NCBI GenBank assembly: GCA_017431685.1
Contig: JAFRKO010000004.1
Coordinates: 1 to 54,924 of the forward strand
DNA: 54,924 bases
Reading direction: 5' to 3'
Origin: Mogibacterium sp.
Lineage (GTDB): Bacteria > Bacillota > Clostridia > Peptostreptococcales > Anaerovoracaceae
This document shows positions 1 through 54,924 of this stretch, piece after piece. Both the position numbers and the translations under genes were made by a program. Position 1 is the stretch's first letter. Each line of letters opens with the position of its first letter. The notes under the pieces were generated by a model. That model was not told the origin of the DNA. It saw only the letters and a program-made list of their open reading frames with translations, and did no database searches.

Positions 1-51
1 AAAAAGTTATTACTTGTTGATTCTTAATTGAAAAAGGCAAAGGAGAGAATT

Positions 52-891
52 ATGAAAGACGTTTCAATCAAAGAACTCAAGAACGCCGCAACAGACCTGC
101 GTATGAAAGTCATCGACATGATCTACAAAGCGCAGTCAGGCCATCCGGGTGGATCGCTGTCCGCTGCTGAGTTCGTAACAGCATGCTATTTCAAGTACAT
201 GAACGTTGACCCTAAGAACCCAAGATGGGCAGACAGAGACAGAATGGTCCTCTCAAAAGGCCATGTATGCCCTATCCAGTACGCAGCTCTCGGAGCTCTC
301 GGATACTTCCCGCTCGAAGTACTCGACACACTTAGAAAAGAAGGCTCCCCGCTTCAGGGACACCCTTCGATGATCAAGTGCCCTGGCATCGACATCTCGA
401 CAGGATCACTCGGACAGGGACTTGCCTGCGCAGCAGGAATGGCTCTTGCCGGAAAGATGGACAAGAAGGATTACAAGGTCTTCTGCGTAGTCGGAGACGG
501 CGAAGCACAGGAAGGCGAGATCTGGGAAGCAGCAAACACAGCTAATAAGTATAAACTCGACAACCTCATCATGTTCGTCGACGTAAACAGACTTCAGCTC
601 GACGGAACTTGCGAAGAGGTAATGCCTAACGGAGACCTCGGCGAGAAGTTCAAGGCATTCGGATGGGATGTATACTACTACGATGGCAACAGCATGGAAG
701 AAACCGTAGAAGTACTCGACAAGTGCTATGCACCAGAGGCTCAGAACGGCAATCCAAAGGCTCTCATCGGAGCAACAGTCAAGGGCAAGGGCGTCAGCTT
801 CATGGAGAATCAGGTAGGCTGGCACGGCGTAGCTCCTAACGACGAACAGTATGCACAGGCAATGGAAGAACTCAAGGCTCAGCTGATATAA
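52..891 (+). CDS. Transketolase, N-terminal (ThDP-binding) subunit
   Basis: This is the N-terminal half of a split transketolase (279 residues), which with the next gene forms the ThDP- and Mg-dependent enzyme moving two-carbon ketol units between sugar phosphates in the cytoplasm. Visible motifs are SGHPGGSLS near residue 29 and the ThDP-binding GDGEAQEG followed by N near residues 148-177. The ATG at 52 is chosen because AGGAGAG lies just upstream; an in-frame TTG at 28 has no such site. The partner subunit starts 15 bases after the stop. With rpe, rpiB and pfk genes downstream it fits a non-oxidative pentose phosphate set. The operon probably begins before the window, so its promoter is not seen. 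Whether this pair is the housekeeping transketolase or a pathway-specific one cannot be told. Confidence 0.95.
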   Translation: MKDVSIKELKNAATDLRMKVIDMIYKAQSGHPGGSLSAAEFVTACYFKYMNVDPKNPRWADRDRMVLSKGHVCPIQYAALGALGYFPLEVLDTLRKEGSPLQGHPSMIKCPGIDISTGSLGQGLACAAGMALAGKMDKKDYKVFCVVGDGEAQEGEIWEAANTANKYKLDNLIMFVDVNRLQLDGTCEEVMPNGDLGEKFKAFGWDVYYYDGNSMEETVEVLDKCYAPEAQNGNPKALIGATVKGKGVSFMENQVGWHGVAPNDEQYAQAMEELKAQLI

Positions 892-906
892 GAGGAGGAC
901 AGAACA

Positions 907-1839
907 ATGAGTGAACTGAAAAAGATCCCTACAAGAAACGGCTTCGGCGATGAAATAGTAGAAGTAGGAAAAGACAATCCGGAAATCGTAGTTCTGGATA
1001 TAGATATCGGCAAGAGCTGCAAGACTGGTGAATTCAAGAAGCAGCTTCCTGACCAGTACCTCAACGTAGGTATCGCAGAGCAGAACGGCGCAGGCGTAGC
1101 AGCAGGACTCGCTACATGCGGAAAGATCCCGTTCGTAGTAACATACGCAGCATTCGGATCGATGAGGATCTGCGAGATGATCCGTCAGGAGATCTGCTAT
1201 ACAAACCTCAATGTCAAGATCGCTTGCTCACACGGCGGATTCACACCGGCTAACGACGGAGCTTCGCACCAGGCTATCGAGGACATGGGAATCCTCAGAA
1301 CCATTCCTAACATCTCCATCATGATGCCTGCTGACTACAACCAGGCACGCAAGCTCGTCAGAGCAGCAGCTGAGACATACGGACCTATGTATCTGAGATT
1401 CACAAGAGACGCCATGGAGCAGGTATACGGACCGGACGTAGAGTTCGAGATCGGCAAGGCATATCAGATCCAGGACGGTAAGGATGTAGCTATCATCGCA
1501 AACGGCGACACAGTAAGTCTCGCTATCAAGGCAGCAAAGGCTCTGGAGGAAAAGGGTGTTTCGGCTAGAGTTCTCGACATGCACACAATCAAGCCTCTCG
1601 ACGTTGATGCAGTAAAGGCTTGCGTTGAGGAGATCGGCAAGATCGTCACAGTAGAGGACCACAACATCATCAACGGTCTCGGCAGCGCAGTATGCGAAGT
1701 CGCAGCTGAGATGGGCAAGGGCAAAGTAAAGAGGATCGGTATCCAGGATCAGTTCGGTGAATCCGCTCCTTACGAGAGACTGCTTGCAAAGAACGGCATT
1801 ACTGTTGACAATATTGTTGAGACAGCACTGGCACTTTAA
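907..1839 (+). CDS. Transketolase, C-terminal subunit
   Basis: This is the C-terminal half of the split transketolase (310 residues), carrying the pyrimidine-binding and C-terminal transketolase domains. The segment around IAEQNGAGVAAGLATCGK near residues 57-75 holds the conserved glutamate that activates the ThDP aminopyrimidine ring in this family. SHGGFTPANDGASHQAIEDMG and MPADYNQARKLV are typical family blocks. GAGGAGGAC at about 892 is a good ribosome site, and the close spacing to the first subunit argues for co-translation. DXS and pyruvate dehydrogenase E1-beta share the fold, but the split arrangement and the adjacent N-subunit make transketolase the best call. Confidence 0.95.
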   Translation: MSELKKIPTRNGFGDEIVEVGKDNPEIVVLDIDIGKSCKTGEFKKQLPDQYLNVGIAEQNGAGVAAGLATCGKIPFVVTYAAFGSMRICEMIRQEICYTNLNVKIACSHGGFTPANDGASHQAIEDMGILRTIPNISIMMPADYNQARKLVRAAAETYGPMYLRFTRDAMEQVYGPDVEFEIGKAYQIQDGKDVAIIANGDTVSLAIKAAKALEEKGVSARVLDMHTIKPLDVDAVKACVEEIGKIVTVEDHNIINGLGSAVCEVAAEMGKGKVKRIGIQDQFGESAPYERLLAKNGITVDNIVETALAL

Positions 1840-1884
1840 CAATCGGTGGCGATACAGCTATCAGGGAAGACGGGAGACAAAGTT

Positions 1885-2931
1885 ATGAAGAAAAGATTCA
1901 AGGCTCTGGCGTTAATGCTGGCATTCCTCATGGCTCTGTCATTGTCGCTGACCGCCTGCGGCTCACAGGGCAGCGGGTCCGGAGAAAGCCAGGAAGGGGC
2001 TGCCGAGTACATCATAAGGCTCGGACACAGCGACACTGAAGATAATCTGATCAATATCTCGCTTCAGAACTACGCTAAGTGGGTTAATGAACAGACCGGC
2101 GGAAGAGTGATCGTCCGCATCTATCCGAATGAGGAGCTTGGCGACAACACCGACATGGCTCAGCAGCTGGTCACCGGAGAGCTCGATGCGATGATGATGC
2201 CTCAGGGAGTAGAGGCAACATACGCGCCTAAGATAGCTACACTGGGACTTCCGTTCCTGTTCACAAGCTATGAGCAGGCATGGGCGGTAATGGATAACGA
2301 AGAGATCGCAGAAGGGCTTACAGCCGAACTCAGCAATTACAACCTCGTGCAGCTCGCCTTCTGGGAGAACGGCATGAGACAGATTACAAACAGCGTACGT
2401 GAGGTCAAGGGACCGAAAGATGTCGAGGGACTCAAAATGAGGATCCCGGAAGATGAAATGACGGCCTCGATCTTCAAGGAGCTCGGAGCAAGCACAACGA
2501 AGTTCGCATGGAGCAAGACCTACGACGCTCTTGCGCAGGGAACCTTCGATGGACAGGAAAACCCTATCGCAAACATATACGCTAACAAGATAAACGAAGT
2601 CAATCAGTACATGACCATCACAAATCACAAGTATGAGTCGAAGAATCTGGTGTTCTCGGGCACTACATGGAAGAAGCTTCCGCAGGATATCAAGGATGTG
2701 CTGCAGGAAGGCGCAAAAAAATTCGGTCAGGAGCACCGCGATGCGGTAGCTGCCGACGAGGACGATCAGCTGGCAAAACTCAAGGAAGCCGGCATGACCG
2801 TAAACGAGAATCCGGATATCGAGGCTTTCAAGGAAGCAACACGTGATGTCTATACAAACTTCGAAATGCAGAATGAGTGGACAGCCGAACTCGTGGCGAA
2901 GATCCGTGAGGCGGCAGCTCAGGTGAAATAG
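1885..2931 (+). CDS. TRAP-type (DctP family) solute-binding lipoprotein
   Basis: This is an extracytoplasmic binding protein of the DctP family (348 residues). Residues 1-22 form a signal peptide ending in the lipobox LTAC, so the mature protein should be lipid-anchored on the outer face of the membrane. Typical DctP blocks are the segment VKGPKDVEGLKMRIP with its ligand-contacting arginine and QGTFDGQENP. An in-frame GTG at 1846 would add 13 residues ahead of the signal peptide, so the ATG at 1885 is preferred. TRAP binding proteins usually bind carboxylates or sugar acids. No DctQ or DctM membrane subunit follows; the next gene, 12 bases on, is a GltS-like carrier instead. The ligand is not predictable from sequence alone. 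Confidence 0.9.
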   Translation: MKKRFKALALMLAFLMALSLSLTACGSQGSGSGESQEGAAEYIIRLGHSDTEDNLINISLQNYAKWVNEQTGGRVIVRIYPNEELGDNTDMAQQLVTGELDAMMMPQGVEATYAPKIATLGLPFLFTSYEQAWAVMDNEEIAEGLTAELSNYNLVQLAFWENGMRQITNSVREVKGPKDVEGLKMRIPEDEMTASIFKELGASTTKFAWSKTYDALAQGTFDGQENPIANIYANKINEVNQYMTITNHKYESKNLVFSGTTWKKLPQDIKDVLQEGAKKFGQEHRDAVAADEDDQLAKLKEAGMTVNENPDIEAFKEATRDVYTNFEMQNEWTAELVAKIREAAAQVK

Positions 2932-2943
2932 AAGGAGGACAAC

Positions 2944-4260
2944 ATGTTTGAAACAATATTGATGGATTTTGCCTGGGCGAGCGGTCTGCTCATAATCGGT
3001 CTCTTTCTGAGATCAAAGGTGGGATTCCTCCAGAAGATGTTCATACCGGTAGCCGTAGTCGGAGGCCTTGTGGGACTTCTGCTCGGATCGGAAGTGCTCG
3101 GCAAGTTCTGCCCGTACTACATTCACTGGTCGGACAACGTAAGCGGATTCGCTAACCCGCTGCTCGCGATACTCTTTGTAACGCAGTTCATCGCTCTGTC
3201 GTTCGACAGAAAGATGATCAAGAAGTGCTCGCTGATCTTCCTGATCTCGGCAACTGTAATCGCCGCTCAGGTGCTGTCGGCAATGGGCCTCGGCAAAGTC
3301 TTCGGACTGCCTGACGGAGCTGCACTTCTGCCGTTCGGAGCATTCTACGGCGCGCATGGTATCCCTCAGGTTATCGCAGGCATCTATGATACACTCGGTT
3401 ACTGGAACTATGACGAGGCATCGGCGTTCGGAACTACATACGCAACTATCGGTATGCTTTACGGCATCATCGTAGGTATCGCTATCCTCAACTACGGAAT
3501 CCGCAAAGGCTGGGTCACAGCAGAGAAATCCGGAAACCTCAGCAAGGAGGACTACACAGGAATCCTTAACAAGGAAAACAGATTCAAGTTCATGACAGCG
3601 TACACATCGGACATCGCTTTCGATCCGCTGACACTGCACTTCGGCATCGTGCTGGCCATCATGCTGGTAGCATACGGCCTCCTGCAGATACTGCACATGG
3701 TACCGCTTTTCTCGGGATTCGCTATCTACGTACCGGCCATACTCGTATCACTGGTATTCGGCGTAGTCATCAAGAGAACTCCGGCAGCGCAGTTCATAGA
3801 CAACGAATCGCTGGCACATGTCGGAACACTCGCACTCGAGTACCTCATCATCACAGCTATCGCTACAATGAAACTTGATGTAATCATGAACAATGCCGCG
3901 GCCATCCTGACGATATCCTTCGCAGGTCTGATCCTGACAACAATCATACTGATGGTACTGCCTAAGCTCTGGCTCAAGCAGAACTGGCTCGAGAACGCTA
4001 TGGTAATGTTCGGAGCATGGACAGGTTCCACGGCAACAGGAATGATGCTTCTGAGAATCGCTGACCCTGAGCTCGAGACTGATGCCGGTCCAAACCTGAT
4101 CGCAGCGACACCTCTGTGGCAGATCAGTACGCAGAACTTCTTCCTGACGATCGCACCTATGTTTATGGTAACGGCTGCGGGAGCGCATAACCTGGCGCTC
4201 GGAACAGCAGGAATGCTGGTAGTCGCGTTGATACTGGGATTTGTGATCGGTCGCAAATAA
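2944..4260 (+). CDS. GltS-like sodium symporter family (ESS) carrier
   Basis: This is a polytopic membrane protein (438 residues) with about a dozen hydrophobic spans in two halves. Its resemblance is to the glutamate:sodium symporter (ESS/GltS) family: the tail contains a FGAWTGSTATGMMLLRI stretch corresponding to the Gly/Thr-rich re-entrant loop of that family, and a related Gly-rich FGAFYGAHGIPQVI lies in the first half. It follows the TRAP-type binding protein by 12 bases with GAAGGAGG as ribosome site, so the two are surely co-expressed. It occupies the place where DctQM would be expected. It may import the acid recognised by the binding lipoprotein, but GltS carriers are not known to need one. 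The substrate is unknown. Confidence 0.8.
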   Translation: MFETILMDFAWASGLLIIGLFLRSKVGFLQKMFIPVAVVGGLVGLLLGSEVLGKFCPYYIHWSDNVSGFANPLLAILFVTQFIALSFDRKMIKKCSLIFLISATVIAAQVLSAMGLGKVFGLPDGAALLPFGAFYGAHGIPQVIAGIYDTLGYWNYDEASAFGTTYATIGMLYGIIVGIAILNYGIRKGWVTAEKSGNLSKEDYTGILNKENRFKFMTAYTSDIAFDPLTLHFGIVLAIMLVAYGLLQILHMVPLFSGFAIYVPAILVSLVFGVVIKRTPAAQFIDNESLAHVGTLALEYLIITAIATMKLDVIMNNAAAILTISFAGLILTTIILMVLPKLWLKQNWLENAMVMFGAWTGSTATGMMLLRIADPELETDAGPNLIAATPLWQISTQNFFLTIAPMFMVTAAGAHNLALGTAGMLVVALILGFVIGRK

Positions 4261-4290
4261 CTGATTCATATTAATCTCCTTATCATAAGT

Positions 4291-4326
4291 GGGCTCCCTG
4301 CCGCAGAATTCTGACGGAGGGAGCCC
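4291..4326 (+). terminator. Intercistronic stem-loop
   Basis: GGGCTCCCT at 4291-4299 pairs perfectly with AGGGAGCCC at 4318-4326 around an 18-base loop. No T-run follows, so it may be an mRNA processing or stabilising hairpin between the carrier and the epimerase genes rather than a strong terminator. Confidence 0.5.
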
Positions 4327-4356
4327 GCGTTACAAGAAAAAGAAAGGGTCATGAAA

Positions 4357-5022
4357 ATGGCAAAAGTAGATAAAGCAATGATATCTCCGTCAATACTTGC
4401 TGCGGACTTCGCAAAGCTCGGCGAGGATGTTGCAGATGTATGCAGCTGCGGGATCGACTATCTGCATATCGATGTAATGGATGGGATGTTCGTTCCGAAT
4501 ATCAGCTTCGGAGCCGGCGTAATGAAGAGCCTTAACTCGTACACGACGGTGCCGTACGATGTCCACCTGATGATAATGGATCCGGACAGGTACATAGAGA
4601 ACTTCGTAACTGACAATACCGAATTCATCACAGTACATTACGAAGCATGCAGCGATCTGAAGCACACTCTTGAGCATATACATTCTCTTGGGGTGAAGGC
4701 CGGTGTTTCGGTCAAGCCAAAGACAGCTCCTGAGGTGCTTGATGAGTATCTTGACGACATAGATCTCATACTCGTAATGTCGGTAGAGCCGGGATTCGGA
4801 GGACAGAAGTTCATGCCTGACTCGCTGGATAAGATCCGCTACTACAGCAAGCTTAAGGCTGAAAAGGGATACAGCTATATTATAGAGATAGACGGCGGTG
4901 TCGGCGAAGGCAATGCAGATATAGTAAGAGAAGCAGGAACAGAACTCATAGTCGCAGGCTCAGCTGTTTTCGGAGCAAAGTACAGAGCTGCTTCTATCAG
5001 AGCGATCAAGGGAGGACTTTAA
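4357..5022 (+). CDS. rpe: Ribulose-phosphate 3-epimerase
   Basis: This is a TIM-barrel ribulose-phosphate 3-epimerase (221 residues) interconverting D-ribulose 5-phosphate and D-xylulose 5-phosphate. Family blocks are ISPSILAADFAKLGED at the N-terminus, the HIDVMDGMFVPNISFG segment with metal-binding His and catalytic Asp, DVHLMI, VMSVEPGFGGQKF and the phosphate-binding DGGVGEGN and VAGSAVFGA. Two ATGs compete: 4351 lies only 2 bases after AAAGGG, while 4357 has an 8-base spacing and is chosen. The stop nearly touches the following PPi-type PFK (start 5024). A decayed copy of this gene sits in front of the second PFK copy near 53257. Allulose-6-phosphate epimerases are close relatives, so a non-pentose substrate is not excluded. 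Confidence 0.9.
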   Translation: MAKVDKAMISPSILAADFAKLGEDVADVCSCGIDYLHIDVMDGMFVPNISFGAGVMKSLNSYTTVPYDVHLMIMDPDRYIENFVTDNTEFITVHYEACSDLKHTLEHIHSLGVKAGVSVKPKTAPEVLDEYLDDIDLILVMSVEPGFGGQKFMPDSLDKIRYYSKLKAEKGYSYIIEIDGGVGEGNADIVREAGTELIVAGSAVFGAKYRAASIRAIKGGL

Positions 5023-5023
5023 A

Positions 5024-6250
5024 ATGAGTATAAAGGGCAACATAATCATAGGTCAGTCGGGTGGCCCGACTGCGGTGATCAACTCAAGTCTCGCAGGTGC
5101 CATCACAGCTGCGAAAGATGCCGGAGTAAAGAAGATATACGGAATGCACTATGGTATTGAGGGCTTCCTTAACGAGAACATAATCGATCTCAGAAAACAG
5201 GTAAAGAATGAGCAGGACGTGTCGCTTCTGAAGAGGACACCGTCGGCCTTCCTGGGATCGTGCCGCTACAAACTGCCTAAGATCGAAGGTAACGAGGACG
5301 TATATGAGAAGATCTTCTCGATTATGGAGAAATACGACATTCAGTACTTCCTCTACAACGGCGGAAACGACTCGATGGATACAGTAAAGATGCTCTCAGA
5401 TTACGCTGCAGCACACAACAAACCGCAGAAATTCATGGGCATCCCTAAGACCATAGATAACGACCTGCCTGTGACAGACCACTGCCCGGGCTATGGGTCA
5501 GCAGCGAAGTACATCGCTACATCGCTCAAGGAGATCGTTGTAGATAACGACTGCTACGGACCTTACAGAACTTCCGCAGTTATCGTAGAGATAATGGGAC
5601 GCCATGCAGGATGGCTCACAGCCGCCGCTGCACTGGGAAACAACGCTCCTGATCTCATTTATCTGCCTGAGGTGGACTTCGATCCTGATGACTTCGTGAA
5701 ACGCGTAGGTGAACTCGCAAAAGAAAAGAACTCGATAGTAATCGCTGTATCGGAAGGCGTAAAACTTGCTGACGGACGTTTCGTATGTGAGCTCAGCGGG
5801 AGCTCGGATAAGCTTGACGCGTTCGGCCACAAGCAGCTCTCGGGAGTCGGCGCATACCTCGCATCTCTCATAACAGAGAAGACGGGTGTAAAAGCCAGAT
5901 CGATCGAATTCTCGACACTTCAGAGATGTGCTTCGCACGTAGTATCGCGTACGGACGCTGATGAGGCTTACAACGCGGGATATATTGCAGCGCAGAAAGC
6001 CTTTGAAGGAAACACCGGAGAGATGATCACCATCAAGGTCGAATCAAGAAAGCCGTATATCGTTTCATATAACAGCTTCGACATACACGAAGTAGCCAAC
6101 GTTGAGCGCAAGGTTCCTCTGGAGTGGATCATCAACGACGGAACATATGTCAGCGATGAGTTTGTAGCGTATGCTCGTCCGCTTATCATGGGTGAGATCG
6201 AGCCGTACTACTCGGAAGGCGTGCCTCAGCATCTTACGCTTCAGGAATAA
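5024..6250 (+). CDS. 6-phosphofructokinase, PPi-dependent type (copy 1)
   Basis: This is a PFK-family enzyme of 408 residues, longer than ATP-type bacterial PFK. Two signature positions suggest pyrophosphate as donor: GGNDS at 113-117, with Asp where ATP enzymes have the second Gly of GGDGS, and PKTIDND at 141-147, with Lys where ATP enzymes have Gly. The expected product is fructose 1,6-bisphosphate from fructose 6-phosphate and PPi, reversibly; some relatives also act on sedoheptulose 7-phosphate, which would fit the transketolase setting. It starts one base after the rpe stop, so the two are translationally linked. A highly similar paralogue lies at 53344-54582. Donor assignment rests on family motifs only. 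Confidence 0.88.
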   Translation: MSIKGNIIIGQSGGPTAVINSSLAGAITAAKDAGVKKIYGMHYGIEGFLNENIIDLRKQVKNEQDVSLLKRTPSAFLGSCRYKLPKIEGNEDVYEKIFSIMEKYDIQYFLYNGGNDSMDTVKMLSDYAAAHNKPQKFMGIPKTIDNDLPVTDHCPGYGSAAKYIATSLKEIVVDNDCYGPYRTSAVIVEIMGRHAGWLTAAAALGNNAPDLIYLPEVDFDPDDFVKRVGELAKEKNSIVIAVSEGVKLADGRFVCELSGSSDKLDAFGHKQLSGVGAYLASLITEKTGVKARSIEFSTLQRCASHVVSRTDADEAYNAGYIAAQKAFEGNTGEMITIKVESRKPYIVSYNSFDIHEVANVERKVPLEWIINDGTYVSDEFVAYARPLIMGEIEPYYSEGVPQHLTLQE

Positions 6251-6261
6251 AAAATACGGAT

Positions 6262-6290
6262 TTGACATTGGGTGTAAGACTTGTTATCCT
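6262..6290 (+). promoter_or_regulatory. Sigma-70-type promoter of the GntR regulator
   Basis: TTGACA at 6262-6267 is followed by a 17-base spacer and TATCCT at 6285-6290. Transcription should begin near 6297, inside the palindrome at 6294-6313, which suggests autorepression of the downstream GntR gene. It would also drive the following ATP-type PFK and rpiB. Confidence 0.65.
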
Positions 6291-6293
6291 AAC

Positions 6294-6313
6294 TTTGTAT
6301 TATGTCATACAAA
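6294..6313 (+). promoter_or_regulatory. Candidate GntR/FadR-type operator
   Basis: A perfect palindrome TTTGTAT-N6-ATACAAA lies just downstream of the -10 box and about 45 bases before the GntR start codon. FadR-type regulators commonly bind short A/T-rich inverted repeats of this size, and the overlap with the transcription start suggests autoregulation. Binding is inferred. Confidence 0.55.
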
Positions 6314-6356
6314 AGAAAAATGGGGACAGAGATCATATATAAAGGAGAAAGTCTTT

Positions 6357-7073
6357 ATGACACCAGCACCTACTTATCTTAAAAGCTTAAAAAAGGAATC
6401 AGTAGTACAGAGCGTCATCAATCAGCTGACCGACGCCATCAGAAACGGAGACCTTAAACCGGGAGACAAGATTCCTCCTGAACCGGATCTTGCCGATTCA
6501 CTGGGCGTTGCAAGGAGCAGCGTACGTGAAGCCATCAAGATACTCGCTTATCTCGGTGTACTCGAGAGCAAGCGCTCGGAGGGAACATTCGTATGTAACG
6601 GCTACAAGGAGAGCATGATCGACCCTATGATCTACGGCATCATACTCAACCAGGAGTCGTTCGACAACCTGATGGAACTGCGCGAGATGACGGAAGCGGG
6701 CATGATGAAGCTTGCTATAGATCATCACGATGAAGAGGAACTCAATGAGCTTGAGGAGCTCCTGGAAGAAATGAAGGAGGCTATCGGCTCAGAGGATCCT
6801 GTCAACAGGTTCTTCGATGTGGACAACCGCTTCCATGACAAGATCGCAGAAATGGGAAAGAACCCGATGGCTGACAAGGTCAACAGAGTTGTAAGGACGC
6901 TGACATACGCAATCAGATTCCGCACTGTATCCGAAATGATAAACGGAGGAAAGACGGAAGAACTCATAAAAGCTCACAGGCAGCTGCTGGACGCGATCAG
7001 GGAGGGAGATAAACACAACCTGAGCACAAAAGTCAGAGGCAGCTACTTTGAGGAGGAGCTCTCCGCCAAGTGA
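6357..7073 (+). CDS. GntR-family regulator, FadR (FCD) subfamily
   Basis: This is a 238-residue transcription factor with an N-terminal winged helix (about residues 12-80; the VARSSVREAIKILAYLGVLE segment is the recognition helix region) and a C-terminal all-helical FCD ligand domain. The Asp and His residues typical of the metal-binding FCD pocket can be placed in the RFFDVDNRFHDKI stretch and the KAHRQLLDAI stretch. AAAGGAGAAA precedes the ATG at 6357; the frame stays open further upstream but that part runs through the promoter. It lies between the two PFK genes and probably controls this cluster. FadR-type members usually sense organic acids such as sugar acids, in keeping with the TRAP-type binding protein. 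Confidence 0.9.
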   Translation: MTPAPTYLKSLKKESVVQSVINQLTDAIRNGDLKPGDKIPPEPDLADSLGVARSSVREAIKILAYLGVLESKRSEGTFVCNGYKESMIDPMIYGIILNQESFDNLMELREMTEAGMMKLAIDHHDEEELNELEELLEEMKEAIGSEDPVNRFFDVDNRFHDKIAEMGKNPMADKVNRVVRTLTYAIRFRTVSEMINGGKTEELIKAHRQLLDAIREGDKHNLSTKVRGSYFEEELSAK

Positions 7074-7081
7074 GGGCATAA

Positions 7082-8065
7082 ATGAATACTGATATAAAGA
7101 CTGTAGGCGTTCTGACCAGCGGCGGAGACGCACCCGGGATGAATGCGGCGATCAGGGCCGTGGTCAGAAGAGGAATATACAAAGGGTTCAAAGTCAAAGG
7201 CATCCGCAGAGGATATCTCGGACTGCTGAACGAGGAATTCCTCGACATGGGAATGGATTCGGTCAGCAATATCCTTGAACGGGGAGGCACTATACTCGAG
7301 ACGGAGCGATGCCTTGAGATGAAGCTCGATGAATATCAGCAGAAGGCAGCAGATATCTGCAGGAAACATGGGATCGACGCGCTCGTCGTGATTGGCGGAG
7401 ACGGATCATTCAGGGGAGCGCAGAGTCTTGCCCGCAAGGGAGTGAACGTGATAGGTATTCCGGGTACTATAGACGGAGATATCGGATGCTCGGAGTATAC
7501 CATCGGCTTCGATACAGCAGTCAATACCGCGATGAGGGCTATTGATAACATAAGGGATACAGCTTCCTCGCACGAACGGTGCTGCCTTATAGAGGTTATG
7601 GGACGCGATGCCGGTTATATTGCATTATGGAGCGGTATAGCCGCAGGAGCAGAGCAGGTGCTTATCCCTGAGACGTACGACGGCGATGAAAAGAGAGTAA
7701 TGGAAAAAGTCGCCGCGCACAGGGCGACGGGCAAGAACAACAATATACTCATCAATGCAGAGGGTGTCGGCCGCGCGGAGGAGATAGCCGGAAAGCTGGA
7801 AAAGGCCGGGGGCATACGGGTACGTACTACGACCCTGAGCTATATACAACGCGGAGGCAACCCGACCTGCCGCGACAGGGTATACGCCTCAATAATGGGG
7901 GCCAAGGCCATTGACCTTCTGGCTGAAGGTGCAAGGAACCGTGTGGTTGTATACAGGAACGGTATCTTCACCGACTACGACATAGATGAAGCGCTGACCA
8001 TGGAGTCAACGATGAAGGATACGGAAGAGTATATCATTGATATGCTTGAATCACTAACACGCTAA
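7082..8065 (+). CDS. pfkA: 6-phosphofructokinase, ATP-dependent type
   Basis: This is a 327-residue bacterial-size PFK that phosphorylates fructose 6-phosphate with ATP. LTSGGDAPGMNAAIRAVVR at residues 11-29 and GGDGS at 105-109 are the ATP-type signatures. PGTIDGD at 127-133 keeps the catalytic Asp131, but Asn of the usual TIDND is replaced by Gly132, a rare change beside the active site. The C-terminal half has LSYIQRGG for the sugar phosphate. It starts 8 bases after the GntR stop. Having both a PPi-type and an ATP-type PFK in one cluster means phosphorylation of the sugar phosphate could proceed with either donor. The substitution may alter kinetics or substrate choice. Confidence 0.9.
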   Translation: MNTDIKTVGVLTSGGDAPGMNAAIRAVVRRGIYKGFKVKGIRRGYLGLLNEEFLDMGMDSVSNILERGGTILETERCLEMKLDEYQQKAADICRKHGIDALVVIGGDGSFRGAQSLARKGVNVIGIPGTIDGDIGCSEYTIGFDTAVNTAMRAIDNIRDTASSHERCCLIEVMGRDAGYIALWSGIAAGAEQVLIPETYDGDEKRVMEKVAAHRATGKNNNILINAEGVGRAEEIAGKLEKAGGIRVRTTTLSYIQRGGNPTCRDRVYASIMGAKAIDLLAEGARNRVVVYRNGIFTDYDIDEALTMESTMKDTEEYIIDMLESLTR

Positions 8066-8090
8066 GTAAACTGATTGGAGGACGAAAGCA

Positions 8091-8528
8091 ATGAAATTAG
8101 TTGTTGGAAGCGATCACGCAGCATATGAACTCAAGGAAGCGATCAAGGCAAAGCTGATCAGCGAAGGCCATGAAGTCATCGACGTCGGATGCGATTCAAC
8201 TGAGTCGGTAGACTATCCGAAGTATGGTCACGCTGTAGGACGCGCTGTGGCGTCCGGCGAGGCCGAGCGCGGCATCGCCGTGTGCGGCTCGGGCATCGGC
8301 ATCAGCATCGCCTGCAACAAGGTACCTGGAATCAGAGCCGCACTCTGCACATCCGTAGAGATGGCAGAGATGTGCAGACGCCACAATAACGCAAATGTTG
8401 TATGTATGGGTGCACGTATGATCAGCCAGGAGCTCGCCTTCGACATCATCGATACATGGATGGCGACAGAATTTGAAGGCGGAAAACACCTGCGCAGAAT
8501 AAATGAAATTGAGGACCTTGATTTTTAG
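8091..8528 (+). CDS. rpiB: Ribose-5-phosphate isomerase B
   Basis: This is a 145-residue RpiB/LacA/LacB-family isomerase interconverting ribose 5-phosphate and ribulose 5-phosphate. SDHAAYELK at the start gives the catalytic-site Asp8 and His9, DYPKYG at 41-46 and the CGSGIG loop at 65-70 carries the active-site Cys65. The RRHNNANVVCMGARM block near residues 96-110 completes the site. TTGGAGGACG precedes the ATG. With rpe and transketolase upstream it completes the non-oxidative pentose phosphate isomerisation steps. LacAB-type galactose-6-phosphate isomerases are heteromers from two genes, and only one is present here. Confidence 0.93.
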   Translation: MKLVVGSDHAAYELKEAIKAKLISEGHEVIDVGCDSTESVDYPKYGHAVGRAVASGEAERGIAVCGSGIGISIACNKVPGIRAALCTSVEMAEMCRRHNNANVVCMGARMISQELAFDIIDTWMATEFEGGKHLRRINEIEDLDF

Positions 8529-8532
8529 ATTG

Positions 8533-8558
8533 CAGGCAGCGGTTATGCTGCCTGTTTT
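8533..8558 (+). terminator. Rho-independent terminator after rpiB
   Basis: CAGGCAGC at 8533-8540 pairs with GCTGCCTG at 8547-8554 and is followed by TTTT. It should end or attenuate transcription between rpiB and the 2-hydroxyacid dehydrogenase. Confidence 0.75.
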
Positions 8559-8589
8559 CATCATAAACTGAAATAAAAGGAGACTGGTA

Positions 8590-9555
8590 ATGAAAATCGT
8601 TGTACTTGACGGATATACAGAAAACCCCGGCGACATCAGCTGGGCTCCTCTGCAGGAACTGGGCGAAGTAACAGTATATGACAGGACTGCTTATGAAGAA
8701 TCACCGCTGATTGCCGAAAGGATAGGCGATGCTGAAGTAGCGGTAATAAACAAGACTCCGATCAGCAAAGAGACCATAGATAAGTGCCCGAATCTTAAGG
8801 CAATCGCCGTACTGGCTACCGGATACAATGTTGTAGATTACAAATACGCTGCTGAAAAGGGAATACCGGTGATGAATGTACCTGTTTACGGTACAGACAA
8901 CGTGAGCCAGTTTGCAGTAAGTCTGCTTCTGGAAGTCTGCTCGCATATAGGCCATCACAGCGATTCGGTATTTGCCGGCGAGTGGGCGTCAAATCCTGAC
9001 TGGTGCTACTGGCACTATCCTATGCTGGAGGTCTCAGGAAAGACAGCCGGCGTAATCGGACTGGGCCGTATAGGAACCAACACAGCCAGGATACTCAAGG
9101 CAATGAACGTGAACGTTCTGGCATACGACCAGCACCAGCATGATGCCGGAAGGCAGGTTGCGGAATACGTTGAGCTGGACGAACTGCTGAGCAGATCGGA
9201 TTTCATCTTCCTTCATTGCCCGCTTTTCCCTGAAACAGAGGGTATTATCAACAAGGACAATATTGCCAGGATGAAAGACGGTGTGATACTCATCAACAAC
9301 AGCCGCGGACCGCTTGTCGTAGAGCAGGATCTTTACGACGCGCTTGAGAGCGGCAAAGTTGCAGCCGCTGCAGTAGATGTAGTTTCCACAGAGCCTATCC
9401 GCAAGGATAATGTGCTTCTCAAAGCAAAGAACTGTATTATTACTCCTCATATTTCCTGGGCAACAAAGGAAGCGAGAGAGCGCATCATGAATACAACAGC
9501 AGACAATATCAGGTCCTTTATCGAAGGTGCGCCTGTCAACGTTGTAAATAAGTAG
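8590..9555 (+). CDS. D-2-hydroxyacid dehydrogenase (glycerate dehydrogenase-like)
   Basis: This is an NAD(P)-dependent D-2-hydroxyacid dehydrogenase of 321 residues. The dinucleotide site is GLGRIG at 157-162 with Asp180 at the end of the second strand, favouring NAD. The catalytic triad is Arg239 (in NNSRG), Glu268 (in VSTEP) and His287 (in TPHISW). The N-terminal [15 protein letters not shown] block resembles hydroxypyruvate reductase/glycerate dehydrogenases, so reduction of hydroxypyruvate or a longer 2-oxo sugar acid is likely. The clear ribosome site AAAAGGAGA precedes the ATG. It follows a terminator and is followed by a PdxA-family dehydrogenase, so the two oxidoreductases may act in one acid pathway. 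Confidence 0.88.
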
Positions 9556-9560
9556 ATATA

Positions 9561-9583
9561 ACATCCCGGGGCTCCCGGGATGT
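9561..9583 (+). terminator. Strong intercistronic hairpin
   Basis: ACATCCCGGG pairs with CCCGGGATGT around GCT. The following ATCATTT is only a weak T-tract, so it may be a partial terminator or mRNA stability element between the two dehydrogenase genes. Confidence 0.55.
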
Positions 9584-9614
9584 ATCATTTAAGAAACGAA
9601 ACGGAGTATTAAAA

Positions 9615-10613
9615 ATGAAAAAGCCGCTTATTGCTGTCACACTCGGGGATCCGGCGGGAATAGGTCCGGAAATAGTAGTAAAGACAATAGCAGATAAGGC
9701 TGTGTCTGAAGTGGCAGACTGCATAGTTGTCGGCGATGCAAAAGCCGCCGGAATGGCGGTAAAAGCTGCAAATGCCGCTCTGAAGATCAACTGTGTTGAG
9801 GACCCTGCAGACGGGGATTATTCCGAAGGAGTGCTCAACCTTATAGATCTGGATAACATAAACATGGCTGAGTTCGAATACGGCAAGGTAAGCGCGATGT
9901 GCGGCAGGGCAGCATACGAATATATAGAAAAAGGCATTCAGCTGACAATGGAAGGCAAGGCTGATGCGATATCGACGGCTCCTGTCAACAAGGAAGCCTT
10001 ACGCGCTGCAGGCGTTGATTTCATCGGACATACGGAGATCTTCGCAGCATTGACGGACACCAACGATCCGCTGACGATGTTTGAGACCAACGGGATGAGG
10101 ATATTCTTCCTGACAAGGCATGTATCGCTGCGAAACATGGTTGACATGATCACCAAGGAGAGGATCATCGACTATGTTGAAAGATGCACGGAGGCCCTCG
10201 CAAGGCTTGGAGTCACAGACGGCACAATGGCAGTTGCCGGACTCAACCCTCACTCGGGAGAGCACGGGCTCTTCGGCTGGGAAGAGGTAAGCGAGATCGC
10301 CCCTGCAGTGGAAGAACTCAAGGCAAGAGGATATAATGTAGAAGGTCCTGTATCTGCTGACTCTGTATTCCATCAGGCAGCGCTCGGAAGATACAATTCT
10401 GTACTGTCGCTGTATCACGATCAGGGCCACATCGCTGCAAAGACACTGGATTTTGACCGCACCATAGCGATCACAAACAGCATGCCTATACTGCGGACAT
10501 CCGTAGACCACGGAACGGCATTCGACATTGCAGGCAAAGGAACTGCAAGCGCCATAAGCATGATCGAATGCGTAAAACTGGCGGCGAAGTACGCGCCGTA
10601 TTTCACCCGGTAA
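9615..10613 (+). CDS. PdxA-family 4-phosphate hydroxyacid dehydrogenase
   Basis: This 332-residue protein belongs to the PdxA family of metal-dependent NAD dehydrogenases that oxidise and decarboxylate 4-phospho-3-hydroxyacids. [15 protein letters not shown] at the N-terminus and metal-binding histidines in [20 protein letters not shown] and [14 protein letters not shown] are visible. Classical PdxA acts on 4-hydroxythreonine 4-phosphate in vitamin B6 synthesis, but the related PdxA2 group oxidises D-threonate or D-erythronate 4-phosphate to dihydroxyacetone phosphate in catabolism. The neighbours are carbohydrate genes and no other pdx gene is seen, so a catabolic role is favoured. No DUF1537-type acid kinase, the usual partner, is in the window. 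Confidence 0.88.
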
Positions 10614-10641
10614 AATAAAGAAGGAAGTTGGGACAGAAGGG

Positions 10642-11592
10642 ATGCTTCTTATCTTCAGCAAAGTGCTGGTAGTATTCATTTATATCGGCGTTGGATTTAT
10701 CGCTAACAGACTTAAAGTGCTTACGGAAGAATCTGTAAAGCACTTTATCAGCCTTATTATGGGGATAACTGTGCCGTGCCTGATGCTAAGTTCCATAACA
10801 AGTCAGGACATCAATGGAAGCATGTACAGGAACACGATCCTCGTACTGGTCCTGAGCGCCTTAGTATATATTGTGACTACAGCCGTAACGACATTCGTAT
10901 CCGACAGAATATTCCCATGGAAAGATCAGCAGGACAGGAATGTTCTGGCATCCGGAATGACAGGATGCAACTCGGGTTTCATGGGCCTTCCTATAGCCAG
11001 TGCGGTGTTCGGGGAGCTGGTTTTCTACTATCTGGCCATACAGACCATAGTTAATAACACATACCTGTTTGTAGTGAGCCTTTCACAGCTGCATCACCGG
11101 GAGAGCCAAAAGTCAGCAAAGAGCCTGAGTGAGAAGCTGAGGCCTCTTGTAAATCCAACCTCTGTGGCTACTGTCGTTGCTGTTATCATGCTGTTCGCCG
11201 GTATGCATCTGCCGGAATACATCATGGGCATAGTAGAGCCGCTGGGAGATGTAACGATACCTCTGTCGATGATACTGGTAGGAGTCCGGCTTGGAGGAAC
11301 AGACTTTAAGAGACTGCTTTCAGATAAAGCCCTTATTATCACATCGGCGGTAAAGCTGGTAGTGATGCCGGTGATGGCTCTGCTGATACTGACACCTTTC
11401 CCGGTCGATCCGGTAGTAAAGCTTACTACCCTGCTTGCAGTGTGCTTCCCATCCGCGGTGATAGGCGTAGCAGTAGCAGCACAGGAGAAGAAAAACTCGC
11501 AGCTCATGGCTGAAGTGGTGGCGGTCAGCACCCTGCTGTCTATCATCACGCTGCCAGTGTGGATCATGATAATCAGCCGCCTGTACTTATAA
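10642..11592 (+). CDS. AEC-family (auxin efflux carrier-like) permease
   Basis: This is a 316-residue integral membrane protein with about ten hydrophobic spans and the AEC-family pattern: an N-terminal bundle beginning LLIFSKVLVVFIYIGVGFI, a GCNSGFMGLPIA motif near residues 110-125 and a C-terminal bundle ending in SVATVVAVI and LLSIITLPVW type stretches. Members move organic acids such as malonate or malate or are uncharacterised. It follows the PdxA-like gene by 28 bases, so it may export or import an acid of the same pathway. The start is not certain because AGAAGGG abuts the ATG. An unrelated remnant of another AEC gene lies near 41299. Confidence 0.85.
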   Translation: MLLIFSKVLVVFIYIGVGFIANRLKVLTEESVKHFISLIMGITVPCLMLSSITSQDINGSMYRNTILVLVLSALVYIVTTAVTTFVSDRIFPWKDQQDRNVLASGMTGCNSGFMGLPIASAVFGELVFYYLAIQTIVNNTYLFVVSLSQLHHRESQKSAKSLSEKLRPLVNPTSVATVVAVIMLFAGMHLPEYIMGIVEPLGDVTIPLSMILVGVRLGGTDFKRLLSDKALIITSAVKLVVMPVMALLILTPFPVDPVVKLTTLLAVCFPSAVIGVAVAAQEKKNSQLMAEVVAVSTLLSIITLPVWIMIISRLYL

Positions 11593-11706
11593 CAGACGCC
11601 GATGTCCCCCGCCTCTGCAGACGGAGGGTTCCATCTTCGACCGCCGGTGGCAGGTAACAATCCCCGACCGACGCTCTCAGGAGCTGAAGGCGTGTATTTT
11701 TGATGG
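11593..11706 (+). other. Structured non-coding stretch after the AEC gene
   Basis: About 110 GC-rich bases between the permease and the tyrS promoter can be closed by ACGCC near 11596 pairing with GGCGT near 11690, followed by a T-rich GTATTTTT. Several internal complementary pieces (CCTC with GAGG, GCTCTC with GGAGC) are present. It could be a long terminator for the sugar cluster or a small structured RNA. I do not recognise a riboswitch or RNA family in either strand. Confidence 0.3.
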
Positions 11707-11707
11707 T

Positions 11708-11736
11708 TTGACAGAGGGAGAACGGAGTGGTATATT
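11708..11736 (+). promoter_or_regulatory. Strong sigma-70-type promoter of the tyrS leader
   Basis: A consensus TTGACA at 11708-11713, a 17-base spacer and TATATT at 11731-11736 give one of the best promoters in the window. Transcription should start near 11743, about 22 bases before the leader peptide start codon. Confidence 0.85.
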
Positions 11737-11764
11737 TTTACCGTATGTGAAAGGATTTTTACAA

Positions 11765-11830
11765 ATGACAGAAAACGGAATCGTAGCAGCAATATATTAT
11801 TACGATGGATCTTCGTATTACGAAGACTAG
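11765..11830 (+). CDS. Tyrosine-rich leader peptide of the tyrS attenuator
   Basis: This 21-codon ORF runs from ATG at 11765 to TAG at 11828, preceded by AAAGGA at 11750-11755 with a 9-base spacing. Five of its residues are tyrosine: codons 11-13 are TAT TAT TAC and codons 18-19 TAT TAC. It lies between a strong promoter and a terminator hairpin ahead of tyrS, the layout of leader peptides such as those of trp, phe and his operons. The inferred role is to sense charged tRNA-Tyr: ribosome stalling at the Tyr codons would mask the segment at 11786-11792 and permit the antiterminator. It is too short for usual gene callers. Confidence 0.8.
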   Translation: MTENGIVAAIYYYDGSSYYED

Positions 11831-11897
11831 TTTTGCTGCGAACGACCACTGTCCATACAAATGGCACAACCGGCTTCGCAGCATGACTGCGGAGCCG
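11786..11897 (+). promoter_or_regulatory. Attenuator of tyrS: alternative hairpins 1:2, 2:3 and 3:4
   Basis: Segment 1, GCAGCAA (11786-11792, inside the leader ORF before the Tyr run), pairs with segment 2, TTGCTGC (11833-11839). Segment 2 can instead pair through TGCTGCGAA (11834-11842) with segment 3, TTCGCAGCA (11875-11883), nine perfect pairs forming an antiterminator. Segment 3 as CGGCTTCGCAG (11871-11881) also pairs with segment 4, CTGCGGAGCCG (11887-11897), followed by TTTATTCT, as a terminator. A small inner hairpin CTTCG-N5-CGAAG lies at the leader stop region. The pairings are exclusive, as in classical translation-coupled attenuation. Confidence 0.78.
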
Positions 11898-11934
11898 TTT
11901 ATTCTGACAAACATCTACAAGAAGGAGAAATAAG

Positions 11935-13269
11935 ATGAGTTCACTTATCCCTGACAATGTCAGCAAACACACAAACGTATACGATGTTCTCGTAGAGAGA
12001 GGTCTTGTTGCGCAGTGTACGAATCCGGAGAAGTTCAGAGAACTGCTCGGAAATGAGAAGATCAAATTCTACATCGGATTCGACCCGACAGCAGACTGCC
12101 TGCACATCGGACATTTCATTCCGATGATCACCATGATGTATATGCAGAAGTACGGCCATACTCCGGTATTCCTGCTGGGCGGCGGTACAGGAGAGATCGG
12201 CGATCCGTCGGGCAAGGCTGACATGCGTCAGGTAATGACCATCGATACGATAGATGAGAACTGCAGACAGTTCAAGAAGCTCTTCGACAAGTACATTGAC
12301 TTTGACGATGGGTGGAAGTACGAGGGTAACGAGGGCGTATACCATCCGGGACATCAGAACAGGGAGCCTATTCCGGGCAAGGCTGTCAGCGTAAACAATG
12401 CCGAGTGGATCAGACCTTGCAAGTTCACCGAGTTTGCAAGATACATAGGCTCGCAGTTCAACGTAAATACCATGCTCCGCGCAGATTGCTTCAAGACCCG
12501 TATGGAAAGGGATACAGGACTCACATTCTTCGAGTTCTCATACATGCTCCTTCAGAGTTATGACTTCTACGTAATGCACAGAGATTTCGGTCTGATGGCA
12601 CAGCTGGGCGGAAACGATCAGTGGTCCAACATCATCGGCGGCGTTGACCTCACAAGAAAGCTGTGCGGCGACGAAGTATTCGGACTGACGGTATCGCTGC
12701 TCCTCAAGAGCGATGGGCAGAAGATGGGCAAGACTGTCGGCGGAGCTCTCTGGCTCGACGAGAGAAAGACTCCTGTTTACGATTTCTTCCAGTACTGGAG
12801 AAACGTTGACGACGCAGACGTCAACACATGCCTCCGCATGCTGACATTCCTTCCTATGGATGAGGTCAACAGACTCTCCGCTCTCGAAGGTGCAGAGATC
12901 AACAAGGCAAAGGAGATCCTCGCGTTCGAGGTCACCAAGCTGGTACACGGAGAAGAGAAAGCCAGGAAGGCTCTCGAAGCAAGCCGTGCAGTATTCGCAG
13001 GCGGCGGAGTTTCCGACGACATGCCAACAAAGGCATTCGACGCTTCTCTTTTCGCAGGCGACGGAATGGGACTTGCAGCACTCATGAAGGAAGCAGGACT
13101 CGAGCCATCGACATCCGAGGCTTACAGAACCATCCAGGGCGGCGGTGCAAGAGTCAACGGCGAGCAGATCAAGGATAAGAGATACTCAGTAACAGAGGCT
13201 GACTTCAAGGACGGCGAGCTCATTCTCCAGAAGGGCAAGAAGAAATTCATGAAGATCACACTCGGATAA
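11935..13269 (+). CDS. tyrS: Tyrosyl-tRNA synthetase
   Basis: This 444-residue class I synthetase charges tRNA-Tyr with tyrosine. The HIGH motif is HIGH at residues 57-60 within FDPTADCLHIGHFIPM, the KMSKS equivalent is KMGKT within SDGQKMGKTVGG, and the C-terminal S4-like RNA-binding domain includes TIQGGGARVNGEQI. AAGGAG at 11922-11927 gives a clear start. It is a single gene with its own promoter, leader peptide and terminator, so it is regulated apart from the upstream sugar genes. Firmicute tyrS genes are often controlled by a T-box RNA; no T-box GGGTGGNACC element is seen here, and the leader-peptide attenuator takes its place. Confidence 0.97.
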   Translation: MSSLIPDNVSKHTNVYDVLVERGLVAQCTNPEKFRELLGNEKIKFYIGFDPTADCLHIGHFIPMITMMYMQKYGHTPVFLLGGGTGEIGDPSGKADMRQVMTIDTIDENCRQFKKLFDKYIDFDDGWKYEGNEGVYHPGHQNREPIPGKAVSVNNAEWIRPCKFTEFARYIGSQFNVNTMLRADCFKTRMERDTGLTFFEFSYMLLQSYDFYVMHRDFGLMAQLGGNDQWSNIIGGVDLTRKLCGDEVFGLTVSLLLKSDGQKMGKTVGGALWLDERKTPVYDFFQYWRNVDDADVNTCLRMLTFLPMDEVNRLSALEGAEINKAKEILAFEVTKLVHGEEKARKALEASRAVFAGGGVSDDMPTKAFDASLFAGDGMGLAALMKEAGLEPSTSEAYRTIQGGGARVNGEQIKDKRYSVTEADFKDGELILQKGKKKFMKITLG

Positions 13270-13285
13270 TCCGGGAGATAACATA

Positions 13286-13314
13286 AGGGAGCAGGCACAG
13301 GCCTGCTCCCTTTT
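13286..13314 (+). terminator. Rho-independent terminator of tyrS
   Basis: GGGAGCAGGC pairs with GCCTGCTCCC around ACAG and is followed by TTTT. The 206 bases from here to 13520 carry no ORF; TACAAT at 13482-13487 is a possible -10 box for the next gene, without a clear -35. Confidence 0.85.
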
Positions 13315-13520
13315 GCTAATCGTCATTTGCTTACTGCGGCTTTCCGATCACAATCAGATCTCTTTGGGTGATGTCCAAATTGTGCAATTAAATGGCAATG
13401 ACATCAAGGATAATGATCCGCATAAATTGCCAAATAATAGCCAAATATGCAGAAACATACTATGAGCCTTGCTGTTTGTTGTACAATTAATCGTAAGCGC
13501 ATGATCTCAAGGAGGCGGAT

Positions 13521-14201
13521 TTGAACAATACCAAGTTTACAATGAATGCATTGCTTGTGATAGTGGCCATATTCTCGGCGATAGGGCTTCTTTTTACTGT
13601 GGGCATTTATAAAATGGGCCAGCATGCCTACCTTGTCTCTGATTATGAAGCGATCGAAGGCACCGATCTCGCCATCAGATACAGCACCAAAGAGCCAAGC
13701 GGCATATACCGCGGAACAAAATACGCTGATGAGCTTATGCTCGAGGGAGAGTTCGGATATGACAAGGGAACCACATACAGCGAAGGAAAGCTTTATCTGA
13801 ACGAATACAGATATACCGATACAGGTCTCGCTCTTTGTGATGCGGTCTGTGTAGACACAGATAGTTTTGAGAAGACCGTATTGATGGAAAACGCCATGCT
13901 GCGCGGCCAATGCGCGTCAGGTGAACTTGTATGCCGCGGAGACTGTTTTCTGCAGTCGGATATGCCTGATACAAATTCACTGTGCAGACTCTATGCCATG
14001 ACCTCTTCAAAGCTCGACCCGCTGTCAGGAAGCGCATCGGTAATTTTTATAGATCCTGCGAGTGGAGAGATCGTATATACTGCAAAGGATGACGATGTTC
14101 AGGCGAAGGATGACGATGCGCAGGCGAAGGATGACGATGTTCCGGCAAAGACTTTCGATGAACGCTGGCTTTCGCGTACTCTTGAGGAGGTGCGGAAGTG
14201 A
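13521..14201 (+). CDS. Unknown membrane-anchored protein with acidic tandem repeat
   Basis: I do not recognise this 226-residue protein. A single hydrophobic segment at about residues 9-28 suggests an N-terminal anchor or uncleaved signal, with the rest outside. The middle is polar with several cysteines. Near the C-terminus a 21-base unit is repeated three times (14082-14144), giving AKDDD(V/A)Q-like repeats. The start is TTG at 13521, chosen because AAGGAGG lies 5 bases upstream; an ATG at 13542 would cut into the hydrophobic segment. Its TGA overlaps the ATG of the next gene (TGATG), so the two are translationally coupled and probably act together. Function cannot be inferred. Confidence 0.7.
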   Translation: MNNTKFTMNALLVIVAIFSAIGLLFTVGIYKMGQHAYLVSDYEAIEGTDLAIRYSTKEPSGIYRGTKYADELMLEGEFGYDKGTTYSEGKLYLNEYRYTDTGLALCDAVCVDTDSFEKTVLMENAMLRGQCASGELVCRGDCFLQSDMPDTNSLCRLYAMTSSKLDPLSGSASVIFIDPASGEIVYTAKDDDVQAKDDDAQAKDDDVPAKTFDERWLSRTLEEVRK

Positions 14202-14710
14202 TGGACAGGGTCGAATTCGGAATAGATATAAGAAGAAAACTGACGGGTGCGGATCTGTATGTGCGCATCCTTCAGATATGCTCACTCCTTCCGCTGCCAT
14301 ATATTTTTCTGGCGAGATCCCATCCGCCTGTTCTCGGCACAAGGAATCTGTTATCAGCGCTGTTTGACACGGGAATCTGCGTTCTGCCGCGCATCGAAGC
14401 ATATGCGCTCTCATTTCTGTACAGACAGACATTGAGCGAAGTCGCGGTGTATTTCGTAATATTGGCGATCGCGCTGGCACTGGGAATCGTCGCAAGCCGG
14501 CTGCTGCGAGGCAACCCTGAGGCATCCGTCCGCTTCCATAAGGCCATTGCAGTGCTCATTGTACTTGATCTGGTGATACGTATCATACCGGTAAGGGCAA
14601 ACATCGCATTCGGCATCCCGGCAGCCCTCACTGGCCTTGTGATCAGAGCAGCGTGCCTGTATCTGGTGATCCGCGACCTGAAAGCCTGTGATCTCAATAC
14701 CGCGAAGTAA
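14201..14710 (+). CDS. Unknown small integral membrane protein
   Basis: This 169-residue protein has about four hydrophobic spans (near residues 28-45, 80-105, 118-132 and 136-155) and Arg-rich loops. I do not recognise a family. The ATG at 14201 overlaps the stop of the preceding anchored protein, which supports a two-gene unit at the membrane. A GTG one codon earlier is possible. The gene is followed by an AGAAGG/CCTTCT inverted repeat with a T-run that may end the unit. Confidence 0.65.
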   Translation: MDRVEFGIDIRRKLTGADLYVRILQICSLLPLPYIFLARSHPPVLGTRNLLSALFDTGICVLPRIEAYALSFLYRQTLSEVAVYFVILAIALALGIVASRLLRGNPEASVRFHKAIAVLIVLDLVIRIIPVRANIAFGIPAALTGLVIRAACLYLVIRDLKACDLNTAK

Positions 14711-14751
14711 AGAAGGTGTTTCTGCATTTGACGATCAGTGCTCCTTCTTTT
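14711..14751 (+). terminator. Possible terminator of the two-gene membrane unit
   Basis: AGAAGG at 14711-14716 pairs with CCTTCT at 14743-14748 around a long loop, followed by TTT. The stem is short for a terminator. Confidence 0.4.
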
Positions 14752-14761
14752 GTGTGAAAAG

Positions 14762-15064
14762 AGGAGTTCGAAAAATTTTTCTTAAAAAACGGTTTTTTTG
14801 AGCCGGTTTTCAGAAAATTTCGTCACGTTTTCTGATATACATCAATATACATTGCTCAAAAGGGCATATTGCTGCTCCGGAAGCGAATTGAGTTGATCGA
14901 TAATGGCTGAATAACCTCAAACAACTTGCCGAAATAATGAAAAGGTGTCACGGAGGCAAAGAATTCCTCAAGCCATTGTCGAAATATTCTTAAAAAGCCC
15001 TCTAAAAAGCAGATTTTTAAGAAAAAATTTAAAAACTCCTTTTTTGGCAGCAAAACCGGCTGTG
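14762..15064. repeat. AT-rich inverted-repeat (MITE-like) stretch
   Basis: A roughly 28-base arm beginning AGGAGTT at 14762 is matched in inverted orientation at 15013-15040, with about 23 of 28 positions agreeing. GCCGGTTTT near 14801 has an inverted copy AAAACCGGC near 15051. A further inner hairpin TTCTTAAAAA/TTTTTAAGAA lies around 14985-15023. Base composition is far more AT-rich than the flanking genes. A 65-codon minus-strand ORF inside resembles nothing I know. It could be a decayed small mobile element between the membrane genes and prmA. Confidence 0.4.
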
Positions 15065-15174
15065 AAGATTGGTATATCTACTTCTCTATATGAATAATTA
15101 TGCGCGGCGCACATTCGGCTGCTTCAGAGAACTTGGCTTTGTGCAGAAGTAATAATGTTAGGAGCAAGTGAAGG

Positions 15175-16152
15175 ATGAAATATAAGGAACTCATAATAAA
15201 GGTAAAAAGAAAAGAATCAGAGATGGTGCAGGCTGCGCTGCTGGAGCATGGCTTTGCTTCCATGCAGATCGATGACCCGATGGACGCTGTCGACATCGCG
15301 GAGCACCGTGAACTGTACAAGTACGATTATATAAATGAAGAGATCTCCCGAAAGGCAGCCGAAGCTGAGGCTGGAGATGGCGCAATAACGATCACTTTGT
15401 ATTTTACGGATGATGAAGTGGGGCAAAATCTTCTGGGGGAAGCTGAGAAACTGCTCTCCGGCATCGATGGCGTGTCGTTCGTGACAGAGAAGACCGGTGA
15501 CGACAGCGAGTGGCTCTACAAGTGGCAGGAGTATTTCAAGCCTTCAAAGGTGGGCGAGCGCATAGTTGTGAAGCCGGGCTGGGAGGACTACGAAGCTGCG
15601 GAGGGCGAGCTCGTGATCGAGATGGATCCGGGGATGGCTTTTGGCAGCGGTCTTCACGAGACGACCTCGATGTGCATAAAAGCCCTCGAAAAAGATCTTG
15701 GTGACGGTTCAGAAAGATCGTACGATCCGTCACGTTATCCGATAAAGGTGCTTGATGTCGGTACCGGAACCGGAATTTTCGCCATGGCGGCAGTTCTGCT
15801 CGGAGCAGATGAGGCACTCGGTATAGACATAGATGATGAGGCAGTACGCGTAGCGAATGAGAACATTGTAAAGAACGGACTCGAGGGAAGGATCAGCATC
15901 AGGCGCGGTAACCTGATGGATGGCATCGACTATGAACCGGACATAATAGTCGCGAATCTCATGGCTGATCTCGTTGTGATGCTTTCTTCTGCCGCCGCGG
16001 CGCAGCTCAGTCCGGGCGGCGTATATATAACTTCAGGAATACTGGATATAAAAGAAGATGTTGTAAAAAAGGCCATAGAAGATGCGGGCTTTGATATAAT
16101 AGAGGTGCTGGCAGACGGAGAATGGCGTGCAATATACGCGGTCAGGAGGTAA
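15175..16152 (+). CDS. prmA: Ribosomal protein L11 methyltransferase
   Basis: This 325-residue SAM-dependent methyltransferase modifies ribosomal protein L11. The N-terminal substrate domain (MKYKELIIKVKRKESEMVQ onward) precedes the Rossmann domain: FGSGLHETTSMC, then VLDVGTGTGIFAMAA (SAM motif I) and ALGIDIDDEAVRVANENIVKNG, then IIVANLMADLVVML with the NPP-like catalytic loop replaced by NLMADL as in PrmA. Length matches the family. TTAGGAGC lies upstream of the ATG. The next gene begins 7 bases after the stop. PrmA is non-essential in other bacteria and usually sits near translation genes. Confidence 0.92.
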   Translation: MKYKELIIKVKRKESEMVQAALLEHGFASMQIDDPMDAVDIAEHRELYKYDYINEEISRKAAEAEAGDGAITITLYFTDDEVGQNLLGEAEKLLSGIDGVSFVTEKTGDDSEWLYKWQEYFKPSKVGERIVVKPGWEDYEAAEGELVIEMDPGMAFGSGLHETTSMCIKALEKDLGDGSERSYDPSRYPIKVLDVGTGTGIFAMAAVLLGADEALGIDIDDEAVRVANENIVKNGLEGRISIRRGNLMDGIDYEPDIIVANLMADLVVMLSSAAAAQLSPGGVYITSGILDIKEDVVKKAIEDAGFDIIEVLADGEWRAIYAVRR

Positions 16153-16159
16153 AGAAACT

Positions 16160-16765
16160 ATGAAAGTAAAATCGACTGTCGGACCGCTTCTGGCACCCCT
16201 GCCAACGGTAATGGTCAGCTGCGGAAGCAGATGGGCTTCGAACATCCTGACAATAGCATGGACGGGAATAATCAACTCGAACCCTCCAATGACATACATC
16301 TCCGTGCAGCCGAAGCGTTATTCGCACGATATAATAGAGAAGCGCGGTGAATTTGTGATCAACCTGGTGCCGGCATCTCTTGTAAAGGCGATGGACTTCT
16401 GTGGAGTCCGCTCCGGCCGCGATGTCGACAAGTTTGAGGCACAGGGACTCACGCGTGAAAAGGCGGATACTGTATCAGCGCCGCTTATTGCAGAATCACC
16501 GGTAAACATAGAGTGCAAGGTGAAAGATATTATAAGAATGCCTTCGCACGACATGTTCATAGCGGAGATAACAGCCGTACATGTTGATGAGAAATATGTG
16601 AATGAAAAAGGTGCCTACGATTTCGGAGCAATGGATCTCGTAGCATTCAATCACGGAAAATATTACAGGCTTTCGGCAGAAGAGCTCGGGTTCTTCGGCT
16701 TCAGTGTAATGAAGCCGAAAACAGCTAAGCGCAAAGCAGCAGAAAAAGCACAGCGCAAAAGGTGA
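16160..16765 (+). CDS. Flavin reductase-like (flavoredoxin) domain protein
   Basis: This 201-residue protein has the FMN-binding split-barrel fold of the flavin reductase-like family. Typical parts are VMVSCGSRWASNILTIAWTGIINSNPPMTYISVQ, where FMN and substrate bind, RYSHDIIEKRGEFVINLVP, and the DFCGVRSGRDVDKF block of flavoredoxins. It likely binds FMN and passes electrons in the cytoplasm of an anaerobe. The tail is strongly basic (Lys/Arg-rich). AGGAGG at 16144-16149 sits inside the prmA 3' end, and the ATG at 16160 is preferred over an in-frame ATG at 16127 that overlaps prmA. The electron partner is unknown. Confidence 0.85.
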   Translation: MKVKSTVGPLLAPLPTVMVSCGSRWASNILTIAWTGIINSNPPMTYISVQPKRYSHDIIEKRGEFVINLVPASLVKAMDFCGVRSGRDVDKFEAQGLTREKADTVSAPLIAESPVNIECKVKDIIRMPSHDMFIAEITAVHVDEKYVNEKGAYDFGAMDLVAFNHGKYYRLSAEELGFFGFSVMKPKTAKRKAAEKAQRKR

Positions 16766-16788
16766 TAACAATAGATGGAGGAAGCATT

Positions 16789-17244
16789 ATGGTAAAAGAG
16801 GTATGTATGGAAAAGCTGCTCAGCGATGCGACTGAGAATTTCACTACAGGATTCATGTGCTCAGAGTCAGTGCTCGAGGTACTTAACAGGCACTATGAAC
16901 TCGGCATAGGCGAAGAAGCTATCGCGCTCTCGACAGGATTTCCTTACGGATTCGGCGATGGCGGCAATGTCTGCGGAGCTGTCGCCGGTGCTACGATGTG
17001 CCTGGGCAAAGTGTTCGGAAGAACGGTAAAAGGCGACCCGGCATTCAAAAAGTGCATCGATCTCGTCAGAGAGCTCAACGATGATGTCGCAAAGGAATAC
17101 GTAAGCAGTATCTGCCCTGAGCTGATCGCAAATTATGAGTTCACGGACCCTAAGCGCAAGATCTACTGCACCGGAATAGTCCATGCATGCATCAGATCTT
17201 TCGCAAAAATCATGGAGCGCGAATGCGGAGTGGCGGTAAAGTAA
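16789..17244 (+). CDS. C_GCAxxG_C_C family protein
   Basis: This 151-residue protein matches the C_GCAxxG_C_C family of small Cys-rich redox proteins found in anaerobes. The pattern reads C at FMCSES, then GNVCGAVAGATMCLG, then spaced cysteines in SSICPEL and IYCTGIVHACIRS. The conserved cysteines suggest metal or disulfide chemistry; the exact role of the family is not established. GGAGGA lies at 16777-16782, ahead of the ATG at 16789. It follows the flavin reductase-like gene by 23 bases, so an electron-transfer pairing is plausible. Confidence 0.8.
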   Translation: MVKEVCMEKLLSDATENFTTGFMCSESVLEVLNRHYELGIGEEAIALSTGFPYGFGDGGNVCGAVAGATMCLGKVFGRTVKGDPAFKKCIDLVRELNDDVAKEYVSSICPELIANYEFTDPKRKIYCTGIVHACIRSFAKIMERECGVAVK

Positions 17245-17348
17245 CAAGGCGTGAAAAGCATTGAAAAATGCGCAAAAAGCGTTTACAATTTAACCACGAA
17301 TGTGCCTATATTACTTATGTTTGCCAGACGGCAAGGAGGATATAAACC

Positions 17349-17864
17349 ATGGATATGGAAACCATCATGAAGATGATGCTTCAGAGCGGAGCTCTCGAGC
17401 AGGTAAGCGGAATGCTCGGTGTTGACGGCAAGAGTGCAGAGTCAGCAGTAGAGTACGTTATGCCAATGCTCCTCAGAGGAATGCAGGGCCAGATGCAGAG
17501 TGAGGATACCAAGTACGGATTCCTTCAGGCTCTGAATGATCACAGCAAGCAGGATACAAGAGACCTCAGAAAAGCTGTAAAAGATGCTGACGTAGATGAC
17601 GGTGCCAAGATCGTAAGACACCTTCTCGGAGCACAGGAAGAGGAAGTTGCCGCAAAGGCTACTAAGAGAAGCGGCCTCGACACAAAGACCATCCTCAAGA
17701 TTATGGCTATCCTTGCACCGATCCTGATGTCCAAGATGGGTCAGACTGCAAAGACTCAGACAGCAAAATCAAGCTCCGGCGATATGATGAAGGTAGTTGG
17801 CGGACTCCTCGACGGAGTTGACGCTAAGGATGTTGTCAATATTCTCGGAATGCTGATGAAGTAA
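17349..17864 (+). CDS. DUF937-like cytoplasmic protein
   Basis: This 171-residue protein resembles the DUF937 family. It lacks a signal peptide, and is Met-, Lys- and Gly-rich. The pattern ALEQVSGMLGVDGKSAESAVEYVMPMLLRGMQGQ near the N-terminus and the C-terminal GGLLDGVDAKDVVNILGMLMK repeat-like stretch fit that family, whose function is unknown. AGGAGG at 17334-17339 marks the ATG at 17349. It stands alone between the Cys-rich protein and a terminator at 17893. Optimised codons suggest good expression. Confidence 0.7.
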   Translation: MDMETIMKMMLQSGALEQVSGMLGVDGKSAESAVEYVMPMLLRGMQGQMQSEDTKYGFLQALNDHSKQDTRDLRKAVKDADVDDGAKIVRHLLGAQEEEVAAKATKRSGLDTKTILKIMAILAPILMSKMGQTAKTQTAKSSSGDMMKVVGGLLDGVDAKDVVNILGMLMK

Positions 17865-17892
17865 GATCGTTATATTATTGAAGATTTGAATG

Positions 17893-17922
17893 AAGGCCGA
17901 CACATGAAGTGCCGGCCTTTGT
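17893..17922 (+). terminator. Rho-independent terminator
   Basis: AAGGCCGACAC pairs with GTGCCGGCCTT with one mismatch around ATGAA and is followed by TTTGTTT. It ends the DUF937-like gene. Confidence 0.8.
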
Positions 17923-17933
17923 TTCTGAGGCTG

Positions 17934-17962
17934 TTGAGATAGAGCCGCTTTGTTGGTAAAAT
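17934..17962 (+). promoter_or_regulatory. Promoter giving a leaderless transcript
   Basis: TTGAGA at 17934-17939, 17-base spacer, TAAAAT at 17957-17962. Counting seven bases on puts the transcription start at 17969, the A of the ATG of the next gene, which has no Shine-Dalgarno site. Confidence 0.65.
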
Positions 17963-17968
17963 TTGGAT

Positions 17969-18613
17969 ATGGATCAGGACAGAAGAGATGCTGCCGCATG
18001 GGCCAGGGAATGGCAAATAAGACAGAGAAACCGCAGACTGCTTATTGCGCTGGGGCTTATTGCTTTGGTTGCTCTGATCGGCTTCATGATAAACTTCACG
18101 ATCGTGCATGTAGAGAGAACAACTTTCAGATCTGTCGAAGAGATGCGCAAGGCGATGCAGGGCAGATACGCCATAGAACGCGACTTTGAAGACATAATCA
18201 TAGAAGGCGATGAGATCACACTAACCTATCTGTCATTCAGCCACTACGACAGAAGCTATGCCGAGAAATACGGCTACGACTACAGCGGAGAGGACTCAGT
18301 GTATGAAGACCACGTTGAGAAGTGGGACTACAGAAACGGAGTCATCAGGACCCACTGGATGGGCGATCTTTTTGTCGACAAAAACGGCAACATAAGGCGT
18401 GGAGACAATTATTACTCAACATTCTACAGGACTGACAAGCCTCGTCCTGAGCCGATCGATCCTTCGACGCTGAAAACTCCTGAAGGTGATATAAATACGG
18501 ATATTTCCACTGAGGAAGAGGAAGCGTTCGAAGAAAGAGAAGAGAGTATTGAGGAGACAGAGGACGCCGCAGAAGATGCGGTAATAGAGGGTGAAAACGA
18601 TGTGCAGACTTAG
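17969..18613 (+). CDS. Unknown single-span membrane protein with acidic tail
   Basis: I do not recognise this 214-residue protein. It has a short basic cytoplasmic start, one membrane span at about residues 26-44 (LLIALGLIALVALIGFMINF), a 110-residue extracytoplasmic part rich in Tyr and Asp, and a Glu-rich C-terminal tail. The ATG at 17969 is chosen over TTG at 17963 because a consensus -10 box ends 6 bases before it, implying a leaderless mRNA. The 3' end overlaps the lipoate ligase gene by 14 bases, so they are likely one operon. A link to lipoylation is not implied by any motif. Confidence 0.7.
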   Translation: MDQDRRDAAAWAREWQIRQRNRRLLIALGLIALVALIGFMINFTIVHVERTTFRSVEEMRKAMQGRYAIERDFEDIIIEGDEITLTYLSFSHYDRSYAEKYGYDYSGEDSVYEDHVEKWDYRNGVIRTHWMGDLFVDKNGNIRRGDNYYSTFYRTDKPRPEPIDPSTLKTPEGDINTDISTEEEEAFEEREESIEETEDAAEDAVIEGENDVQT

Positions 18614-19595
18614 AGTCATAAAAACTGACTGCACCAATCCGTACATAAACCTTGCCGCTGAAGAGCATCTTACGATGAATGCAGAGGATGACGTAATGAC
18701 TATATTCCTCTGGCAGAACGCTCATACCGTTGTCATCGGAAAGAATCAGAATCCCTGGCGTGAATGCAATGTTGAGGCGATAAAGCGCGATGGTATTTAC
18801 CTGGCACGCCGCATGTCGGGCGGAGGTGCGGTCTATCACGATCTTGGCAACCTCAACTTCACGTTCATCTCAAAGGACGGACTCTTCGATGTGGAAAGGC
18901 AGACGGATGTGATACTGCTTGCGTGCAGGCTGCTCGGTATCAACGCTGCCAAAACAGGAAGAAACGACCTTACGGTCACCGGCAGAAAGTTCTCAGGGCA
19001 CGCGTATTTTTCATCGCATGGCTTCAACTACCACCATGGCACCATCATGATGGACGTAAAAGGAGATGATCTGTCCAGATATCTGAACGTGCCGGCTGCC
19101 AAGCTGAAGTCAAAAGGCGTAGAGTCAGTCAGGTCCAGAGTGACGAATCTCAGAGAACACGTGGACGGTGCTCTGAGATCCGCAGATACAAAAGAGCTCA
19201 TACTCGCCATGCAGGATGCAATGGTAAGAGCAGCATCCAGAGAATACGGCTGTGAAGCTATAATGGAGGATCTTCCGGAGATCCCGCAGGCGCTTCTCGA
19301 TAAGTACGCGTCTGAAGAATGGAGGCTTGGCACAAAAATACCGTTCACGAGAAACATTGAGCACAGATTCGAATGGGGCGGAGTCGAGATCCAGCTTGAG
19401 ATGAAAGGCGAATATATCAAAGACTGCCGCATCTATTCCGACTCACTTGAGACAGAGGTGTTCGATATTCTGGAAAACCTCATCAGGGACTGCAGATACG
19501 ATGCCGGAGACATACGAGGTCTCAGCGCCCGTTTGCCGGAGGGCACGTCTGCGACAGCACACGAGATATTGGGGCTTATAGCAAAGTCAATTTAA
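18600..19595 (+). CDS. lplA: Lipoate-protein ligase A
   Basis: This 331-residue enzyme attaches lipoate to the lysine of lipoyl domains by way of lipoyl-AMP. Typical LplA motifs are NLAAEEHL near the start, the RRMSGGGAVYHDLGNLNFTF loop near residues 69-88, the TVTGRKFSGHAY lysine-containing motif and a C-terminal accessory domain after residue 240. GAGGGTG stands a few bases ahead of the ATG at 18600; a GTG at 18591 is less likely. It precedes lpdA by 35 bases and faces the gcvTHPAPB operon, so GcvH is its probable target. Confidence 0.92.
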   Translation: MCRLRVIKTDCTNPYINLAAEEHLTMNAEDDVMTIFLWQNAHTVVIGKNQNPWRECNVEAIKRDGIYLARRMSGGGAVYHDLGNLNFTFISKDGLFDVERQTDVILLACRLLGINAAKTGRNDLTVTGRKFSGHAYFSSHGFNYHHGTIMMDVKGDDLSRYLNVPAAKLKSKGVESVRSRVTNLREHVDGALRSADTKELILAMQDAMVRAASREYGCEAIMEDLPEIPQALLDKYASEEWRLGTKIPFTRNIEHRFEWGGVEIQLEMKGEYIKDCRIYSDSLETEVFDILENLIRDCRYDAGDIRGLSARLPEGTSATAHEILGLIAKSI

Positions 19596-19630
19596 TACAA
19601 TAAAATATACTAAAAGAAAGGAATTTCGAA

Positions 19631-21007
19631 ATGAGCGAATTCAATTATGATCTCCTGATCATCGGAGCAGGCCCTGGCGGCTATGAGGCAGCATTCTATG
19701 CAGCAGAACTCGGCATGAAAGTTGCGATCGCAGAGAAAGACCGCGTAGGAGGTACCTGCCTCAACAGAGGATGCATCCCTACAAAGGCACTCATGCATTC
19801 CTCTGACGTCTACAGAGACGCCGCACACGGCGCTGAAGTCGGCGTTGAGTGTGACGGACTGCGCGCTAACCGTGCAAGGATCGGAGAGCGCAAGGATGAG
19901 GTGCTCGATACTCTGAGAAACGGTATCAGCGGCCTTATCAAGAAGAAAAAGATCGACCTCATCGAGGGCGAGGCCAAGGTAGTCGCTCCGCACCGCGTTG
20001 TGATCAATGGCGAGGAGTATACTGCAGAGAATATCATGGTAGCGACAGGATCGAAGCCGTTCATGCCGCCTATTCCTGGATATGATTTGCCGGGAGTTGT
20101 AGACAGCACAGAGCTGCTCGACATGGGTGCAGAAGAGATTCCTGAGTTCGTCATTATCGGCGGTGGAGTCATCGGCATCGAGTTTGCTACGATCTATGCA
20201 GATCTTGGCGATCACGTTACTGTAATTGAAGGACTGGACAGACTGCTCCCGATCATCGACAAGGAGATCGGCCGCAGCATCAAGATGACACTCGAGAAGA
20301 AGGGTGTAGACGTGCACGTTGCGTCTCCTGTTCAGAAGATCGAGCAGGACGGCGACAAGCTGGTCGTTACACTCAAGAACAAGAAGGGCGAAGAAGTCCA
20401 GGTGAAGGCAGACAAGGTTCTGATGTGCGTAGGCAGAAGACCAAACACAGCAGGAGTATTCAGTGAAGAACTGCTCAGGGAGTATCCTGACCTTCAGGAC
20501 GGCAAGGGATTCATCAAGGTTGACGAGAATTATGAGACTCCGATAAAGGGCGTTTACGCTATCGGCGACTGCATCGGCGGAATCCAGCTTGCACACACCG
20601 CATCCGCAGAAGGCCGCAACGCAGTAGCTCTGATCAACGGCTGCCAGGCTACAATCAACATGGGTACAGTACCGAGCTGCATCTACACAGACCCTGAGAT
20701 AGCTGTAGTCGGAATGACTGCTGATGAGGCAAAGGAAGCAGGAATCGAAGTCATCACAAAGAAGTACCCGATGTCCGCAAACGGCAAGACTATCATTGCG
20801 GGACTCGACAGAGGTTTCGTAAAGCTTGTTGCAAGAGCTGACGATCACAAGATCATTGGCGCTCACCTGCTCTGCGGCAGAGCTTCCGACCTTATCGGTG
20901 AGCTCGCAGTAGCAATCGGCAGAGGAATGATGCTCGAGGAAGTTGCGAACATCATCCATCCACATCCTTCGTTTGCAGAGGCTATTATGGAAGCCGCAAG
21001 ACTCTAA
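19631..21007 (+). CDS. lpdA: Dihydrolipoyl dehydrogenase (L protein)
   Basis: This 458-residue FAD-dependent disulfide reductase reoxidises dihydrolipoyl groups with NAD. Motifs are the FAD-binding GAGPGGYEAAFYAAELG at residues 10-26, the redox-active GGTCLNRGCIPTK near 38-50, the NAD-binding GGGVIGIEFATIYADLG near 177-193, a second FAD motif YAIGDCIGG and the C-terminal HPHPSFAEA with the catalytic His-Glu pair. It is expressed with lplA. With the gcv genes on the opposite strand it most likely serves the glycine cleavage system; no pyruvate or oxoglutarate dehydrogenase genes are nearby. Confidence 0.96.
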   Translation: MSEFNYDLLIIGAGPGGYEAAFYAAELGMKVAIAEKDRVGGTCLNRGCIPTKALMHSSDVYRDAAHGAEVGVECDGLRANRARIGERKDEVLDTLRNGISGLIKKKKIDLIEGEAKVVAPHRVVINGEEYTAENIMVATGSKPFMPPIPGYDLPGVVDSTELLDMGAEEIPEFVIIGGGVIGIEFATIYADLGDHVTVIEGLDRLLPIIDKEIGRSIKMTLEKKGVDVHVASPVQKIEQDGDKLVVTLKNKKGEEVQVKADKVLMCVGRRPNTAGVFSEELLREYPDLQDGKGFIKVDENYETPIKGVYAIGDCIGGIQLAHTASAEGRNAVALINGCQATINMGTVPSCIYTDPEIAVVGMTADEAKEAGIEVITKKYPMSANGKTIIAGLDRGFVKLVARADDHKIIGAHLLCGRASDLIGELAVAIGRGMMLEEVANIIHPHPSFAEAIMEAARL

Positions 21008-21034
21008 GCTATAGATCTTGGCTTTAGGAAAATC

Positions 21035-21064
21035 AAAGGGATCTGCAGATGCAGATCCCTTTTT
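21035..21064 (+). terminator. Rho-independent terminator of lpdA
   Basis: AAAGGGATCTGCA pairs with TGCAGATCCCTTT around GA, followed by a T-run. An ATG of the following frame lies within this hairpin, which is why a later start is chosen for the permease gene. Confidence 0.9.
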
Positions 21065-21096
21065 CAGGGTATGGACTTTATTCGGGTAAAAACAGT

Positions 21097-22011
21097 ATGG
21101 GAAAAGGGAATGCAGATAAAATAAAGATTGCGACAGCTGCTGCGTTGCTTTCGAATTTCATATTCGGACTGAGCTTCATGTTTTCGCGCATAGCTCTTGA
21201 GCACACTTCTTCATCTATCATGCTGGCGCTGAGGTTCGGAGCAAGCGTGGTGATCATGCTTCTTCTTGCGGCAACAGGGGTGATAAAGCTCAATTTCAAG
21301 GGGAAAAATCTGAGAAGTCTGTTTCTGCTTGGACTGTTCCAGCCAATCATATACTTCATAGGAGAGGCTAATGGCATCAGGCTCACTAATTCATCATTTG
21401 CAGGCATCATGATATCGCTTATACCGGTCGTGACGGCGATCGGATCCGGTATTTTTCTGAACGAAAAGGTGCCCGGAAGCGCATACGGGTGGATACTGTG
21501 CTCGGTTGCCGGTGTCGCAGTCATATCACTGTCGCAGGCAGGCGGCGGAGCCGTACAGCCGGCAGGTATACTGTTTCTGGTGCTTGCAGTGACCGCAGGA
21601 GCAGGATTCACACTGCTAAGCAGGTCTATGGCTGATGAGTTTACAGCATACGAGAGGACTTTCGTGATGATGGTGATGGGGTTCGTATTCTTTACTGCCT
21701 CAGCTGTCATACTGGAAGGCAGAGGCTTTGCTCCAATACTGCTGGAAGCTGTTACAGATAAATATGTGATATTTCCGGTGCTTTATCTCTCCATTGCGTC
21801 GTCTGTAATGGCTTTCGCTATGCTGAACTACGCGGTAACATACCTGGATGCAGCCAGGGCAACTGTCTTTACAAATCTTATCCCGGTCATATCGCTGCTG
21901 GCAGGAGTACTCATTCTGGGCGAACCATTTTCAGCAGCATACCTGCTTGGAATCATTCTGATACTTGCGGGAGTCTATAAAGTAAATACAACGAAAACTC
22001 CAACGGCATGA
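21097..22011 (+). CDS. EamA/DMT-family permease
   Basis: This 304-residue membrane protein has ten hydrophobic spans in two EamA repeats, the layout of drug/metabolite transporter family exporters. The first repeat begins LLSNFIFGLSFMFSRIAL and the second near IASSVMAFAMLNYAVTYLDAARATVFTNLIPVISLLAGVL, a standard DMT motif. The ATG at 21097 is chosen because the upstream in-frame ATG at 21049 is inside the lpdA terminator. No clear ribosome site is visible; TAAAAA ends five bases before the ATG, so a near-leaderless mRNA is possible. The substrate is unknown. Confidence 0.85.
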   Translation: MGKGNADKIKIATAAALLSNFIFGLSFMFSRIALEHTSSSIMLALRFGASVVIMLLLAATGVIKLNFKGKNLRSLFLLGLFQPIIYFIGEANGIRLTNSSFAGIMISLIPVVTAIGSGIFLNEKVPGSAYGWILCSVAGVAVISLSQAGGGAVQPAGILFLVLAVTAGAGFTLLSRSMADEFTAYERTFVMMVMGFVFFTASAVILEGRGFAPILLEAVTDKYVIFPVLYLSIASSVMAFAMLNYAVTYLDAARATVFTNLIPVISLLAGVLILGEPFSAAYLLGIILILAGVYKVNTTKTPTA

Positions 22012-22087
22012 TTTACAGCGAAACCATTTAGTGCCGGCGTGCTCGAGTTACCTGACAGTAGTTTATGAAGCCTCTTCTTTTTGCATA

Positions 22088-22117
22088 AAAAAACTCCGGA
22101 TTTTCTCCGGAGTTTTT
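22088..22117. terminator. Bidirectional terminator
   Basis: ACTCCGGA pairs with TCCGGAGT around TTTTC, with A-runs before and T-runs after. It can serve both the permease (plus) and gcvPB (minus), which converge here. Confidence 0.85.
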
Positions 22118-22133
22118 CTTGTGCATTCAATGG

Positions 22134-23552
22134 TTATTCGAATGTGAAACGCAGATGCGGTTCTCTCGCCGCCTTTGTGTCGTCGAGTCTCAGTACCGGT
22201 GTGGTCTGCGGTGCCATCTGCACGCTCTCAGGAGCATTGAAGATGCGGTCGTAGATCTCGCGGAATGCTGTGATAGCCTCGTCGAGGGTCTCCTTCGTCT
22301 CTGTCTCTGTAGGCTCGATCATGAGGGCCTCGTGGACGATCAGAGGGAAGTAGATTGTAGGTGGATGGATGCCGTAGTCGAGGAGGGCCTTGGCTACGTC
22401 CAGAGCCGAAACGTGAGTCTTTCTGTAGATCGGATCGAGACCGATTACGAACTCGTGCATGCAGGTTGTATCGAAGGCGATCGGATAGATATCTTTCAGC
22501 TTCTCCTGCATGTAGTTTGCGTTCAGTACAGCGTTCTGAGCAAGAGTGTATACCTCTTTGCCGATGGTCAGCAGGTATGTGTAAGCCTTGACCATTACGA
22601 GGAAGTTGCCGTAGAAGCCTGTCAGGTTACCGATGGACTTCTCAGCTCTCTCGTAATTTTCGCCGTCCTTGCATACGAGGCCCGGTGCGAATGGTGCCAG
22701 GAAATCCTTGTATGCGCAAGGGCCGCTGCCAGGACCGCCGCCGCCGTGAGGTGTCGAGAATGTCTTGTGCAGGTTCATGTGGATTACGTCGAATCCGATG
22801 TCTGCAGGACGTACGATACCGATTACAGCGTTGAGGTTAGCTCCGTCATAGTAGCAGAGTCCGCCTGCCTCATGGACGAGTCTTGTGATCTCCATGATGT
22901 TAGGGTCGAAGAGACCAACTGTGTTAGGGTTGGTCAGCATCAGACCTGCAGTCTTAGGACCGAGGTGAGCCTTGAGGTCATCGATGTCGACTGTGCCGTT
23001 CTCGTTCGACTTGATAACGATGGTCTTGTAGCCTGCCATTGTTGCTGAAGCAGGGTTTGTGCCGTGAGCAGCGTCAGGTACGATGATCTCGTTACGCTCT
23101 GTGTCGCCTCTGTCTGTGTGATATGCCTTGATCAGGAGAAGGCCTGTGAACTCGCCGTGAGCTCCGGCTGCAGGCTGGAATGTAACTCCTGCCATGCCTG
23201 TGATTTCGCAGAGGAATTTCTCGAGTTCAGCGATGAGCTCGTGAGCTCCCTGTACGGTATGTGCAGGCTGCAGCGGATGCAGTTTGGCGAATCCAGGAAG
23301 AGCCGCCATCTTCTCGTTGATTCTAGGATTGTGCTTCATTGTGCAGGAGCCGAGCGGATAGAATCCGTCGTTGACTCCGTGAGCTCTCTTAGCAAGAGCT
23401 GTGTAGTGTCTTCCCATCTCGTTCTCGGAGATCTCAGGGAGATGTGCCTTCTTCTCGCGAAGAGGAGCTGCAGGCAGCTTCACAGGAACATCGCATGCAG
23501 GGAAGATATCTTGTCCTCTACCAGGAATGCTCTTCTCGAATATTAATTTCAT
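22134..23552 (-). CDS. gcvPB: Glycine dehydrogenase (decarboxylating) subunit 2
   Basis: This 472-residue subunit of the split P protein carries the pyridoxal phosphate site of glycine decarboxylase. The HMNLHKTFSTPHGGGGPGSGP segment contains the PLP lysine and the Gly-rich loop. The N-terminal GSCTMKHNPRINE and AAGAHGEFTGLL are also typical. It works with GcvPA to decarboxylate glycine and transfer aminomethyl to lipoyl-GcvH. AGGAGGTG precedes its ATG, and its start lies 1 base after the gcvPA stop, so the two subunits are translated together. Last gene of the gcvT-H-PA-PB operon. Confidence 0.96.
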   Translation of the reverse strand: MKLIFEKSIPGRGQDIFPACDVPVKLPAAPLREKKAHLPEISENEMGRHYTALAKRAHGVNDGFYPLGSCTMKHNPRINEKMAALPGFAKLHPLQPAHTVQGAHELIAELEKFLCEITGMAGVTFQPAAGAHGEFTGLLLIKAYHTDRGDTERNEIIVPDAAHGTNPASATMAGYKTIVIKSNENGTVDIDDLKAHLGPKTAGLMLTNPNTVGLFDPNIMEITRLVHEAGGLCYYDGANLNAVIGIVRPADIGFDVIHMNLHKTFSTPHGGGGPGSGPCAYKDFLAPFAPGLVCKDGENYERAEKSIGNLTGFYGNFLVMVKAYTYLLTIGKEVYTLAQNAVLNANYMQEKLKDIYPIAFDTTCMHEFVIGLDPIYRKTHVSALDVAKALLDYGIHPPTIYFPLIVHEALMIEPTETETKETLDEAITAFREIYDRIFNAPESVQMAPQTTPVLRLDDTKAAREPHLRFTFE

Positions 23553-23553
23553 C

Positions 23554-24897
23554 TTAGAACACCTCCTTTGCGATAGCTATGACTTCATCGATATCTTCTT
23601 TGCTGTTCAGCTCTGTGCAGCACCACAGGATGCAGTCTGTGTCGCAGCCGGCATCGCAGCAGCCGCAGCAGAGCTTGAGTCCGCCGAGAATGCCTTTCTC
23701 TTCAAGAGCTGCGAGCAGTTTGTCAGCATCAGGGCATGTTGTAGCGAACTCGTTCCAGAACTCGCCCTCGAAGCAGCGCTTCATGCCGATCTTCTCGAGC
23801 TCTTCAGCCATGTAATGAGCTTTGGACGAGCAGAGTGCTGCTACCTGCTCATAACCTGCAGGGCCGATTGTCGAGAGATAGATGCCTGCTCTCAGTGCGC
23901 ACCATGCTTCGTTGGAGCAGATGTTGGAGCTGGCTTTCTCGCGGCGGATGTGCTGCTCTCTGGCCTGGATGGTCAGAACGAAGCCTCTGTCGCCTCTTGT
24001 GTCTACTGTTTCACCGATAAGTCTGCCAGGGATCTGACGCATGTTCTCCTGACGTGTCGACAGGAATCCGAGGTATGGACCGCCGAACTCGAGTCCGAGT
24101 CCGAGAGGCTGTCCCTCACCGACTGCGATATCAGCTCCGATTTCGCCAGGGCTCTTCAGAGCGCCAAGTGCGAGCGGATGGCAGTACATGATGAACTTCG
24201 CTCCGCCGTCGTGGGTGATCTTGCAGAGCTCTTCAGCGTCTTCTACGATACCGTAGAAGTTAGGATACTGCATCAGGAAGCAGGCTGCTTCATTATCGTC
24301 AGCAAGAGCCTTTGCGAGAGCTTCTTTGTCTGTAACGCCGTCCTTTGCAGGGATGACTACGACCTTGCTGCCTCTTCCGAATGAATATGTGTTGATTACT
24401 GTAAGGATCCTCTCATCGAGAGCGCCGGATACATAGAATGTGCTGTGCCTTCTGTCTTTGCACATCCAGCATGCTTCAGCAGCTGCGGAAGCGCCATCGT
24501 ACATGGAAGCGTTAGCGATGTCCATGCCGGTGATTTCAGCGATCATTGTCTGATACTCAAAGATCGACTGGAGGATGCCCTGGCTGATCTCAGCCTGGTA
24601 AGGTGTATACGCCGTAACAAATTCTTCTTTGTTGGCGATCGCGTCAACGGCAGATGGTACATAGTGGTTGTACGAGCCGGCGCCGCGGAAGATCGAACGG
24701 AAGATAACGTTCTTTGCTGCAAGTCCCTCTACCTTGCGGGCAACTTCGATCTCGCTCATTCCATCAGGAAGATTGAGTTCGCCTTTGACCTTGGCTTCTT
24801 CAGGAATCACTTTAAAGAGGTCATCGAAATCCTTATATCCGATCTCGTTGAGCATTTTCAGTTGCTCTTCCTTGGTGTTAGGAATAAAAGTGCCCAA
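23554..24897 (-). CDS. gcvPA: Glycine dehydrogenase (decarboxylating) subunit 1
   Basis: This 447-residue subunit is the first half of the split P protein of the glycine cleavage system. Blocks such as FRGAGSYNHYVPSAVDAI, TPYQAEISQGILQSIFEYQTMIAEITGMDIANASMYDG and GLGLEFGGPYLGF are family-specific. The start codon is TTG at 24897 (minus strand), supported by AAGGAGG 7 bases upstream. The C-terminus has an unusual cluster of cysteines (CCGCCDAGCDTDCILWCC), which is not part of the usual active site and might bind metal. It lies between gcvH and gcvPB. Confidence 0.95.
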   Translation of the reverse strand: MGTFIPNTKEEQLKMLNEIGYKDFDDLFKVIPEEAKVKGELNLPDGMSEIEVARKVEGLAAKNVIFRSIFRGAGSYNHYVPSAVDAIANKEEFVTAYTPYQAEISQGILQSIFEYQTMIAEITGMDIANASMYDGASAAAEACWMCKDRRHSTFYVSGALDERILTVINTYSFGRGSKVVVIPAKDGVTDKEALAKALADDNEAACFLMQYPNFYGIVEDAEELCKITHDGGAKFIMYCHPLALGALKSPGEIGADIAVGEGQPLGLGLEFGGPYLGFLSTRQENMRQIPGRLIGETVDTRGDRGFVLTIQAREQHIRREKASSNICSNEAWCALRAGIYLSTIGPAGYEQVAALCSSKAHYMAEELEKIGMKRCFEGEFWNEFATTCPDADKLLAALEEKGILGGLKLCCGCCDAGCDTDCILWCCTELNSKEDIDEVIAIAKEVF

Positions 24898-24945
24898 TTT
24901 AGTTCCTCCTTATAAAAATGTCAAATATGTCTTTTGATGAGGGGA

Positions 24946-25314
24946 TTATCCTCTGTACTCATCGTACTCATCAGCTGTCATGAAGTCCTCACATGCGGAG
25001 ATGCTTCCAACCTTGATGAACCATGCGCCATAAGGATCGTTGTTGATCAGAGCAGCGTCATCAAGAAGATCTTCGTTTACTTCCAGAACAACTCCGGAAA
25101 CCGGCGAGAATACGTCAGCAACAGCCTTTACAGACTCAACATCACCAAATGGCTCGCCTGCAACTACCTCATCATCTACCTCAGGGAGGTTAACGAATAC
25201 GAGGTCGCCGAGCTCGCTCTGAGCATAATCAGTGATTCCTACATAAGCTTCGTCTCCTTCGAAACGTACCCATTCATCATCCTTTGTGTACTTAAGTTCT
25301 TTTGGATCAATCAT
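24946..25314 (-). CDS. gcvH: Glycine cleavage system H protein
   Basis: This 122-residue lipoyl-carrier protein shuttles the aminomethyl group between P, T and L proteins. The lipoyl lysine is in [17 protein letters not shown] near residues 59-75. The C-terminal [14 protein letters not shown] block is characteristic of GcvH. It is the expected substrate of the lipoate ligase encoded at 18600. AGGAGATT is its ribosome site. It sits between gcvT and gcvPA in the minus-strand operon. Confidence 0.96.
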
Positions 25315-25398
25315 CGTTCTAATCTCCTTTTTATATAAGTTGGAATTAATGATATCGGTTTATCTGATCCGCTGAACGCGGAAGACTAACAATTTTAA

Positions 25399-26487
25399 TT
25401 ACTTAGCTCTCTTGTAGAATGGGAGACCTACCATCTCGCAGTCTACCATGCGGCCTCTTACGTCTACCTGGCAAGGAGCGCCGATCTCGCGTGCTTCGGA
25501 CTTGACGATAGCCATCGCGTATGAGCTTCCGAGATAAGGCAGGAATGTGCCGGATGTTGTGTGACCAACGATCTCGCCGTCTCTGTAAACATCGAGATGC
25601 TCTCTGAGGATTCCGCGGCCGGTTACCTTGAGGCCGACTCTTCTCTCCTTGAGCGGCTGATCTGCTTCGAGAGCAGCCTTGCCGATGAAGTCAGGCTTGT
25701 TCATCTTTACTGCGAAGCCGAGGCCTGCTGTTCTCGGGCTGATCTCATCGTTGAGCTCATGTCCGTAAAGAGGCATTGCAGCTTCCATTCTCAGAGTATC
25801 TCTTGCACCGAGTGCGCATGGAATGAGTCCGTCATCCTTACCTGCAGCAATCAGAGCTTCCCATACATCAGGAGCCTTGTCTGCCGGCATGTAAATTTCG
25901 AATCCGTCCTCGCCTGTGTAGCCTGTGCGGGAGATCATTACAGGGATGCCCTGGAAATCTCCGTCGAAGATGCATGTGTAGTAGCCTGCAGGGATGTACT
26001 TCTCATCAACTACTTTCTTAAGGATAGTCTCTGCGTTAGGTCCCTGGAGTGCTACCTGACCGTACTGGTCGCTTACGTTAGTGAGCTCTACGCCGTCGAT
26101 CTTGTGATCGCACATCCATGCGAAGTCCTTATCGGTGTTAGCTGCGTTGACTACTACGAAGTAGTCGTTTTCGCCCTTCATATATACAATGAGGTCATCG
26201 ACAGTGCCGCCGTTCTCATTGCACATAGGGGAATATCTTGCGTATCCCGGCTGAAGGTCTGTGTAATCGTTTGTCAGAAGCAGGTTGAGGAAGTCCTTTG
26301 CTTTCTCACCCTGAACGAGTACTTCGCCCATGTGGGAAACATCGAACAATCCACACTGAGTTCTGACTGCCATGTGCTCTGCTTTGACACCTGATCCGTA
26401 CTGAACCGGAAGAAGGAAGCCGCCGAATTCGACTATCTTGCCGCCGTACTTAAGATGGGTATCATAGAGCGGGGTTTTCTTTTCCAT
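25399..26487 (-). CDS. gcvT: Glycine cleavage system T protein (aminomethyltransferase)
   Basis: This 362-residue folate-dependent enzyme moves the methylene from aminomethyl-lipoyl-GcvH to tetrahydrofolate, releasing ammonia. Signature parts are PLYDTHLKYGGKIVEFGGFLLPVQY at the start, CGLFDVSHMGEVLV, the folate site around DLIVYMKGENDYFVVVNAAN with its conserved Asp, and YTGEDGFEIY. The frame is open upstream to 26568, but GGAGG stands 9 bases before the ATG at 26487 and the extra 27 residues overlap the leader. It is the first gene of the gcv operon, with its own promoter at 26575-26603. Confidence 0.96.
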   Translation of the reverse strand: MEKKTPLYDTHLKYGGKIVEFGGFLLPVQYGSGVKAEHMAVRTQCGLFDVSHMGEVLVQGEKAKDFLNLLLTNDYTDLQPGYARYSPMCNENGGTVDDLIVYMKGENDYFVVVNAANTDKDFAWMCDHKIDGVELTNVSDQYGQVALQGPNAETILKKVVDEKYIPAGYYTCIFDGDFQGIPVMISRTGYTGEDGFEIYMPADKAPDVWEALIAAGKDDGLIPCALGARDTLRMEAAMPLYGHELNDEISPRTAGLGFAVKMNKPDFIGKAALEADQPLKERRVGLKVTGRGILREHLDVYRDGEIVGHTTSGTFLPYLGSSYAMAIVKSEAREIGAPCQVDVRGRMVDCEMVGLPFYKRAK

Positions 26488-26574
26488 CGCTGTATACCTC
26501 CGTAAAAAATATATATAAAGCGCAAGCCAACACGCCCCTTTTGGCATGAGGGCCCACTTTTCTAACATACCCTA

Positions 26575-26603
26575 ATAATAGCACCACAGTAGTGAGCCGT
26601 CAA
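26575..26603 (-). promoter_or_regulatory. Promoter of the gcv operon
   Basis: On the minus strand TTGACG (26603-26598), 17-base spacer and TATTAT (26580-26575) form a good promoter, with a start near 26568 and an 81-base leader before gcvT. No glycine riboswitch is recognisable in this leader; it holds a short GCCAA/TTGGC hairpin followed by a T-rich stretch. The rest of the 26604-26798 intergenic region is AT-rich, with a CCGGC/GCCGG hairpin near 26720-26740 and no gene. Confidence 0.7.
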
Positions 26604-26798
26604 ATTGTTTGCATTCCCTCAAACCCTTGCAAATACTGAATTTTATATGTATTTTTGTGCACGAATTCAGAAAACTTTGTATTGTCTTTTTCAATATAAA
26701 AAACAGTGCAATATCAGATATCCGGCATACATGAGCCGGCTGTTTTCTGTCTGTTCCTGTAAATCAGCAGACCTTTTGCTTACAGCGGCATTATTATG

Positions 26799-26807
26799 TG
26801 GTAGAAT
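26799..26807 (+). promoter_or_regulatory. Extended -10 promoter giving a leaderless transcript
   Basis: TG-G-TAGAAT at 26799-26807 is an extended -10 element ending 6 bases before the ATG at 26814, so the expected transcription start is the A of that ATG. No good -35 and no Shine-Dalgarno site are present. Confidence 0.55.
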
Positions 26808-26813
26808 ATACGC

Positions 26814-27530
26814 ATGAATACTATTGAATGGTGGATGATAGACGGAGCCGTAGGCCTGATTGTCCTTATAGCGGTGCTCAGAGGAGCCATAAAAGGTGTA
26901 GGCGATACGGTATTAAAAATGCTTTGCATATTAGGCGGCATCGGTCTCGGAGTTTATTTCAAGGACAAGCTTAAAGCCTTTCTGCTGACGACACAGCTCG
27001 AGAAAACGATGCACAGCCGCATTTTTGAGTTGATACGCGGCGATGAGCTTGCGGGGGATCCCTCGTCCGAAGAAGGTGTAAGCTCGTTTTTCGGATCGGT
27101 CGTGTCGCCTGACGGAACAGGCGAAGGCGTTCTCTCAAAATCGCTCGTAGGAATATTCGGCGAAGCTGCGGATAAGGCTGCGGATGCAGTGGCAGACAGA
27201 CTGACAGAGATTGCGATGGGTATTATTGCTTTTGCCCTGATAATCCTGGCGGTCAGTTTAGTAATGTTTATTCTCAGAATGATCATAAAGAGCTTACGTG
27301 AGGAGTCAATAGTAGTAGGCTTTGCTGACAGGGTGCTCGGTATGGTGCTCGGCCTTGTGAGGGGACTCATGCTGGCCTGGATCGCCGTAGCCCTGCTCAT
27401 ACCGGTCACGACTCTCGTATCACCTGAGCATGTGGCACCGATGATGAAGGCGCTTCAGATGACCACAGCCGCGAAGGTGATTTACGACGTGAACCCGTTC
27501 CTTTATCTGATTAAATATGTATTTCTGTGA
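26814..27530 (+). CDS. CvpA-family membrane protein
   Basis: This 238-residue membrane protein resembles the CvpA family (colicin V production protein-like). It has N-terminal spans (residues 8-45), a soluble loop of about 90 residues and two further spans, with the family-like block GFADRVLGMVLGLVRGLMLAWIAVAL near the C-terminus. CvpA proteins are widespread and have been tied to envelope function, but their mechanism is unsettled. The ATG at 26814 lies exactly where the -10 box predicts transcription to start. It is followed by tadA with another leaderless-type promoter. Confidence 0.75.
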   Translation: MNTIEWWMIDGAVGLIVLIAVLRGAIKGVGDTVLKMLCILGGIGLGVYFKDKLKAFLLTTQLEKTMHSRIFELIRGDELAGDPSSEEGVSSFFGSVVSPDGTGEGVLSKSLVGIFGEAADKAADAVADRLTEIAMGIIAFALIILAVSLVMFILRMIIKSLREESIVVGFADRVLGMVLGLVRGLMLAWIAVALLIPVTTLVSPEHVAPMMKALQMTTAAKVIYDVNPFLYLIKYVFL

Positions 27531-27541
27531 TACGGCTTTTC

Positions 27542-27571
27542 TTGATATTTCAAACAGGTTTGTGATACAAT
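27542..27571 (+). promoter_or_regulatory. Promoter of tadA
   Basis: TTGATA at 27542-27547, an 18-base spacer ending in TGA, and TACAAT at 27566-27571. The predicted start is 27578, only 3 bases before the tadA ATG. Confidence 0.65.
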
Positions 27572-27580
27572 ATTTCGGCT

Positions 27581-28057
27581 ATGGTTTTTGACGAAATTAT
27601 ATGCGCAGGCGATGATGAAAAATTCATGCTCGAGGCGCTGAAAGAAGCGGCCGGGGCTGCCGAAGAGGGCGAGGTGCCCGTCGGCGCCGTTATAGTGAAA
27701 GACGGGCAGATCATCGCGCGGGCGCATAACATGGTGGAGACCGCGCGAAGATCATCTGCGCATGCGGAGATGATCGCCCTTGAGGCTGCTGAAGCTGCGC
27801 TGGGAGCAAAATGGCTTCCGGGCGCGACTATGTATGTTACCCTTGAGCCCTGCAGCATGTGCTCGGGTGCAATGGTTCTCGCGAGAATGGCGAGGCTGGT
27901 TATAGGCGCTGATGATCCCAAGACAGGGGCATGCGGATCCCTATACAACATAGCAAACGACAAAAGGCTTAACCACAGCATAGAAATAACCAGAGGCGTC
28001 CTGGCTGAAGAGTGTTCGGCCATACTGAAAGAGTTCTTCAGGAGAAGACGCACATAA
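27581..28057 (+). CDS. tadA: tRNA-specific adenosine deaminase
   Basis: This 158-residue zinc deaminase converts the wobble adenosine of tRNA-Arg(ACG) to inosine. The catalytic motifs are HAEMIAL near residue 62 (zinc His and proton-shuttle Glu) and PCSMCSGAM near residue 92 (two zinc cysteines). VPVGAVIVKDGQIIARAHN is the usual N-terminal block, and the C-terminal GVLAEECSAILKEFFRRRR matches TadA rather than cytidine deaminases. The ATG has no ribosome site and lies 9 bases after a consensus -10 box. It overlaps no neighbour; the next gene begins 14 bases after the stop. Confidence 0.94.
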   Translation: MVFDEIICAGDDEKFMLEALKEAAGAAEEGEVPVGAVIVKDGQIIARAHNMVETARRSSAHAEMIALEAAEAALGAKWLPGATMYVTLEPCSMCSGAMVLARMARLVIGADDPKTGACGSLYNIANDKRLNHSIEITRGVLAEECSAILKEFFRRRRT

Positions 28058-28071
28058 CGGAGGATCAATTA

Positions 28072-28908
28072 ATGAAGAAAGCAAGTCTGATCGCAATACT
28101 TACGTCGATCATGATAATGGCCGCTTCGGCATTCTGTTTTGCTGAAGGCGGATTCGATCTGGTGTCATCGTATCCTGAAGACGGCCAGTCAAACACATCT
28201 ATGGAGAATCTTGGCGTAAAGCTGACTTTCAGCAACGCTATGGATTCCGATGAAGCAACAGCTGCAAATGCCAATAAATTCGCAATCTATGATCCGGACG
28301 GCAAGACTATTCCTGTTCAGGTTCTCTTCAGTGATAAGGAAAAGGGACTCGTACTGGTTCTTGCTGACACAGACAAGGGCTTCGTTGCAAAGAACAACTC
28401 GGAGTATAAACTTGTAGTAAGCGGTGATCTCGTCGACAACGAGGGCAACGTTCTCGGCGCTGACAAGACTGTTACCTTCAAGACTTACAACCAGAGAATC
28501 AACAACATGGTGAACATGGGCATGATGTTCGTTATGTTCGGTGGAATCATGGTGCTCTCTCTCCGCCAGAACAACGAAAAGCAGGAGGAAGAGCCTAAAG
28601 ATGAGCCTAAGGAGCAGGCGTTCAATCCATACAGAGAAGCAAAAAGAACAGGCAAGAGCATAGAGGAAGTCAAAGCCGAGCAGGCCAAAAAAGAGGCTAA
28701 AGAAGCTAAGAAGAAAGCCCGCAAGGCCAGGAAATCTCCGGAGCCGCAGCCGCAAAAAATAGATAACTGCGCAGAACTCCTCAACAACGTTTATCACGTA
28801 CACGCACCGGCTCCTGTCAATAAAGCAGACCGTTCCATAGAAGCCCTGAAAGCCTACAGAAAGGCAGAAAAGAACAGCTCCAAGAGTAAGGGCACAAAGA
28901 AAAAATAA
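28072..28908 (+). CDS. Exported Ig-like (Big_5-type) protein with membrane span
   Basis: This 278-residue protein has a signal peptide (residues 1-24, cleaved after a SAFCFA-like site), a domain of about 110 residues resembling bacterial Ig-like Big_5 repeats (SSYPEDGQSNTSMENLGVKLTFSNAMD), one membrane span near residues 147-165 and a long Lys/Glu/Ala-rich cytoplasmic tail likely to form a coiled coil. GGAGG precedes the ATG. Function is unknown; the shape suggests a membrane protein with a small extracellular domain and an intracellular charged tail. It is followed by a terminator hairpin. Confidence 0.75.
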   Translation: MKKASLIAILTSIMIMAASAFCFAEGGFDLVSSYPEDGQSNTSMENLGVKLTFSNAMDSDEATAANANKFAIYDPDGKTIPVQVLFSDKEKGLVLVLADTDKGFVAKNNSEYKLVVSGDLVDNEGNVLGADKTVTFKTYNQRINNMVNMGMMFVMFGGIMVLSLRQNNEKQEEEPKDEPKEQAFNPYREAKRTGKSIEEVKAEQAKKEAKEAKKKARKARKSPEPQPQKIDNCAELLNNVYHVHAPAPVNKADRSIEALKAYRKAEKNSSKSKGTKKK

Positions 28909-28919
28909 AAGGACGACTT

Positions 28920-28946
28920 CAGGGGAGCGAAACCTCCCCTGTTTCA
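28920..28946 (+). terminator. Terminator or start-proximal hairpin before ispE
   Basis: CAGGGGAG pairs with CTCCCCTG around CGAAAC and is followed by TTTC. It ends only about 10 bases before the ispE ATG, so it may attenuate both transcription and translation of ispE, which lacks a visible ribosome site. Confidence 0.65.
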
Positions 28947-28952
28947 TTGACC

Positions 28953-29903
28953 ATGGATAAAATTACACTTAACGCTCATGCAAAAATAAATCTGTCCCTC
29001 GAGATCACCGGAAAACGGGCTGACGGCTACCATGACATAGTTTCGTTCATGCAGGGCCTGGGTCTCCATGATGTGCTGAGTATAGAAAAATGTACTCAAA
29101 AAGCAACAAAATACAAGTTGCCTCATTGCACTGTAAATGGCATTGTTGTATATTTATGTACGGATGCAAAAACAATTCCGACGGACATGGACAATCTGGC
29201 GTTCAGAGCTGTCAAGGCTTTTACGGATGCGCTCGGACAGGGCGATCCTGCGGACTACGGCCTGACATATACCATGCTCATAGATATCCGCAAGGATCTT
29301 CCGGTCTCGGCAGGTATCGGCGGAGGCAGCGCCAACGCAGCGGCTTGTCTTCTGGGCCTCAACGAGATGACAGGAAGACCGTTCACGCTGAGAGAGCTTA
29401 TGCGTATAGGAGCCAGCTTCGGAGCTGATGTTCCTTTCTCAACATTCATGAATGCTTATCGCAACCGGAAAGTGCTCGAAGGACTCGAAGGACTCGAAGA
29501 GGCGAGCGATGCAGCATGGACTTACGGCATAGGCGATATAATTGAAAGAGCAGAAAGCATCCCAAGGTACGTCATCATGGCGAATCCGGGTACCGCGGTC
29601 CTGACGAAGGCTGCTTACAAAGCCTTTGATGAGATCGGTTATACTGACGCAAACGGTGCCGGAAAAATCTTCGTCAATGATATGGAAAAGTATACGCTCA
29701 AGGCAGACAAGAAGGCTGCTTCATTAAAGAAGATGATGCTTGAAGAACTTGATGCAGAAGAAGTGTTGATGAGCGGAAGCGGCCCTACAATGGTTGCTTA
29801 CTATAGAGACATCGAAAAAGCCGGCAAAGGACTTGCCACTCTTGCTGAGATGGCAACAAAAGACGCCTCAATCAGGGCGTGGCTGACCGATACAGGCAAA
29901 TAG
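28953..29903 (+). CDS. ispE: 4-diphosphocytidyl-2-C-methyl-D-erythritol kinase
   Basis: This 316-residue GHMP kinase phosphorylates the 2-hydroxyl of CDP-methylerythritol in the MEP route to isoprenoids. AHAKINLSLEITGKRADGYHDI at the N-terminus and the ATP loop LPVSAGIGGGSANAAACLLGLN are decisive; the C-terminal SGSGPTMVAYY is the third GHMP motif. There is an insertion of about 20 residues around KATKYKLPHCTVNG. The ATG at 28953 is used, since the TTG two codons earlier has no better ribosome site. It is followed after 15 bases by a GntR regulator. Confidence 0.93.
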   Translation: MDKITLNAHAKINLSLEITGKRADGYHDIVSFMQGLGLHDVLSIEKCTQKATKYKLPHCTVNGIVVYLCTDAKTIPTDMDNLAFRAVKAFTDALGQGDPADYGLTYTMLIDIRKDLPVSAGIGGGSANAAACLLGLNEMTGRPFTLRELMRIGASFGADVPFSTFMNAYRNRKVLEGLEGLEEASDAAWTYGIGDIIERAESIPRYVIMANPGTAVLTKAAYKAFDEIGYTDANGAGKIFVNDMEKYTLKADKKAASLKKMMLEELDAEEVLMSGSGPTMVAYYRDIEKAGKGLATLAEMATKDASIRAWLTDTGK

Positions 29904-29918
29904 ATAGAGAGGGAAGAC

Positions 29919-30605
29919 ATGACTGATATCCAACTTAAGGTACAGAAGCCTTTAAAAGACCTGGTGTATCTGGAGTTAAAGCACAAGATCCTTACAGGCG
30001 AGATCGTATCCCAGACAAGACTGATGGAGATCGATCTTTCTGAGAAGATGAATGTTAGCCGTACACCTATCAGGGAAGCCATCAAGAGACTTTCCGATGA
30101 CGGACTGGTAAAGGTGGAGCCGAGACGCGGCGCTTATGTCGCCAACATCTCGATCAAGGACATGCTCGACGTGTTCGAAGTGAGAGAAGATATGGAAGGC
30201 TTTGTAGCGAAGCTCGCAGCTCAGAGGATCAACGATGAGGAGAAAGATGAGCTCAGAGCGATCGCCGCTGAATATGAGGAAGCGATCGAAAAAGCTGATG
30301 ACAAGGAGCACATCATCGAGCTCGATGAAAAGTTCCATAACTTCATCGTAAAGTGCAGCGGAAACGAAACGCTGAGCGAGCTGGTCAAGTATGTACAGGA
30401 GCTCTCGCTGAGATTCAGATATCTGTACTATGATGACTTTTCACTTTACGAGTCGACGGCCGAGCAGCACAACCGCATTATGGAAGCTATCAATGCCGGA
30501 CGTGACAGCGAGGCAAGATATGAGGCTGATGCCCATGTGAAGGCGCTCAAGGAGTTCGTCTTTGCGCTTGGCAAAAAAATGGAAGCCATGGGCGAAAACG
30601 AGTAG
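29919..30605 (+). CDS. GntR-family regulator, FCD subfamily
   Basis: This 228-residue transcription factor has an N-terminal winged helix (VYLELKHKILTGEIVSQTRLMEIDLSEKMNVSRTPIREAIKRL, residues about 14-60, then a GLVKVEPRRGAYV wing) and a helical FCD domain with metal-ligand candidates Asp and His in ELDEKFHNFIV and the EQHNRIM stretch. It follows ispE closely. Whether it controls isoprenoid synthesis or another target is unknown. The FCD domain suggests a small organic ligand. Confidence 0.88.
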   Translation: MTDIQLKVQKPLKDLVYLELKHKILTGEIVSQTRLMEIDLSEKMNVSRTPIREAIKRLSDDGLVKVEPRRGAYVANISIKDMLDVFEVREDMEGFVAKLAAQRINDEEKDELRAIAAEYEEAIEKADDKEHIIELDEKFHNFIVKCSGNETLSELVKYVQELSLRFRYLYYDDFSLYESTAEQHNRIMEAINAGRDSEARYEADAHVKALKEFVFALGKKMEAMGENE

Positions 30606-30631
30606 GATCCGCTCATTATTTAAGAAAATAA

Positions 30632-30662
30632 ATCCCCGCGCTGGCGCGCGGGGATATTTTTG
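30632..30662. terminator. Bidirectional terminator
   Basis: ATCCCCGCGC pairs with GCGCGGGGAT around TGGC, followed by ATTTTTG on plus and ATTTATTTTC on minus. It serves the GntR gene and the convergent htrA. Confidence 0.9.
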
Positions 30663-30681
30663 TGGATGTGACTGCTTACGG

Positions 30682-31959
30682 TCAAGGCTGTTGCTGCTGC
30701 AGTTCTTCAAGTACGGTCTTGATCTCGATCTGCTGGCCTTTTCTGCTGACGACTATTGAGACTGTATCGCCGACCTTGCACTTTCTTACAAGTGTGATGA
30801 ATTCATTGCTGTCATTGATCTGCTTGCCGTTGAACGAAACGATGCGGTCTTCTGTCTGGAATCCTGCCGTTCTGGCGTTCTCACCTGTTACCTGTGCGAT
30901 ATATACTCCGGCAGATTCAAGTCCGTAGTACTGGGCGTTCTCTTCCGAAACATCGCTTATAACGATACCTACGGCCGGTGTAGCTTCTGCTGTCTGGGTG
31001 TTGCCTCCGTTCTCGATGAAATCATTGATAATAGGAGATACGTTGTTGATAGGCAGTGCGAATGCGAGTCCCTCAACTCCTACCGCAGAAGCCTTTGATT
31101 CAACAATACCGATAAGCTCACCTTTGTTGTTGAAGAGCCCGCCGCCGGAGTTGCCGCCGTTGATGGCAGCATCAGTCTGCATCAGAGTCAGCGTGGTGCC
31201 TTCTATGTCGAGCGTTCTGTCGAGTGCGCTTATGATGCCTGTGGTTGCTGTTCCGCCGAGCTGTCCGAGCGGGTTGCCGATTGCGACTGCCAGATCACCT
31301 ACATCTACTGTGCTGCTGTCGCCGATCGTTGCTGTAGTGAGTCCCTTAGCATCGATCTTGATAACAGCGATGTCGTTGGCCGGATCGCTTCCGATTATAC
31401 GGGCGGTATATGATTCACCGTTGTGCAGTGTTACCTCTACCTTGTTGGCTCCCTGAATTACATGATAGTTTGTAGCTATGTAGCCGTCTTCTCTTACGAT
31501 GACACCTGAGCCTGCGCCCTGTACGAGCTGCAGCTGACCCCACATATTCTGCTGAGTACCTGACATCAGGATCTCAACTACTGCGTCCTCATTCTTGTCG
31601 ACTATCTGCGCAACAGTGAGCTCACTGCCGGTAGCATCACCGAGGTCGAGCTGTGACAGCTCAGAATCGTGTCTGTCTGCTCTGCCATCAGACGTCGTTT
31701 TTGCGAAATATGCGCCGGATATGAACGCGCCAAGCAGGGAGCTGAGTATCATCGTCAGTATCATACATGCGATGAGAGCTCCTTTAGTTACGTATTTTTT
31801 CTCTTTCGGCTTGCTGTGAGCCGGGCCTGTCGGAGCTGCGTGAGCTGGTTCGTCGATGATCGTTTTCGGGTATTCTATCTCGACCGTTTTGACCGGTTCC
31901 GGTTCAGGCTCCTCGATTTGCCTGTCAAAACTGACTATGTTTTTTTCATTTTCATCCAT
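30682..31959 (-). CDS. HtrA/DegP-like membrane-anchored serine protease
   Basis: This 425-residue protein has a cytoplasmic N-terminus of about 60 residues, one membrane span near 62-84, a trypsin-like protease domain and one PDZ domain at the C-terminus. The catalytic triad is visible as His in ATNYHVIQGA, Asp in SDPANDIAVIKID and Ser in NGGNSGGGL. HtrA proteases degrade or refold damaged proteins at the outer membrane face and are usually stress-induced. It is transcribed alone, divergent from the DUF1934 gene. Only a weak AGGT ribosome site is visible before the ATG. Confidence 0.93.
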   Translation of the reverse strand: MDENEKNIVSFDRQIEEPEPEPVKTVEIEYPKTIIDEPAHAAPTGPAHSKPKEKKYVTKGALIACMILTMILSSLLGAFISGAYFAKTTSDGRADRHDSELSQLDLGDATGSELTVAQIVDKNEDAVVEILMSGTQQNMWGQLQLVQGAGSGVIVREDGYIATNYHVIQGANKVEVTLHNGESYTARIIGSDPANDIAVIKIDAKGLTTATIGDSSTVDVGDLAVAIGNPLGQLGGTATTGIISALDRTLDIEGTTLTLMQTDAAINGGNSGGGLFNNKGELIGIVESKASAVGVEGLAFALPINNVSPIINDFIENGGNTQTAEATPAVGIVISDVSEENAQYYGLESAGVYIAQVTGENARTAGFQTEDRIVSFNGKQINDSNEFITLVRKCKVGDTVSIVVSRKGQQIEIKTVLEELQQQQP

Positions 31960-32093
31960 TTTTCATTTACCTGCATGGCAGAAATGTCTCTGCCGTTTCC
32001 TTTCCATATATATAGTATAGTCCAAAGCTAAAATGAAACTTAAAAATAATAATAATTGTACATGATTTATTAAAGTTTTCAAATATGTCGATA

Positions 32094-32123
32094 TTGTGTC
32101 AGTTATGTCAAATGTTATAAAAT
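32094..32123 (+). promoter_or_regulatory. Promoter of the DUF1934 gene
   Basis: TTGTGT at 32094-32099 and TAAAAT at 32118-32123 with an 18-base spacer, or the overlapping extended TGT-TATAAA at 32113-32121. The expected start lies 3-5 bases before the ATG at 32133, a near-leaderless arrangement. Confidence 0.5.
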
Positions 32124-32132
32124 ATTTCTGTT

Positions 32133-32609
32133 ATGAAAAAAAGCGTCAATCTGAAGATTACAAGCACCCAATATATCGAGAACCTCAAACCGAGCGGAGA
32201 AGCATTCCGTCGCGAACTGGAGCTTGAGGACTCGATGGAGATCCTTACCGAAGGCACCGTGTATTCGCGCAACAATGCGACATACATCACCTATGAAGAA
32301 GCGGAAGCGTTCGGTGCGGAAGATATCCGTACTCTGTTCAAACTCGAGGACGGCTCTATTCGCATACGCAAATACGCCAGAGATGAGGAAGACGAGGGCA
32401 TGGATATGACGCTTAAACCGGGCATCCTCAACATAACGAGATATCAGATCCCTAAGATGTCATCGGTGAATCTCGAAGTATACACCAACAAACTCGAGGA
32501 AAATCTCGACGAGGAGGGGTACGGAAAGATATCCGTAGACTACAAGATCAAATTCGACAGGTTTTTCTCGAGACGCAACATACTCGAGATAGAGGTAATG
32601 CCTTCATAA
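32133..32609 (+). CDS. DUF1934-family protein
   Basis: This 158-residue protein matches DUF1934 (YwiB-like), a small beta-barrel family with a lipocalin-like fold and no agreed role. It lacks a signal peptide. Family-like features are an N-terminal VNLKITSTQ strand and TVYSRNNATYITYEE followed by a C-terminal SVDYKIKFDRFFSRRNILEIEV. No Shine-Dalgarno site is present and a -10 box sits directly upstream. The DUF1846 gene follows after 16 bases. Confidence 0.8.
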   Translation: MKKSVNLKITSTQYIENLKPSGEAFRRELELEDSMEILTEGTVYSRNNATYITYEEAEAFGAEDIRTLFKLEDGSIRIRKYARDEEDEGMDMTLKPGILNITRYQIPKMSSVNLEVYTNKLEENLDEEGYGKISVDYKIKFDRFFSRRNILEIEVMPS

Positions 32610-32625
32610 AAAAGAAGAGGTTGAT

Positions 32626-34137
32626 ATGAGAAAAGAAGGTTTCAGCGCAGAACAATACATCGAGGAGCAGTCGAAATACATTCTTGAAAGGATAGAAAGC
32701 GGAGAAGGCAGGCTGTATCTTGAATTCGGCGGCAAGCTGGTAGAAGACAAACACGCTATGAGAGTTCTTCCTGGGTTTGACGAGAACGCCAAGATCAAAC
32801 TCCTGCAGAGGATGAGCGACCAGGCAGAGATTATCATCTGCATCTATGCCGGCGACATCATAAAGAGTAAGACCCGCCAGGACTTCGGAATCACATACGA
32901 TCTGGAGGTCATGAGACTTATAGACGAGTTCAGGAGCTATGATCTTTCGGTCAATTCCGTAGTTGTCACAAGATATGAGGACGCTCCGTCCGTCAACCAG
33001 TTCATGGCCAAGCTTGAAAGGCGCGGGATACGCACTTATAAGCACATGTTCACAAAAGGTTATCCGACAGACGTGGATACGATCGTTTCTGAAGCAGGCT
33101 ACGGAGCCAATCCGTACATCGAGGTATCGAGACCGCTGATCGTCGTTACGGGTCCGGGCGGAGGCTCAGGAAAGCTCGCGACGTCGCTCTCGCAGGTCTA
33201 CCACGAATATAAGAGAGGCCGCAAAGCCAGATACGCAAAGTTTGAGACATTTCCTATCTGGAACCTGCCGCTGAAGCACCCTGTGAACATCGCCTATGAG
33301 GCTGCAACGGCAGACCTCAAGGATTTCAACATGATCGATCCGTTCCATCTTGATGCTTACGGTCAGACTGCAGTTAACTACAACAGAGACATAGATGCGT
33401 TCCCTGTGCTGAGGAGAATTCTCCATGCCATCACCGGATCGGACGAAGGCTATAAGTCGCCGACCGATATGGGCGTGAACAGATGCGGTTTTGCGATCAC
33501 CGACGACGAGGTCTGCCGAGAAGCAGCTAAGCAGGAGATCGTCCGCAGATACCTGATCGCGGAGTGCTCATACAGAAAGGGCACAATCGAAGACGCCACG
33601 CTTCAGAGATGCAAGCTCCTCATGGAGGAGGTAGGAGCATCCAGATATGACAGACCGGTCGTTGCTGCAGCTGAGGAATACGCTGATATCAAGAGAGCGC
33701 AGAACCCTCAGAGATACGAGAACGTAGTAGTTTCCGCAATGCAGCTGCCTGACGGTACGATCGTGACCGGAAGATCATCGCGAAGAATGGTAGCGACAGC
33801 TGCTATGGTGCTCAACGCAATCAAGAAGCTGGCAGGCATACAGGATGACATGCTCATCATATCGCCTCCGATCTTCGAGAGCATGTCGAGCACAAAGGCG
33901 AGCATTTTCCACGACAAGACCAGCCTCAACCTTGAGGAAGTCATCATGGCGCTCACGCTGACCAAACTTATAAACCCGTTCGCAGAGCTCGCGCTCAAGG
34001 AAATCCCTAACCTGAACGGATGCATTGCGCACTGCACCGCCATCCTTTCCGACAAGGACGAAAGGGCTGTAAGAGCGCTGGGGATCGACATAACTTCGAA
34101 TCCGGAGTTTTCAAATAACAATCTGTATTCAATATAA
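32626..34137 (+). CDS. DUF1846 domain-containing protein
   Basis: This 503-residue cytoplasmic protein belongs to the DUF1846 family, conserved in many Firmicutes but of unknown biochemical role. The GPGGGSGKLATSLSQVYHEY stretch near residues 175-194 looks like a P-loop variant. The LPLKHPVNIAYEAATADLKDFNMIDPFHL block is strongly conserved in the family. AAGAAGAGG precedes the ATG. It probably shares a transcript with the DUF1934 gene. The C-terminal half has no motif I recognise. Confidence 0.85.
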   Translation: MRKEGFSAEQYIEEQSKYILERIESGEGRLYLEFGGKLVEDKHAMRVLPGFDENAKIKLLQRMSDQAEIIICIYAGDIIKSKTRQDFGITYDLEVMRLIDEFRSYDLSVNSVVVTRYEDAPSVNQFMAKLERRGIRTYKHMFTKGYPTDVDTIVSEAGYGANPYIEVSRPLIVVTGPGGGSGKLATSLSQVYHEYKRGRKARYAKFETFPIWNLPLKHPVNIAYEAATADLKDFNMIDPFHLDAYGQTAVNYNRDIDAFPVLRRILHAITGSDEGYKSPTDMGVNRCGFAITDDEVCREAAKQEIVRRYLIAECSYRKGTIEDATLQRCKLLMEEVGASRYDRPVVAAAEEYADIKRAQNPQRYENVVVSAMQLPDGTIVTGRSSRRMVATAAMVLNAIKKLAGIQDDMLIISPPIFESMSSTKASIFHDKTSLNLEEVIMALTLTKLINPFAELALKEIPNLNGCIAHCTAILSDKDERAVRALGIDITSNPEFSNNNLYSI

Positions 34138-34219
34138 GTTTTCCGGAGGCCTGATACCTCCGGCAGATACCAGTGTTGCTTAGAGGATCTGCACCCGGAT
34201 GCAGACGGAAGGAGGAGAA

Positions 34220-34372
34220 ATGAAAATCAACACAAAGAAAATCATGGAAAAGGCGGCCGGAGCCTCTACCGGGCTTACAGTAGCTATAGCATTTCTCAAC
34301 GTTGCTCTTCTGGTGACAAAACTTGTGCAGACGGTTTCAGAGGAAGCACCAAAACTCGAAGACAAGGAATAA
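34220..34372 (+). CDS. Small single-span membrane protein (50 residues)
   Basis: A 50-codon ORF with a very strong ribosome site (AAGGAGGAG ahead of ATG 34220). The peptide begins MKINTKKIMEKAAG, has one membrane span of about 18 residues (LTVAIAFLNVALLVTKLV) and an acidic tail. It is followed by a perfect hairpin at 34392-34420. I do not recognise a family. The ribosome site, the membrane span and the hairpin downstream support a real small gene. Confidence 0.6.
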   Translation: MKINTKKIMEKAAGASTGLTVAIAFLNVALLVTKLVQTVSEEAPKLEDKE

Positions 34373-34391
34373 AAACTGATTGAATTATTAA

Positions 34392-34420
34392 TCGCGCTCT
34401 GTTATATTTACAGAGCGCGA
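34392..34420 (+). terminator. Perfect stem-loop after the small membrane gene
   Basis: TCGCGCTCTGT pairs with ACAGAGCGCGA around TATATTT. No T-run follows, so termination efficiency is uncertain. Confidence 0.6.
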
Positions 34421-34430
34421 TGCGCAACCT

Positions 34431-34540
34431 GCTGATGTAAGGTTTCCTCCGGATCATACGGCGTTGCCGTAAGGTCGGAAACCTTGATCTCCGTCGGCTT
34501 CGCTCCTCCGATAAACGCTTAATGGCAGAGCATCTCATTC
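34431..34540 (+). repeat. Interrupted partial copy of tRNA-Thr 5' part
   Basis: GCTGATGTA at 34431-34439 equals tRNA-Thr nucleotides 1-9, and 34517-34540 equals nucleotides 10-33; between them lie 77 foreign bases (34440-34516). The intact tRNA follows immediately. The insert has GGTTTCC/GGAAACC and ACGGC/GCCGT self-complementary parts, and its right end (GTCGGCTTCGCTCCTCCGAT) resembles the right end of the mobile element at about 41175-41196. It looks like the scar of an earlier insertion into a duplicated tRNA copy. Confidence 0.7.
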
Positions 34541-34615
34541 GCTGATGTAGCTTAATGGCAGAGCATCTCATTCGTAACGAGAAGGTTGGGGGTTCGACTC
34601 CCCCCATCAGCTCCA
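34541..34615 (+). tRNA. tRNA-Thr (anticodon CGT), CCA encoded
   Basis: The 75-base gene folds as a cloverleaf: acceptor GCTGATG/CATCAGC, D arm GCTT..GAGC, anticodon loop TTCGTAA with anticodon CGT (reads ACG, threonine), T arm GGGGG-TTCGACT-CCCCC, discriminator T and encoded CCA. The base pair next to the anticodon loop is A-C, a mismatch within TCTCA/CGAGA. A rho-independent terminator follows at 34622. The integrase gene lies directly downstream, so the 3' end is the attachment site of the mobile element. Confidence 0.93.
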
Positions 34616-34617
34616 AG
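34608..34617 (+). other. Left attachment core (attL) at the tRNA 3' end
   Basis: CAGCTCCAAG at the tRNA-Thr 3' end is repeated at 41197-41206, which bounds the integrase-to-mob segment. A related CATCAGCTCCA occurs at 54790-54800. The core is short, so the exact crossover is inferred. Confidence 0.5.
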
Positions 34618-34621
34618 AATT

Positions 34622-34647
34622 GGTCTCCGAAAACGGAGACCTTTTTT
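34622..34647 (+). terminator. Rho-independent terminator of tRNA-Thr
   Basis: GGTCTCCG pairs with CGGAGACC around AAAA and is followed by six T. Confidence 0.9.
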
Positions 34648-34708
34648 CTTGAAGCCGTTGATTTTACTGGGGTTTATGTGCTCGAGTATTACACATGGAG
34701 CCTGATAA

Positions 34709-34742
34709 GTGTATCCAAATTTCTGGATACACTTGGATACAC
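34709..34742. repeat. Three copies of a 9-mer beside the integrase gene
   Basis: GTGTATCCA at 34709-34717 is followed by two inverted copies, TGGATACAC, at 34724-34732 and 34734-34742, the last two in direct repeat at 10-base period. Lying between the tRNA attachment site and the integrase stop, they resemble arm-type integrase or excisionase binding sites, or an operator. Confidence 0.55.
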
Positions 34743-34759
34743 TTAGTGTTTTTAGGGTG

Positions 34760-35998
34760 TTAACTGGTCAAAGCGTATGTGATCTGAGCAAGTTTTTCAT
34801 CATCCTCACTCCTGTCATAGCAGTAATTACTCAGGGTAGTCCTCTCGTCAACATGCCCGGCAAGTTGTCTGGCGGTGTTGATACTGACACCATTGCTTAT
34901 AAGAGCAGAGGTGAAAGTCTTTCGCTCCTTATGAGGACTGCGCTCTTCTATGCCAAGATCCCGGCAATACTTCTTAAGAGCCCTCTCTATCGCATTGTAG
35001 GTGCTGACAGGTTTTTCATTAGGGCAGAATATATAGCCATCGATATCCAGGCCTTTTTCCTGCCGGTGAGTCCTTATCAGATCAATGATTTCCGCTGCTT
35101 GAGGTATGAGCGGAACTGCTCTGCTGCCATAGGTGCCCTTGGTGTGATCAACGATCTCCCCTGTCGGGAAGCGGACCAGCCTGTTTACAAGCATGCTGTT
35201 GCCTGTGATATCCTCAAACTTAAGAGCAGAAATCTCACCAAGGCGAAGACCCGTGTAAAAGAGAAAGATCACTGCAAGCGGAACATACCACTGTTTGTAG
35301 TTCTCTCTCTTATTGAAGGCCTTCCATGCTCTTTCTATGAGCATGTTTTCTTCTGACTTGGTGAATACCTGAGTATGGTCAGGCTTTTTCACCTCCGGAA
35401 CCAGAACCCTTCGCCTGTTGATCCTGACATCCAGAAACAGATTCTTTTCAATGATCTCGCTGTCTACAGCGAATTCGAGCAGCTGTCTGAGTATTACTGA
35501 GAAATTACCGTACTTATGAGCATTCATCTCATGCTCACGGATCATCTTGTGGACCCAGGTGTCTATCTCAAGCTTAGTGATCTTCCTGATAGGCTTCTTA
35601 ACGATCGCAGCATTCTCATAATACTTGCGCCAGTCTTTCTTGATACGTATTACTGTTGTTGCACATACGTGAACACTCTTATATTCGATCCATGCAGGAT
35701 ACAGGTTTTCAAGAGTACATACATCTTTGAACTTGTCAGCCCTGATTGATTCATAGTGCTGGCATATTAATGTTTCCAATTCCTCAAGATCTGTTTTTAC
35801 TATCAGTCTGCGGCCTTCTGATTTGGAATCATCCGGCAGATATGTTCTCCACCTGCCATCTTTGCCCTGATATATTTTATAAGGGTGTTCTTTAAGAATC
35901 TTCTCCTTTCGTGCTTTTCTCATATTATCTTCGACGTCCCTCAAATCAATGATACCATTGTTCTCAAGAAACGCCAAAGTTTCTTCGGGAGTAAACAT
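34760..35998 (-). CDS. Tyrosine recombinase (integrase)
   Basis: This site-specific tyrosine recombinase (412 residues from the chosen start) integrates and excises the element at tRNA-Thr. A SAM-like core-binding domain (TLENLYPAWIEYKSV) precedes the catalytic domain, with Arg in FLFYTGLRLGEIS, the beta-hairpin Lys in TKGTYGSR, HKER of SPHKERKTF, LAGH and the nucleophile Tyr in LSNYCYD. An open frame continues to 36154 but would overlap the RepA-like gene by more than 100 bases. The ATG at 35998 lies 40 bases after that gene, though without a clear ribosome site. The integrase next to the tRNA is the standard layout of such elements. Confidence 0.93.
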   Translation of the reverse strand: MFTPEETLAFLENNGIIDLRDVEDNMRKARKEKILKEHPYKIYQGKDGRWRTYLPDDSKSEGRRLIVKTDLEELETLICQHYESIRADKFKDVCTLENLYPAWIEYKSVHVCATTVIRIKKDWRKYYENAAIVKKPIRKITKLEIDTWVHKMIREHEMNAHKYGNFSVILRQLLEFAVDSEIIEKNLFLDVRINRRRVLVPEVKKPDHTQVFTKSEENMLIERAWKAFNKRENYKQWYVPLAVIFLFYTGLRLGEISALKFEDITGNSMLVNRLVRFPTGEIVDHTKGTYGSRAVPLIPQAAEIIDLIRTHRQEKGLDIDGYIFCPNEKPVSTYNAIERALKKYCRDLGIEERSPHKERKTFTSALISNGVSINTARQLAGHVDERTTLSNYCYDRSEDDEKLAQITYALTS

Positions 35999-36013
35999 CG
36001 GAGGATTCTTCGT

Positions 36014-36092
36014 GTCGGTCGTGACAGTTGTGACGGTGTTAGCGGGAGTTGTCCTCCTGACCGTCACGACCGTCACAGCCGTCACAGATTTG
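36014..36092. repeat. 9-base tandem and inverted repeats at the RepA/integrase junction
   Basis: On the plus strand two GTGACNGT units are followed, after about 20 bases, by three units of the inverse, CCGTCAC(A/G), each at a 9-base period. In the RepA-like frame they encode Cys/Arg-Asp-Gly repeats at the C-terminus. They may be iteron-like protein-binding sites or only a coding microsatellite. Confidence 0.5.
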
Positions 36093-37058
36093 GAAGGAGA
36101 GTACTCTTCCTTCGGAATGTGTCCTTCTGTAGGTGTACTCAATACCTTCATCAATAAGCAGGCTCATACGATACTGATTTACATACTTGGTAAGAACATT
36201 TGGCGCGACCGACTCTTCGCCAAGCTCTTCAAGTAATTCAGTTGCCGAGCCTCTCCACGTCCTGCGATCTCTCAGGAAATCTATAAGCCTGAATAATATA
36301 TCGGGCGTGTACTCCTGAGATATCTGCTCCTGTGTTTTCTCACTGACCAACTCCCACTTGTAGTCATTGAAGCGTATCGTCAGCTCTTTGTACTGAAGAT
36401 CTCTGCCCTTTATACTCAGTGTAGCCTGATCAGTGTACTCATTTTCCTTGTCGAGAAGAAACATTGTGTCAGCAGCCCCAATGATGCCTTTTGTACCATT
36501 GAATCTGTTGAACCTGTTGCGGGAATCTCCCTGCTTCCTCACATGGTGTACAAGGAAGACATCCACGCCTTTTTCCTTGACAAATTCTTTGAGCTTTGCC
36601 ATGTCGGCATAGTCATTTGCATAACTGAGTTCTTTGTCATTTCCCCTTACAAGCTGCAGAGTGTCAATTATGATCAGCCTTATGTCGGGCAGACGCTCCA
36701 CGATCCTTGTCATCCGTTCAATGAGGCCCTCAGAAAGCGATTCGCTCTTGTTAGCCAGGTACACCTTTCCCGGAGATATCTCATCAGTCATCCTGAACAG
36801 CCTGTCCTGAAGTCTTTCCATCGAGTCTTCAAGGCTGAAGTAGAATACATTACCCTGAGTTACCGAATGACCAAGGAAGTCCTCTCCCTTAGCTATGCAC
36901 AGAGCTAGGTGGAGCATCATCCAGCTCTTGCCGGTCTTTTCATCTCCGGCTATTATGCTGACCCCGCTTGGGATCATGTCATCCACAAGAAACGGCGGTT
37001 TGTTCATAGGAGTCATAAGGAGCTCCTGTGCATCTACGATTTTAAAATCTTCTAACAT
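36039..37058 (-). CDS. RepA-like AAA/RecA-fold ATPase
   Basis: This 339-residue protein has a RecA-like ATPase core: Walker A GDEKTGKSWMML near residues 38-49, Walker B LIIIDTLQLVRG near 128-139 and a VHH-containing sensor strand VDVFLVHHVRKQGDS. The family includes plasmid RepA helicases and phage-type DNA unwinding proteins. A C-terminal winged-helix-like part follows residue 260 and the end carries short Asp-Gly repeats. In an integrative element it could drive replication after excision. It lies between the integrase and the sigma-like gene; the ribosome site GGAGATTAG precedes the ATG. Its exact role is inferred. Confidence 0.85.
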   Translation of the reverse strand: MLEDFKIVDAQELLMTPMNKPPFLVDDMIPSGVSIIAGDEKTGKSWMMLHLALCIAKGEDFLGHSVTQGNVFYFSLEDSMERLQDRLFRMTDEISPGKVYLANKSESLSEGLIERMTRIVERLPDIRLIIIDTLQLVRGNDKELSYANDYADMAKLKEFVKEKGVDVFLVHHVRKQGDSRNRFNRFNGTKGIIGAADTMFLLDKENEYTDQATLSIKGRDLQYKELTIRFNDYKWELVSEKTQEQISQEYTPDILFRLIDFLRDRRTWRGSATELLEELGEESVAPNVLTKYVNQYRMSLLIDEGIEYTYRRTHSEGRVLSFQICDGCDGRDGQEDNSR

Positions 37059-37147
37059 TAACTAATCTCCTTTTTCTTTCCACGAAAAAAGACTCCCGGC
37101 AAGGGGAGTCTGAGCAATAACGTATTTAGTTCTTTCTTAGTGATAAC

Positions 37148-38083
37148 TTATTCGAATCCGAAGTTGAGACCGGAGAAATCCTGATACATCCTGCCAAGCT
37201 TTTTTATTCGCTTTACTACAGCACTGTGCGTCTTGTAGCCAAGCCTGTCCGCGATCTCCTGAGTGGTATAGCCTTCTGCTCTCATCTGTAATATCTGCTT
37301 GTCCTTATCATCGACCGTGGACAGAAACTTGTTAACATCGACCCGAAGCTCGACCTCCTCTTCGAACGAGCTGATAGGGTCAGGGACCTCCCAGTCTATA
37401 TCGTCATAATACTGCTTGCATTGTTCCTGATATCCTTCAAGAGATATCTGCGGATGTTTTGTCCGTGTGTGATACCACTTGCGATAAAAATCGATCTTCT
37501 GATTGCTGTTCCTGTCATCAAAGTCTTCAAAACACCGATATTCCTTAGCAGTGTCTATTATTGGCTGCAGGTTATAGCGTTTTACTGCACTTGTTACAGC
37601 TGTATACATAATATCGCTCACAGCCTCAATCGGTGGAAAGGGAATAAAGCTATTCCTATTTACATAGTACTCATAAAAAGTAGGGATCAGGTTAAGCTCA
37701 AATAATTCATTGATCCATATTTGAATAGCCTGCGCAAGCCTCCAGGAAGGCTCGTTTACTGAGAAGATCTCTTTGAATGGAATATCAGGGCAAAGATAAA
37801 ACCATGCCATATATGCATAGCAATCCATGATGCAGAGCATGAAAAGATCACTCTCTACGATATCTACTGCAACAGGGTCACTTAATAACACACTAAGGAT
37901 CCGTTCAATGCGGTTCAACTCCACACCGCATTTAGATAGGATCTCTTCAGGTATCAGATAGTAGAGCGGCAGCAGCTCAGCATGATTCATCATCCTTATA
38001 CTGCCGTCTGACATTATGACAGGCGTTGGAGATATCCTGAGCTTCAGATTATCCAGTTCATCTTTTGCTATGACGTGATTCAT
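37148..38083 (-). CDS. Sigma-like helix-turn-helix protein
   Basis: This 311-residue protein ends in a sigma-70 region 4-like or LuxR-like HTH: LSTVDDKDKQILQMRAEGYTTQEIADRLGYKTHSAVVKRIKKL near residues 245-288. The N-terminal 230 residues are rich in aromatic and acidic residues and lack any motif I recognise, including sigma region 2. AGGAG lies 8 bases before the ATG at 38083; an ATG 7 codons earlier has no site. It may be an element-specific transcription regulator or a replication accessory factor. Confidence 0.7.
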   Translation of the reverse strand: MNHVIAKDELDNLKLRISPTPVIMSDGSIRMMNHAELLPLYYLIPEEILSKCGVELNRIERILSVLLSDPVAVDIVESDLFMLCIMDCYAYMAWFYLCPDIPFKEIFSVNEPSWRLAQAIQIWINELFELNLIPTFYEYYVNRNSFIPFPPIEAVSDIMYTAVTSAVKRYNLQPIIDTAKEYRCFEDFDDRNSNQKIDFYRKWYHTRTKHPQISLEGYQEQCKQYYDDIDWEVPDPISSFEEEVELRVDVNKFLSTVDDKDKQILQMRAEGYTTQEIADRLGYKTHSAVVKRIKKLGRMYQDFSGLNFGFE

Positions 38084-38199
38084 GTGAGTATCTCCTAAAA
38101 TCACAAGAACAACTGTTCATGATGATTCTACTGGGAGCATTGTCCGTTTTTTGACTCTTTTAACTTCCAGGGAACATTTTGCGTCCACTCAGACCGATA

Positions 38200-38421
38200 T
38201 TATTCAGTCTGTTCAGAGAACATGTCATTCAGCACCTTCTGGAGTTCCTTCACCTCATCTTCTGTCAAAGTCAGTCCCCTGAGTGCGATCCCTTCAGGCG
38301 ACCAGCTCCTGAGGTCATACTTCGGTTCCCTTCCATTCCAGGACACAATGTTCAGTTCCTTTCTGAACCCTGTTTCCGAGCCACTGATCAATGCGATTTT
38401 CTTTATTACTTCCAATGTCAT
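38200..38421 (-). CDS. PC4/YdbC-like single-stranded DNA-binding protein
   Basis: This 73-residue protein matches the bacterial YdbC group of the PC4 (transcription coactivator p15) fold. The stretch RKELNIVSWNGREPKYDLRSWSPEG at residues 19-43 is the family signature, followed by GLTLTEDEVKELQKVL. Members bind single-stranded DNA as dimers. GGAG stands 9 bases before the ATG at 38421; a TTG two codons earlier is too close to it. In a mobilisable element it may coat DNA during transfer or replication. Confidence 0.85.
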   Translation of the reverse strand: MTLEVIKKIALISGSETGFRKELNIVSWNGREPKYDLRSWSPEGIALRGLTLTEDEVKELQKVLNDMFSEQTE

Positions 38422-38500
38422 ATTCAAATTCTCCTTTCATAAAAAAAGCAGCTTACACAGCTGCAGACAGTAATAAGTATTGTGTTGTTGGTTGTTGTGT

Positions 38501-39772
38501 TCATCGTTCGAGATCCCGTCCTTTCTTTGCGAGCTTGCGCATTGCCCGCTGCTTCTCGCGCTCGGCGATCTGCCTTTCCCTCTCGGCCTGTTCTCTGGCA
38601 GCCTTGTCTGTGAATAGATCTTTCACTTTATTCACGAATGCTGTGACCAGCTCCGGGAAGTGCTCCATCGCGTCAAGGAACGGTCTCGTCTTTTCGGTGA
38701 GCTCTTCGTACTTGTCTCTCAGGTTCTCATACCTGGTGGCGTAGCGCATGAACCCGTCGCGGTAATACTCCATTCCTCTCTGCATGTCCCAGATTTTCGA
38801 CCGGCTCGTCAGACCTTCCTTGGCCAGGGCAGTGAGGTCGTGGTAGTCTTTGTCGGACAGCACGACCTTGCCTGTGATGTTTCTCTTGCCCAGGCTGTCG
38901 ATCTCTTCGATCTTCCGCTTTGCTTCGAGTGCAGGTTCATAGTCAAGCTTCGCCTGCTCAATGCGGCCTTCGATCTCAGCAAGTCTCTCCCTGTCCTTTT
39001 CGATCTTGTACTGGAGTGTGTCAAGATGCACCGCCGTGCTGCCGAGTGCTCCGCGCTCAAAGCCGGTGAAGCCGTGCTGGGTCATGTGGTCGTACACTTC
39101 ATCCTGCAATATGCTGTAGCTCTTTCTGAACTTCGGCTTACCGTTCTTCCTCAGCACGATCTCACCATGCTCATCTCTCTCTGGGATGTTGGATGCCCAC
39201 TTCTTTGAGTGGCTCACCTGATGGATCACTTCCTTCACGGTGCCACGGAGTTCCGGGTCCTTGCACCTCTTGCTCCATCTGATCTCTTTCTCCACGACAG
39301 GGATCACCATGGCGTGAAGATGGTAGTGATACACATCCTTGCCAAGCCTCTCGCTGACTTCAGTGTTCAGCTCATCAGCATGCATGACCGCAGAGACTAT
39401 GTTGTCCGCTCCGAAATTCTTCTCTATGAAGTGAAATGCTTCCTCATAGAATCTCTTCGCATACTCGTAGCCTCCGTGGTCTTCGAAGTACTGCGTGTTT
39501 ACATCAATGATGATCTCATCGAGAAGAGTAGCATCCTCGCGGAGACCTCTGGTGGAGATCACTCCCTCGGTCTCGAGCCTCCTGAAGATCTCAGTGTAGG
39601 TCTCGTCACCCGGATCCTTGAAGTGGATGTTGTACCTGCTCATCTCAGTTATAACGTTCTCATTTCCATAGGACTCATTCCTGCGCTCGTTGTGTCTGTA
39701 GATCTTGTCAAGACCTGAAGCCTTGTACTGGACTACTCTCGCGCAGGACATGTCCGGTTTCTGTTTTGCCAT
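38501..39772 (-). CDS. MobV-family relaxase (Pre/Mob)
   Basis: This 423-residue protein belongs to the MobV relaxases of mobilisable plasmids and elements. The N-terminal domain has the RVVQYKASGLDKIYRHNERRNESYGN motif I, and the metal-binding histidine cluster appears in AVMHADELNTEV followed by DVYHYHLHAMVIPV; the usual compact HxDExTPH is stretched here by a loop of about 10 residues. A long coiled-coil region fills residues 255-420 with a basic Arg/Lys tail. It nicks oriT to start transfer of a single strand. A matching oriT candidate lies just upstream. Ribosome site GAGGAAGG precedes the ATG. Confidence 0.93.
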   Translation of the reverse strand: MAKQKPDMSCARVVQYKASGLDKIYRHNERRNESYGNENVITEMSRYNIHFKDPGDETYTEIFRRLETEGVISTRGLREDATLLDEIIIDVNTQYFEDHGGYEYAKRFYEEAFHFIEKNFGADNIVSAVMHADELNTEVSERLGKDVYHYHLHAMVIPVVEKEIRWSKRCKDPELRGTVKEVIHQVSHSKKWASNIPERDEHGEIVLRKNGKPKFRKSYSILQDEVYDHMTQHGFTGFERGALGSTAVHLDTLQYKIEKDRERLAEIEGRIEQAKLDYEPALEAKRKIEEIDSLGKRNITGKVVLSDKDYHDLTALAKEGLTSRSKIWDMQRGMEYYRDGFMRYATRYENLRDKYEELTEKTRPFLDAMEHFPELVTAFVNKVKDLFTDKAAREQAERERQIAEREKQRAMRKLAKKGRDLER

Positions 39773-39808
39773 TCGTTTTCCTCCTTCCTCTCATGGCGGG
39801 GCGAAGCC

Positions 39809-39847
39809 GGTTACACAACATTCCTGCTGAATGTGTGTAACCCACTA
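39809..39847 (-). other. Candidate oriT (MobV type)
   Basis: An inverted repeat GGTTACACA/TGTGTAACC encloses a second one CATTC/GAATG around CTGCT. On the minus strand the adjacent TAGTGGG-TTA (39847-39838) closely resembles the TAGTGNG/TTA nick region of MobV plasmids such as pMV158. It lies 37 bases upstream of mob, where oriT usually sits. Nicking is inferred. Confidence 0.6.
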
Positions 39848-39911
39848 TGACACTTTCAGCTTCGCTGCAAAGATGTCGTGGGCAAGGCTTTCCCCCTTGA
39901 CTCCCCGCGGA

Positions 39912-39962
39912 AACGAAAAAGAGGAGCAATGCAGGTGTTGCCACCTTAGTTACTCCTCTTCG
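39912..39962 (-). terminator. Terminator with T-box-like core upstream of mob
   Basis: On the minus strand AAGAGGAG and CTCCTCTT close a stem around ACTAAGGTGGCAACACCTGC, followed by TTTTTCG. The core recalls the T-box GGTGGNAACACC bulge region, but no stem I with a specifier loop is evident upstream, so it is recorded as a terminator. The remaining intergenic bases to 40078 hold a GAGATCA/TGATCTC hairpin near 39980-40015. Confidence 0.45.
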
Positions 39963-40078
39963 TTCGCATGAATGCTCACGGAGATCACGCCCTGACCGGG
40001 CTCTGATCTCATATCGTTTCCGACGCCGCTTAAATAAAAAAGACCGCAGTGGCGGACTAAAACTCAAGTAATAACGAT

Positions 40079-40255
40079 TCATTCTTTCTCCTTCCTCCTC
40101 TTGAAATTGTACTCGGGACACGAGATGATCACAGCACGGAAGCTCTGCTTACACTCGCGATCACAATTTCTGCAGAGCTCGTTGTAGCTGATCCTGCCAT
40201 TATCATCTGGATAGAAGTCCCATTCTTGCTTATCTTTCTTTGACATCCTGGGCAT
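40079..40255 (-). CDS. Small Cys-rich protein of the element
   Basis: This 58-residue protein has a CxxCxxxC arrangement followed by a fourth Cys (LCRNCDRECKQSFRAVIISCPEY), suggesting a zinc-binding knuckle, and basic ends. GGAGG precedes the ATG at 40255 with good spacing; an upstream in-frame ATG at 40276 is less likely. It heads the mobilisation gene group. Similar small zinc proteins accompany mobile elements, but I cannot name a family. Confidence 0.65.
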   Translation of the reverse strand: MPRMSKKDKQEWDFYPDDNGRISYNELCRNCDRECKQSFRAVIISCPEYNFKRRKEKE

Positions 40256-40458
40256 ATTATCACCTCCGATCTTCATTAAGATGCCTTCATAAAAGAAATA
40301 ACGACCAATATAAAACGTCCACCTGGTCGGGAGAAAAAGTATGATCTCGGGGCGAAAATGGACGTTTTTCTTCGCTGTAACGTGATAAAAATGTTTAAAG
40401 GGAGAACGATACCGTGCATCAGCTCATGGGTTGAATTCGGCAATAATTATCTCTCTAC

Positions 40459-40683
40459 TTATTATCGACAAAAGCTATGCTGAATTGTTCCAATAATTAC
40501 GAACTATTTCAAAATAATTCATCACTAAACTCTGTGCTATGAACCAAAGCTATTCATCTAATTATTAACGACAATGCTATGGATTGTTTGTTCCTTTGAA
40601 ACAGGTTTTACAATTATTGTGATTGTTATTATTGTGAGATCATTTTCTATATATTAACGACTATACTCATCCGTAATTGTTCC
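40459..40683. repeat. Three 33-bp direct repeats in AT-rich DNA
   Basis: Copies at 40459-40491, 40562-40594 and 40651-40683 share an opening TTATTA(A/T)CGAC, a central CTAT-like part and a closing TTGTTCC. They lie 103 and 89 bases apart in a markedly AT-rich stretch with many AATAATTA-like words and no convincing ORF. They may be origin iterons or binding sites for an element protein. Confidence 0.6.
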
Positions 40684-40898
40684 GTTACTATGAAAAATAG
40701 ATTTACAATTATTCGTCATGTCTATGTGTCCAAGAAGAGGTTCAGCCATGTCTGCTCTCTTCAAATATGCGTACTAATATGGCTTACCTGTGTCCAGGGA
40801 CAGGTACCACCAGCAAACAGCAGGCTTTCATATACGTTAAACTCTGTATCCTGCGTGTCCATTTTCTGGGTACCAGTTTAAAGGGAACAAGGCAGGAA

Positions 40899-41004
40899 AC
40901 TTCCGTACAAAATGCGGAAAACGAGGCTCTGGTACGGAAGTCCGCAGGTGAATAGGGAGTAAAACTTCCGTCCCAAACGCTTAAAACGGGCATCCAGGAC
41001 GGAA
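40899..41004. repeat. Tandem pair of long-stem hairpins
   Basis: ACTTCCGTAC (40899-40908) pairs with GTACGGAAGT (40932-40941), and 65 bases further ACTTCCGTCC (40964-40973) pairs with GGACGGAA (40997-41004). Both loops are 23 bases long and contain AAAACG followed by A or G. The stems differ by a compensated A-T to C-G change, which suggests the structure is selected. No gene overlaps; the class is unknown. Confidence 0.6.
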
Positions 41005-41090
41005 ATTCAGGGATTGAAAAAATAATAGCAGCGCCGCGAAGCGGTCGCAGACCCTTGACCGCAGCAGACTCCTCTCATAATGGTCTCTAT

Positions 41091-41196
41091 GATCATATCG
41101 ACGTTGCCGTAATGAAGAGAACCTTGATCTCGATGTCAGGACTCCATCACTACGTGACACCTCACATCAAGTCCGTCGGCTGCGCTCCTTCGATAA
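41091..41196. repeat. Right-end repeat of the element
   Basis: This segment shares GATCATA, CGTTGCCGTAA, ACCTTGATCTC and GTCGGCT(G/T)CGCTCCT(T/C)CGATAA with the 77-base insert next to the tRNA (34440-34516), with extra bases in the middle. It directly abuts the right attachment core, so it is probably the terminal sequence of the integrating element family. Confidence 0.6.
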
Positions 41197-41243
41197 CAGC
41201 TCCAAGGTAAAAGACCTCCCAAAGTGGAGGCCTTTTACCTTGG
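41197..41243. other. Right attachment core (attR) and adjoining inverted repeat
   Basis: CAGCTCCAAG (41197-41206) repeats the tRNA 3' core. Overlapping it, CCAAGGTAAAAG-A-CCTCC (41202-41219) pairs with GGAGG-C-CTTTTACCTTGG (41226-41243) with one mismatch, like the terminator that follows the tRNA at the left end. Confidence 0.5.
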
Positions 41244-41298
41244 AACTAGTGGAATTAAGTATCAAAGAGGAATGAGGGTGTTTTCCTCTGGGCCTTTC

Positions 41299-41520
41299 CT
41301 AAAGTGCTGCGAATATAGCGAAGCCTGCTATTGCTGCCAGCGTGGACAACGACAGTACTGAGGATACATATGCCCGTTGATTTTCATCATCAGCGAATAC
41401 CGGCAGTACGAATGGCGGCGGCAGTATGAACATGACATTGATTGCGTCTGCGGCATACGATGCCTATTCTCAGCATAAGAACGACGGGAAGGACCGTTTT
41501 GGTGACTTCTATTATCTGCA
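41299..41520 (-). pseudogene. C-terminal relic of an AEC-family permease
   Basis: On the minus strand the last 52 codons before the TAG at 41301-41299 read like the end of an AEC carrier: a hydrophobic stretch with ILPPPFVLPVFADDENQ and a final VSSVLSLSTLAAIAGFAIF span. Just upstream a TAG stop and a frame change interrupt it, with LPVVLML visible in another frame. There is no start. It lies between the element's right end and araD, so the insertion or an older deletion removed the rest. Confidence 0.6.
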
Positions 41521-41524
41521 TACG

Positions 41525-42217
41525 TTACTTGCCTTGTCCGTAGTATGCGTTCTTGCCGTGTTTTCTGAGATAATGCTTATCAAGAAGCTCCTGCTGGATG
41601 CTTCTGTGCTCAGGATTCAGCATCAATGCATGATAATCCATGAAAGCAACTTCTTCCATAACAACTGCGTTGTGTACGGCATTCATCGGATCAGTGCCCC
41701 ATGCGAACGGACCGTGTGAATAAGTGAGCACACCCGGAACAGCAGCAGGATCTTTGCCTTCGAAAGCTTCGATGATTACTTTGCCGGTCTCTTTCTCATA
41801 TTCTCCGTGGATCTCTTCTTCGGTCATCGGACGTGTGCAAGGGATGTCCTCGTAGAAATAGTCGGCATGAGTAGTACCCATAGCAGGAATGGCCATGCCT
41901 GCCTGTGCAAAGCTGGTTGCCCAGCGGGAATGAGTGTGCACTATTCCGCCGCATTCAGGAAATGCCTTGTAAAGCTCCACGTGGGTAGGAGTGTCGCTGG
42001 ATGGCTTCCACTTGCCTTCGACAACTTTGCCGTCCAGATCGACTACGACCATGTCCTCCGGTGACATGTTGTCATATGGAACGCCGGATGGCTTGATTAC
42101 AACCAGTCCGCTTTCTCTGTCGATGCCTGAAACGTTGCCCCATGTGAAAGTGATGAGCCCATATTCAGGAAGCTTGAGGTTAGCTTCACATACTGTTTTT
42201 TTAAGTTCTTCGAGCAT
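41525..42217 (-). CDS. araD: L-ribulose-5-phosphate 4-epimerase
   Basis: This 230-residue class II aldolase-like enzyme converts L-ribulose 5-phosphate to D-xylulose 5-phosphate. Zinc ligands appear in [15 protein letters not shown] (two His) and the later [11 protein letters not shown] (His). [21 protein letters not shown] and the terminal [10 protein letters not shown] are typical AraD blocks. GGGAGA precedes the ATG at 42217; the 14-residue upstream extension lacks a site. It follows the FGGY kinase on the minus strand and, with araA at the other end, completes the arabinose pathway. Confidence 0.94.
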
Positions 42218-42278
42218 CAGATTCTCCCTTAAATATTTATATGTTCGTCTTTGATTCAATGTTTGTCAGTGATGAGGG

Positions 42279-43847
42279 TCAGATAGTATCGACAGCAGCT
42301 CTTTCAACCGGAAGAGCTTTTTTGTATCTTGTCAGGAATATATTGAATCCTGCAATGTCTGACTCTTCGGCCATTACCGTGTTAACCGATGATCCTGCAA
42401 AAACTTTATTGTCGAGATAGTCCGGAAGGGTCTCGCCGTCTTCTTTGTTAAGCATGTATGCAGCAAGCAGTGCGATTCCGTAAGGACCGCCTTCACCTGC
42501 GGTTTCCATGACTGAGACCGAGGAGCCTATTGCTGCAGAGAGCATTCTCTGCCCGACCTCCGGAGTCTTGAAGAAACCGCCGTGTCCGTAGAGCTTGTCG
42601 ACTTCTACGCCCTCAGTCTGTGTCAGTATATCCAGTCCGATTTTAAGTGTTGCCAATGCAGACAGGATGTGTGTTCTCATGAAATTGGCGAGGGTAAATG
42701 CTGCATCAGGGGTTCTGGCAAATACAGGCCTGCCTGCATCAAGATCCGTGACTCCCTCACCGGAGAAGTAGTTGAAGCTCAGAAGGCCTCCGCAATCAGG
42801 ATCGCCTTCAAGAGCCTTTCTGAAAAGCTTTGTGAAGAGCTCGCCCTTGTCAGCGTTGATACCCATCATTTCTGCGAATTCATTGAGCAATCCTACCCAT
42901 GCGTTTATGTCTGATGTGCAGTTATTGCAATGTACCATTGCCACAGGAAGACCATCAGGGGTAGTGACCATGTCGATCTCGCGGTGCACTCCGAGCTGTT
43001 TGTCAGTAACGATCATTGCGAAGTCAGAAGTACCTGCAGATACATTGCCTGTGCGTACGCGTACGGAATCAGTTGCAACCATTCCGGTTCCGGCATCACC
43101 CTCACATGGACATACAGGTGTGCCGGCCTTGAGAGTTCCGGACGGGTCAAGGAAGCTCGCGCCTTCCTCTGTAAGGAAACCCGCATTTTCACCTGCTGTC
43201 AGAACCTCCGGAAGGATGTCACGCAGTTTCCAGCCGAAGCCTTTTGCAGTAAGCAGTGCATCAAATTTCTGAACCATTGCTTCATCATAGTCAAGCTTGT
43301 CAGAGTCGATAGGGAACATACCTGATGCTTCGCCAACTCCCATGACCTTGCGGCCGGTCATCTTCCAGTGGAGATATCCTGCCAGAGTCGTCAGATAGGC
43401 GATATCTCCTACGTGACTTTCCTGGTTGAGAATTGCCTGATACAGATGAGCGATACTCCATCTCTGCGGAATATTGAACCCGAAAAGCTCAGTCAGCTCT
43501 TCTGCAGCAGCACCCGTTATTGTGTTACGCCATGTGCGGAACTCAGCAAGCTGATGATCATCCTTATCAAAAGGGAGGTAACCATGCATCATTGCGGAAA
43601 TTCCGATTGCGCCGACGCTCTCAAGCTCAACGCCGTATGCTGATTTGACATTTTCGCGCAGGGCTGCAAAGCATGCCTGTACTCCTTTGTGGATAATGTC
43701 CATTGAATATGTCCAGATCCCATTGACGAGCTGGTTTTCCCACTCATAGTCACCGGATGCGACCGGAATGTGGTTTTCGTCTATAAGGACGGCTTTAATG
43801 CGTGTTGATCCCAGTTCGATTCCAAGCGTAGATTTACCAAAATCCAT
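42279..43847 (-). CDS. FGGY-family kinase, probable L-ribulokinase
   Basis: This 522-residue sugar kinase of the FGGY family has the N-terminal ATPase phosphate loop [15 protein letters not shown], a mid [10 protein letters not shown]-like region ([27 protein letters not shown]) and the C-terminal [13 protein letters not shown] and [17 protein letters not shown] adenosine-binding parts. Its place between araD and the arabinose transport genes points to phosphorylation of L-ribulose, though its sequence is not classical AraB, so no symbol is given. AAAGGAAG lies 8 bases before the ATG at 43847; the frame is open to 44042 without support. Confidence 0.85.
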
Positions 43848-44142
43848 TGCAAATACTTCCTTTCCATCATTATTTGCAGCTTTATCCTTTTCATTACGGC
43901 AGCGCCGTTTGTAATTATTCGTGAGTATAGCATCGGGCAAAAAAATAGAGAATGTAATAAATTCACCCCCTTGTAAAAATATTACATATTTTCCGGCCTC
44001 TGAATTTCGGGCAATGGCATTATTGCTTCGGCGAATTGACAACAGTTATATTAGTTTATGTAGACATTTATAAGCTGTTGCGGTAAAACTAAAAAAAGAC
44101 AGCAAGAGCTACAAAAACATTTACGCAAATATACTTCAATAC

Positions 44143-45840
44143 ATGATAAAGAGAATCCGGGAAAGTCTGCTGCTGCAGCTGTTATGCATAATTCTGATAA
44201 TCCTCCTGTTGTTTACGGGGTCTCTTTTTGTCTCACAGAGATACATCGGAGACATAAGCCGGGCAAACTCAGAATCTCTGTGCGGTTACCTGATGGACCA
44301 GATCGAGGATTCTCTCAGTTTCCATAAGGATAGCCTGCGGTATCAGGCTTCATATTTCTTCAGATATTGGGGGGCTGATGAACTTGGTGATCCTGACAGT
44401 CAGGACAGCCTGAGCGGTCAGTCTCTCGAAAGCCAGCTGCAGCCATTTTATTCTCAGATCACTTCACAGAGCAGGGATGTTGTGGCCATGATGATTTTTG
44501 ATAAGGACATGAACGAGGTGGCACACATAGGACGCGATGCATCCTTGCCTGTGAACAGACGCTATCTCAGGGAGGATGAGGATTTTGATGCCGGACAATA
44601 CCTTAGTAATGACTATGATTACAGCTATGCGTACTATTATCCGATATTCGCTACATATGAAGGTAAGGCCGTCCAGATAGGCATGTGTGTTTTCATCATG
44701 GAGCACTGGATAATCGATGGTAATATACGCAGCGTTCTGGGTGATCATGCGGCTGCCGCCATGCTGAGTGACTCGAATACGCCTATGCTTGCTATATACA
44801 GCGGATTGTGGAGCAATAAAGGCATTACCATGGAGGAAATCCGCAATAATCCGGGATATATATATCAGGAGAGTGAATGGGACAACGGAATCAAAGTAGC
44901 GGTTGTTGTATCTATTTCTGACAATATTGAAGGAGTTGGAAGAATACGCGTAATGACCGCGCTTGGTTACACTGTAACCATAATTCTTTCCATGATGCTT
45001 CTTGGTTTCTCGTACTTTAACATGGCAAAGCCTATCAACCGGATCACAGAATTCATCAACAGGGCCATAAGGCATCCGGATGACCGTCTCAATATGAAAA
45101 GGGTCGATGATATCGGAGTTGTAGCTTCAAGCCTTGATAAGATGCTTGATGAGAACCAGAAGATGATCGAGGAGCTGAAGGCGGGCAAGATCACCCTGTA
45201 TGAAACACGGCTGGCACGCCAGAAGATGGAGATCCTTGCATACAGGAACCAGATCAATCCGCATTTTCTGTACAACACGCTCTCCTGCATGAGAGACATG
45301 GCCCTCATACACGATGAGGATGACATTGCAGACATGGCAATGGCACTGTCAGATATATTCAGATATGCAGTCAAAGGCAGCAATATAGTTACATTCCGCG
45401 ATGAGGTGCAGTATATGGAGAAATATGCGAGCATCATCAATTACAGATTTGGCGGAAAAATAACAATCGTCACGGATATTTCCGATGAGGTTCTCGACAA
45501 GCCGGCAATCAGGTTTCTGCTGCAGCCGCTCGTAGAGAATTCTGTATTCCATGGACTCGAAGAGTCGCTGGATCCGGGTACCGTCAGTACCAAGGTTTCC
45601 ATGAGTGGCGACCGGATCGAGATCGTAGTGGAGGACAACGGCGTTGGCATGGATGAAGATACTCTTGAAGCCGTACGCGAAATGATCGACAATCCGGGTG
45701 ATAGTGCCAGCATCGGCCTCAGCAATATTGTACAAAGACTTCGCCTGTTCTACGATGACGACTACCAGATTACAGTAGACAGTGAAGAAGGTAAAGGGAC
45801 CAGAATAGTTATATCTCTGCCTGATCATATCAGGAAATAA
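44143..45840 (+). CDS. Sensor histidine kinase, YesM/LytS type
   Basis: This 565-residue kinase has a membrane span at residues 9-28, an extracytoplasmic sensor of about 250 residues, a second span near 275-297, a HAMP linker and a His_kinase domain with the phosphoacceptor His in YRNQINPHFLYNTLSCMRDM near residue 375. The HATPase part has LLQPLVENSVFHGLEE and EDNGVGMDEDTLE. YesM-type kinases sense carbohydrates and pair with AraC-type response regulators, one of which follows after 23 bases. A TTGACA at 44036-44041 may belong to its promoter; TATACT 8 bases before the ATG and no ribosome site suggest a possible second leaderless start. Confidence 0.92.
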   Translation: MIKRIRESLLLQLLCIILIILLLFTGSLFVSQRYIGDISRANSESLCGYLMDQIEDSLSFHKDSLRYQASYFFRYWGADELGDPDSQDSLSGQSLESQLQPFYSQITSQSRDVVAMMIFDKDMNEVAHIGRDASLPVNRRYLREDEDFDAGQYLSNDYDYSYAYYYPIFATYEGKAVQIGMCVFIMEHWIIDGNIRSVLGDHAAAAMLSDSNTPMLAIYSGLWSNKGITMEEIRNNPGYIYQESEWDNGIKVAVVVSISDNIEGVGRIRVMTALGYTVTIILSMMLLGFSYFNMAKPINRITEFINRAIRHPDDRLNMKRVDDIGVVASSLDKMLDENQKMIEELKAGKITLYETRLARQKMEILAYRNQINPHFLYNTLSCMRDMALIHDEDDIADMAMALSDIFRYAVKGSNIVTFRDEVQYMEKYASIINYRFGGKITIVTDISDEVLDKPAIRFLLQPLVENSVFHGLEESLDPGTVSTKVSMSGDRIEIVVEDNGVGMDEDTLEAVREMIDNPGDSASIGLSNIVQRLRLFYDDDYQITVDSEEGKGTRIVISLPDHIRK

Positions 45841-45863
45841 TCAGGCGCAGGCAAGGGGGATGT

Positions 45864-46595
45864 ATGCTTACGGTATATATAGCTGACGATGAAGTGTGGA
45901 TTACTTTAGGACTGACTAAGCTCCTCGAAAAATCCGGATATGACATATGGGTCATAGGCACAGCCAACAACGGTATCACAGCAAAGGAAGAGATCGCTGA
46001 ATTCAAGCCTGACATTCTGTTTACTGACATACGTATGCCGGGAAAGACAGGCCTTGAGCTGCTCAGCGAGATCCCTGAAGTATCTCCGGCGACCAAAGTA
46101 GTCATGATATCCGGGTATGCTGAATTTTCATATGCCCAGGAGGCAGTTAAGCTTCATGCTTATGATTATCTGCTCAAACCTATCAAGGAAGAAGAGCTGA
46201 ACAGGATTCTGAGCAACATCAGTGCTGAGAGCGGCGGTGCACCGTTCAGTGAAGAAAAAGGAACTCATGCACCGGAGAGGATGATAGACTGCGTTATCAG
46301 TGATATCCGCAATCACTATACGGAAGACATTCAGCTTACAACGCTCGCATCAAAATATTCGGTCAGCATAGCAAGGCTCAGCACTGAGATCAAAAAGAAA
46401 ATAGGGATGACTTTTTCTGATTATGTAGCTCAGCTGCGCATTCAGAGAGCCAAAGAGCTGCTGGCTGATGAAACCATGACTGTCAGCGAGATCGCCGAAA
46501 TAGTAGGATATAACGACTATTTCTATTTCATCAAGGTGTTCAAGAAGGTTCAGGGTATTTCACCAAGTAAATACAGAAAAACACTTCAGGAGTAG
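45864..46595 (+). CDS. Response regulator, YesN/AraC type
   Basis: This 243-residue regulator has a receiver domain (phosphoacceptor Asp in KPDILFTDIRMPGKTG near residue 54, Thr/Ser and Lys in MISGYAEF and YDYLLKPI) and a C-terminal AraC HTH pair (TLASKYSVSIARLSTEIKKKIGMTFSDYVAQLRI and TVSEIAEIVGYNDYFYFIKVFKKVQGISPSKYRK). GGGGGGATGT precedes the ATG. Together with the kinase it probably activates the sugar ABC transporter and araA in response to external sugar. A terminator follows at 46652. Confidence 0.93.
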   Translation: MLTVYIADDEVWITLGLTKLLEKSGYDIWVIGTANNGITAKEEIAEFKPDILFTDIRMPGKTGLELLSEIPEVSPATKVVMISGYAEFSYAQEAVKLHAYDYLLKPIKEEELNRILSNISAESGGAPFSEEKGTHAPERMIDCVISDIRNHYTEDIQLTTLASKYSVSIARLSTEIKKKIGMTFSDYVAQLRIQRAKELLADETMTVSEIAEIVGYNDYFYFIKVFKKVQGISPSKYRKTLQE

Positions 46596-46651
46596 CAGGA
46601 ACACAGCTGCGTATGCTGAATCCGTGTAAAAATTAATCGATATAATAATGT

Positions 46652-46686
46652 AAAAAACTGCAGGAAGCCTTCCATGCAGTTTTTTT
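46652..46686 (+). terminator. Rho-independent terminator of the two-component genes
   Basis: AAAACTGCA pairs with TGCAGTTTT around a 12-base loop, followed by T6. Between it and the next gene, TTGACA at 46794-46799 may be a -35 box for the transporter promoter; no convincing -10 box is seen at 17 bases. Confidence 0.85.
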
Positions 46687-46867
46687 GCAGCTTTTTTCAG
46701 GGTGAAGGATTTACCAAAAAACAAAAATGAGTCAATACTATTCATCATTCCGGGGGATTAATATAAGAGCGATCAGTAAGGGATTCGTTCCTTTTGACAG
46801 AAAAAAATATTTCAAATCCATGAATGTGCGGCGGGTCTGCTGCACACTATGAAAACCGGAGGAAAAC

Positions 46868-48043
46868 ATGAAGACTAGCAAAATTAAAATGATGCTGGCT
46901 GTCGTACTGTCACTCGTGATGGTATTCTCACTGGCAGCATGCGGCGGCGGAAGCACTGAATCAGCAGAAACTACTGAAGAACCTGCTGCTTCCACTGACG
47001 GCAAAATCAAGATCGGAGTATCCATCTGGAGCTCCACAGACGTACTTGGATCACAGTGCAAGCTGATGATCGACGCGGCAGCTGAGGCACTCGGCGTTGA
47101 GGTTCAGTACGTAGACCAGGGTCACGTATCTGAGAAGGTAACTGCATCTGTTGAGCAGCTCTGCGCTGCAGGATGCCAGGGAATCATCATATGCAACAGC
47201 TCAGACACAGAGATGGCTTCCGCTATCAAGACATGTAACGATAACGGAGTATATCTTGCACAGTTCTTCCGTATCATCAGCGAACAGAACAGCCCAGATA
47301 TCTTCAAGGCAGCTACCGACTCCCCATACTATATTGGAGCTGTTCACGAGAACGAGCCTGAAAACGGCGAGAAGCTGGTTCAGATCCTTCTCGACAAGGG
47401 CGACAGAAATATCGGTCTCATCGGCTGGGAGCAGGGCGATGCTACATGGCTCGGAAGATGGGAAGGATATAAGGCAGGCGTAGAAAAGTGGAATGCTGAG
47501 CATCCTGATGACCAGGCTGTTCTCTCTGAGCCACAGTACGCAGGAACATCTTCAGAGGGTGGCTCAAAGGCTGCAGAAGCTCTGATGAGTGCTAACCCTG
47601 ATCTTGACGCTCTTATCCCTGCAGGTGGCGGCGGAGACCCACTCCAGGGCGCTATCGCAGCAGTTGAGCGTGCAGGCAAGACAGCAGACATCGACATCGT
47701 TTCCACAGACTTCCTCCCAGACCTCGGAGAGAGACTGGCAAACGGCAGCATGGCTGGTGAGTCCGGCGGACATTACTGCGACCCACTGTTCGCATTCATG
47801 GCTGTATATAATGCAATCCAGGGCAACTACACAGGCATCGAGGGTAATTTCGAAGACATTCCTTTCCCATATCTGTATGTATCATCACCTGAAGACTATG
47901 CAGACTATGAGAAGTACTTCGTAGATCAGCTCCCGTACACTGCTGAAGAGCTCGTAGAGATGGCAGGTCTCGATATGGCCGGTCTCAAGGACAAGGCAGC
48001 ATCACTCTCAATCGAGGACGCAGCTGCAAGATCCGGCAATTAG
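46868..48043 (+). CDS. Sugar ABC transporter substrate-binding lipoprotein
   Basis: This 391-residue binding protein has a signal peptide with lipobox LAAC near residue 24, a Thr/Glu-rich linker and a periplasmic-binding-protein type 1 fold like RbsB, starting DGKIKIGVSIWSSTDVLGSQ. GAGGGDPLQGAIAAVERAG-type hinge segments are in place. GGAGG precedes the ATG. It is followed by two hairpins that should protect its mRNA and allow higher expression than the membrane subunits. Given araA downstream, L-arabinose or a related pentose is the likely ligand. Confidence 0.92.
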   Translation: MKTSKIKMMLAVVLSLVMVFSLAACGGGSTESAETTEEPAASTDGKIKIGVSIWSSTDVLGSQCKLMIDAAAEALGVEVQYVDQGHVSEKVTASVEQLCAAGCQGIIICNSSDTEMASAIKTCNDNGVYLAQFFRIISEQNSPDIFKAATDSPYYIGAVHENEPENGEKLVQILLDKGDRNIGLIGWEQGDATWLGRWEGYKAGVEKWNAEHPDDQAVLSEPQYAGTSSEGGSKAAEALMSANPDLDALIPAGGGGDPLQGAIAAVERAGKTADIDIVSTDFLPDLGERLANGSMAGESGGHYCDPLFAFMAVYNAIQGNYTGIEGNFEDIPFPYLYVSSPEDYADYEKYFVDQLPYTAEELVEMAGLDMAGLKDKAASLSIEDAAARSGN

Positions 48044-48074
48044 GATTTAAGTTCCTGGGGACTATCCTGCGGTC

Positions 48075-48146
48075 ACTAAACCGAGGGGAAGTCCCCTTTA
48101 GTTATCTGGAAAAAGCGGCTGGTGTCGCATTCAGCGATACCAGCCG
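48075..48146 (+). promoter_or_regulatory. Two mRNA hairpins between binding protein and permease
   Basis: ACTAAA-CCG-AGGGGA pairs with TCCCCT-TTAGT (48075-48102), and CGGCTGGTGTCGC (48116-48128) with GCGATACCAGCCG (48134-48146), around ATTCA. No long T-run follows. Such hairpins after binding-protein genes typically stabilise the upstream mRNA and lower downstream expression. Confidence 0.6.
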
Positions 48147-48173
48147 TCTTAGCTAATGAAAGAGGTGGATTAG

Positions 48174-49142
48174 ATGGTTTCTGCTGATGAAACTAAAAAC
48201 AAGAAAGGAATGTCCGGAACCGTAAAAGGATATCTGATTCTTTTTGGCCTGGTTATCCTTTCATGGGCTGTATTCAAAATCCTCACACCGGCAAATTTCG
48301 GTTCGCCGGCAAACCTCCTCAGCTACTTTGAGGCTTCTCTCCTCGCAGCTGTCGGAGCTGTAGGATTTTACTTCGTAATGGTAATGGGCATGTTCGACTT
48401 TTCTATCGGAGCTAATATCATGTTGTCCGCTATCGTCGGATGTGTCTTCGCGACACGCTTTGGACTGGGATATGTCGGCCTTATTGTAGGCAGCATTATT
48501 ACCGGTGCTATTGTAGGACTTCTCAATGGATTCTTCTATGTAAAACTCAGAATCCCTTCGATGATCGTTACTACAGGTCTGGCTCTTATATACGAATCTG
48601 TCGCGAACTATATAGCAGGCGGAGTGGAGCAGACGCTTCCGTCCGACCTGAGAGCGCTCGGTCAGATGCCGGGCAACCTGATTCTGGCAGTTTTCGCATT
48701 CGTCCTTGCATATGTTCTTCTGAACTACACCAAAGTAGGAACTTACACATATGCGATCGGAAGCAATGAGTTCGTCGCCAAGAATATGGGTATCAACGTT
48801 AATCTGTACAAAGTGCTTGCATTCGTAATAAGCGGAGCATTTTTCGGGATCATGGCCGTACTGACAATCAGCTATGGTTCATCAATGGTAGCTGTAACAG
48901 GCATGGCATCAATGAGCCGTAACTTCGTCCCTACAATGGGATGTTTCTTCGGACTCGCATTCAAGAAATACGGAATGCCTCTTCCTGCGATCATCATCGG
49001 TGAGTTTGTTATCAACATCATCTTCTTCGGATTCATCGCACTGGGAGCTCCGACAGCTATTCAGGACGTTATCACAGGACTTGCACTCCTTATCGTAGTT
49101 ACTATGACTACTAAGGTCACCAAGGGCGAGATCGTTAAGTAA
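48174..49142 (+). CDS. Sugar ABC transporter permease 1 (RbsC-like)
   Basis: This 322-residue permease has about ten spans and the RbsC/AraH family pattern: GMFDFSIGANIMLSAIVG (the conserved D-S-G loop), LNGFFYVKLRIPSMIVTTGLALIYES and the YTKVGTYTYAIGSNEFVAKNMGINV cytoplasmic loop contacting the ATPase. GAAAGAGGTGG lies before the ATG. It is one of two different permeases flanking the ATPase, so a heterodimeric channel is likely. Confidence 0.9.
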   Translation: MVSADETKNKKGMSGTVKGYLILFGLVILSWAVFKILTPANFGSPANLLSYFEASLLAAVGAVGFYFVMVMGMFDFSIGANIMLSAIVGCVFATRFGLGYVGLIVGSIITGAIVGLLNGFFYVKLRIPSMIVTTGLALIYESVANYIAGGVEQTLPSDLRALGQMPGNLILAVFAFVLAYVLLNYTKVGTYTYAIGSNEFVAKNMGINVNLYKVLAFVISGAFFGIMAVLTISYGSSMVAVTGMASMSRNFVPTMGCFFGLAFKKYGMPLPAIIIGEFVINIIFFGFIALGAPTAIQDVITGLALLIVVTMTTKVTKGEIVK

Positions 49143-49158
49143 AGGAAGGAGAAGTACA

Positions 49159-50658
49159 ATGAGCGAAATCAGATTACAGGTTCAGAATGTGTGCAAATCC
49201 TTCGGAATTACGAAGGCCCTGCAGAATGTATCATTTAATATCAACAAGGGCGAGGTTCATGCTCTTATTGGTGAGAATGGTTCGGGCAAGTCAACACTTA
49301 CAAATTCACTTACCGGAATCTATCAGAAGGACAGCGGTTCCTTCATCCTCGACGGAGAAGAGATCCATCCTAAGAATCAGGTAGAAGCCAACAATGCAGG
49401 AGTTTCAATCATCGTTCAGGAGCTCGGTACTCTTGATGGACTGACTGTTGCAGAGAACATCTTTCTCGGACACGAAGACCGTTTTGTCAAAATGGGAATC
49501 AAGAACACCAATGCTATGAACCGCGAGGCAAACGCACTGCTCAAGCAGTATGGATTTGACCGCATCAAAGCATCTGACATGGTGGAAACATATAACTTTG
49601 AAGACAGAAAACTGGTTGAGATCGTCAAGGCAACTTACTTCGATCCTAAGATCGTCGTAATCGATGAGACTACAACAGCTCTGTCACAGGAAGGCCGTGA
49701 AGAGCTTTACAAGCAGATGAATCAGATCAGGGATAAGGGTAACACTGTTATATTCATATCCCACGACCTGCCGGAGATCCTGCGCATGTCGGATACCATC
49801 ACCGTACTGAGAGACGGCGTGTATATTGACACTGTCAAGAGTGCAGATATCGACGAGGAAGGGCTCAAGAAGCTGATGGTCGGCAGAGAAGTCACAGGTC
49901 ACTATTACCGTGCTGATTACGGTGAAAAGATCTCTGACGAGGTAGTCATGTCCGTGAAGAATGTCACAGTTCCGGGACAGATACATGACATCAACTTCGA
50001 ACTCCACAAAGGTGAGATCCTTGGCTTTGGAGGCCTGTCAGAGTCCGGTATGCATGAGATAGGCAAAGCCTGCTTCGGTGCTTCATTCGACAGAGAAGGA
50101 AGCGTAACACTGGCTGACGGAACACAGATCAATGACATACCGACAGCTATCAAGCACAGCATTGCTTATACATCCAAGGATAGAGATAACGAATCCATAG
50201 TAATCAATCAGAGCATCAGAGAAAACATCTGTCTGCCTTCACTCGATGAGCTAGCTAACGGCATGCATATGCTCAGCGATAAGAAGCTGAAAGAATTCGC
50301 AAACAAGCATGCTGCTGAGATGTCTACCAAAATGCAGAGCGTTGAGCAGTTTGTATCGGATCTTTCCGGCGGTAATAAACAGAAAGTCGTTCTGGCACGC
50401 TGGATCGGTAAAGACTCAGACATCCTTGTACTTGACAGCCCGACGCGTGGTATTGACATCAAGGTCAAGCAGGATATCTATCAGCTGATGGACAGAATGA
50501 GAAAAGAAGGCAAGTCGATCATCATGATCTCAGAAGAGCTGATGGAACTTATCGGTATGTGCGACCGTATCATAATCATGAAGGACGGCGAGATCAGCAA
50601 TGAACTCATGCGTGATCCGGAAATGGATGAGAACTACCTCATCGCAAGCATGGTATAA
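49159..50658 (+). CDS. Sugar ABC transporter ATP-binding protein (two ABC domains)
   Basis: This 499-residue ATPase has two fused nucleotide-binding domains as in RbsA/AraG/MglA. Domain 1 has Walker A GENGSGKST near residue 38 and Walker B IVVIDETTTALS; its signature region is degenerate (NFEDRKLVEI). Domain 2 has a degenerate Walker A (GGLSESGMHEI) but an intact LSGGNKQKVVLARW signature and ILVLDSPTRGIDIKV Walker B, the usual asymmetry of the family. AAGGAAGGAG precedes the ATG. It powers import with the two permeases. Confidence 0.93.
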   Translation: MSEIRLQVQNVCKSFGITKALQNVSFNINKGEVHALIGENGSGKSTLTNSLTGIYQKDSGSFILDGEEIHPKNQVEANNAGVSIIVQELGTLDGLTVAENIFLGHEDRFVKMGIKNTNAMNREANALLKQYGFDRIKASDMVETYNFEDRKLVEIVKATYFDPKIVVIDETTTALSQEGREELYKQMNQIRDKGNTVIFISHDLPEILRMSDTITVLRDGVYIDTVKSADIDEEGLKKLMVGREVTGHYYRADYGEKISDEVVMSVKNVTVPGQIHDINFELHKGEILGFGGLSESGMHEIGKACFGASFDREGSVTLADGTQINDIPTAIKHSIAYTSKDRDNESIVINQSIRENICLPSLDELANGMHMLSDKKLKEFANKHAAEMSTKMQSVEQFVSDLSGGNKQKVVLARWIGKDSDILVLDSPTRGIDIKVKQDIYQLMDRMRKEGKSIIMISEELMELIGMCDRIIIMKDGEISNELMRDPEMDENYLIASMV

Positions 50659-50670
50659 GGAGGGATAATC

Positions 50671-51642
50671 ATGGCAGGAAAGAATAATATAGCAGCAGAC
50701 TCCAAGGAGCTTGCTCTTAAAAAACAATCCAGAATGAGCCTTATCCGTGCAGCATTGCCTATCGTAGGACTCATCGTAGTATTTCTCGTATTCAACATAC
50801 TCACACATGGAGGGCTCTGGCAGAGCCGCAGTCTCGTACTTAACCAGGTATACGTAACAATGATTTCGGCAACAGGCGTGTTCTTCATCATGACAATGGG
50901 CGGACTTGATTTCTCCCAGGGATCGATTCTCGGAATCGCATCTATCGTGGTATGTCTTCTGAGCGGAGTCAATATGCTGCTAGCTGTTCTGGGAGGAGTT
51001 GTTGCGGGAGCTGCTATCGGAGCTATCAACGGATACTTCTATGTAAACAGGAAGATCAAGTCATTCATCGTTACAATATGTACGATGTTCCTCTTCCGCG
51101 GATTCATCAAGTACATGGCATCCAATTCGCCTGTAGCTGCAGACATGAGAGTATATGATTTTGATATCACTCCGGTCAAGCTCGGCCTGACACTTGCAGT
51201 ACTCATCATCGGATTTGTAGTGTTCCGCTACACTAAGTTCGGAGTATATCTCAAGGCAATCGGTGCAGGTGAAAAAGCTGCAAAATTCGCAGGTATCCGC
51301 ACAGACAGGATGAAGTTCTACATTTATGTACTGGCAGGAGCTATCACAGGCCTTGCGGCATTCGTCAACATCGCCAAGAATGGTTCTGCTACTGCAAACG
51401 TAGGAAACCAGCTTGAAACACAGATCCTCATCGCACTTGTACTCGGCGGAATGCCTATTTCCGGCGGAGCCAAGGTCAGATTTGAGAACGTAATTGTAGG
51501 TGCTCTGCTGTACACAGTACTGAATAACGGACTTACAATGATGGGTCTCACAACTCAGGCGATGCAGCTCATACAGGGTGTCGTATTCCTCATCTTCGTA
51601 GCGATCTTCGCTGACAGAGAGAGCCTGAGCGTTATTAAATAA
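50671..51642 (+). CDS. Sugar ABC transporter permease 2 (RbsC-like)
   Basis: This 323-residue permease is a divergent paralogue of permease 1: GGLDFSQGSILGIASIVVCLLSG, INGYFYVNRKIKSFIVTICTMFLFRG and YTKFGVYLKAIGAGEKAAKFAGIRTDRMK are the matching blocks. TAAGGAGGG overlaps the end of the ATPase gene 12 bases upstream, so translation is coupled. Together with permease 1 it should form the membrane channel. Confidence 0.9.
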   Translation: MAGKNNIAADSKELALKKQSRMSLIRAALPIVGLIVVFLVFNILTHGGLWQSRSLVLNQVYVTMISATGVFFIMTMGGLDFSQGSILGIASIVVCLLSGVNMLLAVLGGVVAGAAIGAINGYFYVNRKIKSFIVTICTMFLFRGFIKYMASNSPVAADMRVYDFDITPVKLGLTLAVLIIGFVVFRYTKFGVYLKAIGAGEKAAKFAGIRTDRMKFYIYVLAGAITGLAAFVNIAKNGSATANVGNQLETQILIALVLGGMPISGGAKVRFENVIVGALLYTVLNNGLTMMGLTTQAMQLIQGVVFLIFVAIFADRESLSVIK

Positions 51643-51668
51643 TTGAATCGATGTAAATGAGACAGGTT

Positions 51669-51691
51669 GGGCTGCCTCAGACAGGCAGCCC
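51669..51691 (+). promoter_or_regulatory. Hairpin in the leader of araA
   Basis: GGGCTGCCT pairs with AGGCAGCCC around CAGAC. It stands between permease 2 and araA without a T-run, probably an mRNA stability or processing element. Confidence 0.6.
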
Positions 51692-51720
51692 GGCCTGCAA
51701 GAGTATAACAGGAGAAAAAA

Positions 51721-53160
51721 ATGAGCAAACTTTATTTTATCCCGGGTTCACAGGACCTGTACGGTGAAGAGTGCCTCAGACAGGTAGCTGCTGACTGCGC
51801 AGAAATGGTTGAATTCCTTAATGAGAAACTCGGCGGTGTTGTTGAAGTAGTTCTTATGCCTACAGTAGAAACAGCGCGCATTTGCGTAGAGGACATGAGA
51901 GCAGCTATGAATGACGATGACTGCGTAGGCGTTATCACATGGATGCACACATTCTCACCTGCAAAGATGTGGATCAAGGGCCTGCAGATCCTGCAGAAAC
52001 CGCTTCTGCATCTTCACACACAGGCTAATGAGAAGCTTCCGTACGATCTGATCGATATGGATTTCATGAACCTCAACCAGGCAGCACATGGAGACCGTGA
52101 GTATGGTTTTATCCTCGCTAAGATGGGCATTCCTCACGAAGTGGTTGCAGGCTACTATAAAAATGATTATGTAATTGAAAGCATCCGTCAGTTCGCTGAG
52201 GTTGCAAAGGCAATCGCATTCTCAAAGAATCTGACTGTAGCTACATTCGGAAACAACATGCGCGATGTAGCAGTTACAGACGGAAACAGACTTGAGTCTC
52301 AGATCAAGTATGGATGGGAAGTCAAGTACTGGGGTATAGGCGAAATCGTTAAGCTTGCCAATGCAGCAACCAAAGAAGAAGTCGACGCAAAGATGGCTGA
52401 GTACCTCGACAAGTACATCATGGATACAGACAATGTAGAGGCTGTTCGTCAGCAGGCAGCTTATGAGATCGGCTTTGAGAAATTCCTTGCTAAGAACAAC
52501 TGCGAGGCATTCACCGACACATTCCAGAATCTGTTCGGCATGGAGCAGCTCCCTGGTATTGCCGCACAGAACCTGATGGCTAAGGGTATTGGTTTCGGAC
52601 CTGAAGGCGACTACAAAATCAGCGCATTCTCGGCAGTTCTCATGAAGATGGCTGAGTGCAGAGAGGGTGCTACCGGATTCATCGAAGACTACACATATGA
52701 TCTGACACCTGGCGAGGAACTCGAGCTCGCATCGCATATGCTGGAGGTTCCTGCATCATTTGCAAGAACACAGCCTAAGATTCAGGTACATCCACTCGGA
52801 ATCGGCGGAAAGGCTGATCCTGCAAGACTCGTATTCGACTCTGTCACAGGTGATGGAATCCAGGTAACTCTTATCGACCTGGGTGATCATTTCCGCATTG
52901 TTTGTGCAGATATCGAACTCGTAGAGGTTCCGCATCCAATGCCAAACCTCCCTGTTGCACAGATCATGTACAGACATAAACCGAATTTCGAGATTGGTAC
53001 AGCTGCATGGTGCTATGCAGGCGGAGCACACCATTCTGTAGTATCGACAGCGCTTACAAGAGATGACATCGCAATGTTTGCACGCCTTACGGGAACAGAA
53101 CTCGTAGCAATCGGCGATGATACCACCAAAGCAGATCTGCAGAAGTTTTTCATGAAATAA
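51721..53160 (+). CDS. araA: L-arabinose isomerase
   Basis: This 479-residue enzyme converts L-arabinose to L-ribulose. The manganese and catalytic residues are in GIGFGPEGDYKISAF (Glu), GATGFIEDYTYDL (Glu), ASHMLEVPAS (His) and GGAHHSV (His). The N-terminal FIPGSQDLYGEE and WMHTFSPAKMWIKGL blocks are family hallmarks. Length is close to that of characterised AraA. GGAGAAAAAA precedes the ATG. It ends the transporter operon; with the kinase and araD on the other strand it makes a full arabinose route to xylulose 5-phosphate. Confidence 0.96.
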   Translation: MSKLYFIPGSQDLYGEECLRQVAADCAEMVEFLNEKLGGVVEVVLMPTVETARICVEDMRAAMNDDDCVGVITWMHTFSPAKMWIKGLQILQKPLLHLHTQANEKLPYDLIDMDFMNLNQAAHGDREYGFILAKMGIPHEVVAGYYKNDYVIESIRQFAEVAKAIAFSKNLTVATFGNNMRDVAVTDGNRLESQIKYGWEVKYWGIGEIVKLANAATKEEVDAKMAEYLDKYIMDTDNVEAVRQQAAYEIGFEKFLAKNNCEAFTDTFQNLFGMEQLPGIAAQNLMAKGIGFGPEGDYKISAFSAVLMKMAECREGATGFIEDYTYDLTPGEELELASHMLEVPASFARTQPKIQVHPLGIGGKADPARLVFDSVTGDGIQVTLIDLGDHFRIVCADIELVEVPHPMPNLPVAQIMYRHKPNFEIGTAAWCYAGGAHHSVVSTALTRDDIAMFARLTGTELVAIGDDTTKADLQKFFMK

Positions 53161-53207
53161 TACATTATTAAAGGCATAGCTATTTCTTCATATTAATCCT
53201 ATATATT

Positions 53208-53241
53208 CAGCCCGTATAATGTATACACATTATGCGGGCTG
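53208..53241 (+). terminator. Long hairpin after araA
   Basis: CAGCCCGTATAATG pairs with CATTATGCGGGCTG with one mismatch. No long T-run follows, but it is the only candidate end of the arabinose operon. Confidence 0.65.
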
Positions 53242-53256
53242 ATTTACTGAATTAAT

Positions 53257-53334
53257 CATAGATCTCATACTCGTCATGTTGGTCGAACCGGGACTCGGAG
53301 GACAGAGCTGATGCTGTCAAAGCAATCAAGGAGG
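53257..53334 (+). pseudogene. Deletion relic of ribulose-phosphate 3-epimerase
   Basis: Bases 53257-53305 closely match the rpe codons for IDLILVMSVEPGFGGQ (here IDLILVMLVEPGLGGQ, then a stop), and 53304-53334 match the last codons of rpe including RA..AIK and the GGAGGA that overlaps its end. About 180 bases between them are deleted. It sits exactly where rpe stands ahead of the first PFK copy, so an rpe-pfk pair was duplicated and this epimerase lost. Confidence 0.75.
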
Positions 53335-53343
53335 AAAATAAGA

Positions 53344-54582
53344 ATGAGTATTAAGGGAAACATCATTATAGGCCAGTCGGGCGGTCCGACTGCAGTAATC
53401 AACTCAAGCCTTGCAGGAGCCATCGATGCGGCGAAGGATGCCGGCGTAAAGAAGATATACGGAATGCACTACGGTATCGAGGGATTTCTCAACGAGGATA
53501 TCATCGATCTCAGAAAGCATGTAAAGAACTCGCAGGATGTGTCGCTTCTGAAGAGAACACCATCGGCTTTCCTTGGATCATGCCGCTATAAACTGCCTAA
53601 GATAGAGGGTAACGAAGAAGTGTACGAAAAGATTTTCTCGATACTCGAGAAATATGACATCCAGTACTTCCTCTACAACGGCGGAAACGACTCGATGGAT
53701 ACCGTAAAGATGCTCTCTGACTATGCTGCTGCTCATGGAAAGACACAGCGTTTCATGGGAATACCTAAGACTATCGATAACGATCTGCCTGTGACAGATC
53801 ACTGCCCGGGTTATGGATCGGCTGCGAAATACATTGCTACATCGCTCAAGGAAATAATTGCAGATAACGATTCCTACGGGCCGTACAGAACATCAGCTGT
53901 GATCGTAGAGATAATGGGACGCCATGCGGGATGGCTTACCGCTGCCGCTGCACTGGCAAACAATTCACCTGACCTCATCTATCTGCCTGAAGTGGACTTC
54001 GATCCGGATGACTTCGTAAAACGCGTAGGCGAACTCGCTAAAGAAAAGAACTCAATAGTCATTGCTGTATCGGAGGGTATAAAGCTTGCTGACGGGCGAT
54101 TTGTCTGTGAGCTGAGCGGCGGTTCAGACAGACTGGACGGGTTCGGACACAAACAGCTCTCCGGAGTCGGCGCATTTCTCGCGTCACTCATAACAGAAAA
54201 GACAGGTGTAAAAGCCAGATCGATTGAATTCTCGACACTTCAGAGGTGTGCTTCTCACGTAGTTTCGCGTACTGACGTAGATGAAGCGTATAACGCAGGA
54301 TACCTTGCAGCACAGAAAGCATTCGAAGGAAACACTGGGGAGATGATAACCATCAAGGTTGAATCAAGAAGACCATACCTCGTCTCCTATGACAGTTTTG
54401 ATATCCACCAGGTAGCGAATGTTGAACGCAAAGTCCCTCTCGAATGGATCATCAATGACGGAACATACGTAAGCGATGAGTTTATAGAGTATGCACGTCC
54501 GTTGATCATGGGTCAGATAGAACCATATTATTCTGCAGGAGTTCCACAGCACATCTCCCTGAGCAAAGAAGGAAAAGAATAG
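53344..54582 (+). CDS. 6-phosphofructokinase, PPi-dependent type (copy 2)
   Basis: This 412-residue paralogue of the PFK at 5024 differs at a limited number of residues and shares the PPi-type signatures GGNDS at 113-117 and PKTIDND at 141-147. It differs mainly in scattered conservative substitutions and in a slightly longer C-terminal tail (SLSKEGKE). The ATG at 53344 follows AAGGAGG; the upstream extension to 53311 is part of the rpe relic. Its place behind the arabinose operon suggests it is expressed with pentose catabolism, whereas copy 1 belongs to the first cluster. Confidence 0.88.
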   Translation: MSIKGNIIIGQSGGPTAVINSSLAGAIDAAKDAGVKKIYGMHYGIEGFLNEDIIDLRKHVKNSQDVSLLKRTPSAFLGSCRYKLPKIEGNEEVYEKIFSILEKYDIQYFLYNGGNDSMDTVKMLSDYAAAHGKTQRFMGIPKTIDNDLPVTDHCPGYGSAAKYIATSLKEIIADNDSYGPYRTSAVIVEIMGRHAGWLTAAAALANNSPDLIYLPEVDFDPDDFVKRVGELAKEKNSIVIAVSEGIKLADGRFVCELSGGSDRLDGFGHKQLSGVGAFLASLITEKTGVKARSIEFSTLQRCASHVVSRTDVDEAYNAGYLAAQKAFEGNTGEMITIKVESRRPYLVSYDSFDIHQVANVERKVPLEWIINDGTYVSDEFIEYARPLIMGQIEPYYSAGVPQHISLSKEGKE

Positions 54583-54614
54583 CTTGCCAAAAGACACTTA
54601 CGCATTACATGGTG

Positions 54615-54759
54615 ATGCTTATTTGATGACTTCGACTCTCCTAATGTGCTGGAGAAACTTGAGGAGAGAATTACCCGATATTTCGAGAAAGTTCAAATGA
54701 ATGAGGTTTTTGATGAAATGAATGGGTTGATATTTTTTATACAAGCTGCAGCCAAGTAA
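54615..54759 (+). pseudogene. Orphan C-terminal coding fragment
   Basis: A 47-codon open frame without a proper start follows an in-frame TGA and ends in TAA at 54757. It reads as an amphipathic helical piece (NVLEKLEERITRYFEKV, then FDEMNGLIFFIQAAAK). It may be the end of a truncated gene. No family is recognised. The rest of the 54583-54924 stretch has no gene. Confidence 0.3.
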
Positions 54760-54789
54760 TTGCAAGGGGTTCAAAAACACGAATCTCGT

Positions 54790-54838
54790 CATCAGCTCCA
54801 TTTTTGAGGACTTTCGGTCAATTCCGGAAGTCCTTTTT
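54790..54838 (+). other. tRNA-3'-end-like 11-mer followed by a terminator
   Basis: CATCAGCTCCA (54790-54800) equals the acceptor end of tRNA-Thr at 34605-34615. No T arm precedes it. It is followed by GGACTTTCGG/CCGGAAGTCC around TCAATT and T5 (54808-54838), as after a tRNA gene. It could be the far attachment site of a larger island that began at the tRNA. Confidence 0.45.
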
Positions 54839-54924
54839 CTTACTGGATTTCGTTGAAATTCCAATATGTTGAACAATTTCGAATAACGCCAGTATACGAG
54901 GCAAAACGCTGCAAAACGAGGGGA

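Follow-up and report, generated by a model that had tools for sequence, protein, structure and literature searches.

The window analysed here, which is the whole stretch of 54,924 nucleotides, contains a tyrS gene whose product scored 401.8 bits against the NCBIfam model TIGR00234 (cut-off 113.8). The region ahead of this gene holds a promoter, a short leader ORF with its own ribosome site, RNA segments that can pair with more than one partner and an intrinsic terminator (Table 1). A TTGACA-17-TATATT promoter, a 21-codon ORF with a ribosome site and three competing pairings (1:2, 2:3 and 3:4) had been named in the original prediction; the promoter was matched base by base, the ORF lies exactly where it had been placed, with AAAGGA ahead of it, and the three pairings are present at the coordinates claimed for them, 1:2 and 2:3 as exact complements. 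The 2:3 pairing joins TGCTGCGAA (11834-11842) to TTCGCAGCA (11875-11883), which are perfectly complementary over 9 bases. The terminator hairpin (11871-11897) has a predicted energy of -18.7 kcal/mol, and its tail TTTATTCT is moderate, with T at 6 of 8 positions; T runs are longer in several relatives. When a terminator of at least 8 pairs with a T tail was required together with a competing upstream helix of at least 8 pairs, the real leader had both, as did 0/500 dinucleotide shuffles. A small hairpin in the 1:2 loop, which carries compensatory changes, had been missing from the earlier description.

Table 1. Features of the tyrS leader region, in coordinates of the window
Feature	Position	Strand	Basis
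Sigma-70-type promoter	11708..11736	+	exact TTGACA 11708-11713, 17-base spacer, TATATT 11731-11736
Ribosome binding site AAAGGA of leader ORF	11750..11755	+	sequence
Leader ORF, 21 codons, MTENGIVAAIYYYDGSSYYED, ATG 11765, stop TAG 11828-11830	11765..11830	+	
Segment 1, GCAGCAA	11786..11792	+	exact reverse complement of TTGCTGC 11833-11839
Putative regulatory Tyr codons 11-13 (TAT TAT TAC)	11795..11803	+	YYY in 14/14 tyrS leaders
Small hairpin within 1:2 loop	11811..11825	+	11811-11815 pairs with 11821-11825
Segment 2	11833..11842	+	partner is segment 1 or segment 3
Segment 3, antiterminator partner and terminator 5' arm	11871..11883	+	pairs with 2 or 4
Segment 4, terminator 3' arm	11887..11897	+	pairs with 11871-11881
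U-rich tail TTTATTCT	11898..11905	+	sequence
tyrS, tyrosyl-tRNA synthetase, 444 aa, presumed regulated gene	11935..13269	+	TIGR00234

Leaders ahead of tyrS in related genomes

A TyrS protein search matched 58 of 60 related genomes; 79 loci on named genome contigs were kept, and the 500 bases ahead of tyrS were read at each. Leader-bearing tyrS genes gave 14 distinct leader sequences, the window's own included, which encode 12 distinct peptides. The common form is ...AAIYYYDGAS..., with variable ends, and the Tyr triplet is present in all 14 leaders, so that the leader of a tyrosyl-tRNA synthetase gene carries a run of codons for the matching amino acid. Within the triplet the only changes are between TAT and TAC (13:1, 11:3 and 3:11 at the three codons), and no other residue occurs. 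Of the two Tyr runs claimed for the leader peptide, at codons 11-13 and 18-19, both are present in the window; the second is found only in the window, L039 and L047 (3/14), and thus only the run at codons 11-13 is conserved. A promoter of the TTGACA/TATATT type was found by pattern ahead of 11 of the 14 leaders (absent in L054, L074 and L077), and a ribosome-site core (AAAGG, AGGAG or AAGGA) lies no more than 22 bases before the leader ATG in all except L074. The leader ORF, which would be translated, has a ribosome site in 13/14 loci and shows synonymous changes in its Tyr codons. The most distant tyrS leader, L077 (peptide MNRTLLVNNNNYYYYSS), keeps a 1:2 pairing that is A-U rich rather than G-C rich.

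R1, a covariance model built on the tyrS leaders, was scanned over 47 genomes of the genus and found the tyrS attenuator (E < 1e-20) 18 times in 17 genomes; the window's own assembly has it twice, on two contigs and with identical sequence. Most genomes of the genus thus have no attenuator at tyrS, so it is dispensable. Mapped on a tree built from the TyrS proteins of 30 of these genomes, the attenuator changes at least 5 times, and 3 of the changes are forced by well-supported branches. At some loci part of the region persists: the promoter is kept and the leader missing in L033-L035, L038 and L076, and the terminator is kept and the leader missing in L040, L045 and L046. In G026, the attenuator and tyrS are approximately 1.9 kb apart, and the DNA between them contains an ORF of 486 codons on the opposite strand.

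Related predicted attenuators and their codon runs

Model R1 also gave matches away from tyrS (E 5e-11 to 7e-4). These further leaders in the genus, here called the second set, have the form (A)AE-YYYYYY and precede a gene of the tyrosine phenol-lyase/tryptophanase family at 21 loci (19 distinct leaders; one, L249, was found by the model R2 described below), tyrA (prephenate dehydrogenase) in G061 and G005, and a gene for a TrpX-like transporter in G013. The tyrA assignment in G061 is by sequence likeness only, and the NCBIfam models for prephenate dehydrogenase and TrpX were the best for these second-set targets yet scored below their cut-offs. Two attenuators in G061 have no gene directly after them but, as judged by eye, a further terminator-like hairpin. 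One attenuator in G034 (E 0.13) runs off its contig. Reading of the weak genus matches L146 and L158-L161 revealed no Tyr leader.

A second covariance model, R2, was made from the second set; in a scan of 393 genomes from the order it matched 104 at E <= 0.01, of which 85 belong to the window's family, Anaerovoracaceae, a family of gut bacteria (21 in the genus and 64 outside it). The matches in the other 19 genomes, which are from other families, are all weak (best E 2.8e-5), and at L291, the single such locus read, no Tyr-run leader ORF is present. Outside the genus, 52 loci were read: L291 and 51 from the family, covering 51 of the 64 genomes, with weak matches in the other 13. Targets, which were assigned from a motif in the downstream protein sequence, comprised DAHP synthase (43), a sodium/solute symporter (3), tyrA (1) and tyrS (1); four loci (L253, L274, L291 and L299) had no usable gene call. 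By NCBIfam, L240, the single one of the 43 DAHP synthases tested, scored over the cut-off, as did the tyrS target L297 (TIGR00234; leader MTTFLRNRSHKQAYYYLFS), while the three symporters fell below all cut-offs and the tyrA target, L266, also scored below cut-offs. The leaders L253 and L274 contain both Tyr and Phe. L299 is a weak match with scattered Tyr and was left out of the counts; its downstream ORF is presumably AMP-ligase-like.

DAHP synthase serves Phe and Tyr together, and tyrS and tyrA serve Tyr only. Leaders ahead of DAHP synthase follow the pattern AAEYYYYYFFF, and of the 40 distinct ones 37 have Phe inside their longest Tyr/Phe run, while Phe occurs in the longest run of none of the lyase leaders (0/19 distinct), tyrA leaders (0/3) or tyrS leaders (0/12 distinct peptides), related sequences being counted separately in these figures with kinship uncorrected. 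Of the remaining DAHP synthase leaders, L262 and L293 have Phe beside the longest run, and L292 breaks the rule, with a single Phe before its Tyr stretch. The longest run is also free of Phe in the tyrS leaders L126 and L297. Both models derive from Tyr leaders and are biased towards them, and the Phe codons emerged in spite of this. The codon run follows the gene, with Tyr plus Phe for DAHP synthase and Tyr alone for the lyase, tyrA and tyrS, and this match is the strongest support for attenuation that does not rest on RNA pairing.

The reading frame of the segment-2 core was also compared, using a loose pattern and its first occurrence past leader base 45. Among 20 lyase leaders the core falls in two frames (12 and 4), after the stop codon (2) or gives no pattern (2); among 43 DAHP synthase leaders it falls in all three frames (7, 13 and 6), after the stop (5) or gives no pattern (12); in the tyrS leaders it lies after the stop in 14/14. 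The Tyr run, unlike the segment-2 core, is in frame across the leaders, which indicates a constraint on the RNA that is separate from the constraint on the codons.

The attenuated lyase raises the question of why a shortage of tyrosine should switch on a relative of tyrosine phenol-lyase. In the window's genome, it lies at G000:C65:9811-11437 (gene at G000:C65:9992-11437). Its product scored 440.5 bits against TIGR02618, the tyrosine phenol-lyase equivalog (cut-off 720.7), and was also below the cut-off for the tryptophanase equivalog; it was over that for the broad tryptophanase subfamily NF009709, and its best-scoring solved structures are tyrosine phenol-lyases. No match for chorismate synthase and none for a full-length tyrA were found in the window's genome, which is 94.45% complete. 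The best prephenate dehydrogenase match there covers positions 32-94 of 154 and, with its frame counted whole, reaches 26.9 bits (Pfam cut-off 26.5) in a protein that we take to be glycerol-3-phosphate dehydrogenase-like; matches at E 1.2e-17 or better occur in 13 of the 47 genomes. Among these 47 genomes, chorismate synthase is absent from 20 and present in 6 of those with the lyase, and absent from 5 and present in 16 of those without it (Fisher p = 0.0004; genes counted as present include a lyase fragment at a contig end in G033 and an incomplete chorismate synthase in G070). A tree-based test of this association had 4 independent pairs only and gave no significance, so a synthetic role for the lyase is a proposal only. 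We regard it as possible, though rather unlikely, that under its Tyr-starvation attenuator the lyase runs synthetically, for instance from phenol, pyruvate and ammonia, and supplies tyrosine to cells lacking the shikimate pathway and tyrA.

Covariation and predicted folding of the competing helices

In the alignment of the 14 tyrS leaders, helices 1:2 and 3:4 and the small hairpin were paired in 93.8% of cells, and 9 of 23 pairs had a change on both sides, compared to 3.4 in shuffles; L077 was poorly aligned by MAFFT in mid-sequence, which if anything lowered the covariation counts. None of 500 shuffles reached any of five measures of this structure, and versions slid along the alignment were 32-52% paired. 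By helix, 1:2 was paired in 92.9% of cells with both-side changes at 2/7 pairs, the small hairpin in 91.4% with 2/5, and 3:4 in 95.4% with 5/11. In the second-set alignment (25 attenuators), both-side changes were found at 14 of 24 pairs compared to 6.7 in shuffles, and in 45 cells compared to 13.5. The conserved Tyr codons and covarying stems that the original prediction had expected in relatives were thus both observed: the triplet is invariant and the stems have compensatory changes. As evidence against chance, conservation across 14 distinct leaders is stronger than any shuffle test.

The mutually exclusive 1:2, 2:3 and 3:4 pairings are kept in both sets. The 2:3 antiterminator was paired in 82.1% of cells in the tyrS set and 94.2% in the second set, and covariation of 2:3 was not found beyond shuffles in either. 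Because segments 2 and 3 each serve two partners, little room for such covariation is expected; 2:3 is the least supported of the helices.

To predict folding at different ribosome positions, we used the RNA left free by a ribosome whose footprint was assumed to be 12 bases, counted from the start of the A-site codon. When the ribosome occupied the second Tyr codon and segment 4 had still to be transcribed, 2:3 (at least 5 pairs) was predicted in 14/14 tyrS leaders; when it stood at the stop codon, where under the assumed footprint it covers most of segment 2, 3:4 (at least 6 pairs) was predicted in 14/14. Ribosome-free leaders were predicted to form 1:2 (at least 5 pairs) and 3:4 in 12/14. 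The second set folded as expected in both ribosome states in 25/25, with ribosome-free 1:2 in 24/25. When segment 1 was blocked but segment 4 was included, 12 of the 14 tyrS leaders favoured 3:4 at equilibrium, and the window and L047 kept 2:3; in the second set, 16 of 25 retained some 2:3 pairing and 9 went to 3:4. In leaders where 3:4 is favoured at equilibrium (12/14 and 9/25), the switch therefore needs 2:3 to form first. The proposed logic of a switch set by ribosome position agrees with the predicted folds of all 14 tyrS leaders in both ribosome states.

Proposed attenuation mechanism, alternatives and known systems

These results collectively support the classical attenuator proposed for this locus: the tyrS leader is very probably a ribosome-mediated transcription attenuator that senses charged tRNA-Tyr and is one of a set in Anaerovoracaceae. 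When charged Tyr-tRNA is scarce, the ribosome would stall at Tyr codons 11-13 and mask segment 1; segment 2 would then capture segment 3 while RNA polymerase passes, 3:4 would not form, and tyrS would be transcribed. When Tyr-tRNA is plentiful, the ribosome would reach the stop codon at 11828 and mask segment 2, allowing 3:4 to end transcription before tyrS. If the leader were not translated, 1:2 and 3:4 would form and transcription would stop. In this scheme we infer the translation of the leader, the stalling, the direction of the response and the capture of segment 3 during transcription.

A divergent T-box riboswitch, which would control tyrS by sensing the tRNA, had to be weighed because tyrS of Bacillus subtilis is under a Tyr T-box (excerpt of PMC2494555). 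Among 20 more distant tyrS loci scanned, at least 4 have a T-box over the gathering score directly ahead of tyrS, a lower bound because the two T-boxes of this genome (76 and 72 bits) do not reach the gathering score of 93 either. The latter lie ahead of a TrpB-like gene and of thrS (cut-off 383.65; the cut gene scores 354.6 bits), and were both recovered at a lax threshold with E 1e-15 or better. The window, by comparison, had no T-box at the gathering score and none at E <= 10 over 11600-11960, and 18 further tyrS loci of relatives had no Rfam match at the lax threshold of E 0.01. Neither RF00230 nor any other Rfam family, leader families included, matched over the tyrS leader region, in keeping with the expectation that a T-box scan here would be empty. 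Nor does a T-box include a short ORF that carries Tyr codons in frame and varies synonymously. In view of these scans of the window and of 18 tyrS loci of relatives, we reject T-box control of tyrS here and consider a divergent form extremely improbable.

Nascent-peptide arrest of the TnaC type, in which free tyrosine or the peptide itself would stall the ribosome and excess would induce the gene, draws on the attenuator ahead of the tyrosine phenol-lyase/tryptophanase-family gene, where induction by substrate would usually be expected. The same device precedes tyrS, tyrA and DAHP synthase, at which induction by excess makes no sense, and beyond the Tyr run the leader peptides differ, some stopping early, some late and some in a different frame. 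No conserved C-terminal arrest peptide was found, as length, frame and sequence all differ; TnaC-like arrest was rejected because this tail is not conserved, and we consider it very unlikely. It is similarly hard to credit that the leader ORF is incidental and that the RNA switch alone matters, for example as a terminator controlled by a ligand or a protein. Segments 1-4 are indeed conserved as RNA, and the 2:3 helix could be under other control, but the ATG, the in-frame Tyr run and the TAT/TAC interchange are kept in 14/14 leaders, the ribosome site is kept in 13/14, and the codon run tracks the amino acid of the downstream gene. Ribosome-mediated attenuation at the Tyr codons is thus the reading that we prefer.

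The mechanism class is known; the tyrS instance and the regulon are new as far as the literature searched reaches. No description of a Tyr leader peptide on tyrS was found in that literature, which is weak evidence of absence since subscription papers lay mostly outside it. The leader had been called an unusual solution for tyrS; this holds in that no earlier description was found, but the leader belongs to a family-wide set and is not a one-off confined to tyrS. These results suggest that tyrS, tyrA, DAHP synthase, transporters and the lyase are all preceded by one attenuator scaffold, in which the sensor codons are set for Tyr or for Tyr plus Phe. The codon-matching rule of classical attenuation thereby becomes testable by natural comparison, and the codon runs of the leaders offer a means of assigning functions to downstream genes.

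The trp leader works with competing 1:2, 2:3 and 3:4 pairings, as proposed here. In the E. coli trp, pheA and pheST leaders, too, the encoded peptide contains the codon that is sensed, and one of these operons, pheST, is itself an aminoacyl-tRNA synthetase operon under leader-peptide attenuation (PMC11802643, in excerpt); the present leader differs in its Tyr codons, its tyrS target and its occurrence in Clostridia, and matches no Rfam leader family. The AroR leader of aroF in Corynebacterium glutamicum resembles the present set in placing an aromatic leader peptide ahead of DAHP synthase, but it contains Phe-Tyr-Phe, answers to Phe and not to Tyr, and belongs to another phylum; Tyr-only leaders of tyrS or tyrA are not mentioned in the excerpted part of that source (PMC11802643). 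Classical attenuators have been predicted ahead of the synthetase genes trpS and leuS of Streptomyces, with Trp and Leu codons and in Actinobacteria (PMC1262725, excerpt). In Firmicutes, leader attenuation has been predicted for his genes without HisR or a T-box in three lineages, one of which includes Peptostreptococcaceae (PMC9413887), and attenuation by the Rli60 leader of Listeria has been tested by mutation (PMC5864092); according to the excerpts of both sources these leaders use histidine or branched-chain codons, whereas the tyrS leaders use Tyr. The T-box of B. subtilis tyrS serves the same gene and answers to the same signal, uncharged tRNA-Tyr (PMC2494555, excerpt), but reads the tRNA directly and without a leader peptide, whereas the leader in the window would use a peptide. 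This comparison suggests that a family of Clostridia would handle tyrosine limitation by leader-peptide attenuation rather than by the tyrS T-box of other Firmicutes.

A second attenuator and tyrosine supply in the window's genome

The gene behind the second tyrosine attenuator of the window's own genome (G000; see table) belongs to the tyrosine phenol-lyase/tryptophanase family; for a degradative enzyme, being switched on by a shortage of tyrosine would be contrary to expectation. When the whole genome was searched (assembly 94.45% complete), no match was found to chorismate synthase and no full-length match to tyrA. On this basis, G000 may come from a bacterium auxotrophic for tyrosine as regards the usual pathway. 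In addition, positions 6747-15092 of the window were 100% identical, over at least 8346 bases, to G000:C27:8000-16345, which belongs to a different contig of this assembly; redundancy in the assembly is the probable cause.

Second tyrosine attenuator of G000 and its downstream gene
Feature	Position	Leader	Context
Second Tyr attenuator	L142 812-957 = G000:C65:9811-9956	MKQRINFTAEYYYYYYRDGVAVLL	Upstream of lyase gene
Tyrosine phenol-lyase/tryptophanase-family gene	G000:C65 9992-11437		Downstream of second Tyr attenuator

Altered tyrS and lyase loci in relatives

Upstream of tyrS in three compared genomes (G025, G006 and G012; loci L040, L045 and L046), the leader and segments 1 and 2 were gone, and the 3:4 terminator was still present between the promoter and tyrS. 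At L050 172-2242 (G026:C129), the attenuator and tyrS lay ~1.9 kb apart, possibly through an insertion, and an opposite-strand ORF of 486 codons lay within the gap. At G005:C14:2629-3338, an attenuator match was followed by lyase gene fragments interrupted by stops; this is a decaying copy. The same genome also contained an attenuated tyrA.

Possible orphan leaders and symporter leaders

Two tyrosine attenuators of another genome (G061:C69, L132, and G061:C75, L144) each had, as judged by eye, another hairpin resembling a terminator a short way behind them and no gene in between; these are possible orphan leaders or short RNAs. Furthermore, Tyr/Phe leaders (YYYFYFGF) were observed upstream of a sodium/solute symporter-like gene at three loci from the family outside the genus (L287, L290 and L298). 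The best NCBIfam model for the L287 protein was PutP, with a score under the cut-off. The arrangement suggests that the symporter-like gene encodes an aromatic amino acid transporter.

Apparent use of T-boxes beside leader-peptide attenuation

T-box matches under the gathering score were found on G000:C71 and G000:C54 (L001 and L002), upstream of thrS and a TrpB-like gene. Because such matches precede these genes, G000 seems to employ T-boxes as well as leader-peptide attenuation.
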